Origin: Tilletia caries
Lineage: Eukaryota > Basidiomycota > Exobasidiomycetes > Tilletiales > Tilletiaceae
Direction: 5' to 3'
NCBI GenBank assembly: GCA_032718865.1
Contig: JALUTQ010000033.1
Location: 806,001-870,000 of the forward strand
DNA: 64,000 bases
The notes under the pieces were generated by a model. That model saw only the letters and a program-made list of their open reading frames with translations. It ran no database searches and was not told the origin of the DNA. A program made the position numbers and the translations under genes. This document shows positions 1-64,000 of this stretch, one piece after another (position 1 is the stretch's first letter; every line of letters begins with the position of its first letter).

Positions 1-640
1 CTGAATTTTAACAAAGGGGGTAAGCGGCAGCGCCTGGCCGAGGTGGAGCGCGAAATGCGGGCTCTGCGGGCAGCGCAGACTCTGCAGGAGACAACCAACA
101 ACGCAATTAACACGACCATGGCAGAGGTCCGGAAGCGAGGCAGGGAGGAGGATGGGGAGGAGAAGGCGTTAGGCGGGGAAGAATGTGAAAACGGGGGAAG
201 AAGTGGGGAAGGGGAAGAGGAAGGAGGATGGCGAGGTGGACGATGGCACTTCGGATTTCCTTGTCCAGCTCGTCGTGGACACGCTCAACACGTTGTCCAG
301 CAGCACCGACGCAACACACCACGAACGATCCGAGATCAAGGCCGCCCTCGAATCTCGGATCGGTCAACGAATTGACCTGAAAATTTTCTCCATCGACACC
401 CCGGGGTGTTTGCCTGGACATACGATGGGCGATCCGCTGATAGGCCGCCATCATCGCCCAAGCCCCTTCTCTCGACACCCATACACGCATGTTTCGATTT
501 CTACCGGGGATTCCCTTTACACATACCAGCACAATCAAGATTCTTCATCAGTCAAGGCGCATTCGGAAAGGATTCGGCTTGTCGTTTCAACCACAACGAG
601 CTCAAAGGGACGCCACTACTTTTTCAAGCACACCACCCTC
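1..640 (+). pseudogene. 3' fragment of an unrecognised acidic/basic-rich gene
   Basis: An open frame enters from the left edge (43-~180: basic and glutamate-rich) and must change frame near 180-190 to continue through VDDGTSDFLVQLVVDTL and IDLKIFSIDTPGC up to about 400. A third frame (about 480-675) carries coding-looking text ending LLFQAHHPRNLFTVLAPIS. The composition of the first 130 residues (K/R/E-rich, no membrane segment) suggests a helical charged protein. I do not recognise a family. The need for two frame changes suggests a decayed gene or unrecognised introns. After 680 the sequence turns AT-rich and shows no coding character. Confidence 0.35.
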
Positions 641-869
641 GCAACTTGTTCACAGTACTCGCGCCTATCTCGTAGCCATTCTCAATTTAATAGTAAAGAT
701 TCTGCAATCCTTATGAAAAAAATAGCTCTGGTAACTAGTATAATTAACTTTGTAGTTTCTATAGTTCTTTGGGTTGAATTTGATTCTAGTACTAGAGAAT
801 ACCAATTTGTTTCTTCTGCTAGTAGCTTTTATTCAGAAGATACAATCTCTCCCAGTCTCCCTACGGGGG

Positions 870-1331
870 ATATAGGGAGACGAGAAACTTCTTTTTGTTG
901 GGAATATGGGGAGATAGCTCTACACTCACAGTCCATGCGGTCGTATAGCTGTTGACAGCTTTGAAAAATTCCTTTGGCTACTGTGGACGCGCAAGTAAAG
1001 CACATGTCCGCATGTGCGTCTAAATGTTCGTGATTGTCCGCAGCCTCATTCAGGTGCTGTCGAAAACTTGTGAGTGGAATGACCATAAGATTCGCCAAAA
1101 TCTCCTTCAGTTCCTTGCTTTCGCCGGCCGCCGCATATACGTTTCAGCCAGCTGGCTCGAAGTGGGTGGAGTCCGTCTCGTACGTAGATTTCTCGTAACA
1201 CGAGATCCGTGGTAAACCAGTCGAGCATGCGTGCCTTTTGTATGAGAGTGAGATTGTAGATGGATTGGGACTTGAGAGGGCGGCACTGCAGGAAGGAGGG
1301 GGGCGGGCGGGCGGGAATAGCCACTCATCAC
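870..1331 (-). pseudogene. Remnant of an unrecognised protein-coding gene
   Basis: On the minus strand two frames join into plausible protein text. About 1290-1140 gives IYNLTLIQKARMLDWFTTDL, then LREIYVRDGLHPLRASWLK. One frame over, about 1140-870 gives KEILANLMVIPLTSFRQHL, then DAHADMCFTCASTVAKG and a Cys-containing tail. The switch is near 1140 and looks like a single-nucleotide indel. Amphipathic helices and several Cys/His residues are visible, but no known domain. It lies next to palindrome-rich repeats and is probably broken. The product is unknown. Confidence 0.35.
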
Positions 1332-1649
1332 TATCGCACTCCCTTAGTCCCTTCTACAACTCATTCTCCGAGTCAACGAAGTTGAGAGGGGTTAGGGCGG
1401 GGAGCTCCAATGCAAAAATTGCATTAGTGGCTTTGAGAATCCTTCCCCAGCCCGTTCTCGACTCGTTTCTCCGTTTTCTATACGATACCAACTTTATTCT
1501 TTGGCAAGAGTGCAAGACACAGTTATTAATAGTTGAATACTGTAGTTGTGATTAGTTACTGTGCGCACTGTGAGTAACTGTGAGTAACTATAAGTAGCTA
1601 TAAGTTCGCACTGTAAGTAGCTGTGAGTAACTGTAAGTTGGGTCAAATC
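1332..1649. repeat. Short-motif repeat tract (AGTAACTGTGAGTAACT type)
   Basis: The stretch 1505-1640 is built from degenerate repeats of AGTAACTGT and AGTAGCTATAAG in direct and inverted orientation. It resembles the interiors of the CAAGGC-ended MITE family at 9.7 and 50.1 kb. No terminal repeat is recognisable, so it is taken as a fragment. No gene is seen in 1332-1500. Confidence 0.5.
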
Positions 1650-1985
1650 CAGGGCTCGGCACGACTATGGGATTTTTCGACTATTACGACTATAGCCTCA
1701 TACGACTATAAGCGACTATAGTTATAGCCGCTGATAGTCACACTTACCACTACGAATATGACTATGCTCCGGAAAATGTAAGACAACAGTCGCCATAGTC
1801 GCTTTAAATCCGGTCTAAAACTGATTCTGCAACTATAGTTGGACAATAGCTTTATTTCAAGGCTATAGTCGCAGCAGTCAATGCTGCTATAGTCCGACTA
1901 TAGTATGTCATGGTCTGACTATAGCTTGGATTTGCGACTATAGCCGCAGTCCCGACCGCCACCGCTATAGTCAGGCTATGCGAGC
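1650..1985 (+). repeat. Half copy of the CAGGGCTCGGC hAT-type MITE
   Basis: It begins with the terminal motif CAGGGCTCGGCACGACTATG and continues with dozens of degenerate GACTATAGTC palindromes. It matches, in inverted orientation, the right half of the complete copy at 58949-59672. It stops after the GACCGCCACC block, as do the copies at 20376 and 61287, so only one element end is present. No coding capacity. Confidence 0.8.
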
Positions 1986-2027
1986 TGAAGTGCTTACAAA
2001 GGGCAACTCAATACACATTTCGCTGTC

Positions 2028-2815
2028 ATGAAGACCGACTACAACGCGGCTCTCGCACGAATTGCTACCCTGAAGAAGACTCAAGCCGACACGGACTCAC
2101 GTACACAGGAGCTGCGAGCAGACAACAACAGGGTGGTCACTTTGCAGCACCAGATAGAGGAGCAGCTCAGCGCGCTGCAAACGAAATACAGGGATGCAGT
2201 GGCGCACATCGACACTCTCGAGGGTCAGCTGAGCACCCTCGCGACCCAAAAGGACTCCCTCGCGCTCCCAGGGGAAGGCGCAGACTCTGATGTCGCTCTG
2301 GACGATTTCCTTTCGGAATGGAACGCCGGTTTGTCGTCCGTGCAGCATACAGGTCAAAAACATGCTTTACAGCACCCTTCATTAGCGGAACCGGCCAACA
2401 AGAAGCCCGCGCGAGAGGTTCGGCAGAGCGATGCAGAGATTTCCACTGGTAGAGGTCATCCGCCATTCCGGCTCCCTGCCATCGTTGGACGCCATGGAGC
2501 TCCTCAGCAGCTATTTGGGTGGGACGAGCCGTTGCTTCCCGCGAACGAAGCATATTCTTGGATCAGAGGCGGGGGTCGCTACCCGCACGAAATGCGTTTG
2601 GGTCACGGAGCTCATGATCAAGTGTGTCTCGCTCAGGACGAGCTCAAAAGATGTCTCGTCGCCAGCAAAACGACCACGACGGAACGAATGAAGGCATTCT
2701 CATCCATAGTCTGGCGAGAAATCGGCGCTTTGTCTGGATTGCGACACAGAAACATCATCGAGATGAAAGATGTTGTTCTCACAGAAGCCGGAGGCAGACC
2801 CAACTACGGATGGGC
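2028..2815 (+). pseudogene. Coiled-coil plus protein-kinase N-lobe, truncated by a MITE
   Basis: The frame starts MKTDYNAALARIATLKKTQA. Residues 1-85 form a heptad-rich coiled coil (IATLKK, LQHQIEEQLSALQ, IDTLEGQLSTLA). Residues about 205-262 read like the N-lobe of a Ser/Thr protein kinase: a glycine-loop-like GHGAHDQV, an invariant-Lys-like VASK, a helix-C Glu in WREIGAL, and HRNIIEMKDVV as strands 4-5. Everything C-terminal to this (HRD, DFG, activation loop) is absent because a CTCCG-type repeat begins at about 2816. The segment between coil and kinase has weak coding character and may hide an intron. The kinase call is by motif only. It cannot be catalytic as it stands. Confidence 0.6.
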
Positions 2816-3070
2816 GCGGAGGGCTCCGGAGTGCTCCGTACTCTGGGGCCCCTACTCCGGCTGATTTTGAGACTCTTTTTTACACTCAATACTCCGCTCA
2901 TTTTTAGGCAGGCGCCCATACTCTACTCCGCGCTCCGCATAAAATCTCACCGCCGTATTGCGCCAGCTCCGTACTCCGGCTAATTTTAGTAAAACTTCAA
3001 AGTCCACTCCGTACTCCGGGGTGACAGAGCGCGACTACCCCCCCGAAACTCCGTACTCCGGGGAAAGTTT
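2816..3070 (+). repeat. CTCCGTACTCCG-type MITE fragment
   Basis: It opens with GGATGGGCGCGGAGGGCTCC, a degraded form of the TAAGGATG terminal motif seen at 31137 and 52387. It then has repeated CTCCGTACTCCG and CTCCGCGCTCCG motifs. It interrupts the kinase-like reading frame. No second terminus or target duplication is recognisable. Confidence 0.6.
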
Positions 3071-3880
3071 GCAGAGGTCATACAAAACTTGACAAATGTG
3101 AATCCTTGCATTTGATTGGCCAACTTCCACACATGTTTTTATTCGAGAAGATAGTCGTTGGTCGTGATAAAGCTCACAACTACAGAATTTGAGCCGCAAA
3201 TAAGACATCTGACAAGCAATTTTGGTAAAATTTTGAAAAAACGAAGAAGCTTTATGGACGCACTTGCTGACAACCAAATGATCCTACCCTTCGCCGTCAG
3301 CATAACACCACCCTGCCAGGAACATCATCACCCGGCAACCTCGTCTTCGTCCTCGTGCGGTCCGTCAGGGTCGTGCGTGCCTTAGTAATTCTGAAGCAAC
3401 ACCCTCGTCCTCGACCTCATCCCCATCTCCACGCCTCCACGGTAGGTTTGGGGCTCTGGCAGTTCCAGGGACTCAAGAGGAAGGTCTGCCTCGTCGAGGG
3501 GTTGAAGGATAGGGGGAGGGGGAGGGGGAAGGATTACATCGTCCTGCCTGAGAACATCAAGTGAGTTCAACCGTCCTCTCTTGTTCAGGCCATATCCACG
3601 CTCGAACTTACTCACGCCCGCTTCTTCTCTGTTCGCACAGCCTGGACGCACTCTCCGCCTTCGAATTTCGCCTCCTCCAACTGGAGTGATCCCTCGACAA
3701 CGACCCCTCCCAAACTCTCCTCCTCGGCCTGCGTCTCAAAGATGGTATCATCGGGTCACCAACTCGTCACACGGCACACCTTCGTCGCCAACGTCCCCGT
3801 CGTTGCTGCCGCCGCCCCGTCGCTGCTTTCGTCTTCACCGTCCACTGTCAGTCAGTGTCGATTTATAGAGAGTCAAAGAA
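3071..3880 (+). other. Unassigned stretch with a possible gene-fragment 3' end
   Basis: Nothing is recognised in 3071-3400. From about 3440 to 3560 the plus strand reads FQGLKRKVCLVEGLKDRGRG and ends at a canonical donor (GTGAGT, about 3561). A CT-rich tract and acceptor (CGCACAG, about 3640) follow. The next frame reads LDALSAFEFRLLQLE, a TGA, then SLDNDPSQTLLLGLRLKDG. This could be two exons of a decayed gene, with the TGA a CGA-to-TGA change. No family is recognised. Confidence 0.3.
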
Positions 3881-3916
3881 ATGAATTGCATAGGAATGAA
3901 CACTGGTTGCCCACAA

Positions 3917-4303
3917 CTACTTATAGGTGTTGGAGAAGATCAGAACCATCTCGACGACCTTGTCGAATGCCAAGGTGTAGTTCACATCGTCCGCACCCTG
4001 GGTAGTCTTCTGCTGGCGGGCGATGCAGCAAAGACGCAACATAGCGGAAAGGAAGCGGAGGAGGAGATGGTGAGTAGAGAACGCCCCCAGGATCCTGAAG
4101 TTGGCGCGGAAATCGTATTGGCCGAAGAGGTCGTGTCCAAGGCTGTATCCGCTGTGGTCCTTGTCCTCAGGAGGGTTGGCTGCCAGCGCCTCGAGGCCCT
4201 TGACATAAGTCCAGTGCGGACTCTTGCTCGTGTTCCTCGCGGGGAGACCATCGGGGAAAGTTAGCCTCGGTGGTGGGGCCTCCGCACAGCGCAAGCAGAG
4301 CAT
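3917..4303 (-). pseudogene. Unrecognised protein fragment
   Basis: This 128-codon minus-strand frame has protein-like composition, including SPHWTYVKGLEALAANPPED, LGHDLFGQYDFRANFRILG and DDVNYTLAFDKVVEMVLIFS. There is no recognisable domain, no obvious start context, and no partner exon upstream or downstream. It lies next to a Harbinger remnant and may be flanking host sequence. Product unknown. Confidence 0.3.
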
Positions 4304-4419
4304 CGACGGACTGCTTGGTCTCGGGCCACGTCCTTTCCTGGCACCAACTCTGCTCTTTTTCTGGGCATATCGTTCTTATTCACCCGCTCTCCTCTGATTC
4401 TCTCGATGACCTATACAAG

Positions 4420-5445
4420 TGCCACCTAATGCCGAACGAAGCTCCATCAGGCATAAGGCCATCATCCTTGTTGGCGTTGCGGCTTGTCTACAGGGAGTCG
4501 GATCATGCGCGAAGGACCCTAGGAAAGAACAAAGTGGCGCAATGGCCTTCTGCGTGGGGTACCTCGGGCGGCGAAATTCTGGGAATGAGTAAGAGCACTT
4601 TCCGCGAGCTCGTGCAGCAGCCCATAGGCCCGAGGTTACTTGCAGGCGGGTAATACATCACGGCCAGGGAAAGATTGTCCACTTTCCTCTACATGTGTCG
4701 GATTGCCGTCACATGCCGGCAGCCGGTACACTGCCGACGTTTTCGGGCACAGTGCTACCACGATGGAAACGTGAGTCAAACGTCCCCTCTCCGGCATCAA
4801 TGCAGCGAATGTTGCACAATACGAATGGGATTAACTTAATGGGAGTCACTCCCATGCATCAAAGTCGTGTGCGCAGGATAACATTGGTAAGCCTGCGACG
4901 TTGATTTTTTTTTCGGCCCGTGATTTTCTCTCCAAGGCGATGCCCCTTGCATCAACTTCGAATATCCTAAGATTTCGCATGAATGCTCAATTCTCGACAC
5001 GCGTGTGGAATTTGGGCACTAGTTTTATGTGTTTTATGGAGAACTCAAGGGAGAGGCGGCCTCGGAGCCTCTAGCCGTAGGGCGGCCATCAAGTTCGCCC
5101 ATACGAATGAATCCCCTTCAATCCTTGTAGCGCGTTCAAACTTGTCCATTTTGCTCTTCTGTCTCCACAGTCCCCACGTCTATTCAAAATATATTCGACC
5201 TCATTATCGTGACAGGCCTGTTCCCGACCGCATCACCGGTGACCCAGGCCTGTTCCTGTTTTTTAAGGACGTTATCAGAGCCATAAATGGATCGCACATC
5301 CCTGCTCATGCGCCGCTCAAAATACGAGATCGTTTTTGGAATCGAAAAGGACGTACATCGTTCAACGTCCATGCCGCGTGCGACTCTTCATTTACATTCT
5401 TAGTGGCGGGGAGGGAAGTGCGTCGGAGAGTCTGCTATAAAAAAA
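4420..5445 (+). pseudogene. PIF/Harbinger (DDE_Tnp_4) transposase remnant
   Basis: Three frames align in order to the transposase at 39553-40805. 4430-4650 has GEILGMSKSTFRELVQ (compare REVLGMNKGTFLALVKEL). 4670-4770 has RERLSTFLYMCRIAVTCRQ followed by a GTGAGT donor. 5190-5410 has RPVPDRITGDPGLFLFFKDV, then AINGSHIPAH and RKGRTSFNV. The first catalytic Asp (ALDGTH in the 40-kb copy) is Asn here (AINGSH). In the adjacent frame the SASDS motif is SASES. The C-terminal third with the catalytic Glu is missing. It is clearly dead, and a different, older lineage than the element at 37-41 kb. Confidence 0.75.
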
Positions 5446-6150
5446 CTCGAGGTCGTCTGGGCCAGCAAGTTAGACGACCTCACCGACTTCCGCAACCAAG
5501 AATAGACCGAAGACCGATATCGAGAACTGCTCCTCGCCGCCCGCGACGACTGGACGTGCGCCTCACGATTACGACCGCGGTGACCCGAACGGCCCGCTCT
5601 CCGCCGCCTCTCCGTATCCCGTGCCCCTTTCCCCCTGTCAACTGTCAGGAAGCTCGGGCCGAATCGCCTTCCACTTTCGCCTCGCCTTCCTCCGACTCGC
5701 GCACCTTTGCTACTTCCTCTCCCCTTCCGTCTACGCGCGCGACCCCCGCCGGCGCCACGCAGCTCGGTCTGCGAAGAAGGTGGGACCTCGTCTTCCGGCT
5801 CACCGGATGAGTCGACTCTCTGGGTGCTGGAGTCGAACTGGCGGCGAGAGAGGTCGAAAAACGATGTACGAGCCGATGCTGAGTCAAAACGGCGAGGCAA
5901 CGGTCGGACTGCAAGAGTAGACAGGGATGTATCCTTGGGTGCGAGCTGCTCGTTGTTGATGACAAAATCTTCGAGGCCCACAGGACGACGACGATTTGTT
6001 CTGCCTGTGATCAGATCCTTCACTGGTCCTCTTATTACATGGATAGATATGGACCTGCACATGAGATTTGGCTGGGAGCCAGAGAGCAGGCGGCTCAGGA
6101 AAACGGCATTGTTCGGCGTAAATTTGATGCGGGATGTAAAATCGTGAACG
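5446..6150 (+). pseudogene. Possible coiled-coil gene remnant
   Basis: Directly after the Harbinger remnant the plus strand reads KKLEVVWASKLDDLTDFRNQ, a stop, then a TEDRYRELLLAARDDW-like segment and a second stop. A Ser/Pro/Arg-rich region follows, then EGGTSSSGSPDESTLWVLES in another frame near 5770-5850. A long minus-strand frame (5400-6242) covers the same DNA, but its composition is repetitive Arg/Ser-rich and I regard it as a shadow. No family is recognised. Confidence 0.25.
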
Positions 6151-6450
6151 TCACGTGACCCACGGAGTGCTACGGAGAGCGGAATTTCCGCAAAAAATCC
6201 GTCATGCTCAAGCAGAACTCCAGCTGTAGTGCCACATATCATTCTGCTCTCCGCACTCCGCCATTAGGATGGCTTCTCGTTTTTGACAGCTCCACCCTCT
6301 GCCAGCTGTGTTTGCGGTAATTACGTACTCCGTTCTTGGAATCCAAACAGCAAGAATCTTCAAAACTTGCTCCGTACTCCGCATCCTTACGGAATTTCGG
6401 CGGAGTGTCACGGAATTCCGTACAAGCCTGCTCCACAGCCTACTCCATGT
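6151..6450. repeat. CGGAATTCCG/CTCCG-type MITE fragment
   Basis: It contains CACGTGACC, GGAATTTCCG, CTCCGTACTCCG and CATCCTTACGGAATTTC motifs like those inside the TAAGGTTGTCC MITE at 46785-47572. No intact termini are seen. Confidence 0.55.
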
Positions 6451-6993
6451 GCAACCTGACCTCATGCAGCGAGCGCGAGCGCAGTAAAGCTGTAGCAGCA
6501 GCTCGCCGCAGAGCACACGCAGATCGCGACAGTCGTGAGAGAGAAGCAATTCTGGCGCGCAAAGCAGCCCGTGCGGAAGTCGGAACAGAAGGTGAGTATT
6601 CTGGATGCCCCTGGGTCCTGTTCCGCATCAACTTCTTTTTCAAACTCCCATCGCAATCTTACCTTATACCTTGCGGGCGAGCTTAGACTCGCAGTGCGGT
6701 TCATCGCTAGACGCTTCTCAATTCCACAAAGTCCCACAGTCCTGCGTGTTCCGTGTCCGCGTGCTGCGTGACGTAGGCCATAGTGCTACTTTTCCCCTTC
6801 CGAGCGCTCAATGTTGATTTTCAAATACTTTTTTTACTGCTCACAGACTGCGTGAATCAGTTTATACACATCTCCATAGCAAAAAAAAGTCTCATAGGCG
6901 GTCGCCTACGGCGTGAATGATCAAATCAATACTCATGAATACGACCCTGCATCGAGCAAACACAACTCAACAAAGTGAAGATTATTATTTTCT
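6451..6993. other. No gene recognised
   Basis: 6470-6790 has several short overlapping frames on both strands without a recognisable motif. 6800-6990 is AT-rich. Nothing further is supported. Confidence 0.3.
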
Positions 6994-7472
6994 CATAATA
7001 AGGAAGTTATTTTTCCATAAACATGGGTAATTTGAGGGTATTTTGGAGTCAATTCTCAAAATCATTTTTTTTTTAAATTTATTTTACAAATCTCATCTCG
7101 CAGTCTAAACCTGACCAAAACAGCTCTCCAGGCGCTTTGAGACTGTTCTTTTAAGCACAGATGTTACAAGCTTGATTACGAGCATACAAATTTCTGAAAC
7201 CGTATCATATTTCGAGATTTATGAGATCATCTCCCGGAGTACGGTGCTCCCCCGGATTATCCGGGCTCCGTAGCTGCGGAGTACGGAGAAGACTTTCTGA
7301 AACACTCTGCAATTTGACGGAGCACGGAGTAAGTTTCCTCTGGCGCTCTATATCTTGACGGAGTACCGAGGAAGATGCTGGGGTAACTCTAAAAAGAGAT
7401 GGAGCACGGAGCACCACAGAAAGTCAGCGGAGCGCCCCGGATTATAGGCCCGGCGCTCCGGGCTCATCCTTA
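6994..7472 (+). repeat. Right part of a TAAGGATGAGC-type MITE
   Basis: It aligns with 31430-31909, including the AAGGAAGTTATTTTTCCATA-like block and the run of CGGAGTACGGAG motifs. It ends in GGCTCATCCTTA at 7472. The left half is missing. It is AT-rich on the left and CGGAG-rich on the right, with no coding capacity. Confidence 0.75.
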
Positions 7473-7602
7473 AGTCATGTCAACGGGGGAGAGGCAGTGA
7501 TACAGTGGGGCGGGCGGAGAGATGCGCACGACGTGTATGTGAAGAGAGTGAGAGAATTACTGTGGGAAGGAAGGTCGAGTAAGGAACGGAAGACAAGACG
7601 AT

Positions 7603-8174
7603 TCAGACGAGTGTGCTTACCTTCAGAGTCTTGATGTTGGCGAGCATGTTCTCTGCGGCTGCGACCGCTCCGTCCTTGATGTGGTCGAGCGCGTCGGAAA
7701 AACGAGTGATGCTGGCGTCTTGTTCCGCGATCGTAGTCTGAGCCTTGGCGAGCTCGGTCTTGAGGGTCTCGTTGTCCTTGACCATCGCGGCGATCTTGCT
7801 GTGAAGGTGAGAACAGTCAGCGGGAGAAAGAAGTGTCCGAGGGGAGGAGAGGGGGGGGGGGACTCACGTCGACTGGCCGGAGATGGTTAACCGTGCTTGC
7901 TCGTATTTGGCGGCAAGGTTGAAGAGGTGCTCGTATGAGCTCTTGGCGTCCGGCTCAGCGGTGTCAGGCAGCTTGGGCCAACGGAGATTGATGCTGCCGG
8001 TGTGTTTGGGACGTTGACGATGAGGCCGTTCGACGCCTCGTTCGAGGTGTCGTAGTCGGAGATGCTTGGGCCGGCGTTGCGGAGGAGAGGGGAGACACGA
8101 GGGGTGGAGGACTCCGGAGGAGTCTTGCGCTTGCCGGGGACGAGAGCGGAGGGTTTGTTGCTAGTGCCCGACAT
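7603..8174 (-). pseudogene. Two-exon coiled-coil protein gene with a frameshift
   Basis: It starts at 8174 (MSGTSNKPSALVPGKRKTPP), a Ser/Pro-rich N-terminus of about 60 residues. One frame over it continues LRWPKLPDTAEPDAKSSYEH and LAAKYEQARLTISGQST. A donor at 7867 and acceptor at 7799 define a 69-bp intron. Exon 2 reads KIAAMVKDNETLKTELAKAQ, then ASITRFSDALDHIKDG and ANIKTLK, a coiled coil, and ends at a GTAAGC donor at 7620; the next exon is not found. The frame change near 8000 is a one-base indel. No known family. The Ser/Pro N-terminus plus C-terminal coil resembles the gene at 45457-45925. Confidence 0.5.
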
Positions 8175-8530
8175 GATGGTTCTTGTGACTTGTCTGTGTG
8201 CTGCTGAAAGAGGTCCGAGCGGGATATGGAGGTGAGGAATCTCATATCTTTTTTATAGGCTCTTCATTTCTTCCCGACTGCTCTCTTGTGTTCCCGATGG
8301 AATCGTTGCGCAACGATTTTCTTCAGCCCGCGGCCTTCAAAAAAAGTAATTCAAACTCCGCCTCGACTCTGCAGCTCGCACTTCGCACAGAAAGCGGACG
8401 GGACGATCCCCGATTCGTTCAAACGGCCACGTGAATGTATTGGGTCTCGGTATCACAACGGTTCGCTAGCTACGCCTGGGGATACTGATTACTGAGGCTA
8501 CCCTTTTCGAGCGCGTCCGCTTCCTTCCTT

Positions 8531-8648
8531 TCACAACAGCACCAGCACCAGCACCAGCACCACCAACATCACTACCACCAGGAGCAACACCACCAGCACT
8601 ACCAGCAGCAGCAGCAGCGCCACCACCGCCACCACCACCGACACCGAC
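8531..8648 (+). repeat. CAC/CAG triplet-rich tract
   Basis: About 110 bp of imperfect CACCAG, CAGCAG and CACCAC repeats immediately upstream of the ATG of a LINE ORF1. Its position suggests the 5' UTR of the retrotransposon. It is low complexity and no function is implied. Confidence 0.8.
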
Positions 8649-8651
8649 GAG

Positions 8652-9372
8652 ATGGCGACGACGAAATCACGGAAGATGAGCCAGCGAGATCTTGAGGAAT
8701 TTCTGGGTTTGAAGCTAATGGAAACCCCCCGACGCCTTGGCACTGCAGAGGCCCTGATGGGCGCCTCGGACTCGCCGGTCCTGTTTTCGTTGGCCCGCAA
8801 TCCCGACACACGTGTGTATCCTCGGCACTTGCCACCACATTCGCCCGTACGTAGAAGAGCGTGCTCCCACTGGATGCCCTCGCTGCCTGGACTACATGGG
8901 CAAGCATGGCGTGGACGAGTGCCCTGGCCCAGTACGATGCACCAAATGCGCTATGGAAGGACACAGCGCGGAGGAGCACACGTGTGCGTGCGAGGGTGAG
9001 TCTTGCGCCTGCCTTCCTCGTTGCTGGAATTGCCACGGATCTCATGAAGCCCTTTCTTCGGACTGCCCCGCCAAACCCTACTACTCTCGCCGTGCTCGCG
9101 CGGTGGTGTACTTCAGGGGAGCGTCATTGAACTGCGTCCGCGCTGCAGAGAGCGCCAAGCGCGCGGCGGAACTACGCGTGCAAGAGCGAGCTAAGACAGC
9201 GGCAGCTCGCAAGGCAGCAGCTGCGCCGGACGCAGACGGCTTTATTACAGCCAGAACGCGCGCGGGACGTCGTCGCCAGCAGGAACAAGAGGCCGCAGCA
9301 GCGGCCCAGAGCGGTGCTCCGACGAGTGAGAAGCCCGCGGTGGATGGCGGCGCTCCCGCCTTGGTCGCTTAA
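8652..9372 (+). pseudogene. Non-LTR retrotransposon ORF1 (zinc-knuckle protein), frameshifted
   Basis: The frame from ATG 8652 (MATTKSRKMSQRDLEEFLGL) must shift near 8830-8850 into the frame reading YVEERAPTGCPRC. Three CCHC-like knuckles follow: CPRCLDYMGKHGVDEC, CTKCAMEGHSAEEHTC and CWNCHGSHEALSSDC, then a basic/Ala-rich tail ending in TAA at 9370. ORF1 proteins of fungal LINEs (Tad1-like) bind the element RNA through such knuckles. The stop codon is followed at once by the ATG of the next frame (TAAATG), a layout compatible with reinitiation. The single frameshift makes it non-functional as read. Confidence 0.75.
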
Positions 9373-9712
9373 ATGCGACCGAGGAAACAACCTCCTACCT
9401 CATCAATGCTGCGCGGCAGAGGTGGGAGGCATCGGAACCGTGGTGGCCAACAGAAAGGAGGAGGGATCCGACTCCTCCAGGCCAATGTTGGCCGAAGCGG
9501 ACCGCGCACCGATGCGCTTCTTCGTCGGGCAGACGAGGAGCACATCGACATTGTTCTTGTACAGGAGCTCAGTGGATGTTGGGCCCCCGACAAAGAGTGC
9601 CCTCGAACAAGCAAATCATATCGAGCCCTTCTACCCCATGAAGGCTCTGGCACCCGTCCACGCGTAGAGAGCCTCCACCGTCTTTTCGATGCGCTCCAGA
9701 GTTCCCTGAGCC
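9373..9712 (+). pseudogene. Start of a LINE ORF2: N-terminal piece of the EEP endonuclease
   Basis: It begins immediately after the ORF1 stop. After a basic leader it reads GGIRLLQANVGRSGPRTD (the conserved Asn of the endonuclease/exonuclease/phosphatase fold) and IDIVLVQE (the conserved Glu). The frame runs on to about 9710, where a CAAGGC-type repeat begins. The rest of the endonuclease and the whole reverse transcriptase are absent. LINE copies are usually 5'-truncated; this one keeps its 5' end and lost the 3' part, so the loss followed insertion rather than incomplete reverse transcription. Confidence 0.75.
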
Positions 9713-10977
9713 CAAGGCCCGGCGACTGTATAACTGTGCCCACTGTGACTGTAGGACGTAGGTAAGTCGACTTAATAAGTCATAACTTTAACTGTACTGT
9801 AGGCGGCGGAGCTGAAAAAAATTTTGTTGACTGTAACTGTATGGCCCGGGTACAGTCAACTGTACAGTTGATTAAGTTGGACTTTTTTCGGGCCCCAAAC
9901 TGTTCAAACTTAATATGACTATGAAGCATTGTTTAAGTTGAAAAACAAAAATTGGCAGACACGTTCAGTTTGAGAAAACACTTACAGCCACCGACAGCCT
10001 GTGCTGATTGAGTAGCAGCGATACGGTTCTCTTTCCATTTCCCTTTGTCCTCTCCACGTGGTTTGCACGTGTTTCCTCCACCTCCACTTCTTTCCCACGA
10101 CTCGATACCTCTCTCACTCCTCTCTTAATGACTTCCCACTTGTATTCTCTCTCTTCTTTCCCTTCTGTCTTGCAATCAATCCTCAGACAGCTTCTTCTTA
10201 CCATTAAACTGAGCATCAGGATTGCTCATACTGACAGGTCCGGACTCCTGTCCAGTATACAGCCACGTACAGTTACTTACAGTTCCTCACAGCTACTGAA
10301 GTCAAATCTCATTTCCTTGTCGAAAACTTTTACTCGGAAATCGGAATGCGCGGCGTCGTTTAGTCTGTGTACACTCAACAGGACTATGTACATACGACCA
10401 TCATAATTCACAGCTCAATGTTCTTCCCTCGCCATGTCGACCAGCAGGTTTGACTCACTTTCACAACAAGTCTTCACCGAGTTAGATCCCACAGACGTAA
10501 CCCTGCTGCGACGAGAAGGCCTGCGTCGTGGGTGGCCACCACCAGAGTAAAATGGGGTCGTTGAGGTGGTGTGTGCAAATATAAATGAGATGAAGAGGTA
10601 AAAGGGCTGAGCGGCGAGGGTTCGTGAGAACTGAGAACTGCGGGAATTGTAAAAGGTACAGTTGCAGTCACTTTCAAGGACTGTATGGTGCCAATTTTGA
10701 AAGGCAAAACTGTGACTTAAAACACTTTTTAATTTACAGTTTCTTTGAGACTTTTTCTACAGTAGCTGTTAGTAACTGTTACAGTGACTTAAACAGTGAC
10801 TTATACTGGGATTGGAGGTCTGTGCGCGACGAAAAAAAAAATACAGTAACTGTAGTAACTTAAAGTCACTTAATTGTAGCTGTAACTATACTGTAGGCGC
10901 TGGCGGTAAGTTATAACTGTAACTGTACTGTACTGTATACCCAACATGGACAACTGTAAGTAACTGTCCGAGCCTTG
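9713..10977. repeat. CAAGGC-ended, CTGTAACTGTACTGTAG-rich MITE-like block (possibly composite)
   Basis: The left end CAAGGCCCGGCGACTGTATA faces a right end that reads, in reverse complement, CAAGGCTCGGACAGTTACTT. So the block has inverted termini related to those of the 621-bp MITE at 50069. The interior holds many ACTGTAACTGTACTGTA-type motifs at 9720-9850 and 10640-10960. The middle (9965-10440) is different, CT-rich sequence. The flanking 8-mers do not match, so it may be two partial copies rather than one 1.26-kb element. Confidence 0.5.
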
Positions 10978-11103
10978 CTGGTAGCATGCTGGCCTTTCTG
11001 ATGATTATGATCCCTCCTGTCATAATGCTTAGATTGGCTGGTTTTACCACGTCAACATCCTGCGTCTTCCGAGTTTCCGACTTCACATTCTATCAGCTAT
11101 AAC

Positions 11104-11794
11104 CAGTGATGCATATTATACTATAGTATGTCACTTTTGAGTCAGAAAGTACTATAGTATATAGTATGTTTTTTTTTTTTTTGAAAATGAGCCACATACT
11201 ATCCATAGTATGCAAATAGTATATACTATCTCCTAATAGTATACTATAGTATGCGGCGTAAATTATATGCCACTTGAAGTCTACTGTATTCATACTATAG
11301 TATACAATGACAATTCCTGGCCGAATTATGCCTGAATATGACACTAAAAGTGTATTATAGGATAGAGCTAGTATGTTTTTATGACATATATACTGCACTA
11401 GAAGTATAATATAGGCTTGAAATAGTATATTTTAGTATACAACAAGCTCTTTGCAATGATACTAGATACATCCTATTGTGGATGTTTCTAGGATACTATT
11501 TTCATACTACTCTGAAAGTGTATTATAGTATAAAAAGAGGATACATCCAGTATACTTTTTGAGTACTATAGTACACTTGTATGCTACAGTAGGATAGTTT
11601 TAGTATGATTTTCCGCAAGTGAGGCAAAACATACTATAGTCATACTATATTACCGCCGCCAAAGCCAAATAGTATATAGTATGACCATCGAAAAAATGCC
11701 GGCAATTCGCGGCATACTATAGTATATTGCGTAAATCGTATATACTATATAGTATACTATCGTAGGATACTATTGATAGTATGTTGCACCACTG
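11104..11794. mobile_element. hAT-type MITE, CAGTGRTGCA termini, 8-bp TSD
   Basis: Its termini are CAGTGATGCA and, in reverse complement, CAGTGGTGCA. An exact 8-bp duplication GCTATAAC flanks it at 11096-11103 and 11795-11802. The 691-bp interior is filled with CATACTATAGTATG-like palindromes and has no coding capacity. An 8-bp TSD with CAGTG ends is the hAT signature. A truncated copy lies at 46330-46766 and a related fragment starts at 57736. Confidence 0.9.
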
Positions 11795-11795
11795 G

Positions 11796-12720
11796 CTATA
11801 ACTGCACGACGATCCGCTCGCAAGGGTCCTGCCTCCGCATCTGCGACGCCTCGACCAGGAGCCACGTTGGGAGAGACTTCCGCCGTCGCTCACTGCGGAG
11901 GCCAATCATTTTCTTCCGGACGACACAAGGCTGTTCTTTGCCCCCCTTTTGCGCCAGAAAGCAGCAGAAGATGGTCAGTTGCGATTGTGTAGGCCGATGT
12001 GCTTGCCATCCCTCTCCGTTATCGCAGACGGGAATCAGTCCCATTCACATAAGAGGCTCTGTCGTGGTCTACGACGTCGCTTGTCAGTTGGCCAGCTACG
12101 CCATGAGGAGTGGCCTGGCTCAGGTATAGGAACCGAGATCCGTGGTGCTGTCGAGCTTCGGACATGGTTGACCAGATCGCGTATCCCCGCCCAGTTGGTG
12201 CCGCACGGTGACTGGAATCGAAGGATTGAGACCTGTACCGCACAGTCCGTCTTGAACGTGCGCTTGTGACGCTGGTACGCGCCAAACCTGATGATGTTGG
12301 CGTCTTGCAAGGTGTAATCATCATCGAGAAGGAGCGTGCTGTTGACGCAAACGTTCTGTGAGAGGATGTGCTCCGTCGTCAACGTAAAAACCGATCCCGT
12401 GTAGCGGACAAAGGCCGGGTCAATGGCCAGTGCGATCGAGGGGAAAACGGTATTGTGAGGGGCTGGGGCGGGTGTACTTCGGTATTGTCCGTTCAGCTCG
12501 ATCGTGCCGGGTTGGTCGAAGATGAAGCACTTAGGTGCAAAGGAGCCGATGTATCCTAGAACGGGGGGGAACCGAAGCTCGGCGGGCACGATGAGGACGG
12601 TAAGAGGTTCGGCGGGGCCGTGTCAATCTTGTAGCCGGAGGGATATCTCGACCTCAACACCGAGACCTAGATCGACGGGAGGATTGGTGGTTGTTGGGCG
12701 CGGAGAGCAAATGCAAGCCT
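11796..12720 (-). pseudogene. Unrecognised gene remnant interrupted by the hAT MITE
   Basis: From about 12650 the minus strand reads TVLIVPAELRFPPVLGYIGS, then KCFIFDQPGTIEL, FPSIALAIDPAFVRYTGSVF, LTTEHILSQNVCVNSTLLLD and GTNWAGIRDLVNHVRSST. This is a hydrophobic/beta-rich protein with coding-like composition. Further frames at 12044-11803 (LTIFCCFLAQKGGKEQPC) lead up to the MITE target site at 11795. Part of the downstream frame may be non-coding. I do not recognise the family; introns are likely but not certain. Confidence 0.4.
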
Positions 12721-12925
12721 GTAAGGTCTTGAAGAAGGAAAAATCGAGGCCTTGAGGAACGGAAGTATGAATACTGCAGGAAGAAGTGGGCGGGTAGTGG
12801 AAGAAAACGGGAAGTCGGGAAGTGGTAAAGGTGAGAGGGAAAGGGAAAAAGGGAAAGGGTTGTGTCTGGTAGGTCGCTCGGCCTGCGTCGTTTGCTTAGC
12901 AGAGCAGAACTCCTCTCATCACCAT

Positions 12926-13100
12926 GTGCGAACACAGATCCGAGCTAATCTAATCACCTAGTTGACACTAAGGACTGTGTTCGGTGAGGAACTGAGATGA
13001 AACAAGTATGCAGTTGCGTGGGAGAAAGGGGAGAGATAGGTATGAGGAAAGAGATAAGATAGTGGCCGCGTGGCATCGCCACGTGTTGCCAGCACAGATG
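12926..13100 (+). repeat. Dispersed repeat with a CACGTG hairpin (copy 1)
   Basis: It runs from GTGCGAACACAGATCCGAG to GCCACGTGTTGCCAGCACA. Copy 2 is at 14643-14920 and a partial third match to the hairpin end is at about 63170-63250. The end carries an inverted repeat (CGTGGC, loop, GCCACG). No coding potential. It could be a SINE or a LINE/LTR tail. Confidence 0.6.
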
Positions 13101-14642
13101 TAGACGCTTTAGCTCTAGATGATTCCGTGCGAATCTCCGCCTGTAGTGCGGCTGCGAGGGCGTTATACTCATCTTCGAGACGACGTTGATCTGAAAATCT
13201 TCAACGTGTCAGAACTCGTATTGGGCATTATCGCTGGTTAAGGGCTCAGGAATGTTTAATTTACACCGTAGCGATCTCGAATTCCTCTGATTCTCTAGTT
13301 AATTCCTCCTGCGACTGGCGTTTCCGACACTTGCACACCGCAACAGCTTCGTTGTATCGCGCGCAAGGAGGCGCGAGAGGTGATTTTATAATTGTGACAT
13401 CTGCTAAATAATCAGCGTACTCGAGTAACTGTGTAAGACGCACGAGAGCTCGTTGTTGGCTGAATTTTTGGTTCTTCTTCCTCGAGGGGCTCTAATGAAA
13501 TCACGCCCGTCGCTACGAGAAGCGTGGCTGTGTTCCAGATGAGCGGGAAGCGGGGAAAGAGGAGTGAAAGGAGTGTGGATAATGTACGGTGCGGTGGTCT
13601 CAGTCAGCGCAGCTGACTCGATCCAAATGAAGATCCACCCGGTCGAGCCCGACAGCACGGAATTTACTTCCAATTATATCTTCAACACATACATGATTCC
13701 TTTTGGTACAGCCGATCCGAAAAGACGTCCAAAGCACGATCGTGGAGTGGGATCACAGACAAGACCACTTATATTTCTTCGCGGTTGGTCTGGCCTGATC
13801 AGAGCAGTAAATAAAACTATCCCAAAACATACTGCAATATGCTATATGTGTGGCAAATCACATTAGGACTATTCCACAGGAGCATACTGGTGTACTATAA
13901 TATCCAACACTATACTTGATGTGTCTTCTTGTTCATCCTTTTCGATATGAGCCCATCATGTCTTGGTTCATGGTTGATATTTTTACTTCGCGGATCAAAA
14001 ATGCGCGAGAGTGCAAAAAGTGGCGATCAAGAGCCAAGGTGACTGGAATACACACTCAATACAGCGACCTTTTCGACGGGCCAGATGATGGCTCTGACCA
14101 GGTGCTCAGTGAAAACTGGCTAGTGTTTACCTCATGGCTGAGTGGTTCACCCATTTATTGGACGGGGTTACAGCGATCCAATATTGTTGGGTCTTTCTCT
14201 TTGCTCGGACAATTTTTCAAGTACCGGGTCCAGGATACTCCAGGTGAACCGCTTCGTTGGGAGCAGGACTTGGGCCCGCGCGCCGATGGCTGACCAAATC
14301 TGGTGGTTGGGAAAGGCGGCCCACTCTCGAGCCGCATTGATACTCGTGACCCGTCTCGCTCGCAACGTTTACTTTTACTTTCCCCAGTCGCTCGAATTAC
14401 ATTCTCGATGCGTTCACGTTTCATTTTCTCTTGGCGCCGGCATATTGTCCTATGAACATACGTGCTTCCATATGCCTTGCCTCAAGAGTGACCTACCCAC
14501 CCAGGGCGGCCCACTCTCAAGCTCGGCCTCGGAATACATACGCCCGCGCCCGCACCCGCCCACCTGCGGCGGGCTATGCCCCCTCCTGCTCCTGGCGAGA
14601 TCGAGTCGACGACTGCGAGGTCGAAGATGGGGTCTGTTGACT
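13101..14642. other. No gene recognised
   Basis: Several frames of 90-125 codons occur (for example 13564-13866 and 13916-14293, plus). They show no recognisable motif and no consistent intron structure. 14430-14640 is Pro/Arg-rich in several frames because of GC skew. Nothing is assigned. Confidence 0.3.
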
Positions 14643-14920
14643 GTGCGAACACAGGTCCGAGTTGAATCTTAATCACATAGTTTCGCACTAAGGACCTTTG
14701 TTCGGAAGACTGAAATGAATCAAGTATGCAGTGGCGGATTAATTACAAGAGTGAAGTGAGGAAGAGAAAAGAGGTGACAGGAAGAATGGCGTGGGAAATA
14801 TGGAGGATGAAACATGGAAGTGTTGCTATGCGGAGGTGTGGGAAAAGGAAGAGAGGAAGGTTGAAGATAATAGATAAGATAACTGGCCATGTGGTGAAGC
14901 CACGTGTTGCCAGCACATTG
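14643..14920 (+). repeat. Dispersed repeat with a CACGTG hairpin (copy 2)
   Basis: It matches copy 1 (12926) over GTGCGAACACAGG, CACTAAGGAC, CAAGTATGCAGT and the terminal AAGCCACGTGTTGCCAGCAC. It carries about 100 extra bases of purine-rich sequence in the middle. Confidence 0.6.
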
Positions 14921-15039
14921 ACCCCAACTCAAACACGATGCCATGTCCGAAGGCCAGAGAGCCACGTGCTGATGGTGACGAAGGAGAATTTGCCTGCATG
15001 CTGAATGATGAAGTATTTCAGGAGCTCAGGAGAACACCA

Positions 15040-15470
15040 AATCTTATCGAAACACTTCAATTTCAGCTTTAGGAGTCTATATAATTCCTTTGCAAGAGTT
15101 TACGGCCCCAAACCTGCCGAAAGACACAGTTTTTGACCCATTCTGCCGAGAAGGCCCTTAAAAACCGGTCATGTGACTCAGGTTTGGCCATCACGTGACC
15201 CAATTTGCCATGCCCGGAGTCCGTTGGACTCCGGGATCGTTTCAATCTGTCCCGTTCTCCGAGGCCTTTTGACAATGCAAGTAAACCCTCTCCGTACTCC
15301 GCAGCGTTGCAGCGATACTTTCGCAAAGTAGTTCCGCAAATCGAAAGCTATTTGAACGACGTTAAATTCTCGCTCCGTGCTTCTTACACGTGCGGAGCCT
15401 CCTCCGGGAGTCCGCGGAGCTCCAGGAAGTGCTACTCCGGCGCCCACTCTGGAACTTCTGTAATCTGAGT
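15040..15470 (+). repeat. Diverged copy of the TAAGGATCTTCC hAT MITE
   Basis: It aligns with the 3' two-thirds of the MITEs at 17681 and 24019. Shared blocks are TTATCGAAACACTTCAATTT-like sequence, AAAAACCGGTCATGTGACTC, GGCCATCACGTGACCCA and GAAGTGCTACTCCGGCGCCC. The terminal repeat on the right is degraded and the left third is missing. Confidence 0.65.
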
Positions 15471-15864
15471 AGAGTGTGCAAACTGCAAAAGAAGTCAGTG
15501 GAGTGCTACAGCTAGTAAGGGGCTGTCGGTTGTGCTTCTCGCCGGGTTCTCCATATAGGCAATGATACCAAAAAAGAACAGCGTCAAGGTACTGATCCAC
15601 ATTGCACTTTGGCGGTTGCCTGGCACCAGCCGTGATGACGTAATCAGTAATGACCGAGGACGATCCGGGACAGACGGTGAGAGGGAGAGCTCAAGATGGT
15701 GTCGAATGTCGATCGAAGAAGCGATAAAGAGTGAATGAGCATTCCGGTGAGGTGGTGAAGTGGTCAGTGGCGGACAAAAAGACCTCGTACTAAAGTCTGG
15801 GGAATTGGAGAATGTGACATTTGTGCTTAAGAATGCCTCACTGCTACACAAAAATTACTGACTA
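15471..15864. other. No gene recognised
   Basis: There are short frames on the minus strand only, with no motif. No repeat match was noticed. Confidence 0.3.
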
Positions 15865-16050
15865 TAAGGATGGGCAGAGAGTAAGCACCGGAGTGGCCGA
15901 GTGGGTTCTCCGAAGTTGCCCGAATATCCGGGGCCTAGCTCCGGGGGAGTACGGAGTACGGTGTACATTTTCGAGAATTTACTCCGGCTGATTGAATTCT
16001 ACAGGAGTACGAACCGCGAGGGTGACATGTCGCCGGAGTACGGAGTGGCA
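15865..16050 (+). repeat. Fragment of a TAAGGATG-type MITE
   Basis: It begins TAAGGATGGGCAGAGAGTAA and continues with CCGGAGTGGCC, ATCCGGGGCC and CGGAGTACGGAG motifs in the order seen at the left end of the 31137 copy. It stops near GGAGTACGGAGTGGCATG. Confidence 0.6.
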
Positions 16051-16148
16051 TGATTTTTTGCACAGCGCGTCTTCCTCCCACTCACAGCGACTCGAACCTG
16101 CTGTGAGGATTTATCAGCTCTCCTTGTCCTTCCTCCTTATATTGCGCA

Positions 16149-16607
16149 TCAGTCCCTCACGCCAGCCTTCATGTGTCCATCAGCACCAGACACGAGGCGC
16201 CGATCCCCTGACTTGACGAGCGTTTGGGTTGCGCCTTGTTGGGTTTTGGCCCTGGTGGCCTCACTGAGGTTCGGCGCTTTTCCACCAGATCCTTCTTGCA
16301 AGCTGATACTGGTAATCACTGCATCCTCACGCTCTGTTTCGGTTCTGGTCCTAAAAGTAGAGAGCACGGTACTGAGTGGGTACTGAATTGGACAGTGTAA
16401 AGGGGTTGAGAACGGGCTGTGGGACTGGACTCACAAGAAGTTTTCCAACATCGTCACAAACTTCTTGACACGCGTTTCTGTGCTCAGAGCTTTGATGATG
16501 TTGTTCGTGGCTGAGGTCGCTCGATGGAACGTATGTACTTTGAGCATCTTGACGCCCGAAGCTGGAGTGGGTACCGTGTTGCCAGGGAGCTTCTTCGGGG
16601 GATCCAT
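16149..16607 (-). CDS. Two-exon hypothetical protein, 124 aa
   Basis: It starts at 16607 with MDPPKKLPGNTVPTPASG and continues VKMLKVHTFHRATSATNNII and KKFVTMLENFL. The frame ends on a partial codon at a GTGAGT donor (16434). An acceptor TTTTAG at 16351 restores the frame, giving TRTETEREDAVITSISLQEG and a hydrophilic C-terminus ending GHMKAGVRD at a stop. The intron is 84 bp. The protein is small, basic and without a known domain. The clean splice and open frame make it one of the few possibly intact genes here. It could also be a gene-end fragment. Confidence 0.5.
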
Positions 16608-16996
16608 TACGAAAGCAGTAGCTCAGAGTTGAGTTCGGGTCGAATTCGCGGCGGACGTCGGATCGATGTACCATCTGTGCTTTGAAAGGGTCCGGAAACA
16701 AAGCCACTCAGCCTGATAACTGATGTAGACAAATCCGGCTGCCTGTGCCCTGATCTTTTATTAATTTGCTGAGTAATGAAGTATTCACCTTCCCCTATAA
16801 CGGCCCACATGTGGCGAAACGGTACTCCTACTGCCACCACCTCAGCGCAGGTGCAAAAAGTTGGCCATGCGTCACAAACAAGGCACGCGATCTCGCTGCG
16901 CCGCGGCGCTCAACGTTGTATGCTCTTACAAGCTTCAAACCAGACAATCTGATAAGATCGGCTGGACATTCCGCATACAGCCCGGTGTTCTGTTCT

Positions 16997-17680
16997 TCAT
17001 TCTGATGAGAAGTATAAGCCATACGGTGAGAGAATGGTCTGTTAGTGATCGATGCTGGTGACGATTGCTGATTGGCTGGACTCACAGGTAGCTCTCGAGC
17101 GATCTCCTCGTCTTCTTGGATGTTCATATCCCCACCGTGCTTCACCCCTGCTCGTCAAAGGGCGACCGCTCTTACTTCTTCATTTCGTTATCGCTGGATG
17201 ACTTGGCTGATCCGATAGACATCGGCTTGTTCGTATCGCTGTCTTGGTCTGGCTATCCTCCTCCATATCCCGGGCCGCAGGGCCTTCCTGATCACTCTGT
17301 TGCTCAAGAGCGTCGCTCGCTTTTGACTGAGGAAGCTGGAGACAAGCAGACGAAGACGAACTGCGAATGTCAGTAGGGAGGAGCGTGAACAACACAGGGG
17401 ACGAGAGATAATTACTCACACTGGTAAAGTTAACGCGGTAGAACATGGCCTGGGAAATTTGCTCTTGAACCTATCTTCTCGGCCAAATCTCGCATTGAGC
17501 TCGCACCACGGCGACACCTCCTTGAAAGTAGTCCTCGACGGCGTTGGCATTGCGACAAAGAAACTATGGAGGCAGACCCGTCAGATTTATGCACAGTCCC
17601 CACAGTCCAAAGCACACTTGTTACACTCACGGAGGAATTTCCCTCGCTCGAATCTCCTTGATGAACCGCTGTCGATCCGG
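16997..17680 (-). pseudogene. Hypothetical gene, 5' end removed at the hAT MITE
   Basis: Reading down from the MITE boundary at 17680: DRQRFIKEIRAREIPP, a GTGAGT donor and CCATAG acceptor, then FLCRNANAVEDYFQGGVAVV, CEIWPRR, a TAG stop, VQEQISQAMFYRVNFTS, and a further donor. Later exons include an acidic Ser/Gln-rich part (ALEQQSDQEGPAARDMEEDS) and GGDMNIQEDEEIARELP. A 47-bp intron (17039-17085) and a short last exon end near 16997. The internal TAG and the lost 5' part suggest a pseudogene. No family recognised. Confidence 0.45.
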
Positions 17681-18337
17681 TAAGGTTTTTCCCGAAGTAC
17701 GTCCCCGGAGCCCAGACTCTGGGGCGGCGCTCCGCTCAGCTCCGTCTGAGATCTGGCTAGCTCCGCGCTCCGCCAATTTTTTGGTGATCACCTGGCGATC
17801 ACTCCGTGCTCCGTCGAAGTCGCGGTTGCGCGCCAGAATTTACTCCGTGCTCCGTACATGTTTCACAGGTGGACTCCGTGCTCCGCAAAATAGCTCCGCG
17901 GACTCCGGGCTACTCCCGGGTGTCATGAAATGAGTCCAACATGGGCTCAGGAGAAGGTCAAATCTCATCGAAACAGTTCAATCGCAGCTTTAGAAGTTTA
18001 TATCATTCCTTTCCAAGGGCTTACTGCCCCATAAAAGCTGAAATACACAGTATTTCGACCTGATTCGGCCGAGAAATCCTTCAAAAACCGGTCACGTGAC
18101 TCAGTTTTGGCCATCACGTGACCCACTTTGCAATCCTGGGCTTTTTTGACAATGCAAGCAAACTCACTCCGTGCTCCGGGGCATTGCAGGCATACCTTTG
18201 CGGAGTAGCTCCGCAAATCTAAAGCTAGTAAGAAAATGCTCAAATCTCACCGTGCTCCGTACTCGTGCAGAGCGTCCTCCGGAGTCCGCGGAGCTCCGGG
18301 GAATGCTACTCCGGGGCCCACTCCGGGAAGATCCTTA
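17681..18337. mobile_element. hAT-type MITE, TAAGGATCTTCC family, copy 2
   Basis: This 657-bp element closely resembles the complete copy at 24019-24677. The right terminus is ACTCCGGGAAGATCCTTA; the left terminus has degenerated to TAAGGTTTTTCCCGAAGTA. The interior carries CTCCGTGCTCCG motifs and a CACGTGAC pair. Its right end lies 3-4 bp from the end of Fanzor homology (copy 1). The flanking 8-mers do not match, so a target duplication is not demonstrable here. Confidence 0.8.
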
Positions 18338-18340
18338 CTC

Positions 18341-19684
18341 GATCGTTATCTGCTTTGATCAACGCTTTGAGGAAGATGTTTCGTGCTCCGCCGCAATCTC
18401 GATCGGCAAAAGCTCCACAGCCTTGGCAGCTATGGAACTGTGCACCGCCAAAATTGTGCTTGAGTCGTCCGCAAGCCGAGCGCGCCTTGCTCGTATATTT
18501 TTCTGTGCATGGGACGTACTCAGCCGCGAATCGGAGCCGGGTCCAGAAGCGGCCGTGGGCCCAAGTCATCATCGCTCGTACGGTCTTGCGAGTGATTTTC
18601 CGTTTCCCGCGTCGACGGTCGAGACATCTGGTGGGCATTGAACTCCGGACACAGCATGTACTCGTATCGCTTTGTCAGCCAAGCCGCGAACTTTCTGTGA
18701 AGATCGTCGACCAGACTTTTGATCTTCTTGCGCATCCGGCTTGCAGCTCGCCGCATCTTGTACCGCTTCTTGGCCCGTATCTTTGTCATTCGTGACAGCA
18801 GATCGTCCAAAAAAAATGCTCAGCCGGAAGAGACGGCACTTGTCTCCTTCCCCCCACTTGACGACTTAGGCTCGAAGGGGATCGTATCCGGTTGCAAAGC
18901 AACGGACACCAGGATCGATCGAGCAAATTTTGCCGGCTGAGGACACGTCTCTTGGCTTTCGAGACGAGCCTTTTTTTGGTACATAGATGTACCATTCGCC
19001 GTTCTCGACCATCATGTGTGTGTCGGCCGCCAGGGTGTCGTCGATGGGCTCGTCAGCGCGAATGCGACCAAATTTGAAAGCCCGGGAATATAATATCCCT
19101 TTGCGCCAAGCTTTTTTCTTAATGGAGATGGTTCCGAATCCCGCCCGTTTTTTCTTGAACTTGATCTTGAAGGTGTGAGAGGAATTTTTTCGCTGCTTGG
19201 CGAAGTTGGTCGAGAAGACATTTCTGGCCTCACGCATTGCGTCGTCGCGGATATGAAACGGCGTGTCCAACGCCCAGGTGTTTTCCGTCTTGAAGCACTC
19301 TGTGTCTAAGTGCCGATCCCGAAGCTCCTTTAGCGTAAGGAACCCCTTTAGCGTAAGTAGCCTCCTTTAGCGTGAGTACCCGTCCCGCCTCATTAATTGC
19401 CGCCACGCTATGGTTGTAGGTCCATAAGCTGGCGCCGACCGCCTTGCGCCATGCTTCTTTCTGCCTCTCCGTGGGCTTCAGCTTGGATTTCCGGATTAGC
19501 TTGCTTCTTGATCTCGGCGAGCTCCTTGATCTATGGGGACGGCAGCGATATTTGAATGTGATGACACGGAGATTTCGAGGTTCCGGACATGGATCTTGAA
19601 CCATGAGTGTGTGTCTTCAGGCATCCATCGTGCTTCGTCGACGACCTTTCTTGGAGATTGGACTAAAGGCCACCGTTGTCCCAC
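18341..19684 (-). pseudogene. Fanzor (eukaryotic TnpB-like RNA-guided nuclease), copy 1, decayed
   Basis: Segments in N-to-C order on the minus strand: SWFKIHVRNLEI (about 19600); KLKPTERQKEAWRK and LWTYNHSVAAINEAG, the TnpB/Fanzor N-terminal helical motif (about 19490-19390); ALDTPFHIRDDAMREARN (about 19265); SIDPGVRCFATGYDPLRA with the RuvC-I Asp; LLSRMTKIRAKKRYKMRRA; KRKITRKTVRAMMTWAHGRF; the Zn-finger GRLKHNFGGAQFHSCQGCG; and ADRDCGGARNIFLKAL, the RuvC-III DRD (codons at 18396-18404). Lesions: a frame change near 19500, a 37-bp insertion by triplication of CTTTAGCGTAAG (19325-19375), TAA at 18866-18868 where copy 2 has CAA, one extra base in the A-run 18809-18816, a frame change near 18640, and the first Zn-finger Cys replaced by Arg (KARSACG). 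Fanzors cut DNA guided by an omega-like RNA; this copy cannot be active. Confidence 0.9.
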
Positions 19685-20375
19685 AGTTCCGACCCGTTTC
19701 GTCCAAGCGCTCTTCTGTTCTTCTGGCCGATGCCTTTTGGAGGAGGTGTGGCTTGAGGAGGCGGCGGCTGCTGCTTTGGCACCGGACCCAGAAGCTGGAC
19801 GCGATAACGAGTTACGACGGAGAGTAAGGATTCGAGTTACGACAGAGAGTAAGGATTAAGGATGAGCAGAGGTTTCTTATTTTCACGCACGAGATAACTC
19901 ACCTGAAGGCTGAGGTTGTGCTGCTGCCGGGGCGTCTTCTGCGTTGTTTATGTGAGACGAACTGTCACTGAATGACAAGGGAAAGAATGGATGGGTATAA
20001 CTAACAAGTCAGTTCCATGCTGTTTTTCACTGGGCTGAGTATGTGCCGGGAAACGCAGGCACGTACCTCGATGCACTGAGATGTGCTGCACGTGATCTGG
20101 ATCTGTGTGGGCGCGTCGGTGTCGTGGCGACTGATCGATCGTCGAGTCCCAGCGATGCGCGAGGACGAGGTGGAAGGGGAAAAAAGAACGGTCCTAGTCA
20201 GACTCTTAATCTAGTGATAATAATGAAATGAGAAAAAATAACGAAATGAAAAGGAAAGAAAAATGAAAAATTAGAAAAAAAAGCCAAAAAAAGGCAAATA
20301 ACAACGGGAAATGCCTACAGAACAAAAAAAGTTCAACAAAACACACTGACCATAGAGTCTCAGCGAGGGTGGAGG
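19685..20375. other. No gene recognised; A-rich tract at 20220-20335
   Basis: 19690-19860 has a GC-rich open frame on the plus strand, but it is the upstream flank of the Fanzor copy and has no motif. 20220-20335 is almost entirely A/G on the plus strand. Nothing is assigned. Confidence 0.3.
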
Positions 20376-20700
20376 CAGGGCTCGACACGACTATGGGATT
20401 TTACGAATATTACGACTATAGCCTCATACGACTATGGACGCCTGCATTTATAGTCGCTGATAGTCGCACTTACGACAATGACTATGACTATGTTTCAGAA
20501 AAATTAAGACAATGGTCGCCATAGTCGCTAAAGCTCCGGTCCAAAACTGATTTTGCAGCTATATTCGGACAACAGCTGGACATCAAGGCTATAGTCGCAG
20601 TAATCAATGCTGCCATGGTCTGACTATAGTATGTCATGGTGTGACTTTAACTGGGAGCAGCGAATGTAGCCGCACGCCCGACCGCCACGGCAACCGCAAC
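20376..20700 (+). repeat. Half copy of the CAGGGCTCGGC hAT-type MITE
   Basis: It starts CAGGGCTCGACACGACTATG, has a GACTATAGTC-rich interior and ends after the CCCGACCGCCAC block. It matches the half copies at 1650 and 61287 and one half of the complete copy at 58949. Confidence 0.8.
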
Positions 20701-21440
20701 CGCCAGACTTACGGAGGGACCCTGGAATCGGCCCGGAGCTGAAATTCCCAGAGTCCGCGGAGTCCGCAGATTGCTCCGCACGGAGACGGAGTACAAAGCG
20801 CTCCGAGAGAGATTCGGAGCTTGAGTATCCTCCCCGGAGCAGACTGGGCGGAGACCAGGTTTGCTTAACGGAGCACGGATCAAATTTTGGAAAGGCATCT
20901 AAAATCCCCCAGAGCATGGAGCGAATTCTTCAAAGCTGCCAAGCTCCGCGGAGTCCGTCGGAGCAATTCCGAAGCTTATTATGGGTCATGTGATGTCATA
21001 ATGGGCCAAAATTCATCATTCGTGCGGCCGAGAGAGGTCTCTTTCACCCCGTAATGCCTCAGTACACTTTCGAATCGGAATGGGAAGTATGTACTTACTA
21101 CTTAATGTCAGAACCGTCTAGCGCACTCCTAGAATCCCCTTTATACGCTGTCGAATACCATCTTAGCGCGCATGACATCCCATTTGTGAGTCCCGAAATT
21201 CCGGCGGAACTTCGCGCTCCCGCTCAACGCAACACGGAGCTTTTTTTCAAAGTGAACTTCTGTTCCAGCGGAGCACGGAGCACATTTTTTCGAGAAGCGT
21301 AGCTCCGGGAAATGACGGAGCGCTTCGCAGAAATATTATCCGAAATTCCCCGGAGACGGAGCCAGCTGGAATTGGTCCGCCTCCGCGCGGAGCTGATCCC
21401 CGGATTCCGTGCTTCGGGAACTTACTCCGGGGCCATCCTT
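20701..21440. repeat. CGGAGCACGGAG-type repeat sequence
   Basis: It has many CGGAGTCCGCGGAG, CGGAGCACGG and CTCCGGGGCC motifs plus GTCATGTGATGTCATAATGG. It is MITE-derived, but no terminal repeats of the three TAAGG families are recognisable. No gene is seen. Confidence 0.5.
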
Positions 21441-21929
21441 AGACTGACAAAAAAGACACCTCACCTTGGAGTCCCAGCACGGGGTGGAGAGAGGCTGGAG
21501 TTCCTTGACTCGTCGCGGAGCAATCCCATTATTTCAGGTTCGGTGTCAGACGGTCAGCCGCGTAGTAACCCCTCGCACTGAGGGGGAAGGGCCGTGCTGC
21601 CAGAACTCTAGTCTATGCCTGAAGATACGTATAGGGACGCGGCCTTTGACAAAAGTCAGGAGGGAATGAGTCCACGGATGAAGGCTAAGTGACTACGGAT
21701 GAAAGCGAAGAGACTACAGATGAGGGCGAGAAGACTGAGGAAACGGTCGAGGACAAAGGTGTGAAGGTGATTGGGAAGAGTGAGAGGAGTGAGAGCAGGA
21801 AAGCGAGTGGTGGATTGCAGTGGGACTCGGGGCCCGGAGATGGTGGAAAGTGCATGTAGGAGCCGAGGGTACAGCTCCATGAGAGTAATCTTTCGACTCG
21901 AAAGCATCTTGTCGACTCCGTTCTCTGAT

Positions 21930-22428
21930 TTAACCTAACCGATTGTCCGTGTGTTTGCTGTAAACTTAGTGCGGGCCCAGGCGGCAAACCAGCTGCACTT
22001 ATTGAGATACTGAAAGATTTTGAGGTATCGTCGTGACCTCGGAAAGTTTCGAAGCATTTCGTTCCATCGTGTCTCGAATGCCTTGGAACTGGGAGCTTGA
22101 CAGACATGCCAGAAACGCTGGCCAAATTATGACCATTGGTCCCGTAATATCGATAACAGGCTTTGGCGAACTTTGTTCCGGACATGCCACATAGCCATAG
22201 CGCACAAACAGAGTAAATGATTGGCATCCGGGCAGACTTTGCGCACAGCGCTCGTAAATGTAGCGTCTCGATTGGACGTGACAACGAACAGCTCGGATCC
22301 GGATGCGGAAACGAGTGCTTGAAGCACTCATTGATTAGCATCGTGGCCCTGGCGATCTTGGACAACGTAGGAGTGGTTTCGAATCCGACCGGCACCGTCG
22401 ACAACGCAGATCACGTGCAGCGGCCCGC
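21930..22428 (-). pseudogene. Remnant of a second Mutator-like (MULE) transposase
   Basis: Joining two minus frames gives LVSASGSELFVVTSNRDATF, TSAVRKVCPDANHLLCL, MWHVRNKVRQSLLSILRDQW and FQYLNKCSWFAAWARTKFTA. The Asp-Arg-Asp (NRDATF) followed by PDANHLLCL and WHVRNKV is the block around the second catalytic Asp of FAR1/MULE-type transposases. It is unrelated in sequence to the MULE at 23509-30263. Frame changes and a MITE fragment upstream (22428-22600) show it is dead. Confidence 0.65.
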
Positions 22429-22600
22429 CTCCGCAAAATAAGACAGAGCCGTAAGCAGTCAGCTCCGCGTTCCGACGAAGTTTTACGATATTTGAAATCC
22501 CAGCTCCGCGGTCCGCGTTGTTTCTGTGGCTTTTCAGAATGCTCCTCCGTGCCTCGTGTATGCGGAGCTCGGAATTACACGGAGTTCCGTATCGCCTCGG
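22429..22600 (-). repeat. Fragment of the TAAGGTTGTCC MITE
   Basis: It contains CAGCTCCGCGTTCCGACG, TTTGAAATCCCAGCTCCGCG and TATGCGGAGCTCGGAATT, in the order found at 46900-47040. It lacks both termini and sits inside the MULE transposase remnant. Confidence 0.7.
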
Positions 22601-22739
22601 TCCATTCGCTCGTCTCCGCATTCACAAGCCGGTCCAGTCGGCATTCGACAGTCAGCAAGGCAGAACTCGGCGAATTGATGACGAACCTTGTCTGGGTTGA
22701 AGATCGCCGAAGGTAAGAGTCAGGCACAAGGGCTCTGGC

Positions 22740-23508
22740 TAATGTCGTGGAATCGTCAGGCACAAGGCACTGGCTGTGATGACAGGAATGATGGTGTGCA
22801 CTGAGAACTGAGAAAGGGAACGTTGAACAAGAGACATAAGGTGTGAGCAGGTATGGATGCGGCTGCCGGGGAGAGTGAGAAGATGGCAGATGTACTCACC
22901 CCTGTGGTTGCACAGGATGCGGGCTCGCAATCACGGAGTGAGTGAGGCACAAGGCAACTGGCTGATGTGATGATCGTAGTTGGATGCTGCTGTTGAGCTC
23001 CAGAAGGTGAGAGCCGGCGGGTGGGGATCCGACGGTGAGATATCAGGCACAGGGCAACTGGCGCACAGGAGACAATGATGAACGAGTCCAGTTGAATGAC
23101 GGCCGTGATGAGATGGCCGTGCTGCGACAGGTTGGAGGCTGTCCGAAGTGTTTGATCGGAACTGGATGATGATGTTGAGGACGGTGTTGGTGGTGGTGAG
23201 CGCGTTGAAGACAACGGTGCCGTCCAAGCGCAGGCCGTCGAGATTCGAGAACTCTCGACAAGCAGATTGACGTCACGTGTGCATTTTTTGGCCAGAGGCG
23301 CAGGAGGCAACTAACAAAGGGAAACTATGTACGCAGACGCTTTGGGGCCGGTACGTACTTCAACCGGCAGCGTTTACCGGATGCGTTGGAGGTGGGAGAC
23401 CCGTATAGCAGCTGCTGAAGATCAATGTCAACCAACAGGGGATTGGCGATCCAGGACCGTGGTTGTAGCGTGATGGAGATGTACTCGAGTTTGGAAAGGG
23501 TTACAATC
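22740..23508 (-). pseudogene. Leucine-rich/F-box-like host gene, 3' part (split by the MULE)
   Basis: This continues in frame from the segment at 30264-30542 when the MULE is removed. It reads LSKLEYISITLQPRSWIANP and LLVDIDLQQLLYGSPTSNAS up to a GTACGT donor near 23357. The probable next exon includes FSNLDGLRLDGTVVFNALTT and TNTVLNIIIQFRSNTSDSLQ (about 23230-23090). Leucine-spaced text of this kind is typical of basidiomycete F-box/LRR proteins, but no F-box is visible, so the family call is tentative. Downstream of about 23090 the frame is uncertain and the sequence (22740-22990) has repeated AGGCACAAGGC motifs. Confidence 0.5.
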
Positions 23509-23571
23509 GCAAGATACCTGATCACCCTATAAGAAATACATGTGGCCCTCCGGTAATGACCGAATTTTGCA

Positions 23572-23830
23572 AATGAGATCAACTGGCCCTCGGAACATTT
23601 GCAACTGGCCCTACAGATATATGCAACTGGCCCTGTAAATATATGCAACTAGCCCTGTAATTATATGCAACTGGCCCTTCAACATATGCAACTGGCCCTC
23701 TATCTATATGCAATTGACCCTGTACGGCGTACGCATAGGCAACTGACTCTGTACACATAGGCAACTGGCCCTCTAAACATAGGCAATTGACCCTGTAAAC
23801 ATAGGCAACCGGTCCTCTAACCTATAGAAT
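23572..23830 (-). repeat. Left minisatellite-type terminal repeat of the MULE
   Basis: About eleven imperfect units of the form GCAACTGGCCCTGTAAATAT occur in tandem, each 20-26 bp. Units nearer the interior read ATAGGCAATTGACCCTGTAA. The array is inverted relative to 29917-30190. It is the subterminal part of the MULE inverted repeat. Confidence 0.85.
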
Positions 23831-24018
23831 TCCCTAGAGGCCTTGAGGAGTCTTATTGTGAGCAGGGTTAATCTTCCGCCTTCCAGGTTCCACCTAAAAT
23901 GGAGACCGATGCGGCAGCTGCCTCATGCCTAATAATGCCTCACGTCTCATGCTGCATATACTTGATCCCCCCACAAAAGCATCCATCTCAAACATAGTTG
24001 CATGCAGACCCACACTAT

Positions 24019-24677
24019 TAAGGATCTTCCCGGAGTAGATCCCCGGAGCCCGGACTCCGGGGCGACGCTCCGCTCAGCTCCGTCTGAGCTCTGGCCAGCT
24101 CCGCGCTCCGCGAGATTTCTGGTGATCAGCTGGCGAGCACTCCGTGCTCCGTCGAAGTTGCGGTTGCGCGCAAGAATCTACTCCGTGCTCCGTATCTTTT
24201 TCACAGGCGGACTCCGTGCTCCGCAAAATAGCTCCATGGACTCCGGGAAACTCCGGGGTGTCATGAAGTGAGTCCAACATGGGCTCAGGAGAAGGTCAAA
24301 TCTCATCGAAACAGTTCAATCGCAGCTTTAGAAGTTTATATCATTCCTTTCCAAGGGCTTACTGCCCCATAAAAGCTGAAATACACAGTATTTCGACCTG
24401 ATTCGGCCGAGAAATCCTTCAAAAACCGGTCACGTGACTCAGTTTTGGCCATCACGTGACCCACTTTGCAATCCTGGGCTTTTTTGACAATGCAAGCAAA
24501 CTCACTCCGTGCTCCGGGGAGTTGCAGCCATACCTTCGCGGAGTAGCTCCGCAAATCTAAAGCTAGTAAAAGAATGCCCAAATCTCGCTCCGTGCTCCGT
24601 ACCCGTGCAGAGCGTCCCCCGGAGTCCGCGGAGCTCCGGGGAATGCTACTCCAGGGCCTACTCCGGGAAGATCCTTA
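24019..24677. mobile_element. hAT-type MITE, TAAGGATCTTCC family, complete copy
   Basis: Perfect 19-bp terminal inverted repeats TAAGGATCTTCCCGGAGTA (24019-24037 and reverse complement 24659-24677) are flanked by an exact 8-bp duplication CACACTAT (24011-24018 and 24678-24685). Its length is 659 bp. It has CTCCGTGCTCCG motifs on one side, CCGGAGTCCGCGGAG on the other, and paired CACGTGAC sites in the middle. It sits within the MULE, downstream of the ULP1 coding region, so it is younger than the MULE insertion. An apparent 81-codon frame (24336-24581) is shared with the 17681 copy only because the DNA is similar. Confidence 0.92.
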
Positions 24678-24747
24678 CACACTATGGTGGTAATAATGCT
24701 GGTGAGTGGTGAGGGAAATTGGTAGTTCATGAGGCCTAAAGGCAGAG

Positions 24748-27700
24748 CTAGGGAGCCGTCGCGGAAACTATGATGAAAGGTTCGATCATCAGAAAGAACG
24801 AGCGCCGGAAATCGTCCGCTTCCTCGTCAATGATCACCCGACTCTTGAGTCTGCAGCCTTTCCAGGATGGAGTGCGACCCTCGAGAATGGCTTCGATCAT
24901 TTTGCAAACAATAACTCCGCAGCTGCTATTGTCATCCCGCAAAGGATGTGCCGTCCCCGCCGCGGCCACGCGCCAGCATGTGTCCTGGTACGGACTAGCA
25001 TCTGGAAGGAGTGTCTGCTCCACCTCCGCCTGTGCGCGTAGTGGTAGGAATTTTTTGAAGAAACCTACCACCTTGTCTCGGGTGGCCGTGCAGAGCATGG
25101 AATTGTAAACCCCAATATCCTTTTCCCCTAGATCGATGACCGCCAGAGTCCAGTGATTGCCGTTGACATGCAACGGGCAAATCATGGTGTCGTATGCAAA
25201 CATCGACTGCCCAAGAATTGGAAATTAAAGTGCGATGAGACAAACATCCACCAACAAACAAACAAACGAGAACCAAACCACTACCCACCTTATTGCCGTC
25301 AAAATTTTCCAAGCGGTGATCGAGAGCTTCTTTCTTTTTATCTCCTCCTCGATGTATAAAATCGTGGAAGCCAGATAGACTTCTTTCGGTTTCTTCGTCG
25401 CTGCAGTGGTCTTGCGTCGTTTGAATTGTTTGGCCTGCAGAGAGTGCATGACCAGCTGACCGCAGAGGGGGTTCCTGGAAAGCCAAACAATAAGGAATTC
25501 AACGAATGTTGCCTAGCTTAGCCCTGATTCTAGCAGCACATAGTATCTAAACGATACCCTTGCTATTCCCACTCAAGTCTGAAAAGTTACCAATACTCAC
25601 TCCTTTCTGGGTCAATATTGACGTCTGCTCTCTGTTGCTTTAAAGCCTCGAACAAGTCCGCTGCGGTCTCCTTCTTAGGACCTGGCGTTGCAGAGAACCG
25701 GAGAGCAGACGTGTTACTGGCACCCCGGTTTGGTTGAAGAGGGAAAATATTCGCTGGACGGCCAGAAGAATTGGAGTGCGGTGCCTCTGTTGGCCTTGGG
25801 GGCACAGGCTCACTGTCTGAGCCCTTGGGCTCGTTTTGGCCGCATGCCGCTAGTATCTGTGCGAATTCTTTTGTGGAAAAGTGAGGAAATAAGTAATAGC
25901 CATGTTAATGTGGCAAGTACTACAACCTTCGGGCTGCGGACGTGCGAACTAGGTTGTTTATATGACCCACTTTTTGCATTACCCCCGTCGAGCACCTCAT
26001 CCGTGGCCGCATATACCGAACTATCAGGGAGTGGCCTCCCCAACTCCTCTTGAGTTTGCCAGGGAAGTTTCTGAGCAAACATGCTGCTTTCGTTTTCTAC
26101 AAAAGAGTTCATGGTCAGCGGTCAGACTTAAGACACGTTGACGCGACAAAGGAACTGCATCTCCTCTAAGAGAGATCAAAGCGTTGCAACGCACCCAGCG
26201 AAGTTTCCACGGGACCCATCTTAACAAATAGCTTCACTGCATGTATGTGAACGCAAAGCTTGCCCGTCTGACGCCACTTGAGGCAGGAGCAACCGAGGCA
26301 CTGGAGAGAGACCTTATACTCTCGAACAACGCTAGGCCCTTGCGACTTTGATTTCTTTTGTTTGGTTCTGTAATGCATCCAATGGGCGCTAATGGTCAGC
26401 ATCCAAGCTTGAGCCTTGGCACAAAAACGCTGAACATATTGACGTACTCATCGGTGGTGTCCCAGACAGTGTAAGCATCATCCGCAGACTGCCTAATGGC
26501 TGTGCGGGACGCCCACAGTGAGTGGGCATGCTGTGTCATTCTCTGGAAGTCAGGGTCTGGACGGGGACTGTCTGAACTGTAGTGCTCATAGTATCCGAAC
26601 CAGTCGATGGCCAGTATGTGCAGCAGCCGGTCAATCCTACATAAGTGTCTAGAAAATGGTGAATCATTAAAAAGAACTCGAAGGTCTCCTCATTTCGTGA
26701 AATTGTGAAGTATTCCAACTGCCAAATGAGGCAAGAGCAATGTGCAAACAAACACACCTCTTGTTGGACCGGCAAGCGAGGAAGACCTGATCAAAGGTCT
26801 TGAAAGCACGCTCGATTGTATTATTTGTGTTGCCGTCGTCTCTGGTCTGTGCCGGACCCAGACCTATGTCTGTTGTTAGGTCTGTAGTGCACGACCAAGA
26901 CGTAATAACACATAAATAGGTCAGGACTTTGTAGATGTTTGAAAACCACTTTCAGCCAGAACCATCTCCTATTGGCAACTCACCCCTCCATGTAGACTCC
27001 CACCAGTTCTCCGAAAAATAGGAGATCACTTGGTTTTGAACGGATAGCTTGTAGCTATCCAATATTTTGCGCACGTGAGTTTCGAACTTCGTCTGGTACG
27101 CCTGCCATTGGTCGGGATCGCGGCAACGCTGCGCTTCTCTGAAAGCCGCGCATAGTAAGAGCTTGTCGATCTTGGACACAGGGGGCACTTTTTGCTTTTC
27201 GCTGCTCTTCTTGCCATCCGTTTCCCAACGAAGAACCGCCTGAATAGCATGGAATTGGCATAAGCGCACTTGAATGCGTGGCCAAACTGGGAGCAATGTT
27301 TAATGTGTCAGTAAACTAGTATTAACCGCTGCCGGCTGCGGGGCTAGACACCTAGGCCGCAGGGGGCACTAATGTCTAGATGCCTATTATACCGCGTAAA
27401 ACATGGGGTTCTCACTTCTCACCTTCTCTGATGCCATTCAGCTCTGCCTTACATTTGTCGATCATTACCCCCGACGGGCGCCATGTCTGAGATTGATGAA
27501 TTTCCACCGCTCGCTGGACCAAAATTGGCTCGCGTTTCTGTAGTGCCATTAGGGCATCTGCAAGCAAGTCAATGAGCGGAAGAATAGCAACAGTATGTCA
27601 GTAATGATGTCGCTTTTGATTATGCCCGCTGCAGACCCATCAGCCAGGGCCTAATCGTACCGCTCAATATTCAGATACATACCACCCTCCAGTTCACAAA

Positions 27701-29542
27701 TACGACCGGCCTCTTTAATGACCTTCCCCTCCATAGCCCTAAGGAGCGACTCGATTGAAGAGGCAGTGACGTTGGCAGATAGATACGCGGCACCTTAAAA
27801 ATTAGGCAAACGGGTAGGGTCAGCGGTCTTGTATGGTTCTCGCGACATAGACGCGATAGCTTTCTCAGCTCAAGCGGAAGTGGAAAGTTGGGACTAGGAT
27901 ATGCTGATAGGGATTAAGAACGGGTATATTGCCTACTCACAGGGGACCATGTGATTTGCCTCATTGGTCACAGTGACCATGGTCAGTGGAGCTCGATTCT
28001 CGTTTTTATTTCTCCACGACGAGTCTAGGTGCAGCATCCGTTCTTGATGTCGGATCAGGTTGCGGATTGACCATGAGTTCTTGACCCCGACGCTAAAGTC
28101 AAATGACTTTGCATGCTTACGCAGCTCCGTATATATGTAGACCGGTCGGAAGTGGAGAGACCTCAGTCACTAAAGCCTAATAGCCACCCTCATCAATTTT
28201 CTAAGTGCTTCCATGATACTCACGCAAACACTAGGTCCGGATTCCGCTGCACAAATGTATGGACAGCGGCAAAAGGGTCCTTGTGCAGTCGTTTCCTGTT
28301 GTTCAGATGCTTCATCAGGTGGTCGATCTCTTTGCCCAGAGGCATTCTGTAGTCCGGACGCGTGTATTCCCTTGGCAGCGCTCCCATGTCCGCAGATGTT
28401 TCCATGGTGCTGAGCAGCTCTGTAATCATTTAATACAAATCAATGAGCAGGGGTCAGTCTAGCCTCACTTGACCCATTATTGTCTCCCAGAGTCTACGCG
28501 ATCAAGAGTTTCAGAAACTCTCTCACCCTTCTTCAACTTAGCAGCCGTCATTCCGCCCTGCGACGCATTGTTCATCATGAACAACCGGAGCCGTCTAGAG
28601 TACTGCAGAGCGTTATGCGGCGCGTCTGGGTGTGTACCGCTAATGTATATTCTCGCTTGGCTTAGGTTGGACGTCGTGACTTCAACCTAGAGTGAAAATG
28701 AATAAGCTACTGTCAGAATGTCAATGACAATTTGGTGTGCCCAAAACGATGGATCGCACCTTAAGTTCTACATTTCCCGCGCAGTCACGGGCTTTGAGTC
28801 GCTGCCGTCTCTGAGCCGCAGCTGCTGCTTCTACTGGCACAGGCACTTCATTTATTTCAGGGTCTGTGTCTGAGAAAGACGAGGACGCCGATTTCTCCGA
28901 AGGTGAGTCGTGCTCGTTCTCACTGTCCAGCCCTCCGGCTGCCCACCGACCGAGACAACGAAAGTGCGCTCTGAGCGCGATCAGGCTGTGTCGCTTCTGC
29001 GTGAGCCTATGGGCCTCTTTGTTCTTCAAAGAGGAATCGAATTGTGTGAACCATGGCCGAGCCGACACGTCGTTTGGGCTGTCACCGGGATGACCGATCC
29101 AGACAACATTGACAAAGTCAACAGTTGTTAGATCGTGAGAGGAATAATCGTTCGGCTTTGAGACATGGACAATCAACAAAGGGAGGCACGGACACGAGCC
29201 AGACGTATGAGTCAGCCATCTGTGCCACTGACGGCCATGCGGTAATGTAGTTTAGGGCTGTGCGCATATTAGGCTCACCTGCTGCTCAAACCACTGGTAC
29301 AGGTATTGAGTCTTAACTTTGCTGGCCAGCTTCCATTTCGCTTTCCCTTCGGATAACCGAGACTCGGCCAGGCCCGACCGCTCTACCTTGCTTTTGAGTG
29401 CGATGCTCTGAGCAACTACGGGCTGCATAGTGGCTTTAAATATCTCGGTGTTGTGTCGCAGCACGTCCTCTACCTCAGGGCCATCTGAGCTGTCATCGGG
29501 ATCGGCGCTGGAACTCCTCTCGAAACCGTCTTCCGCTGTCAT
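24748..29542 (-). CDS. MULE transposase with SWIM zinc finger and ULP1-like C-terminal domain (multi-exon)
   Basis: Recognisable segments from the 29542 ATG downward: an acidic N-terminus (SADPDDSSDGPEVEDVLRHN); 28.7-29.2 kb DFVNVVWIGHPGDSPND; 28.5-28.7 kb VEVTTSNLSQARIYISGTHP; 28.2-28.4 kb EIDHLMKHLNNRKRLHKDPF; 27.95-28.13 kb NLIRHQERMLHLDSSWRNKN (first catalytic Asp) and APLTMVTVTNEANHMVP; 27.43-27.55 kb RPSGVMIDKCKAELNGI (second Asp); 27.0-27.3 kb IQVRLCQFHAIQAVLRW; 26.76-26.85 kb GNTNNTIERAFKTFDQVFLA (catalytic Glu); 26.24-26.31 kb CSCLKWRQTGKLCVHIHAV (SWIM, CxC..CxH). The C-terminus (24748-25203) is C48-like: NGNHWTLAVIDLGEKDIGVY with Asn in place of the usual Asp, and NSSCGVIVCKM. The frames are separated by short introns with GTGAG-type donors. 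I see no disabling lesion in the core motifs, but I have not verified every splice junction. Confidence 0.75.
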
Positions 29543-29916
29543 CGTAATCCGTCTGCAGAGCGTAGTCGATGCTGGTAGGATCTTGAGGTCTCTGAGGATT
29601 GAAGTGCTTCGCTCTTACAAATGATAGCAGAACACCAACCGCCATCAAACTGTGCTTTAAAACGTGGACGCACGTTCCAGAACGTGAGAAATTGAATTCA
29701 AACTCCGCTCATCTGCCTAGGCCCTAGCCTTTCCATCGGACGAGAGCTTGCAGCCAAAAAGCACAGACGTCAGGTGATCCACATTATCGGCTCAGGGATT
29801 TCAACCAGTAGTGATTGGGCTGGGATCGTGGCAACCCGTAGGCGAGCAAAAACTGGAGGCTACCTATTAACATGGGAACGAGTGCGGAGTGCAAATGTCA
29901 TTGGAAGATTGATATG

Positions 29917-30190
29917 ATAGAGGGCCAGCTACCTAAGTTAGAGGGTGAAATGCATATGTGTACAGGGCTAGTTGCCTATGTGTACAGGGTCAGTTGCCTA
30001 TGTGTACAGGGCCAGCTGCCTATGTGTACAGGGCCAGTTGCCTATGTTTACAGGGTCAATTGCCTATGTTTACAGGGTCAATTGCATATAGTTAGAGAGC
30101 CAGTTGCATATATCTGTAGGGCCAGTTGCATATGTTTCGAGGGCCAGTTGCATATGTTTACAGGGCCAACTGACTTTTGAAAAGGGCCAA
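29917..30190 (+). repeat. Right minisatellite-type terminal repeat of the MULE
   Basis: Twelve or so tandem units of the form GTGTACAGGGCCAGTTGCCT, changing toward the outside to CATATGTTTACAGGGCCA-type units. It is the inverted counterpart of 23572-23830. The region 29543-29916, between this array and the transposase start, has no recognised gene and should hold the promoter. Confidence 0.85.
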
Positions 30191-30263
30191 CTGTATTTAC
30201 CACCAGGGCAGCGCATTATAACAGGGCGAGATCCATTTATGACAGGGCATCTCACCATTTTCC

Positions 30264-30542
30264 GTTACAATCCGGATGTACAGTCTCTCTGCGTCGAGGG
30301 CATAGCGATGCCCGGAAAGATCGTCGTACAAGGCCCAATCGCCCAGTCGCAGATCCAACCGCTGGAGATCGCGGAGGGTCGTGATGCGCCCCAGTAAGGT
30401 GAAGCTATGAACCAAGAACGCCATATCCGCGGTGCCGAGATGGTGGGCGTCCCATTCGGTTACCGAGAGGGAGCCGGCGGCGGTTCGCTTGCGTACAAGG
30501 TCGAGACTGGCCTCGGTGGCGGTGGGCCAGCGCCTCTGTGGC
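30264..30542 (-). pseudogene. Leucine-rich/F-box-like host gene, 5' part (split by the MULE)
   Basis: An open frame runs from a MITE boundary at 30542: RWPTATEASLDLVRKR, LSVTEWDAHHLGTADMAFLV, HSFTLLGRITTLRDLQRLDL and RLGDWALYDDLSGHR, ending LDAERLYIRIVT at the MULE target site. It continues in phase at 23499 after removal of 30263-23509 and one copy of GTTACAATC. The 5' end is cut off by a TAAGGTTGTCC MITE starting at 30543, so this gene has been hit at least twice. Regular leucine spacing suggests a leucine-rich repeat protein. Confidence 0.6.
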
Positions 30543-31136
30543 TAAGGTTGTCCCCGGAGTAACGCGGAGGGCTTCACCTTCGCACTTCCAAATTCTGCCG
30601 GAATTTTGACTTTTTGAGGCGAGCTCCGCCTTCGCAGACTAAGACAGAGCTGAAAAAAACCAGCTCCGCGTTCCGATGGAATTTTACAACAGTTGAAATC
30701 CCAGCTCCGCGCTCCGCGTTTTTCCTGTGCGTTTTCATAATGCTCCTCCGTGCTCCATGTATGCGGAGCTCGGAATTCCGCGGGATTCCGTTGGAGCGCA
30801 GTGGTGGTACGCAGTGGTGGTATAAGTTGCTCTCAGAATGACTCTAATACAATCAGAGCTATAAATTCACCGTCCGACATTGTTGCGGTTTTGATTCCAG
30901 TGCTGTTTTGAAGCTCTCAACGGATGATGATGCCTGTCTTATCCCCTGAGCGTGTCTCGATGATGCCTATTTTCTCGGAATTCCTCACATTTTCGCGGAT
31001 TTTTGCGGAATCCGGCGGAGCGCACCCAAAATGAGGTCACGTGACCCCTATTTTCGACCACCACGTGACCTCACCGCTCCACCGGATTTCCGCGGAAATT
31101 CCCCGGAATTGTCACACCATTTTGACGACTCCGTGC
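30543..31136 (+). repeat. TAAGGTTGTCC MITE, left part, broken by a second MITE
   Basis: It begins TAAGGTTGTCCCCGGAGTAA and aligns with 46785-47363, including GGTCACGTGACCCCTATTTT and CCACGTGACCTCACCGCTCC. It stops at 31136, where a TAAGGATGAGC element begins. The right part and terminus of this copy are not seen beyond 31909. Confidence 0.8.
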
Positions 31137-31909
31137 TAAGGATGAGCACGGAGTAAGCCCCGGAGCGGCTTTGCCGGAGCGCCCCGGTTATCCGGGGCCA
31201 CACTCCGGGGGAGCCGGGAGTACGGAGTGAGAATCGAGAGGTTACCTCACCGTTTCCGGAGTGCAGAGCTGACGATTGAGCATTGTGGGAGATTACCCGG
31301 AGTACGGAGCTGACCTCTGGGCGTTGCAGAAATTCCCCGGAGTACAGAGTAAATACCTGTGAAATGTGACGGAGTACGGAGCTACCCCCGGAGTCCGGGG
31401 CACTCCGGGACCTCCACATTTTCGTCATTAGGAAGGTATTTTCCCATAAACCAGGGTATTTTGAGGGTATTTTGGGGGTCATTCTCAAAATTTAGTTTTA
31501 CAAATCTCATCTCGCAGTCTAAATCTGACCAAAACAGCTCTTCAAGCGCTCTCAGCCTGTTTTCTTCTTAACCACAGCTGCTACAAGCTTGATCACGAGC
31601 ATACACATTTCTGAAATAGTACCATCTTTCGAGATACGTGAGATTGTCTCCCGGAGTACGGAGCTGCCCCGGATTATCCGGGCTCCGTAGCTACAGAGTA
31701 CGGAGTAAACTTTCTGAGACCCTTCATAATCTGACGGAGCACGGAGTAAGTTTTCTCTGGTGCTCCTTATCTTGACGGAGTACGGAGTAAGATGTTGGTG
31801 TAACTCTGAAAAGAGACGGAGCACGGAGCACCACAGAAAGTCAGCGGAGCGCCCCGGAGTATGGGCCCCGGAGTACGGAGCACTCCGGGGCGCTCCGAGC
31901 TCATCCTTA
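31137..31909. mobile_element. TAAGGATGAGC MITE, complete copy
   Basis: Its 773 bp run from TAAGGATGAGCACGGAGTAA to the reverse complement TAAGGATGAGCTCGGAGCG. The left part has CGGAGTACGGAG motifs, the centre an AT-rich block (AAGGTATTTTCCCATAAACC), and the right part more CGGAGTACGGAG motifs. No target duplication is obvious. Partial copies lie at 6994-7472, 48686-49355 (inverted) and 52387-53999 (split). It appears to have inserted into, or next to, the TAAGGTTGTCC copy at 30543. Confidence 0.75.
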
Positions 31910-31936
31910 GCACCACAGAAAGTCAGCACTGACCAC

Positions 31937-32300
31937 GCGCGTCAAGACTCTGGACGAGCGACTTCATGCCTGCGACCGGTAAGTCTCTTCCCTTCCCACT
32001 ATCTCACGGTATCTCTTCACTGACCAATTTTGCATTGCTGATTGCAGGAAGGTGTCGCAGTCGGTCGAAGCCGCCCGAGCCGAGAGTGCCTCCCTGCGCA
32101 AAGAGCAGGCTTCCCACCTCAAGACCAAGCAGCAGCTCCGCCTGCTCGAAATCACGTCGGAGGCGAACACCAGCGCCGCCGAGTAGACCCTCGCCATGGA
32201 GCGCGCAGCGCACGCCGCCACGAAGGCCGACCTTCACGCCCTTCAAGCCTTGCTCTGTCTCCGCGCTTCGTTCGCCCTCCTCCCCTCGGTTGAAGCCTGA
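31937..32300 (+). pseudogene. 3' end of a coiled-coil protein gene
   Basis: The plus strand reads VKTLDERLHACD, then a GTAAGT donor (about 31979) and a GATTGCAG acceptor (about 32047). The phase is kept, giving RKVSQSVEAARAESASLRKE, QASHLKTKQQLRLLEITSEA and NTSAAE, then TAG. Beyond the stop the same frame continues TLAMERAAHAATKADLHALQ, suggesting the TAG is a CAG/AAG-to-TAG change in a longer coil. The 5' part is missing, cut at the MITE. Confidence 0.5.
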
Positions 32301-33643
32301 GCGGTCAGCGGCATACCTCCTGACTCTCTCAGCTCGCATTTCTTCGGCCTTCCGTAATCCCTTGCATCCCCAGTCCCCTACAGCACACCGCTCCTCGGCT
32401 CCTCATGTATCATCAGTTCTCACCCTCGCATAGTCGCATCCGTTCGCAATCCCTGTGTAGCATCCCCCTCATGTACTCTCGGCTCCCGCAACCCCCATCC
32501 TCGCATTTCATCGCAACTGAATTCAAAATCGTTTCTGTCATTCCTTTGCTCCTGAGTAGTGAGTCCTGTCAGAGTCAGCCTCAGATCCTTCCTTCAGAAT
32601 GACTCTTGAGTCTTGAGCGCTTGAGCGCGCTGGTTCGAATGCTTGATGCAAGATGCGATTGCGACAGGAAGATAATCTATGACAAGAAGGCTTATAGCGG
32701 CAATATACATAGGGCATTAAAGCGTAGCGCGGGTCGAGAGAGAAGAAGTCGGAGAAGGGGTGGTGGGAAACATCGTCCTTGACTGAAGATCGGATGCTGA
32801 AAGCAAACGTACGCTTATGTATGGCACCCCCACCGGGAGGATCGAGTTCCGAAGACAACTGCTCATCGGGCACGACAAAGAAGAATTGATCACATCGAAT
32901 AGCCATCCGTCTCAGCTCTCATTTTGCTCGCCCTCTACTCAGTTGTTCGTGCCCTGGCATCTCAGAGAAAAGTTGAATGTCAAAGTATGCGCTTTTCCGC
33001 TTCACGAGGGAGCGGACATTACACACTACACGACTACACGTGGCCGTGCGAATCAGTAATGTAGAACCAGTGGACTTTATGGATCGGGAGATCAACGACT
33101 GCAGTCTGTATGCCGTATGGTTAGAGAATGTGACAAATGGGGGAACAGTTGATGCACTCAAGCTCTTTCCGGATCCAATGAATGACGGTTACGGTGTAAG
33201 ATAATTTTGTTTACAGGCTTGTGAAATAAGGTAGTTATCGGGTCAAAGGTCTGTAAGCCGAGTGAATAAACAGGTATGAAGGACGATCGCCATTTTTGCG
33301 AGCAAACAAAGTCGCCGATGAGAGAACAGGTCGCTGGAGATGAAATCTTTCCCACAGGTGCGCGATCAGCTTAGGAAAGCCGGGAAAAAAGCTCTGAGCA
33401 AAACTCCTAGAAAAATGGTAGCTTTGGGCTTGTCTTTCGCCCACATCGCCAGATGAATTCCTCATCTCTGTCAAAGCCTTGCTCGGAAGTACAGTATTGT
33501 TGCAACTAGGGTGCCTCATCCAAGACACCTGCCCGAGCCCACTTCAGACTTCTCAGTTCTCACCCTCAAATCACAGAGAGGTAGAAGCAGGCCGAGGGGG
33601 AGATCCAAAACTCGCGGCAACGAGTCGCATCCTCAGTTTGCAT
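32301..33643. other. No gene recognised
   Basis: Several short frames occur on both strands (for example 32919-33161 and 33235-33528, minus) with no recognisable motif. No repeat of the main families is visible. Confidence 0.3.
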
Positions 33644-34633
33644 GTCGATCGTTATCTGCTTTGATCAACGCTTTGAGGAAGATGTTTCGTGCTCCGCCGC
33701 AGTCTCGATCGGCAAAAGCTCCACAGCGGCACAGCCTTGGCAGCTATGAAATTTTTCTCCGCCCATATTGTACTTGAGTCGTCCGCAAGCTGAGCACGCT
33801 TTGCTGGTATATTCTGCTGTGCAAGAGACGTATTCTGTCGTGAATCCGAGTCGGGTCCGGAAGCGGCCGTGGGCCCAGTTCAACATCGCTCGTAAGGTCT
33901 TCCGAGTGATCCTCCGTTTTAGAAATTTGGTGAGCATTGAACGCCGGACACAAGATGTACTCTTATTGCTTTGCCAGCCAAGCCGCAAACTTCTTGTGAA
34001 GATCATCGACCAGGTTTTTGATCTTCTTTCGCATCCGATTTGGAGCTCGCCGCATTCTGTACCGGTTTTTAGCCCGTACTTGTGTCATTCGAGACAGCAG
34101 ATCGTCCAAAAAGATTCCAAGCCAGAAGATACGGAACTGGTCTCCCTCTCCCCACTTGACGACTTGGGCTCGAAGGGGATCGTCTACAATTGCAAAGCAA
34201 CGTACACCAGGATCGATAGAGCAATTTTTGACGGCTGAGGACTGGTCTCTTGATTTCCAAGAAGAGCCCCGCTTCGGTACAAACATGTACCATTCGCCGT
34301 TCTCGACCATGCCACCATGATGTGTGTGTGTGGCCGCCAGGGTGTCATCGATGGGCTCGTCAGCCCGAATGCGACCGAATTTGAAAGCGCGGGGATATGA
34401 TATCCCTTCGACCCAAGCTGCCTTCTCAATCGAGATGGTTCCGAACCTCGCCCGTTTCTTCTTGAACTTGATCGTGAACGCGTGAGAGGGGTTTTTTCGA
34501 CGCTTGGCGAAGTTGGTCGAGAAGGCATTTCTGGCCTCACGCATTGCGTCGTCGCGGATATGAAACGGCGTGTCCAACGCCCAGGTGTTTTCCGTCTTGA
34601 AGCACTCTGTGTTTACGAACCGATCTTGAAGTG
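33644..34633 (-). pseudogene. Fanzor (eukaryotic TnpB-like nuclease), copy 2, 5'-truncated
   Basis: Homology to copy 1 runs from LQDRFVNTECFKTENTW (34633) through ALDTPFHIRDDAMREARN, GRIRADEPIDDTLAA, SIDPGVRCFAIVDD (RuvC-I Asp), KWGEGDQFRIFWLGIFLDDL, NRMRKKIKNLVDDLHKKF, then a TAA at 33963-33965 (TAC in copy 1). After a frame change it continues RRITRKTLRAMLNWAHGRF, EYTSKACSACGRLKYNMGG (the Glu and both proximal Cys retained) and FHSCQGCA. An 8-bp insertion CGGCACAG at 33727-33734 then shifts the frame, so the DRD motif is lost although its bases remain. The N-terminal LKPTERQ region is absent; text upstream of 34633 is unrelated. Homology ends at TCGATCGTTATC (33644), the same point as in copy 1. 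Confidence 0.9.
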
Positions 34634-35171
34634 TCGAGGAAAAGAAGGAAGATCGTCTGGGATCGATGGTGCAGGCAGTGGGAACATCAATTTCTTTACG
34701 CAATCGTTTCAGAACGAGCCATGCTTCGTTCTCGATCGTCCTGCCCAGCAGTAAGCTCAGCGCAGTACTCACTCTCGCCAGTCGCGCGCAACCCTCATAG
34801 CCTCAGATCTCAGAGCTCGAGCTTTGGAAGCGGATTTAGCGGAAGCAGCAGTCAGTACAGCCCCCGCCCCACTTCCCCTTCCAACCAACCAAACACACAA
34901 GCAAGGCACCCTTCACAAGCACCACTTCTGGCGGACACAGCGTGATCTGAGTATATTTAATATTACAAGATGCACTAAAATTGAAAAAAATGGTTATTAT
35001 ATATATTCATTTTGGGCCAATTAAAACCCAGGAAAGCTATTCTCATCATTAGTACTAGAATTGTAACTCCTATCGACCATGGAAGTATACGAGAGATTTA
35101 TAGAAACCATAGTATAGTTCTCGCCCCATATGAAAGTATACAAAAATAAAGCAAAATGAAGCAGCACAGTA
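34634..35171. other. No gene recognised; AT-rich from 34950
   Basis: 34640-34940 has Ser/Pro-rich frames without motifs. 34950-35171 is AT-rich (TTATTATATATATTCATTTT-like) and has no coding potential. Confidence 0.3.
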
Positions 35172-36199
35172 CTCCCTCGATAATTGAATATGGCTGGGAC
35201 CGGACGATATTATTGAATGATCGAGGATATTAGCATAAGGAGGGAGCCTTGTTTTACCAAAGAAAATACTTTAAATTTTTCCAAGCTCTGCATGACAGCA
35301 TCAAGCAGCATGTTGTTTTTAAAAGCCTCCCTCCAGTGCTCAACGCTTAAGCTCAAATCTCAAAGGCTTCCTGCCCACTGATTCGCAATGCACCAAGGTA
35401 AGTACATTGCGGGACGGCTTTTATAAATTATTACATTTTTTTGTGGGTTTTGTGGGGTTTGAGAGGAGAGTCAACGGTCAAGAGGCATCAGAGAGTGAAG
35501 GTAGAAGATACGAGGAAAGCTAAGAGAAGAGAAAAGGAGAGAAAATGGAAAAGGGCGCTTAGACCTTTTTGGAAGTAAGTGGGGATGGTGTCTTTGTTTG
35601 GCCCCAGAGAAAAGTTTACCTTGAGCGGTGTTCTTGATGATGGTCATGGCGTTCCTGACTTTGGTTGCAGAGTGTTCGCCAAGGGTGGCTTGCTCAGTGA
35701 CCCACTGCTCCAAAATGCGGGAGGCTTTGAGTGCTTCTCGAGCTTTGACCTTGGGCTTGGGTTTCCAGCCACCCCTGTCCACAATGTCTTGCTCTGTCTC
35801 CTCCTCCTGAGTGTCCAGAACTGCTTCCAAAATTTCCTCCTCTGTTGGAACAGCTTCTGTCACCCTCTCCTCCGGATGGTTGAGCAGGAAACTGATCTGT
35901 AGCCTGTTAGTGTAACCCAGGCCTGTAATGGGATGATCCAGATCCCTTTCAACCTGCTTCTCCTCGGGGAACCCAGGCTCAGGAGACTCAATTCTAACTG
36001 AGGCATGCCCATCAGCGGTGACGACCACCTTAATTTGGGCATGTCCCCAGCAATTAAAAATCGTCTTTTGAGTGAAGTGATACCATCCCGCCAGGCATCC
36101 ACAGAGGCATTGACAGCATCTAGGATGTCCCAACTTTTGACAGCCTCCTCCCGGTTCTCCTCCGCCATCCTTCGCAGCAGCTCTGAATAGTAGATTTTT

Positions 36200-37273
36200 C
36201 TATAGTGCGATGGAATGAACAGCGTACAACCCGCAATCGACTAAATTCGGCTGCTGAGGCGTGGGTACTTCAATCGTATTAAAGGGACTTAAAAGGTGTT
36301 CCGCTTGGACTGTCGATTGGGGATCTTCTTTGTCCCAGTGGATACCGGCGGACTCCAGCTCGGCTTGAGGAATCGATTTCAATGCTTGCTCACGAAGATA
36401 TTTCATGATGTCTCGCTTGACCTGGGGATGGGGCCGGCCATAGGAGTCGAACTGAAGGAGCGTGGGTCGTTTGGGGCAAAAGCTGGGCCTGGGCTCAGGG
36501 CCAATGTCATAACGGACGGAAGGGTCGGGTACCACACCCTCCGATGGTTCCTCCGGCAACGGCAAAAAGTTTTGAATCCTGGGGAGGGGCATCTCCCGGG
36601 ATCGGGTGCCGGGAGGAGGGTACTGCCCAAACCGTGGCTGTGGAGACGGTAGAGGGTCCAAGCCCCGCGGTTTCTTGGCGGGACGCTCTTTGGCGGGGTG
36701 AATTTGGATTCGAACTTCACCTCGTCCTCGTGGCGCGGGTGCCTGGCCGACCGCAGGGGCAGAGGGGACGATGAGGTGGGGGTTAACGACAATGCAAGCG
36801 AACCAATGGTCATTATGATGGATCGGAAACAAGAGGTAGGGGGTGGTGAACAGCGCCGGCCTGGGGTTGAGCCGCGCCCGTTGAGTAGACGACCGGAGGT
36901 GGGTGTGGATCAGGGCATCGAATATCATAATCTCGGTGGCCTTGGGTCGGGTGATAGACGCGGCAAGCCCGAATGGGTACGGGTCTCGGAGCGCGTAATG
37001 AATCGCAAACTGCACGAACTGATCGCTTACGCATTTGCCTTTCGTGACGAGGGCGACATCGTTCTGCGAAAGGTGCCATCGCAGTCGACCGACAACGGGT
37101 TTGCATGGCCAACGCACAACGGTCGGATCATGAGCGGGGGGTGGCTGAGAGGAAGGAACGGCCTTGACTTCGTGACCTTCATGAGTGAGAGCAGAAGAGG
37201 CCGAGGTGGTGGTGGGCGGGGTGGCCGCGCTGGGCGAACCTGGCCTGAACGCGTTTTGGATGGTGACAGGGCG
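36200..37273 (-). CDS. Ulp1/C48 peptidase module inside the pogo transposase
   Basis: The frame is open from the pogo text DQGVIRSFK straight into a Pro/Ser-rich linker and then a C48 domain: SQNDVALVTKGKCVSDQFVQ, FAIHYALRDPYPFGLAA, IMIFDALIHTHL, YLLFPIHHNDHWFACIVVNP (catalytic His), LLQFDSYGRPH (catalytic Asp) and QQPNLVDCGLYAVHSIAL (Gln and Cys). Ulp1-type enzymes cleave SUMO-like modifiers. The stop follows nine residues after the catalytic Cys, so the C-terminal helix of the fold is missing. The segment replaces the residues between SFK and HYRK of the transposase. No introns are visible inside. It could be a captured gene fragment, or all that remains of another transposon's protease. 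Activity is doubtful but the triad is complete. Confidence 0.75.
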   Translation of the reverse strand, partial: RPVTIQNAFRPGSPSAATPPTTTSASSALTHEGHEVKAVPSSQPPPAHDPTVVRWPCKPVVGRLRWHLSQNDVALVTKGKCVSDQFVQFAIHYALRDPYPFGLAASITRPKATEIMIFDALIHTHLRSSTQRARLNPRPALFTTPYLLFPIHHNDHWFACIVVNPHLIVPSAPAVGQAPAPRGRGEVRIQIHPAKERPAKKPRGLDPLPSPQPRFGQYPPPGTRSREMPLPRIQNFLPLPEEPSEGVVPDPSVRYDIGPEPRPSFCPKRPTLLQFDSYGRPHPQVKRDIMKYLREQALKSIPQAELESAGIHWDKEDPQSTVQAEHLLSPFNTIEVPTPQQPNLVDCGLYAVHSIAL

Positions 37274-37838
37274 TTTAAAGCTGCGAATGACGCCCTGGTC
37301 CACGGGCTGTAGAACAGAAGTTGTATTGGGAGGCAGAAAGTGGAGAGTGGTTCACTTCAACTCAAAGTCAATCGTGTGAGAAGAGGCATTGTCTAGCAGT
37401 AGAAGAACCTGCCGACCAGCCATCTGCTTGTCAAACCACTGCACCCATGCAGTGAAAAGAGCACCTGTCAGGCCCTGTCCAGTTGCGAGCGCCCCCACTT
37501 TGAAAAATGAGCGCGCGCTCGGTGGGCCGACATGAGGCGCGCGACTGTCCAGTTGCGCATTTTCAGGGCCGGCGGCCCAGAATTTTCAGAGCGCGCTCAC
37601 TCACAATTCTCGCGCTCTCTGGGCCCACCTCCCGAGGTCGGCCCACAGAGCGCGCGCCCTCGCGCCCACTCTCCAGATACAACACCATTACACCAATTTT
37701 TGTAATTCATGGAAAACTTTTTTCTCTGCCTTGGGCATGTTGCCAGTATCGCCTGCCCTTCCCTTTGTGTATACATATGCACCTCGCCTCGCCATACACA
37801 CACTCAGTACTCAGCACTCAGCAGCGCTACGGATCATT

Positions 37839-39300
37839 ATGCCCGCGAAGATGATTATTCCCACTACTCCGAACGCGCATCGTCCTGCGCCCGCGCGGGC
37901 GGTTCCTGTCACTCCGGACGCGGCTACTGCGGCGGCGACGCAATCTACTCCAGCTACGGTGCCCTCGGCTTCTGTCCCCCCTGGCAATGCCACTGCTCAA
38001 GTTCCTCCTGTCACCCAGCCCCCAAAGTCAAGAAAGAAGCCTGTGTTTGGGATAATAAGGACGATGAATGCCTGCTCCGCATCTTGGAGGACGCCAAGCT
38101 TAGTGGAGAGATGGGCGAAGGCGGGTTTAAGGTGAGTCTCAAGCACTATTCTACATAGCAGACAGCTAGCATCTAGATATGCACGAACGCGCATGCTGAC
38201 ACGAGCCTTATCCCTTGTGCATCTTTAGCTTCAAACTTGGAACAAAGCTGCAGCGGCCTTGGAAGCTATCAGAAAGGTTGGAGGAGAGAAGACAGCCCCG
38301 CGAGTGCAGGACCATTTTAAGAATGTAAGCATCAAATACACATTGCCCCTGCCTTACCGAAGTGCACCCATGCTGCCTGCACCGCGCCCTGCTTCCTTTC
38401 CCTGTGAGGGGTGAGCGGTGGGAGAGGCGCAAGGCGTGGTGCCACAGTAGTGATAAAGTCACAATCTAGGCTGACACTGATGTCCTTTTTGAACTTGGGT
38501 TGTTGTTACAGCTGAAAGCGAACTGGAAGGAAGTCAGTGTTCTGCAGCTGGGACGTGCACCTCGCTCATCGCCGCTAGGCTAACAAACAATTTGATTACC
38601 ATGTTTCAGGCTAAGCCCTCGTACAAGAAGTGGAAACGTACGCCGCTCTGGTACTACGATCGGATGGACGATCTCGTGGCGGAAAGTACCGCGACGGGTA
38701 GCTATGCGCTTGATCCGCGTGATCCTCCGACCCCAGCCACCGCTCCAGATGCTGCAATCGTTGTGAACGATAGCAGTGAGGAGGAGGTGTATTATGAAGG
38801 ATGGGGCACGTCTGACACAGAGTCCGTGAGTTGTGGAATCAATCTAAAGCTTGGGATTACACTACATCCGTCCGAGCGTCCCTTTCTCACACTAATTGCT
38901 GCCATCATTTGTTTGTTTCATGCAGAGTGCAAAGTCCAAGCGTAGTGCGCCTAGTCCCTCTGGTGGAGGGGGAAAGAAGGCTAAGCCTTCCGCACTCAAA
39001 GAGATCTCCAGTGTGGCCAGGTCCGTCAATGCACTCGTAAAGCTCGAGGAGACGAGGATGGAGATGGAGATGAAGGAGACGAGAGCTTCTCGCAGCGCGT
39101 CAGACGCGGTAAAGATCTCTCTCTCGGCATTGATGCAGATCGATCAGGGTACCTTTTCGGGAGCCGAGCTAGGCGTCATCGCCTTCGAGGTGACTAAGAC
39201 GCCTGCCTTGCTCTCCACCTGGAGTGCCCTTTCCCAGCTCCCCGAGCCTCGCATCGGATTCCTGCGACAGATCCTCTCCAATGCGGCGTCCCCCAAGTGA
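37839..39300 (+). CDS. Harbinger Myb/SANT-like DNA-binding protein (5 exons)
   Basis: The ATG at 37839 gives MPAKMIIPTTPNAHRPAPAR and a Pro/Ala linker. Exon boundaries: 37839-38131, 38229-38324, 38512-38532, 38610-38825 and 38926-39300, all GT-AG with phase kept. The SANT-like domain reads VWDNKDDECLLRILEDAKLS, EMGEGGFKLQTWNKAAAALE, APRVQDHFKNLKANWKEAKP and SYKKWKRTPLWYYDRMDDLV. An acidic stretch, a basic stretch (SAKSKRSAPSPSGGGGKKAK) and a C-terminal coiled coil (VNALVKLEETRMEMEMKETR) follow. Such proteins bind the TIRs and recruit the transposase. One frame change is needed near 38045 (GTGTTTGGG), a likely single-base deletion or a missed micro-intron. Confidence 0.75.
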
Positions 39301-39552
39301 CCGGCCTAGTGCAATCCTGCCCTTCCCTTCCCCTCCCCTTTCTTTCCAGACAAACAAACAAACAAACACATGCACTCCCTCTCTCTCTTCTCCCTCTGCA
39401 ATACAATCCCGCATTCACTTGACCAATACACACTGATACACAAGCAGCTGGCGGACAATAGGGACTAGAGCATAGAAGTGCATACCATGATATATTGCAG
39501 TTAACTGTTGTAAGCGGTCCACATGAGCTGAGCCCTAAGTGTACGACTCTCC

Positions 39553-40805
39553 TCAGCCCCTTTGTCGTGCTTGAAAGTTGGCTCCCCCCTCCGTGGTCCC
39601 GGAGCTGTTGTCGCAGTGAGCCGCAATCCAGGCGTCGATCTCCGGGTCCGACATGACGTCGTCGGGGTCCACGGTGCGGATGAAGTTGTGCACCACTGCC
39701 AACGCTGGGAAGATAGAAACCTGCACCTTCAATGGAAAGTCAGACCCAAGCACCAGAAGCTTGAACCGCTCCTTCATGATGCCAAATATTCGTTCGATTA
39801 CACTGCGAAGACCTGCATGTCGCCTGTTGTAGAGCTCTTTGGCAGTACGAGGCCTGAGGCAAACACAATAGAGAACGTTAGACAATAGGGAAGGAAATTG
39901 GAAGCACCGGGAAAATTGAACTCACTTGGCATTTCCTGTGGCCCACTCTTTCAAGTGATACCTAGTCCCTCGGTAAGGCACCATCACACTCTTGCTGAGT
40001 GCGAATCCTGCATCCCCCAGATAAGCTCGTCCCTGTGGTATTTTTCAGGGTTGTAGCCAGGGCTTTTTCCGAGGACATAGCTATCGGAAGCACTGCCTTC
40101 CCATCCCGCAATCACGAACTGGAAGAGCAAATCGAATGAACAGCCTGCCATGACATTGAAGGAGACGTTCCCCTTCCTGTCCCTAAACCGTGCTCGTTCG
40201 GCGGCAGGAGGATGGGCGGGAAGATGGGTCCCATCGAGCGCGCCGATGACATCTTTGAAAGCGGCCTTCACCTTGGGATCGTCCTGAATTCGATCCGGTA
40301 CTGGGGCATCCGCAGGGGGCATCCGCACATAAAGGTTGTACATTGCCGGGTCTACTAGACAGCCCACAGTGCGCCGAAACGATCTGCAGGCAGTAGTAGT
40401 AGTTGGAATTGGAAATATGCAATTTAAGTCATCGAAAGGTAGCCATAGATTGATAGCTTCATTGTATACGCACAGAGAGACAGTTCCTCTAGCGTGACCG
40501 AAAGTGTGGGACAACAGCCGGCAAGCAGCACCCGAGCGACAGGTGTACAGGAACAGGGCCAAATGTTCACGGGCCAAAAGCTTTTTGGTGTCTCCAAACC
40601 GAGTCCGTGTTCGAAGCTCCTTGACGAGCGCGAGAAAAGTTCCTTTGTTCATGCCCAGCACCTCGCGACAGGCCAGACCGTCACCCTTCAACAGGTTCTG
40701 AACGAAAGCGCGACCTCTATTTGTTGACGATCGCTTTTGTTTACAGTAATGGCGCTGGGTGTAGATTGAAATCGTAGCCGCGGCCGCAGATAGAGCTGCC
40801 AACAA
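39553..40805 (-). CDS. Harbinger DDE_Tnp_4 transposase (3 exons, one frameshift)
   Basis: It starts at 40805 (MLAALSAAAATISIYTQ). The N-terminal helical region has REVLGMNKGTFLALVKEL and REHLALFLYTCRSGAACRLL. A 90-bp intron (40384-40473) joins RGTVSL to SFRRTVGCLVDPAMYNLYV. Catalytic motifs: GALDGTHLPAH (first Asp), WEGSASDSYVL (second Asp) and VIERIFGIMKERF (Glu). A 72-bp intron (39854-39925) joins NA to KPRTAKELYNRRHAG. Between them the GDAGF motif is in a shifted frame near 40050 (an A-run one base short), so the copy is probably inactive or recently mutated. The C-terminus ends at 39553. This is a typical PIF/Harbinger transposase length. Confidence 0.85.
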
Positions 40806-42524
40806 GCGTCGACGGCGAGCTGTCTACTGCTTCCGTCTGAGATCGGCTGTGCTGTAATAACCAGAAGAAAGGAGTAGGCATCCGGTCAGTACAAGCCGGC
40901 ATAGCCAGCCAATCGTGCTCTAGTAGTGTATACGCACCCCTCGGCAATGGTCATCATGCACGATCTGTTCCAATAGACGTGGGTAGGCCTGCAGAGTAAA
41001 TAAACAAACAAGGAGCAAAGGCACAGGCGCACAGGGCCAGTGATGATCACAGTGAAAATTGCCTGTATTGCGATCAAATCTGGATCGTTACAAAATGAGA
41101 ACCAGGGCCCACTTCCCGGCGCGAGGGTTGTCCAGTTGCCAGCGCGCGCCCTATGAGCGCAAATTTTCAGAGCGCGGCGCGAGGGGCTCGCGCCCAGTGG
41201 GTTGAGCGCCAAAATCAGGGCGCGCGCTCGCAACTGGACAGGGCCTCAATTGTCATCCAGGCTTTGGCAGTATTTCTGTAATGATAACCCAATGTCTTCA
41301 AGTTCACTCCCTTGAAGGCTTGAACGCGCGAGGATACTTAAATTTTGCAACAATCTACAGGTCAAGTTTCTGATTGCCTTCCATGTTGGTGCAACAGACA
41401 ACTGTGATCCTGGTCTTGACTTTTTTAGTCCCTCGCAGCTGCTCAGTAGAGAGGCCCGTATCAGGCTACAGCTTTCAAAACAGTCCAGTCTCATCCATGT
41501 TATAGATGTCCTTAGTACTGTATTTGGAAAGCACTGACTGAAGCTTGGGACGCTCAACAGTGATGTCTGCAGCCTTGACTGAGCCAGATTCTCCATGTCG
41601 CCGCCAATTTTTGATCTTATGGCGCGACTGGAAATTATCTAGCCAGCCATTGGACCATACAGAACCAGAGAACTTCTTCTTATCACTATCAGGATGCGAT
41701 CGCTGAAAGAAGATGGCAGCTTTCGCCTTGACCATCTCTCCCGTAATGCTAATGCTATTCTGATAGGCAACAATCCACTCATAAAGGGCACTCTCAACGA
41801 GTGGCCATTCGGCCACACGACGCCTCTGGTTATCAGAGATTAGAAATGCATCCTTGCCCTTGTTGAATGTGTTTGAGATAGTTCCCTGGCTCACATCAAC
41901 CCCATGTTCCTTCTTCAGCCACACCATCAACTCTTCCTGAGAGTGTGTGCGATTAGTCTTCTCGTGATGAACACATAGAAGTTGGCGAAGGGTATCATCC
42001 CAATTTCCTTTCTTCTTGCTCTTTCCACCAGCAGAGTCAGAAGCTTTCTGTTTGTCAAACTCAACCATGTTCAATGACAACAGGTGCGTTGCAAAAACAG
42101 GAGAGAAAGAGTACTGAAAGAGGAGTGGAGTGTGTCTCAACTAATGAGCAATGCTTCCCCGCACGTCTTGCGTGCAACTGACAGTTGAACAAAAGCGCCG
42201 ACGGTAAAAAGTGTGTGTGGATGGGTGGAAAGTCACTGGAGATGTGACTTGTGGTGATTGTTGATGAATGCGGAAGTGGTGGTGGTGAGACAGGACGTTG
42301 AGCGAGCAAAATCTGCACTCAAAGCCTAGCCTGGCGGCTGGCGCCACATGGCCACCGCGTGGCGCCCACATGACCACCTGGTTAAGCTTATATGAGGCCG
42401 ATCCTAGCTAATATATTAGATTAAGGAGGTTATCTAATATTACATATGGACCAAGTTCGTCCCGGCCAGATCCTATTAAATTATCAAGGATATTAGCTTA
42501 ACGAGTATTAAATTATCGAGGGAG

Positions 42525-43131
42525 TACTGTATTAGCATGAAGATATCGCGGAAGCCATCCGTAATTTACATCTCGCAAATATGCTCAACACTTACAAAGG
42601 CTAGATCTACTGAAGGTGTATAATGCATTCTAAGAAATACTCCAGTAAGAATTTGTATAACTAGACATAGACCTAGTAGAGATCCAAAATTCCACATATA
42701 TGATAGATTAGCAGGTTGTGGGGAATCTACTAGAAACCTATAAGCTAGACCTAGGATAGGATATTTTTTAAAGTAGACGCATTAAATTATAAATTGTATT
42801 GTAGATTAGAAGTTCTTTCTGTTGTCTTTTCCTACGTTTTTGAAAACCTGTTTTCTTCTGTTCTGTTCGTTAAGTTTAACTTCCTTTTTTCGTTTTACTA
42901 TAACCCTTTTTATAATCTTCTTTTTTAAAAGGGTGTAGTTCTAGTTTTTGCTTTTTTATTATATAATCGGCGGAGCCGTAAAGTGCACAAAGATAAGTAG
43001 CTCAACTTCCAAAAGGCAGCGCCGCAGAAGAAGTATCTACCGGTCACTTTCGTATTTCGCTGATCCTAGTTCTCAAATCGCAGGTACTTGTAGCCTTACC
43101 TCTGCCTGTGAGCCTGTGAACTTCCTTTAAT
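42525..43131. other. No gene recognised; AT-rich
   Basis: This AT-rich sequence has no long frame. Pyrimidine-rich tracts at 42800-42960 could be upstream sequence of the following gene. Confidence 0.3.
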
Positions 43132-43201
43132 CCTCACTCAATACTCAATACTCAATACTCAATACTGAATACTCAATACTCAATACCCAATACCCAACAC
43201 C
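43132..43201 (+). repeat. ACTCAAT minisatellite
   Basis: About nine tandem copies of the 7-bp unit ACTCAAT drift to ACCCAAT and ACCCAAC at the right end. The array stops 17 bp before the ATG at 43218, so it lies in the presumed 5' UTR. Confidence 0.9.
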
Positions 43202-43217
43202 CGACTTACATTTTACG

Positions 43218-44044
43218 ATGCCGAAAAACCCGATAATGTCGCCTGAAGAGCTCAAGAGGGCACACTCGATCGAGACGCTCTGTGGTGGGCTTGAACGATT
43301 CAACCTATTCTTCTCGCATAACAGCAACACCAGGAATTCGGCCACCAACAAGAAGAAGACGGACGTGCGCGAATGTGTAGTGCTTCGAAAGCCTGAATGC
43401 GCGCGCACAACAGCGCCGGTCGCACTCTCTCCCGCCGAGATCCTACAACTCATGGAACAGGACGCCTTCGAATTCACCCTCGGCTGCCCCAAGTGCCGCA
43501 TCGGCAACATTCAGCCGCGCTGCATGAGGACACACAATTGCGCGGAGGTCGAGGACGAGGACGAGAGCGAGGACGAGAGCGAGGACGAGCTGACCGAGCA
43601 GCCGCAGCGGCAACAGGAACGGCAGCAGCGGGAGCAGCAGGCACAGAAACCGCAGCAGCAGCAACGGCAAAAACACAAGCAGAGACAGCCAACAGCCACG
43701 CCTCAACCGCCGGTGGCCGCCCACGGTACTCCTCCCTGAGGCCCGTGGACATGCCCTTCAACTCCGCAGCCGCGTGCCGATCGTCCGCGGCGTACATGAT
43801 CGAGCTCACGTCGCCCGCGAAGCCGAGCCTCAAACCCAATTCGTCCGCCTTGAGGACGTCGAAGTCGAGCGTCCAGATCGGGCATTCCCCCCGCCCAGCG
43901 GCCGACCCGGCTTCAACGCAGAAGATGTTGGCCAGGAGGCACTACAACTCCATGCGCAGCGTGGTCGCCGAAGCAGGCGGCGCAGTATACAGGATGCCGA
44001 CCATGGGCTCCATCTCCCGCATTTACAACAGGTCAGAGAGCTGA
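43218..44044 (+). pseudogene. Hypothetical protein with Cys cluster and Gln-rich region, frameshifted
   Basis: The ATG at 43218 (MPKNPIMSPEELKRAHSIET) leads through CGGLERFNLFFSHNSN, VALSPAEILQLMEQDAFEFT, a Cys cluster (LGCPKCRIGNIQPRC), an acidic tract and a Gln-rich tract to a stop at 43737. One frame over, from about 43700 to 44044, the text is also coding-like: MPFNSAAACRSSAAYMIELT, SSVQIGHSPRPAAD and MLARRHYNSMRSVVAEAGGA, ending RIYNRSES. The two probably form one protein of about 275 residues broken by an indel in the CA-rich stretch near 43700. The family is not recognised. The CxxC...C pattern could bind zinc. Confidence 0.5.
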
Positions 44045-45456
44045 TCCGGATCCGACGACGACGGACACGAGAACGGACAAGTTACGGGTGACTACTTGGA
44101 GGTGCTGGAGGGCGGTGCAAGTCGGCTGGGAGTGAGGAGAAGCGACGAGGGGGGCGGTTCATGGAGAAGGTGGTGTGTTACAGCAACCTTGATGACCTGG
44201 TCCACTTGGTCGTATGAGTGGCTCGCTGTACGACGCCGTTTGCTACACGTGAGCTCATCTTTTCTCTTCACTCCCCCAGTCTTCCTCTTCCTCTTCCTAC
44301 TGATTTCCTATCCCCACCCTTTCCCCTCCTTCCTTCACCCTTCATGATTCAGCTCAAGCCTAACTTCTCTCTTTTCACCACCCTCGAGGGATTCAGTAGC
44401 TTCTACCTGCCTGGTCTTGATTTCCATTCATGGCTTACAGGGCGGTGCGCGTGTCATCATCACCACTACCAGCTACTCCCGTGCCACCGTCGAGTACTAA
44501 CAGCTTAGGGTTTAGGGGTTAGTGTCGGCAGCCGAGGCTGAGTTGAAGGTTCGGCAGAGTCGAACTAGCATTGAACTGCCTCCGGTCGTTATTTCGGGAC
44601 CATCCTTGAAAATAATTTTCTCCAACAGAAGCCAAAAAAATGCCCGCAAATCGCAAATGACTGTTAAAAGTAGCCCAGTCGCGCTGACGAGCTGGGCCTT
44701 GCCTCAACAACGCTGTATAATACTCTTACAGCTCATATCCGGTGCCGGAAGAAACATGAGGAGTTGAAGAAATCGCCAAAAACCATAAGGCGGTTAGGGT
44801 ATCTATTTAACACCACTTCGAAAGAAATTAGATCCGCTGCCGCTAAATCGTCCGGCTCAACTGTTTAATGCGTCAATTCAGCTGAGTTTGGCAGGGACCG
44901 TAGACAAATTCATTATCTGTCATTGTGCACAATCTGAGCATAATAAGAGATCCTATCGAGGAGCCAGCCCGCTTCCAGTCCCAAACTCCGACGTTATTTT
45001 ATTCAGAAGGGAAATGAAGGCTTTGACGAACGTGAACTGCCCCTAAACGTTTTTAAATCGAGATGCTACTTGGACGAGCTCTACGAGTTTTGTTAATGGG
45101 TCAAGAGCGTACATCCATATCCTAATGAGGTGCGAGCCATACATGGGCTTTGGCCCAGCGAAAGCCAGCTGCCAAGGTCTCAATGCCGCTTTCCATAAGC
45201 GTCTGCCCCTTCTTGTCCTCTCAAGAGACTCCAATCATACCAGTCGGAACGGGGACGGGTGTCGTGCCCACGATCATTGGCTAATCAGCGCTTCGCGGGG
45301 TTAGGGTGGGATGTCCGGGGATTGATTGCGGGTGGAAGTGCGGGGGAAGAGAAGAGAAAGGGGCTAGGGGAGTAGCAGGAGAAGGAGAGGGGGAAGGATG
45401 GAGACAAGGGGGTATTAAACAGGTCTACAGGTCTTGAGGAATGGACATCTACTGAC
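44045..45456. other. No gene recognised
   Basis: Only short frames are present. 44500-44522 contains a TTAGGGTTTAGGGGTTAG stretch, a short telomere-like motif with no array. 45300-45420 is purine-rich. Nothing is assigned. Confidence 0.3.
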
Positions 45457-45925
45457 CTACTTTCCGCAATCGCTGCGCTTTCGCTTGTTCGTCCGGTTGT
45501 CGCGGACCGCGTAGATTCGGCGCTGCAACGCTGCTGCCCTCTTGGCGCTTGACCGCTCCTTGTCCTCGAGCTGGCCGATTTTGCGGAGCTGCTCGAGCTC
45601 GGCGATAGCCGACTCTGTGTCTGGCCGTCTGCCTCGGCCTCGGCCTTGAGGGCGGTGTGTTCCGCGGCGAGCCTCTCGCGCGTTCTGGAGGGGGAGGAAG
45701 GAAAGGTGAGTAGCGGTCTTGGCTTAGGAGCGGGGAGGGGACTTACAGTTTAAGATCGTCGAGCTTGGCCCGGTGGAGAGCCGATCGCCGCTCCTCGTCC
45801 GTCACCATCTCGAGGAACCTTTGGATGAAGGGCGGAAGCACAAAGCCCGGGGTGTTGCGCTTCAGGTTCCGGGCCTGCAGCGGGCCGTACGTGTAGCGTA
45901 CGGAGGAGAAGGGTGATGAGGACAT
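45457..45925 (-). pseudogene. Two-exon coiled-coil protein with basic C-terminus, one frameshift
   Basis: It starts at 45925: MSSSPFSSVRYTYGPLQARN, TPGFVLPPFIQRFLEMV and LHRAKLDDLK. A 62-bp intron (45685-45746) keeps the frame. Exon 2 reads TRERLAAEHTALKAEAEADG, shifts by one base near 45610, then AIAELEQLRKIGQLEDKERS and AAALQRRIYAVRDNRTNKRK, ending SDCGK at TAG 45457. It is a leucine-zipper-like coil with a nuclear-localisation-like basic end. Its architecture is similar to the genes at 7603-8174 and 31937-32300. No family recognised. Confidence 0.5.
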
Positions 45926-46329
45926 GTTGTGTGACTGAGTGAGAGGATGGTATGCGAATGCGAGGGTGTGAGAGGCTGCGAGGGAAATGTAGAAGAGGGA
46001 GGGAGAGACGGTGAGCAGAGCCGGTTCTTATCAGTCTTTCCATCCTCAAATGCCAGCAAGATTACTTCCATTACTAGAGAATGCTCCCCGTTGCAGTGAG
46101 TCCTCGAGAGAGAGAAGCTGAACTTTGGAGTGTTGGAGTGAGCTCTGGCGTGCATAGCGAGCAGCGGACTGGCGCGCGAAAGGATCCGAGGCTCGACCAT
46201 CTGACTGCCGCGGGGGCGCTTGGCATACGGGACACGACATATGGCAGAACAAAGGCATGCATGCGGAACAACCAGGCCGTTAAAGGTAAGTAACGATCTT
46301 GGCATCGGAGCGGCGAGGGGACATACAGT

Positions 46330-46766
46330 CAGTGGTGCATATTATACTATAGTATGTCACTTTTCCGCAGTCGAATTTGAGCCACATACTATCCATAGTA
46401 TGCAAAAAGCATATACTATCTCCTGATAGTATATGTAGTATGCGGCGTAAACTATATGCCACTTGAAGTCTACTATATTCATACTATAGTATATAATGAC
46501 AATTTCCGGCCGAATTGTGCCTTAGTATGACACTAAAAGTGTATTATAGAATAGAGCTGGTATGTCTGTATGACATATATAATGCACTAGAAGTATACTA
46601 TGGCACAGAAATAGTATACTTCAGTATACAACAAGCTCTTACAATGATCCTAGATACATCCTATTGTGGATGTTTCTGGGATACTCTTTTCATACTACTC
46701 TGAAAGTATAATATAGTATAAAAAGAGGACACATCCAGAATACTGTTTGAGTACTAGAGTACACTA
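46330..46766 (+). repeat. CAGTGGTGCA hAT-type MITE, truncated copy
   Basis: It begins CAGTGGTGCATATTATACTA and is collinear with 11104-11570 of the complete copy, with few differences. It ends in GTACTAGAGTACAC, 18 bp before a TAAGGTTGTCC MITE. The right terminus is absent. No gene is recognised in 45926-46329. Confidence 0.85.
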
Positions 46767-46784
46767 ATCCCTCGTCCCGGTATG

Positions 46785-47572
46785 TAAGGTTGTCCCCGGA
46801 GTAACGCGGAGGGCTCCGCCTCCGCATTTCCAAATTCCGCCGGAATTTTGACTTTTTGAGGCGAGCTCCGCCTTCGCAGACTAAGACAGAGCTGACCAAA
46901 ACCAGCTCCGCGTTCCGACGGAATTTTACAACAGTTGAAATCCCAGCTCCGCGCTCCGCGTTTTTCCTGTGCGTTTTCATAATGCTCCTCCGTGCTCCGT
47001 GTATGCGGAGCTCGGAATTCCGCGGAATTCCGTCGGAGCGCAGTGGTGGTATAATTTGTTCTCAGAATGACTCTAACACTATCAGAGCTATACATTCACC
47101 ATTCGACATTGTTGCGGTATTCACTCCAGTTCTATTCTGAAGCTCTCGACGGATGATGACGCCTGTTTTATCCCCTGCGCGTGTCTCGACGATGCCTATT
47201 TTCTCGGAATTCTGTACATTTCCGCGGAACTTGGACGGAATTCCGGCGGAGCGCACCCAAAATGAGGTCACGTGACCCCTATTTTTGACTATCACGTGAC
47301 CTCACAGCTCCATCGGAATTCCGCGGAAATTCCGCCGGAATTTTCACACAATTTTGACGACTCCGCGCTCCGTACTTTTGGCTAGTGGGCTCAGGATTGG
47401 GCTCCGCGCTCCGCGTAGATTCCGGCGGAGTCCTCCAGGCGGACTCCGTGCTTTTTAAGATCAAAAATTTCTCAAAAGTGAGCTCCGCGCTCCGCCTCCG
47501 GCGGAACCCTCCGTCGGAGGAGTACGGAGTCCGCAAAACCCCAGCTCCGCATCAACTCCGGGGACAACCTTA
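46785..47572. mobile_element. TAAGGTTGTCC MITE, complete copy
   Basis: It has perfect 18-bp inverted ends TAAGGTTGTCCCCGGAGT (46785-46802 and 47555-47572) and a length of 788 bp. The interior is rich in CTCCGCGCTCCGC and GGAATTCCGCGG, with GGTCACGTGACC and CACGTGACCTC sites in the middle. A 4-bp direct repeat TATG flanks it on both sides; the 8-bp duplication expected for hAT is not visible. Partial copies are at 22429, 30543 and 58059. Confidence 0.85.
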
Positions 47573-47803
47573 TATGCGGGAGCGGAGTAATTCACCTGAG
47601 ACAGGACAATTAAGTCAGTGATGTTCTAGTGGAAAAGGCTAAGTGGATTCGCTTATGAGGTACAAAGGGAACTCGGCTATTTATAGGAATGAGAGAAGCA
47701 GAAGGAAGAAGAGAGAAGCCGAGGCGTGAGAAGAAGGATAAAGAGAAGAGCCGGCTGCCACGCCGTTGCGTAACGATCTAAGAGCAGAAAGGGGAAGAAA
47801 CGT

Positions 47804-47806
<3 letters not shown>

Positions 47807-47851
<45 letters not shown>
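47807..47851 (+). repeat. (GA)n microsatellite
   Basis: About 22 uninterrupted GA units. 47573-47806 and 47852-47899 hold no recognised gene. Confidence 0.95.
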
Positions 47852-47853
<2 letters not shown>

Positions 47854-47899
47854 GAACGGGAATGGACTGATCATGATCAAACTAGTACTACTCGTCGGT

Positions 47900-48690
47900 A
47901 AGGATCTGGTTCGCCAGCACATCACATCGACGGAACGGTCTCGTCGAAGAGATGCCTTGAGCTCGAATGTGCACGCTCAATCGGATTAAAATTTGGGCTG
48001 TAGGGAGGAAGCAGATCTAGCTTGCACCCTGTATTCGAAGAAATAAAAGTTGAAGATCGAGTGAGCATTGAGAACGAGGGCTAAGAGGCCATGTCATATG
48101 TGAAAACCCTCAGCTCTCACTCACCGAAGCTTTCAATCAGCTGTAAGACCTCGGCTGACTTGTGGAAACTCGCGTTGTCCAGAACAAGGACGGAGTTTGG
48201 AGCAGGGTATGGCTGCATTTGTGGTAGCAACTCAGTGCGCAAGTATGAACAGAACTTTTCCGTATTGAAGGACCCTCGCACCGCCCACGGAGCGAACAGA
48301 CCAGAGCTTGATAGTGCGGCGATACATGAGAGGCGACCACCGCGCGTGTATGGTCGAAACAGGCGTGCGTGGGAGTTTCGTTGGCTGCGGGCCCGGAATC
48401 GCACTGCGTCTCGTGCGTCGTACGAGGTCTCGTCGGAAAATACCAGCTGATCGTTGCTGTAGTTGCTACTTGCTGATGCGGAGGATGTATTCGCGGCGCC
48501 GCGTCTCGGAACGCTCTAACGCAATGCGATGCGCGCGTTTGAGCGTTATGCCGGCTCGCTGTAAAGATCGGTGGATGGTGCTGATGGAGACTCGTGTTCC
48601 GACAGTGCGCTCGACAATGTCCCTGACCTCGTCCAGGTAGAGGTCGGGATGGCGCAAAACGAGCTCGTTCAGGAATTGGAGGACGGCCGT
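47900..48690 (-). pseudogene. IS630/Tc1-type (DDE_3) transposase with one intron, decayed
   Basis: On the minus strand from about 48690: LYLDEVRDIVERTVGTRVSI and STIHRSLQRAGITLKRAHRI (the helix-turn-helix region), then after a stop and frame change LVFSDETSYDARDAVRFRAR (first Asp), YTRGGRLSCIAALSSSGLFA, GSFNTEKFCSYLRTELLPQM and SVLVLDNASFHKSAEVL (second Asp). A GTGAGT donor (about 48124) and TACAG acceptor (about 48030) bound an intron. Removal joins ESFG to CKLDLLPPYSPNFNPIERA (Glu), giving 34 residues between the second Asp and the Glu. The N-terminus is cut by the MITE at 48686 and the C-terminus after NPIER is scrambled. Confidence 0.75.
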
Positions 48691-49355
48691 CTCTTTTCAT
48701 AATTACACCAGCATCTTACTCCGTACTCCGTCACGATAAGAAGCACCAGAGAAAACCTACTCCGTGCTCCGTCAAATTATGAAAGGTCTCAGAAAGTTTA
48801 CTCCGTACTCCGTAGCTACGAAGCCCGGATAATCCGGGGGAGCTCCGTACTCCGGGAGATGATCTCACAAATCTCAAAATATGGTATGATTTCAGAAATG
48901 AGTATGCTTGTGATCAAGCTTGTAGCAGCCATGCTTAAGACATAAGTCTGAGAGCGCTTGAAGAGCTGTTTTGGTCAGATTTAGACTGCGAGATGAGATT
49001 TGTGAAAATAAATTTTGAAAATGGACCCCAAAATACCCATGTTTATAGTAAAATACCTTCCTTATGACAAAAATGTGGAGGTCCCGGAGTGCCCCGGACT
49101 CCGGGGGTAGCTCCGTACTCCGTCACATTTCACAGGTATTTACTCTGTACTCCGGGGAATTTCTGCAACGCCCAGAGGTCAGCTCCGTGCTCCGGAAAAT
49201 TTCCTGCGATGATCAAATGCCAGCTCCGTACTCCGGCAACGGTGAGGTAACCTCTCGATTCTCACTCCGTACTCCCGGCTCCCCCGGAGTGCGGCCCCGG
49301 ATAACTGGGGCGCTCCGGCAAAGCCGCTCCGGGGCTTACTCCGTGCTCATCCTTA
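48686..49355 (-). repeat. TAAGGATGAGC MITE, inverted partial copy
   Basis: It is the reverse complement of 31137-31830 of the complete copy. The end GTGCTCATCCTTA is at 49355, with the AT-rich core near 48990-49075. The other terminus is missing; at 48686 it passes into the IS630-type transposase. This copy lies just upstream of the VID27 fragment and may have removed its 5' half. Confidence 0.8.
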
Positions 49356-49642
49356 GCCCGTACTGCTGACCAAGTTCCTCTCCAATTTTCCATCCTTTCC
49401 TGTAGGTCCCTTTTTAAAACTCAGATGCGTTCTTCTCTTCTTCCGTTGCCACTTGCCATCCCCCTCTCCAGTCTCCCTTTGCTCAATACATACCTGCAGC
49501 TGTACTGAAAGTCTTTCTTCAGCTCGGCACAACCATGTCAGGTGCGTCCTTGCCTCTACTCCGTATTAACCTTCGTTTCTGTCCAGTCTGATTCCTCTCT
49601 CTCCTTCTTCCCTCCTTGTCAGGCCCATCGTAGTAGCGAGCG

Positions 49643-51661
49643 ATGTCCGCCGTTTCTTTCGAAGACGAGGACGACGAAGACGAGGCTGTCGCGGCTGTCG
49701 ATGTGGATCGGAGCCTGGAAGTGCAGCGCAGGCGGGAAGAGGAGGAACAGGAAGAGGAATCTGAGGACGATGAAGGAGGGGATGAGTCCTTTGTGCAGGA
49801 AATGCTCGGCTCCTCAGGCTCACGGGGCGCAATCGCCGGTACCAGCAAGCCAGACATCAACTCTGAATTGGCGTTAGGCTACAAGAGCGGTCGATCCTTC
49901 GTCGTCCGCGGCAACCAGATCGGTGTCTTCCGTCTCTCTGACGATCAGAACAAGCTGGAGTTCTCGACTTCAATTCGGCAGGTTGGCACGCCTAAGGGGA
50001 AGATATTCACGCCGAAGAAGGTCATGCTGCATGACAATGATCGGGCGCTGGTCATGATGAATCCGGACCAAGGCTCGGCAACTATCTTCACTATGTAACT
50101 ATGATAACTATATAGTTATAACTAATAGTGATAACTTGACTATACTTTGGGTGGCGAAGCCGCAAAGAAAAAATAGTAGCTATAACTTTTTCAGATCGGC
50201 GCGGAGTAACTAATAGTTGAAATAGTTATTAAAGATCGCACCTGGCTGATATAGCCACTAGATAGTCACTATATAGTAGCTCCAGCTACTCCTAGTCACA
50301 TGTAGTCGCTATCTCAGTTACTCATAGCCACATATAGTGACTATTTCAATTTTCACCCAAATGTAACTTTTTGTGTTGGACAGGGGCTGGCTGAGACAGC
50401 TGCTGGATAGTTACTATATAGTAGTTCCAGTCACTTATAGCCACATATAGTGACTATGTCGATCTCACTTTGTGCTGAAACAGTCACAGGTAGCTACTGG
50501 AAGTGACTATAGTGGCTATTTCAGCGAAAAGCCAACGAAAATTTTGGATGGCTGATATAGTAACTATTAGTTTTTATAGTAGCTATATCTCACTTGACTA
50601 TACTATTTCCCGGCGAGGTGACCACTCACTATAAATTGACTATACTATTTCGCATAAAAGTGGTAACTCTAGTAGCTTGCCGAGCCTTGATCCGGACAAC
50701 CCGAACTCGCTCTTCAAAATGGATCTCGAGGTCGGTAAAGTAGTGGAGGAATGGAAGGTGTCCGACGATATTCAGATCCGGAATGCTGTACCGACGAGCA
50801 AGTTTGCCCAGATGACCTCGGAGCCCACGCTCATCGGTCATGGCCGGAACAGCGTATTCAAGATTGACCCACGGCTCTCTGGACTGAAGATGGTCGACTC
50901 CCTGTACAAGCGGTATACGACGAAGCAGGAGTTCGCCGCTGCAACCACGGACGAGGCCGGCCATCTTGCTGTTGCTTCCGACAAGGGCGAGATCCGACTC
51001 TTCGAAGCAATCGGGAAGAACGTCAAGACGGCCTTACCTTCGATCCGTGATCCTATTCGCGGAATTGACGTCACGGCGGATGGGCGCTACATGGTGGTGA
51101 CGTACAAGACGTACCTGTTGCTGATCGACACCTTGATCAGCGAAGGTCGGTATGCGGGCAAGCTCGGCTTTGAGCGTTCTTTCCCGGCCGATGCGAAGCC
51201 CACACCCCGTCGACTGCAAATCCGCCCGGAAAACGTGGCCGTGATGGACCAGGAGATCAGCTTCACTCCTGCGCGGTTCAACTCAATCTCGGAGAACAGT
51301 GATGAGACGAGCATCGTCACCTCCACGGGCCACTACATCATCTCGTGGGACTTCAACCAGGTCAACAGTGGGACTCTGGGCGAGTACAAGATCCGGAAGT
51401 TAGCGTATCGGATCGTGCAGGATGCGTTTGCGCATGGCTCGGATAGCAAAATCATCGTCGCGATGGAGAATGATGTGAAGATGGCGAAGAAAGAGGCGTT
51501 GAAGAGACCTACGAGGCAGAGTTTGCCGTTGACGCCCCGTCGCTTGCGGTCGTGAGTCTTGTTTTCCTTTCTTGGCCGCTGAGTGACCCCTCCTCGTCCA
51601 TGTCACTGATCTATCCCCTTTGTCTCACATTTACAGGTCGAAAGTCGAAAAACGATTCTGA
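49643..51661 (+). pseudogene. VID27: VID27 C-terminal domain, split by a hAT MITE
   Basis: 49643-50068 encodes an acidic stretch then ALGYKSGRSFVVRGNQIGVF, GTPKGKIFTPKKVMLHDND and VMMNPD. 50698-51551 continues NPNSLFKMDLEVGKVVEEWK, KFAQMTSEPTLIGH, DPRLSGLKMVDSLYKRYTTK, HLAVASDKGEIRLFEAIGKN, IRGIDVTADGRYMVVTYKTY, FTPARFNSISENSDETSIVT and YIISWDFNQVNSG. This is the WD40-like C-terminal domain of VID27, a fungal/plant protein named for vacuolar import and degradation. An 85-bp intron (51552-51636) leads to SKVEKRF and a stop at 51661. The N-terminal half of VID27 is absent. An alternative short first exon (ATG TCA G at about 49533, GTGCGT donor) could add a few residues. The 621-bp MITE inserts after VMMNPD and shifts the frame. 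Confidence 0.85.
50069..50689. mobile_element. hAT-type MITE, CAAGGCTCGGCAA termini, inside VID27
   Basis: The ends CAAGGCTCGGCAACTATCTT and, in reverse complement, CAAGGCTCGGCAAGCTACTA are flanked by an exact 8-bp duplication ATCCGGAC (50061-50068 and 50690-50697). The interior is full of AGTGACTATAGT and TAGTAACTATATAGT motifs. A 250-bp fragment of the same family is at 57486-57735. It lacks GT..AG ends, so splicing it out as an intron at its borders is unlikely. Confidence 0.93.
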
Positions 51662-52386
51662 GCGATTCCCTCGCTCGGCATGCGGAGTGCGTTCGCGACC
51701 TTTTCGCAACAGAAACACGTACACTTCTTCCGTTTATTCACAAGCTCATACGTCGTCGTCCCATCCGGAACCTGATCTTCGTCCAAAAACAACACAATTT
51801 CACAAACACAGCCCCGACCGCCGGGGCGGCGGTGCCTGCGGTCACGGCTAAATGGATACCCCCTCACCTCTCCCTCTTTCTCAGCATACTCACTTGAGGC
51901 TTCCGACTCTCATGTACTTTACACCGCTCTCCTTGTCTTCCAATGACTTTCACCGTTGCGGTTTGGTTTTCACGACCTTTTGGCAGACGCCTTCAGTGTT
52001 GGCAGGCCCATTCTGCAGCATCACACACTTGTTCCAGAACTTAATATCCCTTTCCTTCAGCCTTTAAAAAATTGTACATTCCTAGACACGTCTACGACCC
52101 TTTCTCCCCCATCGGTCAACATACATTCCCGTTCGCTCGAATATAGCTTGCGCCGGGAGGCGGGCCAAGATGCTCTGCTGATCTTCCCTTCCATCCGTCG
52201 TTCATCGCATCGTTCCGTCGTCGCCTTCGGGAGGCACCTGTTGTTTGCCTTTGCCCCTGTGTCTGACTCTGACTGTTGTGACATGCCAGCCTGGAGCGAT
52301 CCTTCGGCCATGGCCCATGAAAATCGAACCGTAAGGTTCGGGAATCTGGAGAGGGTGGCAGAGGCGGAGAAGGCTACATACGAAGT
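51662..52386. other. No gene recognised downstream of VID27
   Basis: Pyrimidine-rich sequence with short frames. The first 200 bp may be the VID27 3' UTR. A frame at 52290-52386 (ENRTVRFGNLERVAEAEKAT) runs into the MITE end and has no recognised family. Confidence 0.3.
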
Positions 52387-52431
52387 TAAGGATGAGCTGA
52401 TTCCGGGGGTAACTCCGTACTCCGTCACATA

Positions 52432-53763
52432 CGAGGTGGAGGGCAGAAGTCTTTGAATGAACACAACACCAAACACCATAATTCTCATACTCTCTCCGTT
52501 CACCACAATACCAACCTCACACTTTCCAGTCACAACCACACATATGACAATAGTAGAAGTTGAAGCAATGGAGATGTTTGAGAGTAAGAAAAATTACTCG
52601 GAAAATTGACCGTGGCGCTGCCTGACGACCTTGACACGTCGGGGCATATCGTCGATGTACTTGTTGAGATGAGCTACTTCGATCTTTGCCCACTCCTCTT
52701 TGGCCGCCTCCCAAAGCTCGTCGGGCTTCGTCTGGCTGAGGTTACGAGCACGAAGACGGGACTTGAGCAGGCGCCAAGCCTTTTTCGATCGGGTTGAGAT
52801 CCGGAGAAAGTGGCGGGTGAGAATGGCGCTGAATACCCGCCTCCTTCCGAGCCTTGTTGGTAGCCTTCGAGTTATGAATGGAAGCGTTATCTTCCACGAC
52901 CTTGTAGGGCGTGAACTCCTCGAGCTCACACTGCAGCACAAAGGGGCGTAAGGCCCCATTAATGACGTGCTCAATGTAGCGTTTCGAATCGACCTTGCGG
53001 TAGCCCGTTCCCGACAATCGTACCAGTGGAGACTTCTTCCCGTAGGCGATTGCTGCCCAGATCATAACCGTTTTGCGAGCCGTTCTGAAGCTCCTAGAAG
53101 TGTTCTGAGGAACCGCAGCGGCTCCTCGAAAGCGGCTGACGAAGGGCTTGCGCCTAAGGTTAGAAGTGTCCAAAGAACACTCGTCCGTGAAGATAATTCG
53201 GCGCCAGTCAGTAATCCGGTTCTTATTTGCCCAGATTTTTCGCTTTTTGACCGCAGCAACACTCAGTGCTGGACGTTCGCGGGCGATATAGCGCGCTATG
53301 CCATGCTTGTGAGCAATGCGCCTAACCTTCCACGGCTTGATGGGTAGGCCGTGTCGGGTCAGATTTTCGGCGACGCCTCGCCATGTCGCCCATCGCATCA
53401 ACAGCACGGTGCGGACTACCCGACGACAGTCCCGTGCAGACAGCGTAGGAGGACGGCCGCTGCGCGGGAGTGTGTTATGTGACTTTGTCTTTCCCAGCGT
53501 GCCTTTGTGTAGGCAACGGTACTGGGGCTGCAGCCGATTTGTTTGGCAATGTACTCGTATGTATGGCCCATTTCAATCATATATTGAATACGGCCACGCC
53601 TGGAAGGCGTCAGAGGAGGTCTACGAGCAGCAGCAACACGCGGCATTGTGTTTGTGTAGAGAAAATGTAGGGATGCTAAGTGTGTGAAGTTGGGAGAGGG
53701 TGTGGTGAGGTGGTGGTTTTGGTGAATTTTAATTTCATTCGAAGACTTCTGCCCTCCACCTCG
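52432..53763 (-). mobile_element. Tc1-like element, complete ends, TA TSD
   Basis: 30-bp inverted ends beginning CGAGGTGGAGGGCAGAAGTC (one mismatch between the two, T/C at position 23) are flanked by TA on both sides (52430-52431 and 53764-53765). Length 1332 bp, typical of Tc1. It encodes one transposase on the minus strand. Confidence 0.95.
52594..53646 (-). pseudogene. Tc1 (DD34E) transposase with two single-base frameshifts
   Basis: It starts at 53646 (MPRVAAARRPPLTPSRRGRI). The HTH reads GHTYEYIAKQIGCSPSTVAY. A frame change near 53480 is needed to enter SGRPPTLSARDCRRVVRTVL (GRPP motif), then WATWRGVAENLTRHG, IIFTDECSLDT (first Asp), VMIWAAIAYGKKSPLV, YKVVEDNASIHNSKATNKAR (second Asp) and PPLSPDLNPIE (Glu, 34 residues between). 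An extra A in the run after PIE (about 52787) shifts the frame; the other frame continues KAWRLLKSRLRARNLSQTKP and WAKIEVAHLNKYIDDMPRRV to a stop at 52594. Only these two indels separate it from an intact transposase of about 350 residues. Confidence 0.88.
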
Positions 53764-53999
53764 TAGCACAGGTATTTCCTCGGTACTGCGGGGAATTTTC
53801 CGTAACGCCCAAAGGCCAGCTTCGTGCTCCGGAAAATTTCCTGGGATGCTCAAATGCCAGCTCCGTACTCCGGTAACATTAAGGTACGCTCCTGATTCTC
53901 ACTCGGTACTCCCGAGTCTCGGCTCCCCCGGAGTGCGGCCTCGGATAACCGGGGCGCTCCGGCAAAGCCGCTGCGGGGCTTACTCCGTGCTCATCCTTA

Positions 54000-54895
54000 C
54001 CCCGTACTAATTCTGAGCACGGAGGAGCCCCCAAAATGGAATTTCCCGGAAGTCAAGGATTCCGGGAGATAGCATGGAGTACGAAACCGCTTTTGAGACT
54101 TTGAGTAGTCAGACGGAGTACGGAATTTATCCGTGCTATCCAGCAGGAGCACGGAATGCTTACAATCTGATTTACCACTTGGGACCCGGAATGTGGAATT
54201 TGAAAGTGAAGTGTTATTTTAGCCGGAATCCGGGAAAATTGCGGTGCCCAGAATTGAGTATTCACGTGACCCGAAAACGCCCCAAATGGGGCGAAAAAAT
54301 TGCTCATTTAGGTCGCAACTTTTGCGTGTGTCGGCGTACGGAATTTCGGCGGTATTCCGTATTACGAAGCCATGGAATACGGAATGAACTGTGGTGCAAG
54401 CCATACAGGAGCTTTGATGTGCTTGAGGTTAATCCCGTTTCAATATGCTTGAAGTCTCCGATGAATTTAGTTTATGCAGCGCATCATGCATGGCAACGTT
54501 TCAACGTTTGAGAATTGAATCCAGGTGATGTAAGATGTTGAACAGCTTCAATTTTCCAGTAATGCGATCGGCGTTTTCCTGTTGGAATGTCACACACTTA
54601 TATTACATCTATTTTTGACTTGATCAGGGTTTTAAACCCCAAAGGTTGAATAGTCAACTTTAAAGGAAGGCAACTGTTGTTGTTCGATTTGCGTGACAGC
54701 CTGCACTGTACAATATACACGCTCAGTTTGTTGTTAGCTCAATGATCATCCAATGATGCTGGTCAACTTTTTTTAATGGTAGTCAACTTTTTTCAATGGT
54801 AGTCAATCTCTGCATTCCTCTCTTGCGTCTACTTTAGACTTCATCCAAATCTTTCCCTCTTCCTCAGCGTTCAAATACTTTCCACCTCAACAAAA
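54000..54895. other. CGGAAT-type repeat (54000-54380), then no gene recognised
   Basis: 54000-54380 has GGAATTTCCCGGAAG, CGGAGTACGG and CACGTGACCC motifs related to the TAAGGTTGTCC family, but no termini. 54390-54895 is AT-rich with a CT-rich stretch before 54896, compatible with a promoter/5' UTR. A TCAACTTTTTTCAATGGTAG motif is repeated at 54762-54806. Confidence 0.4.
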
Positions 54896-55270
54896 ATGTC
54901 CATTCCGAACGGAAACTCTGGATTTATTCACACTCCCAAGTGGCTTACTCATCTGGCTATCATCACCGACTTGGTACTCGGTAGCCCGACTAGCACCGAC
55001 TACATTCACGATATTGATGTCTCCATATTCGATTCTGACGACATTAATCACACTGCCGTCCTCAACCTGTGGGCCTAAAATCCTCCAGCGGAGGGCGCAT
55101 ACATCCTCAACCACGCGCCGTTCGCAACTGAAAGTCCCCACAGCGGCTTCTGCAACTTCATTTTTACCGCAAAAGGGGTATTCAGAAATCCAGAACTAGT
55201 GCTTTTCGAGAGGTCGAAAAGTGGAAGTTCTGGAGCTCTATCAGTGAAACCCTCTAGACTTCTTCCCCGG
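54896..55270 (+). pseudogene. Unrecognised small gene, frameshifted
   Basis: The ATG at 54896 (MSIPNGNSGFIHTPKWLTHL) continues IITDLVLGSPTSTDYIHDID and DINHTAVLNLWA, then TAA. One base later the text continues coding-like: NPPAEGAYILNHAPFATESP, GFCNFIFTAKGVFRNPEL. A single-base indel at about 55075 would join the two into one protein of about 120 residues. The acidic, beta-rich composition has no recognised family. Confidence 0.4.
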
Positions 55271-56436
55271 CCAAAATCGTGCGAGTAGAAACCTCTTCTG
55301 TCCAGAACTCTCCCTTTCCACCGAGCGGGAAAAAATGACCCCTCTCACCCAAACCGACACAGCTCAATGGGATCTCAACCATTTTCCTTAATCAAAGCGC
55401 ACTTTCTTCTTCGCGGAAAGCTCTACCCAGACTGTCTTTGCTCTGAGTATGGTTTACTGACACGCTTTCGTGGTGTCTCTCGTGGAAGAGCTCGAAGACC
55501 TTTTTTTGGATGGTTTCGTCGATTTTTGTTGATTCTACCAGACTTTTTTTCACTTCTCGCACCATGGCACCAAATCATACATAACGAACAGCACCAAAAT
55601 TTTAATGGAGAAACGGTGCTGCGTTCAGGTATCCACTGCAGGTTCAAGTACAACGATTGGTGATGTTGTGGTCAGTTATCGTGTTGGAAGTGACCTCTTT
55701 TCAGGCGATGCGCTATATTGGCAGACTTAAACCGTTGAAAACCTGCCTTGATCCGCGATGGCCAAAGCACGAGTTCTGCCTGCGAAGGAGTTCTGGACGA
55801 ATGTGAGATTTGGAGGGTGTTCAAAATATACCCGAAAAAGCACAAACTCTGGACGTGTCCAAAATTAAATCCGAATACCCCTAAAATGAGCCTTTTACAG
55901 CAATATAAAAAGACCACGTGGCACTGTAAAGGCCTGAATCAAAATTGAAAGTCTCCACCACATGGACGCTTCAAACAATTCCAATGGTTTTATCAAGGCC
56001 TCAGTTCTTCAAATGCCGGAACGCTGGGACTCTCGGCCAACTAGAGACCATGGATGCCCACACCATCACTTCTCCCTCAATTTCAGCAGCTATGGTCCAG
56101 AGACCTGGACAAAAAGAGCGAGAGTGAGCCGGGTAAACCCAGGAGCCCCATCTGCTCCTTTTCTATTATTTATCGCATCGTGTCTCAATGCAGGAGGGCC
56201 AAGTAAAAGTCCTAGAAGCCGGAATATGGCTTATTAAGACCACCAGTCTCAAATCAAAACAAGACGAGAGCTGTGAGTCAATCGGCGCTGAGAGCGTTTC
56301 AGCAGCGTGAACGATGTCTGAGCAGCGTCTTGGTAGCTCCAGCAGCGTCCTGGTAGCTCCAGCAGCGTCTCAACCGCTTGTCAATTTTTCCTGAGAGGTA
56401 CACAGGATCAAACAGAAGCCACGAAAGGTCTCCAAG
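55271..56436. other. No gene recognised
   Basis: Short frames such as 55962-56237 (plus) have no motif. 56285-56370 has three near-tandem copies of TAGCTCCAGCAGCGTC. It may belong to a decayed element that includes the pogo remnant that follows. Confidence 0.3.
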
Positions 56437-56688
56437 ATGACACAGAATCGTAAAAATTCTTCCTGGTGGTTTAAAAAATCAGAGAACATCGTCACAAAGT
56501 GGGACATCCATCCTAAAAACATCTGGAACGCCGGTGAAATAGGATTTCGCATTTGTATCGCCAACGGTAAATGGATGATCACCCTCTACCTTTGTCGCGA
56601 GAGGCAAATGCTATCGTTTCGATCAGACTTCTCCTTGACTCGTCACACATTCTTGAGCCTCTGGATGTATTTGGTATTTCTACCCTAA
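56437..56688 (+). pseudogene. Pogo-type transposase remnant
   Basis: It reads WWFKKSENIVTKWDIHPKNI, WNAGEIGFRICIANGKW and FSLTRHTFLSLW. The block IHPKNIWNAGEIGF corresponds to the IxPxNIYNMDExG motif of fungal pogo/Tigger transposases, with the catalytic Asp replaced by Gly. No other catalytic motifs are in phase. It is unrelated in detail to the pogo copy at 35-42 kb. Confidence 0.5.
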
Positions 56689-57485
56689 ATAAATCGGCAG
56701 AAGGAGGCAATTAATGCGACTACGCGCTCAAAATGCACGAATTTTAGCAGGGTCGAGTTTCTCCCTGCACTGGCTTTCATTGAAAAAAAAAAACAAATAA
56801 TGAAGACAAACAAAATCTAACCAAAGTTTAAGCGCACTGGGATCCACGCTTCTAATCCAGACATTGTGTTGTTAACATTTGCGGCGCCGGTCGACTTCTC
56901 CGCTGCTGCTGAAGATCCCGTCCTGAGCACTCTTGCTCAATCTTTTTCGTCTCCGGCCTTACAAACACTCTCTCGCAGCGCAAAGAAATTCGGCAGAGGT
57001 ATGAATCTGATTTTTCTCCGACCCGGCGAAGTACATACGAGGCACTTGCTGCAGATGCACACTGGAAGTTTAGCGGTGAAGGCTCTCAAGAAGCAGACCG
57101 CAGCAGATCCGAAATGTAACCAGAAAATGAAAGGGCTTAGAAAGTAGTACAGTCACGTGGGGTTCTGTATGCGAAGGGGGCGGGAGATTTTAAGAGACAA
57201 AGGAGGAAGAGCGACGAAATGAGTCGATTGACGGAAGTTTGGCACAAAATATTCGTTCAGGCTCGACAAAATATCAAGCGGCGTACAGGATCGCAGATAA
57301 GAAGCAAAATTATTGAGCTCGTCTTCATCATTAAGCTTTGAAGCCTCCATCTGTGGAGACGACTTTTTTGCTTACTTAAAAAGCTGGACAAGCACCCGAC
57401 AACCATTGGGCCCGACTATCAATTTTGATTCTGATCCTATTCACCGTCTTCTGTTTTTCAACATGCGGCGATTCATTCTGTAACA
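56689..57485. other. Unassigned; one 93-codon frame (56866-57147, plus)
   Basis: The frame reads FAAPVDFSAAAEDPVLSTLA and SSPALQTLSRSAKKFGRGMN, with a basic end. No family is recognised and the flanking sequence has no other coding signal. Confidence 0.25.
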
Positions 57486-57735
57486 CCACTAGATAGTCAC
57501 TATACAGTAGCTCCAGCTACTCATTGTTACATATAGTCACTATCTCAGCTACTCGTAGCCACAAATAGTGACTATTTTACTAAATGTGATTTTTTGTGTT
57601 GAACAGGGGCTGGCTGAGACACCTGCTGGATAGTTACTATGTAATAGCTCCAGTCACTTATAGCCACATATAGTGACTATGTCGATTTCACTTTGTGCTT
57701 GACTGGTCACAGGTAGCTACTGGAAGTGACTATAG
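57486..57735 (+). repeat. Fragment of the CAAGGCTCGGCAA MITE
   Basis: It is collinear with 50258-50512 inside the VID27-disrupting element (CCACTAGATAGTCACTATA ... GGTAGCTACTGGAAGTGACT). Neither terminus is present. Confidence 0.8.
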
Positions 57736-57960
57736 TCAGTGTTGAACATACTATTAGAGTATGGAGTATTCCTATATACTATAAAATATACACTATTTGC
57801 AAAAACATATATACTATCGTGTCCCGGGAGAAATTAAGTTACAATTTTACACAAACCTTATTACAAATAACATCTTGGAAAACATACTATATACTGTTTC
57901 AAAATCTGGCGAAGGTTAAAGCATGTGTAAGAATTATGGCTGAGTGTGCTGATCAGTCGT
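57736..57960 (-). repeat. CAGTGTTGAACATACTA fragment (CAGTG hAT-type MITE)
   Basis: It begins CAGTGTTGAACATACTATTA, similar to the reverse complement of the right end of the 11104-11794 element (CAGTGGTGCAACATACTATC). ATATACTAT motifs follow. There is no second terminus. 57961-58058 holds no gene. Confidence 0.5.
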
Positions 57961-58058
57961 AGCCACTCTTCCATATTCTACTGGTTATAATTACTACTTA
58001 TTAGTCTCCATCAATGTTCATAGTAGTGTGGGCATCAATGATGAATTGATGTTGCGCC

Positions 58059-58570
58059 TAAGGCTGTTCCCGGAGTAAGCGGAGGGCTCCGCCTCCGCAG
58101 ACTATAAGACAGAGCTGAAAAAACCAGCTCCGCGTTCCGACGGAAGTTTACAAAAGTTGAAATCTCAGCGCTTTTTCTGGGCGTTTTCATAAAATTCCTC
58201 CGTGATCCGTGTATGCGGAGCTCAGAATTTTGTCGCAGCGCAGTGGTGGGTTAAGTTGCTCTCAGGGGACTCCATTCACCTTCTGAAAATGTTGCGGTAT
58301 TGGCTCCAGTGCTATTTTAAAGTTCTCAACGGATGATGATGCCTGTTTTATCCCTTGCGCGTGTCTCGACAATGTCTATTTTCTCGGAATTCTGCACATT
58401 TCGGCGGATTTTTTTTTACGGAATTCCGACGGAGCGCACCCAAAATGAGGTCACGTGACCCTTATTTCGACCATCACGAGACCTCACAGCTCCGTTGGAA
58501 TACCGCGGAAATTCCGCCGGAATTGTCACACCATTTTGACGACTCCGTGCTCCGCACTTTTGGCCAGTGA
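58059..58570 (+). repeat. TAAGGTTGTCC MITE, diverged copy
   Basis: It begins TAAGGCTGTTCCCGGAGTAA and follows the order of 46785-47370 with internal deletions, including GAGGTCACGTGACCCTTATT. It ends near CTCCGCACTTTTGGCCAGTG. 58571-58948 shows no gene; a short G-run is at 58861-58870. Confidence 0.75.
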
Positions 58571-58948
58571 AAATTTCGGACGAAAGTGACGTGATTTCCC
58601 AAAGGGTGAGGAGCTCACGGGCCAGCAGCAGCGCCACAGCGGGGAGGGTTAGTTCTCACCACGAAAACGGTGACGTGTCGTTCAAAAAGATGACGTGTCT
58701 TTTTCCAGGGTTAGGCGTTTTCAAGCTTGCTCCGCGTGACGCGCAAGTGGGACACGAGGTGGCACGTATGATAGGAATCGGCTGAGAGTGACGCGCCCAA
58801 ACACTTTTCACGTGACATGCCCTGACACCACTAATCCCCCTTTCTTCCCCAGGGCAAGAGGGGGGGGGGGGTTATATTTGTTCACCACTTAATACAATCC
58901 AATCCGTGCACCCATTACCAAACACGCTATGTGTATCGCTAGTATGTT

Positions 58949-59672
58949 CAGGGCTCGGCTCCGACTATAGTCGCACGTTTTTTAGCATAGTCATAGTCGT
59001 AGTCGTAGGCGTTTTTTTTATTTTTAAAATCCGAGATAGTCATAGTCGTAAGTCTGACTATAGTGGCATAGTCGACTACAGTCGCAGGCTTTTGCGCAGC
59101 CAAATTTTGCACTATAGTGTGACTATAGCCAAAATTGTGACGCCTGTGCGCCACTATAGTCGGACTTTGGGACAATAATTTTCGCACTATAGTTGCACGT
59201 CAAATTTCAGACTACAAATAGTTATGGTGTAGGTCGCCCTCAATTGCCTGAAACTGGATATAGTCAGGCTATGGTTCGGCTATCCAACCATAATAGTCGC
59301 ACTATAACTGGCTATAGTGTTCCATGGGCAATGGATGAGATAGTCTGACTATAGTGGTGGCGGTCGGTCCTGTGGCTATAGTGGCAACTTCAAGCTACAA
59401 TAGTCAGACCATGACATACTATAGTCGAACTATAGCCGGATTCTTTGCTGCGACTATAGCCTTGACGTCCAGCTATTGTCCGACTATAGTCGCAAAATCA
59501 ATTGTAGACCAGATTTTTAACGACTATGGCGACTATTGTCTTACATTTTCTGGAGCATAGTCATAGTCATAGTCGTAAGTGCGACTATGAGCGGCTATGA
59601 CTATAGTCGCTCATAGTCGTATGAGGCTATAGTCGTAATAGTCGTAAAATCCCATAGTCGTGCCGAGCCCTG
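58949..59672. mobile_element. CAGGGCTCGGC hAT-type MITE, complete copy
   Basis: The ends CAGGGCTCGGC (58949) and its inverted copy (59672) are flanked by an exact 8-bp duplication AGTATGTT (58941-58948 and 59673-59680). The 724-bp interior consists of GACTATAGTC-type palindromes. It has no coding capacity; the apparent 68-codon frame 59354-59560 also appears unchanged in the inverted half copy at 61287 because the DNA is nearly identical. Confidence 0.93.
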
Positions 59673-60228
59673 AGTATGTTTAACAGACGCGTGAAGAACA
59701 GTCCATTCTTGCTCTTAGTGTGCAACACCAGCGCGGTGGCGATGAGAGACAAGTACCAATATAGCAGTATAGAGTGCAATGCGCCCATGTTACGCAGCAT
59801 GCCGCCGCTGGCCCCTTCAGATTCAATATTTCTCTCGTCTCCTTGAGGCAGGTGCAGTTGACGGCAGCGGAAAACATTCATTGCAAAAACGCTCCGAGAT
59901 TTCGTAAGCACGCCGTCATTGCCTGCCTTTCACATCAACATTGGAAGTTAACGCCCACTACCAACACGACGCGCCCACATCAGCAATTTCTTTCCACACA
60001 GCATGTCAACGTCAGCCGCGATACATGCATCCACGTCGGGATGCAGCCACGGTGCGTGTCTTAATTTTCTCCAGTCCTACGCTCGCAGCCGTACTGAACG
60101 TAGAATTCTCCATACTTTCAGGTCCACCAGGCTTTCTTCACCTACAGGATGGCCAGCTTACGCCTGCTACAACAGGGTGTCACCAAACAGTTCTTATCGC
60201 CCAGCCTGTAACGTGCCAGCATGCATCG

Positions 60229-61276
60229 ATGGCTAATTACGACCAGTGTCGGGTGTGCTCGGACTCAAAGAGCGGTCGAGGGCGGCCGAATACAACTTGC
60301 AGCTGGGTTGGCTTCAGAGCGATTCGTTCAGAGGTTGACGGCAAGGGAGCCTACATACGGCACGAAAACATGGCCTATGCCAAGACGCCGGTCAGCCTTC
60401 TTCCAGACTGCAGCAAGTCGAAGGCGCTCGTCGGAAGGTCGGCAGAAGAGAAGGAAACAGCCTTGGTGAGTTCCTTCCCTTGAAGCAACCATAACCTATC
60501 CAACGACTTAGTCCACTTTCGCACAATGTGCACATGATATATCCTCACAGTTCCATATCGCATCTACCCTCGATGCAGACCTTCGGAAGGAGTGCGCGGC
60601 CGTCTATGCCGCAGGGGATCTTCATCTCACGCGGGCCGACAGTTGCACGTCAAGGCAAGCTTGCGATGGATGTACGCGGATGGTTCTGGCGGTCTTTTTC
60701 AGTTGCCCCAGCTGCGGCCTAGAGCTTTGCCCGTGGTGCTTCGACCTGCTGAAGGACGAACAGCTTCGCCAAAACGCAACGCAGGAGAAGCTGGCCATGG
60801 TGGAGGGGCCCGACTCCGACAATTTCCTCGGCTGTCGCGCTGTCGCCACCACCAACTTCGCCACCCACGCAGTGGAGGACTTCGTGCTCGTAACTCAGGT
60901 GGCCCTGGACGATTTGCTCTGGCTTAGCGGACTCTGCACGGTGATTATCCAAAAGGTTAGTCAGAGGGCGCTCTCGGCCGCAGAGGACGAGGTCAAGGAC
61001 TTGGAGAACGATACGGAGATGGTCTCAGTTACCTCTTCGGCAGCACAGACCGGCGTCGAGGCCTCAACCAAGCCCCATCGACACTTTTCGATAACATACG
61101 AGCGACGATTTCCCGGCGTCGTCCGTCGACTTCTCCTGTTCGGCGACGAGGTGGCCGTCGTAAACGCGTGTCCTACGACCAATCTGTGGACCCCCAGCCA
61201 AATCGTAAAGGAGCTCGCCAACGCCCCTCGTCTTTTCACCACGGTCGTCAGTAAAGACCCTGCCGATGAACCGTAG
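60229..61276 (+). pseudogene. N-terminal zinc-binding part of a KDM3-like JmjC protein
   Basis: The ATG at 60229 (MANYDQCRVCSDSKSGRGRP) has two Cys clusters, CRVCSDSKS and TTCSWVGFRAI, reminiscent of the CxxC..C region before the jumonji domain in fungal proteins. An 85-bp intron (60466-60550) keeps the frame. Exon 2 reads FHIASTLDADLRKECAAVYA, SCTSRQACDGCTRM, VLAVFFSCPSCGLELCPWCF and DLLKDEQLRQNATQEKL, a cross-brace Cys pattern typical of JMJD1/KDM3 demethylases. It runs through FSITYERRFPGVVRRLLLFG to a stop at 61274. No JmjC fold (HxD...H) is present; the downstream part is missing at a MITE. The frame is open upstream to 59941, so the start could be earlier. Confidence 0.6.
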
Positions 61277-61286
61277 ACGGAAGAAG

Positions 61287-61651
61287 CAGGGCTCGGCACA
61301 ACTATGGGATTTTACGACTGTTACGACTATAGCCTCATACGACTATGACTATGACTATGCTCCAGAAAATGTAAGACAATAGTCGCCATAGTCGTTAAAA
61401 ATCTGGTCTACAATTGATTTTGCGACTATAGTCGGACAATAGCTGGACGTCAAGGCTATAGTCGCAGCAAAGAATCCGGCTATAGTTCGACTATAGTATG
61501 TCATGGTCTGACTATTGTAGCTTGAAGTTGCCACTATAGCCACAGGACCGACCGCCACCACTATAGTCAGACTATCTCATCCATTGCCCATGGAACACTA
61601 TAGCCAGTTATAGTGCGACTATTATGGTTGGATAGCCGAACCCATAGCCTA
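61287..61651 (-). repeat. CAGGGCTCGGC MITE half copy, inverted relative to 58949-59672
   Basis: It begins CAGGGCTCGGCACAACTATG and matches the right half of the 58949-59672 element almost base for base, except for a deletion of about 45 bp near 61345. It ends at GCCGAACCCATAGCCT. Together with the complete copy it forms an inverted pair enclosing the KDM3-like fragment. Confidence 0.85.
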
Positions 61652-63080
61652 GTTGGAATCTCCCGGGCCCCTCGGAACGGAGAGGAACGGGACTCAGTCA
61701 AGAGGTTTCCGACGCCAAAGGAGAGTGTAGATTGTACTCAGAGTGAGCTGAAGTACATGCGGAATGCGATATAGTAGAACAGAAGAAAGGTGAAGCTGAG
61801 AAGCTGAAGAGGGAAGAAGAGGTGCTCGACAGACCATGAGACTACGGATGAAGACCACTCCACAGTGGTAAGAGACCGGATTTCCAACTCTCCCACCTCG
61901 AGTACCCTGTTCTGACATTTGACAGTGACCAATACCTAGCCAACCGTGCTGAGGTGAATGTCCTGCTCTCCATGACCGTGGTCGCCGGCTTTTTTGAGGA
62001 AGTTTGTAACGTGATTGAAGTGATGAAGTGAAATTAGAGGGTGTGTGGGTCGACTGCAGATGACGGCGAAGTCGAACTGCATGAGGTTGAATGCTGCATG
62101 ACGTGTTGAATGCTGAGTGCTGAAGGGGTGTGATGTCGTGCGGAGGTGCTGTGATGACGATAATGGCCGTAAGAGGTGTTTGTTGCAGCCGGTCGTGCCC
62201 ATGTGCTGACTGCTGATGTGCCGAACCCGCCGCTGCTCCCACCGTTCCTGAACGCCAAAACCACCATGCCTTCCCAAACACTGACCATTTACCGCCTAGC
62301 CTCATCCTGCACCAATATACCTGCGCTGCCATCCTGCTCCGTACCTGCTCCCCACACTGTCGCGCCGCCTGATCAAGCCCACCACCGCCAACATGCCCAC
62401 GTATCGTATGTCCTTATACGACTGCCTAATCCTAGCACCCGAAACACTGCCCACCAGCCACTGTGCCCGTGCTTGTCCCTCAGTCGTCATTGGGTAATGA
62501 GTCGACGCCGAGGTACTGGGCAACGCCGAAGAGCGGAGAGAAAGGGAGCAAAGGGAGGATTTGGCTGCATTGAAGGCGTGAGGACCTTAAGTTGCGTCTG
62601 GTGCGTGCGTCTGTGCGCGGAACCGAAGCTTGCTGGATGCCCATCGTTGGGTGTCCAAGCTCCGAAGGCAATGCACCACTGGCCATGATCGAAACACTCC
62701 GCTGAGTGCTGTGCTCCTCTTGAACGAGTGTCGACCCGATGAACTTGTCGCTCGGTCTCCTTGACGACCGAGACTTGAGGGAGTGGCAGATCTTGCGCGT
62801 GGTGGTCGGGTGTGAGGAAGAAACGCAGAACGCGCGTTCCCCTTTTTGCTGCTGCCGCCGGCTATGCCGATCGCGGCCCGACAACCCGACCCACACCAGC
62901 TGTCGATCTCGATGCCGTTTGACTTGGTGCCGATGCTTGTATCGGTAGCGTGCCGATAGGGTACTGACCTGCGGGGAAAGTACGAGTAAGAGGACAACGT
63001 CCAATAACCTTGAGACAACGTCTAAGGGGAACAAAGGCAACGCCAGAGTGTAGAAAAGAGAGTGCAGATGAATTGAGTAA
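61652..63080. other. No gene recognised
   Basis: Short frames on both strands have no motif (for example 62480-63040 minus and 62176-62688 plus). 62090-62170 shows repeated TGCTGAGTGCTGA-like sequence. Confidence 0.3.
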
Positions 63081-63944
63081 CTAAGTACAAGGGAGAGCAG
63101 CGAGAGCGGAGAAGGTGATGAGGAAGAAAGGGAAGTCTCTCGGCCGAGAGAAGGAGAAGTGATGAGGAAAGAGAGAAAGGAAGATAAGAGATAAGATATA
63201 AGAGGGGAGCACGTGGTCCAGCCACGTGGTACACCAGCACATGCCCACTCTTAGAAGACGACTGTCCCGAGTCGGCATGAAAGGATAACTGCAGCAATGA
63301 GCCAATGAGCGAGTGTGAACCAGGAACAGGAAAAGGAGTGGTGCGGAAAGGAAGGGAAGGATGATAGAAAGCAAAATCAATGCGCGTGCGGCGTGATCGA
63401 GAAGAGGTTGGAGGGTAAGAGTACCACGGACGGCTCTCCATGCCGTACGCAAGCGGCTTTGAGCTCGATCTACGGAAGCAAGGCGACGAGCTTGGTCCAG
63501 GGCTGTGTGTACACGAGCCAAGATAGCGTCAAAGGGCGATGAGGCGATGGTGGAGATGCATCTGGAAGGATGAGAGGACTTGAACCGATGCTCAAATGCG
63601 GACACATCCGGATCAGGGGCCGTGGCGTTGATGTCGTCGTCCGCCCATCGAAGCAAGGTACCGATGTCCGATGGCGCGTTTACGACCGAAGTCGGCGTGG
63701 ACGGCGCCGGGCTGCGGCACGGAAGGGTCAAGACCGCAGCCGTAGTAGCCAGCGTTGAAGGTAAGACCGGAGCCGTCGAGGTTGAATGAGCAATGTCTCG
63801 CCGAGACGTCGATGAAGCCGACACCGATATCAGTACCGATGTCAGTACCGATGTCGGTAACGACTTCCTGTCCGTGCTGTGATTCCCGTCGTTGCGTTGG
63901 GATGGCGTGTTCCCGCGGGAAGAAGAGGTTCGCGTACCGGCCAT
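63081..63944 (-). CDS. Hypothetical protein, Ser/Thr-rich with hydrophobic C-terminus
   Basis: A 287-codon frame from 63944 (MAGTRTSSSRGNTPSQRNDG) has a low-complexity Ser/Thr N-terminus, then IGTLLRWADDDINATAPDPD, PFDAILARVHTALDQARRLA and SRLRTAWRAVRGTLTLQP, and then a long hydrophobic tail. The tail below about 63380 overlaps the purine-rich/CACGTG repeat at 63100-63250. It is probably not protein, so a real gene, if any, would be confined to about 63400-63944. No family recognised. Confidence 0.3.
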   Translation of the reverse strand: MAGTRTSSSRGNTPSQRNDGNHSTDRKSLPTSVLTSVLISVSASSTSRRDIAHSTSTAPVLPSTLATTAAVLTLPCRSPAPSTPTSVVNAPSDIGTLLRWADDDINATAPDPDVSAFEHRFKSSHPSRCISTIASSPFDAILARVHTALDQARRLASVDRAQSRLRTAWRAVRGTLTLQPLLDHAARALILLSIILPFLSAPLLFLFLVHTRSLAHCCSYPFMPTRDSRLLRVGMCWCTTWLDHVLPSYILSLIFLSLFPHHFSFSRPRDFPFFLITFSALAALPCT

Positions 63945-64000
63945 TGCGCCGTCGCGGGAGTGACGAGGTGCTGACGTGGCAGACGGAAACGATTGTGCAC

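What the first reader, a model, noticed from the sequence alone, without database searches (positions are those of the whole stretch)
18341..19684. A Fanzor (eukaryotic TnpB-type RNA-guided nuclease) gene in a basidiomycete-like genome, with identifiable lesions
The minus strand shows, in order, the N-terminal KPTERQKEAW block, SIDPGVRCF (RuvC-I Asp), the ITRKTVRAMMTWAHGRF block, a CxxC zinc finger and ADRDCGGARNIF (RuvC-III). This order is known for the TnpB/Fanzor family. The copy needs at least four frame corrections and one stop reversal, so it is a fossil. The lineage could have intact members elsewhere in the same genome.
Basis: partly seen in the sequence, partly recalled or inferred. 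Interest (0 to 1): 0.95.

Follow-up and report, generated by a model that had tools for sequence, protein, structure and literature searches.

The report
Fossil Fanzor2 gene with living relatives
This stretch of a wheat-bunt-type fungus genome holds two broken copies of an RNA-guided DNA-cutting gene called Fanzor, and elsewhere in the genome unbroken relatives appear to have spread with one exact end and one ragged end, often carrying the start of a neighbouring host gene along.

Summary
Window 18339-19735 (-) is a TnpB/Fanzor pseudogene: PF07282 lies above its cut-off, tblastn with a family-A protein gives E 2e-63, and the best PDB match of its C-terminal piece is a mimivirus TnpB-like protein whose structure is titled Fanzor2. 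It has at least four frame changes and one TAA. RuvC-I Asp, the alternative RuvC-II Glu and RuvC-III Asp remain; one zinc Cys is lost. A second relic lies at 33645-34631 (-).

The genome (38.1 Mb; by protein identity the Tilletia caries/laevis/controversa group) holds further Fanzor families. Family A (19 loci fetched) has five open ORFs, pooled dN/dS 0.42.

The surprise is how copies lie. They share one exact 3' end, in family A a conserved, well-folded 105 nt that looks like an omega-RNA scaffold, then differing 3' flanks (one pair excepted). 5' ends differ (nine start points in family A) and run into antisense 5' parts of host genes (QCR6, proteasome subunits, NDUFS1, ATG5; ATP synthase g in family B). 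No serine recombinase or Y1 transposase matched; Helitron Rep matched 60 times. Best reading: one-ended, Helitron-like mobilisation of a Fanzor2-type element. The enzyme is not shown.

The parts
18339..19735 (-). Fanzor2-type pseudogene, copy 1 (the finding); at least four frame changes and one stop
19389..19490 (-). N-terminal HTH_OrfB-like block with KPTERQKEAW
   Evidence: tblastn frame -3; PF12323 19.5 bits, cut-off 21
18896..18922 (-). RuvC-I motif SIDPGVRCF, with the DPG signature
   Evidence: D and P invariant in the 28-row alignment
18866..18868 (-). in-frame TAA
18501..18503 (-). codon of the alternative RuvC-II Glu (TEKYTSK), kept
   Evidence: aligns with invariant E421 of family A
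18414..18506 (-). zinc-ribbon remnant; first Cys of the first CxxC lost
18372..18407 (-). RuvC-III motif ADRDCGGARNIF
33645..34631 (-). second Fanzor relic of the same lineage, starting further 3' and ending at the same base; alternative Glu changed to Ala; in-frame TAA about 33965-33963
   Evidence: 84% over 1003 columns
17680..18338 (.). 659-bp repeat with imperfect inverted ends abutting copy 1

Best explanation
The feature is a dead copy of a Fanzor2-type RNA-guided nuclease gene, one of two in the window, in a Tilletia genome whose family A still has open reading frames under purifying selection. Living members would make a Fanzor protein and an omega-RNA from the structured 3' end of the element, with the flank that follows as guide (inferred from known TnpB/Fanzor biology, not tested). 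The elements have spread by one-ended copying: the 3' end is exact, while the other end runs an arbitrary distance upstream, past the gene's promoter and often into the antisense 5' part of a host gene (pattern shown by alignment). The most likely engine is a Helitron-type HUH Rep acting in trans (inferred), with the nuclease helping the element to be retained or copied (inferred). Likelihoods: Fanzor2-type relic 0.97; one-ended pattern real 0.85; Helitron-type engine 0.45.
Against: L013/L027 share the 3' flank and not the 5' end. Some 5' starts are later insertions (L021, L015). No target duplication and no clear target base preference, unlike the Chlamydomonas one-ended Helitrons. No non-Fanzor element shares the family-A 3' end. 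The family-C 3' end does not fold better than shuffles (z -0.10); the window relics are mixed (z -2.18 and 0.28). The two relics are also nearly identical over their first ~90 aligned bases, so their identical last bases need not mean a scaffold.
Confidence: 0.72

Rival explanations
1. RNA-guided homing without a transposase: the nuclease cuts a site that matches its guide, and repair copies the element from the exact 3' boundary upstream until synthesis stops, which gives a ragged 5' end.
For: It predicts an exact 3' end at the scaffold/guide boundary and ragged 5' ends. One family-B pair (L010/L011) matches at 10 of 14 first flank bases.
Against: First 14 bases of 3' flanks are no more alike than control: family A mean 5.40 against 5.46 over 136 pairs; family C 5.8 against 5.4 over 15 pairs.
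Confidence: 0.12
2. Target-primed reverse transcription by a LINE-type enzyme of an RNA that ends at the structured 3' end, with 5' truncation.
For: Exact 3' ends with variable 5' ends are the usual LINE picture (established knowledge).
Against: Copies keep the region upstream of a TATA-like box, an apparent 5'-UTR intron (family A) and an apparent intron (family B), and antisense host-gene sequence; no tail and no target duplication.
Confidence: 0.1
3. Ordinary two-ended transposon whose left end lies inside the shared part; ragged 5' ends come from segmental duplication and nested insertions.
For: Some starts are insertions, and L013/L027 is a duplication that includes the 3' flank.
Against: No common left border among nine start points; three families show the same asymmetry; duplications would not stop at the same 3' base in 17 of 19 loci.
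Confidence: 0.13
4. Not Fanzor but another RuvC nuclease family, for example a bacterial TnpB contaminant or a Cas12-like gene.
For: TnpB and Cas12f share the fold and appear in the same hit lists.
Against: The window lies in a 38.1-Mb genome; family B has an apparent intron; nine Tilletia rows form one clade (SH-aLRT 98); the best match is mimivirus Fanzor2 each time.
Confidence: 0.02

Closest known systems
Fanzor2 (mimivirus TnpB-like L79, PDB 9b0l; NlovFz2 and MmeFz2 of PMC10432273, passages read)
   Same: Best sequence and fold match; DPG and alternative Glu; PMC10432273 reports Fanzor2 broadly in fungi, and Fanzor2 loci without inverted repeats or a clear transposase
   Different: One exact and one ragged end with captured host-gene 5' parts; I saw no such description for Fanzor2 in the passages read
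Chlamydomonas CRe-1/2/3 Fanzor1 Helitrons (PMC3627910, passages read)
   Same: Intact 3' ends, variable 5' ends, occasional captured upstream sequence; called one-ended transposition there
   Different: Fanzor1 rather than Fanzor2; target duplications and a T-rich target there, neither seen here; no shared end with a Helitron shown here
Cyanobacterial IS607 TnpB, 'pro-Fanzor' (PMC10711439, passages read)
   Same: Many of the 80 listed prokaryotic loci nearest to family A are cyanobacterial, the top ones about 29-35% identical
   Different: Prokaryotic and paired with a serine recombinase (as that paper states, not checked here); no Resolvase match in this genome

Membership tests
Fanzor (eukaryotic TnpB family) | TnpB domains: OrfB zinc ribbon, HTH_OrfB, RuvC | tested here: met
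   Family A: PF07282 and PF12323 above cut-off, PF01385 below. Window copy: PF07282 above, PF12323 just below
Fanzor (eukaryotic TnpB family) | DPG in RuvC-I and the alternative RuvC-II Glu (as in PMC10711439) | tested here: met
   Family A D286-P287-G288 and E421; window copy 1 SIDPG and TEKYTSK; window copy 2 has Ala at the Glu position
Fanzor (eukaryotic TnpB family) | Whole C4 zinc finger | tested here: not met
   Lost in window copy 1 (TSKARSACG), kept in family A: a lesion of the relic rather than of the lineage
Fanzor (eukaryotic TnpB family) | Gene in a eukaryotic genome | tested here: met
   Own genome 38.1 Mb; closest named proteins are from Tilletia
Fanzor (eukaryotic TnpB family) | Omega-RNA made from the 3' end of the element | tested here: inconclusive
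   Conservation and fold fit in family A; no RNA data
Fanzor2 | Closest to Fanzor2 rather than Fanzor1 | tested here: met
   Mimivirus Fanzor2 ranks first, Spizellomyces Fanzor1 ranks 35; no tree with named Fanzor1/2 references was built
IS607 transposon | Serine-recombinase TnpA in the element or genome | tested here: not met
   PF00239: 0 matches in the own genome, found in 10 of 14 control genomes
IS200/IS605 transposon | Y1 transposase TnpA | tested here: not met
   PF01797: 0 matches in the own genome, found in 5 of 14 control genomes
Helitron / Helitron2 | HUH Rep present in the genome | tested here: met
   PF14214: 60 matches; none was shown to act on Fanzor elements
Helitron / Helitron2 | Termini and target site as in Helitrons (CTRR or ATIR end; A/T or TTTT target) | tested here: inconclusive
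   No CTRR end and no clear base preference at the flanks, but the ends of this genome's autonomous Helitrons could not be read

The most novel reading that the evidence does not exclude
A Fanzor2 element with no left end of its own: each jump starts exactly at the omega-RNA scaffold/guide boundary and runs upstream until it happens to stop, so copies that land head-to-head with strongly expressed host genes pick up those promoters and carry them along: a promoter-stealing, RNA-guided, one-ended transposon.
Probability: 0.3. Interest if true: 0.8.

Novelty: new variant of a known kind. Interest (0 to 1): 0.55.

Why it matters
How Fanzors without terminal repeats or a transposase move is open; PMC10432273 notes such loci, two of its three examples Fanzor2, and suggests that they may have a function distinct from TnpB (passages). 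This genome offers 19 fetched loci of one family with mostly readable junctions, and two further families with the same asymmetry, so the question becomes testable by comparing assemblies. It would also link an RNA-guided nuclease to one-ended transposition and to capture of host promoters.

Tried and rejected
Guide-directed insertion: 3' flanks are no more alike than control in families A and C. Target duplications: in 12 copies the longest shared word was 3-6 bases, close to shuffles; in 20 copies the first 9 flank bases had no exact match near the 5' junction and one (L023) with a single mismatch, while other copies' junctions used as control reached 1-3 mismatches at best. For L017, L018, L020, L021, L023, L025, L029 and L030 the true outer 5' border is unknown because the flank is captured or interrupted, so for them this test is inconclusive. 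Non-Fanzor elements sharing the family-A 3' end: none among 20 matches.

Head-to-head host genes: 5 of 20 flank ORFs matched Pfam above cut-off, each antisense, and 0 of 10 sense ORFs matched. But 18 of the 20 were chosen antisense, so this is no unbiased test; two family-C sense ORFs and two antisense family-B ORFs had matches below cut-off. The ATP synthase g piece failed against PDB and passed with Pfam. I first took the DNA interrupting L021 for a hAT element by eye; Pfam gave no match, so I do not name it. Homologues of the window's C-terminal piece alone: none, as the tool warns for cut pieces. In one search my coordinates were on the other strand of L033, so the query covers the end of the family-C ORF and part of the UTR, not the last 61 bases; it still counts 9 copies.

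Literature: 'Fanzor' with 'Tilletia' 0 papers; 'TnpB' with 'basidiomycete' 3 papers, none on this by title; 'Fanzor2' with 'transposon' 9 papers; 'one-ended transposition' with 'Helitron' 4 papers; 'Fanzor', 'Helitron' and 'promoter' 3 papers. Seen only as listings: PMC4778049, PMC10684912, PMC9172201. Passages read: PMC3627910, PMC10711439, PMC10432273.

Full report
Check of the observation. Piece 18306-18674 matches PF07282 at 34.6 bits against a cut-off of 26.3; piece 19230-19616 matches PF12323 at 19.5, just under 21; the middle pieces give no match above cut-off. Similarity to family A and to Tilletia proteins runs through frames -1, -3, -1, -2, -3 with one TAA at 18868-18866, so at least four frame changes and one stop. 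RuvC-I Asp, alternative RuvC-II Glu and RuvC-III Asp are kept; the first zinc Cys is lost. A second relic lies at 33645-34631 (-), 84% identical over 1003 columns; it starts further 3' and ends at the same base, and its RuvC-II Glu is Ala. Copy 1 is abutted at 18338 by a 659-bp repeat with imperfect inverted ends; 38 of the 40 scored matches to that stretch are to the repeat and not to the relics. Both relics may therefore have lost sequence beyond their common end.

Which organism. The window is part of a 38.1-Mb genome in 40 contigs. A T. laevis protein is 99.0% identical to copy L014 over 418 residues, and family B corresponds to a T. laevis protein that a source calls a transposase. I place the genome in the T. 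caries/laevis/controversa group; this is inference from proteins.

The copy pattern. Aligned to L026, copies that reach it stop at the same 3' base but begin at different places. Some of those beginnings are later insertions: pieces of L021 and L015 resume further upstream. Counting on the genome-wide search with the upstream sequence, nine distinct start points remain, four copies sharing one and four sharing another. L026 carries the antisense 5' part of QCR6; the apparently complete gene (UCR_hinge; cytochrome b-c1 subunit 6) lies on C22, and the 2.5 kb fetched around it hold no Fanzor. Other family-A flanks hold antisense proteasome beta subunits (PUP1-like in L025, with its C-terminal domain in L017; PRE3-like in L023, sharing 375 bp at 99.5% with L018), NDUFS1 (L022) and ATG5 (L020). 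In family B, L009 lies beside an ATP synthase g gene, L011 shares part of its 5' flank but not its 3' flank, and L010 begins near the start of that gene. In family C, L036 and L037 share about 7.6 kb at 96-99% that ends exactly at the element's 3' end. Against this, L013/L027 share the 3' flank and not the 5' end, and a few other flank matches are to scattered repeats.

The 3' end. 17 of 19 family-A loci show the same terminus; the other two (L014, L016) lack it within the fetched stretch. Genome-wide, 18 of 20 matches to the last 105 nt reach the last or last but one base. Over 10 copies these 105 nt are 99.3% identical against 96.9% in the CDS, and over 8 of them the rest of the 3' UTR is 89.8%. 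The RNA fold has z -3.84, with the terminal UGCAGC paired. This fits an omega-RNA scaffold followed by a guide taken from the flank; no RNA data were available. Family B folds at z -2.16, family C at -0.10; the window relics at -2.18 and 0.28.

How it may move. The genome shows no serine recombinase and no Y1 transposase, and 60 matches to Helitron Rep. Bao and Jurka described 5'-truncated, one-ended Fanzor1 Helitrons in Chlamydomonas, mostly with target duplications (PMC3627910, passages). The geometry here is the same, but no duplication and no clear target preference was seen, the test being inconclusive where the outer border is unknown. Guide-directed homing is not supported by the 3' flanks of families A and C; one family-B pair is a possible exception. 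I favour a Helitron-type engine in trans at 0.45 and leave the enzyme open.

Verdict. The fossil itself is a new member of a known kind. The genome around it shows a variant: a Fanzor2-type element with one exact end, one ragged end and captured host-gene 5' parts. No paper in the library mentions Fanzor and Tilletia together.

Noticed in passing
window 33645-34631 (-): Second Fanzor relic of the same lineage, 84% identical to the first; its first ~90 and last ~85 aligned bases are nearly identical to copy 1 while the middle is not.
   Followed up: partly
window 17680-18338, 24019-24678, 15024-15452: A 659-bp repeat with imperfect inverted ends, 93% and 72% identical second and third copies in the window, and 38 other scored places in the genome (a capped list).
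   Followed up: partly
L032-L038 (family C): A more distant Fanzor-like family, nine places, seven on contig C34, open frames up to 666 residues, a Glu at the canonical RuvC-II place (VVLPEFM) and zinc cysteines lost; possibly closer to Fanzor1.
   Followed up: partly
contig C34 of the own genome: Carries all three family-B copies, seven of nine family-C places, one family-A copy and a single further PF07282 match (L031): a crowding that I cannot explain.
   Followed up: no
L010 and L011, first bases after the 3' end: The two family-B flanks match at 10 of 14 bases, which no control pair of that family reached; chance or guide-like.
   Followed up: no
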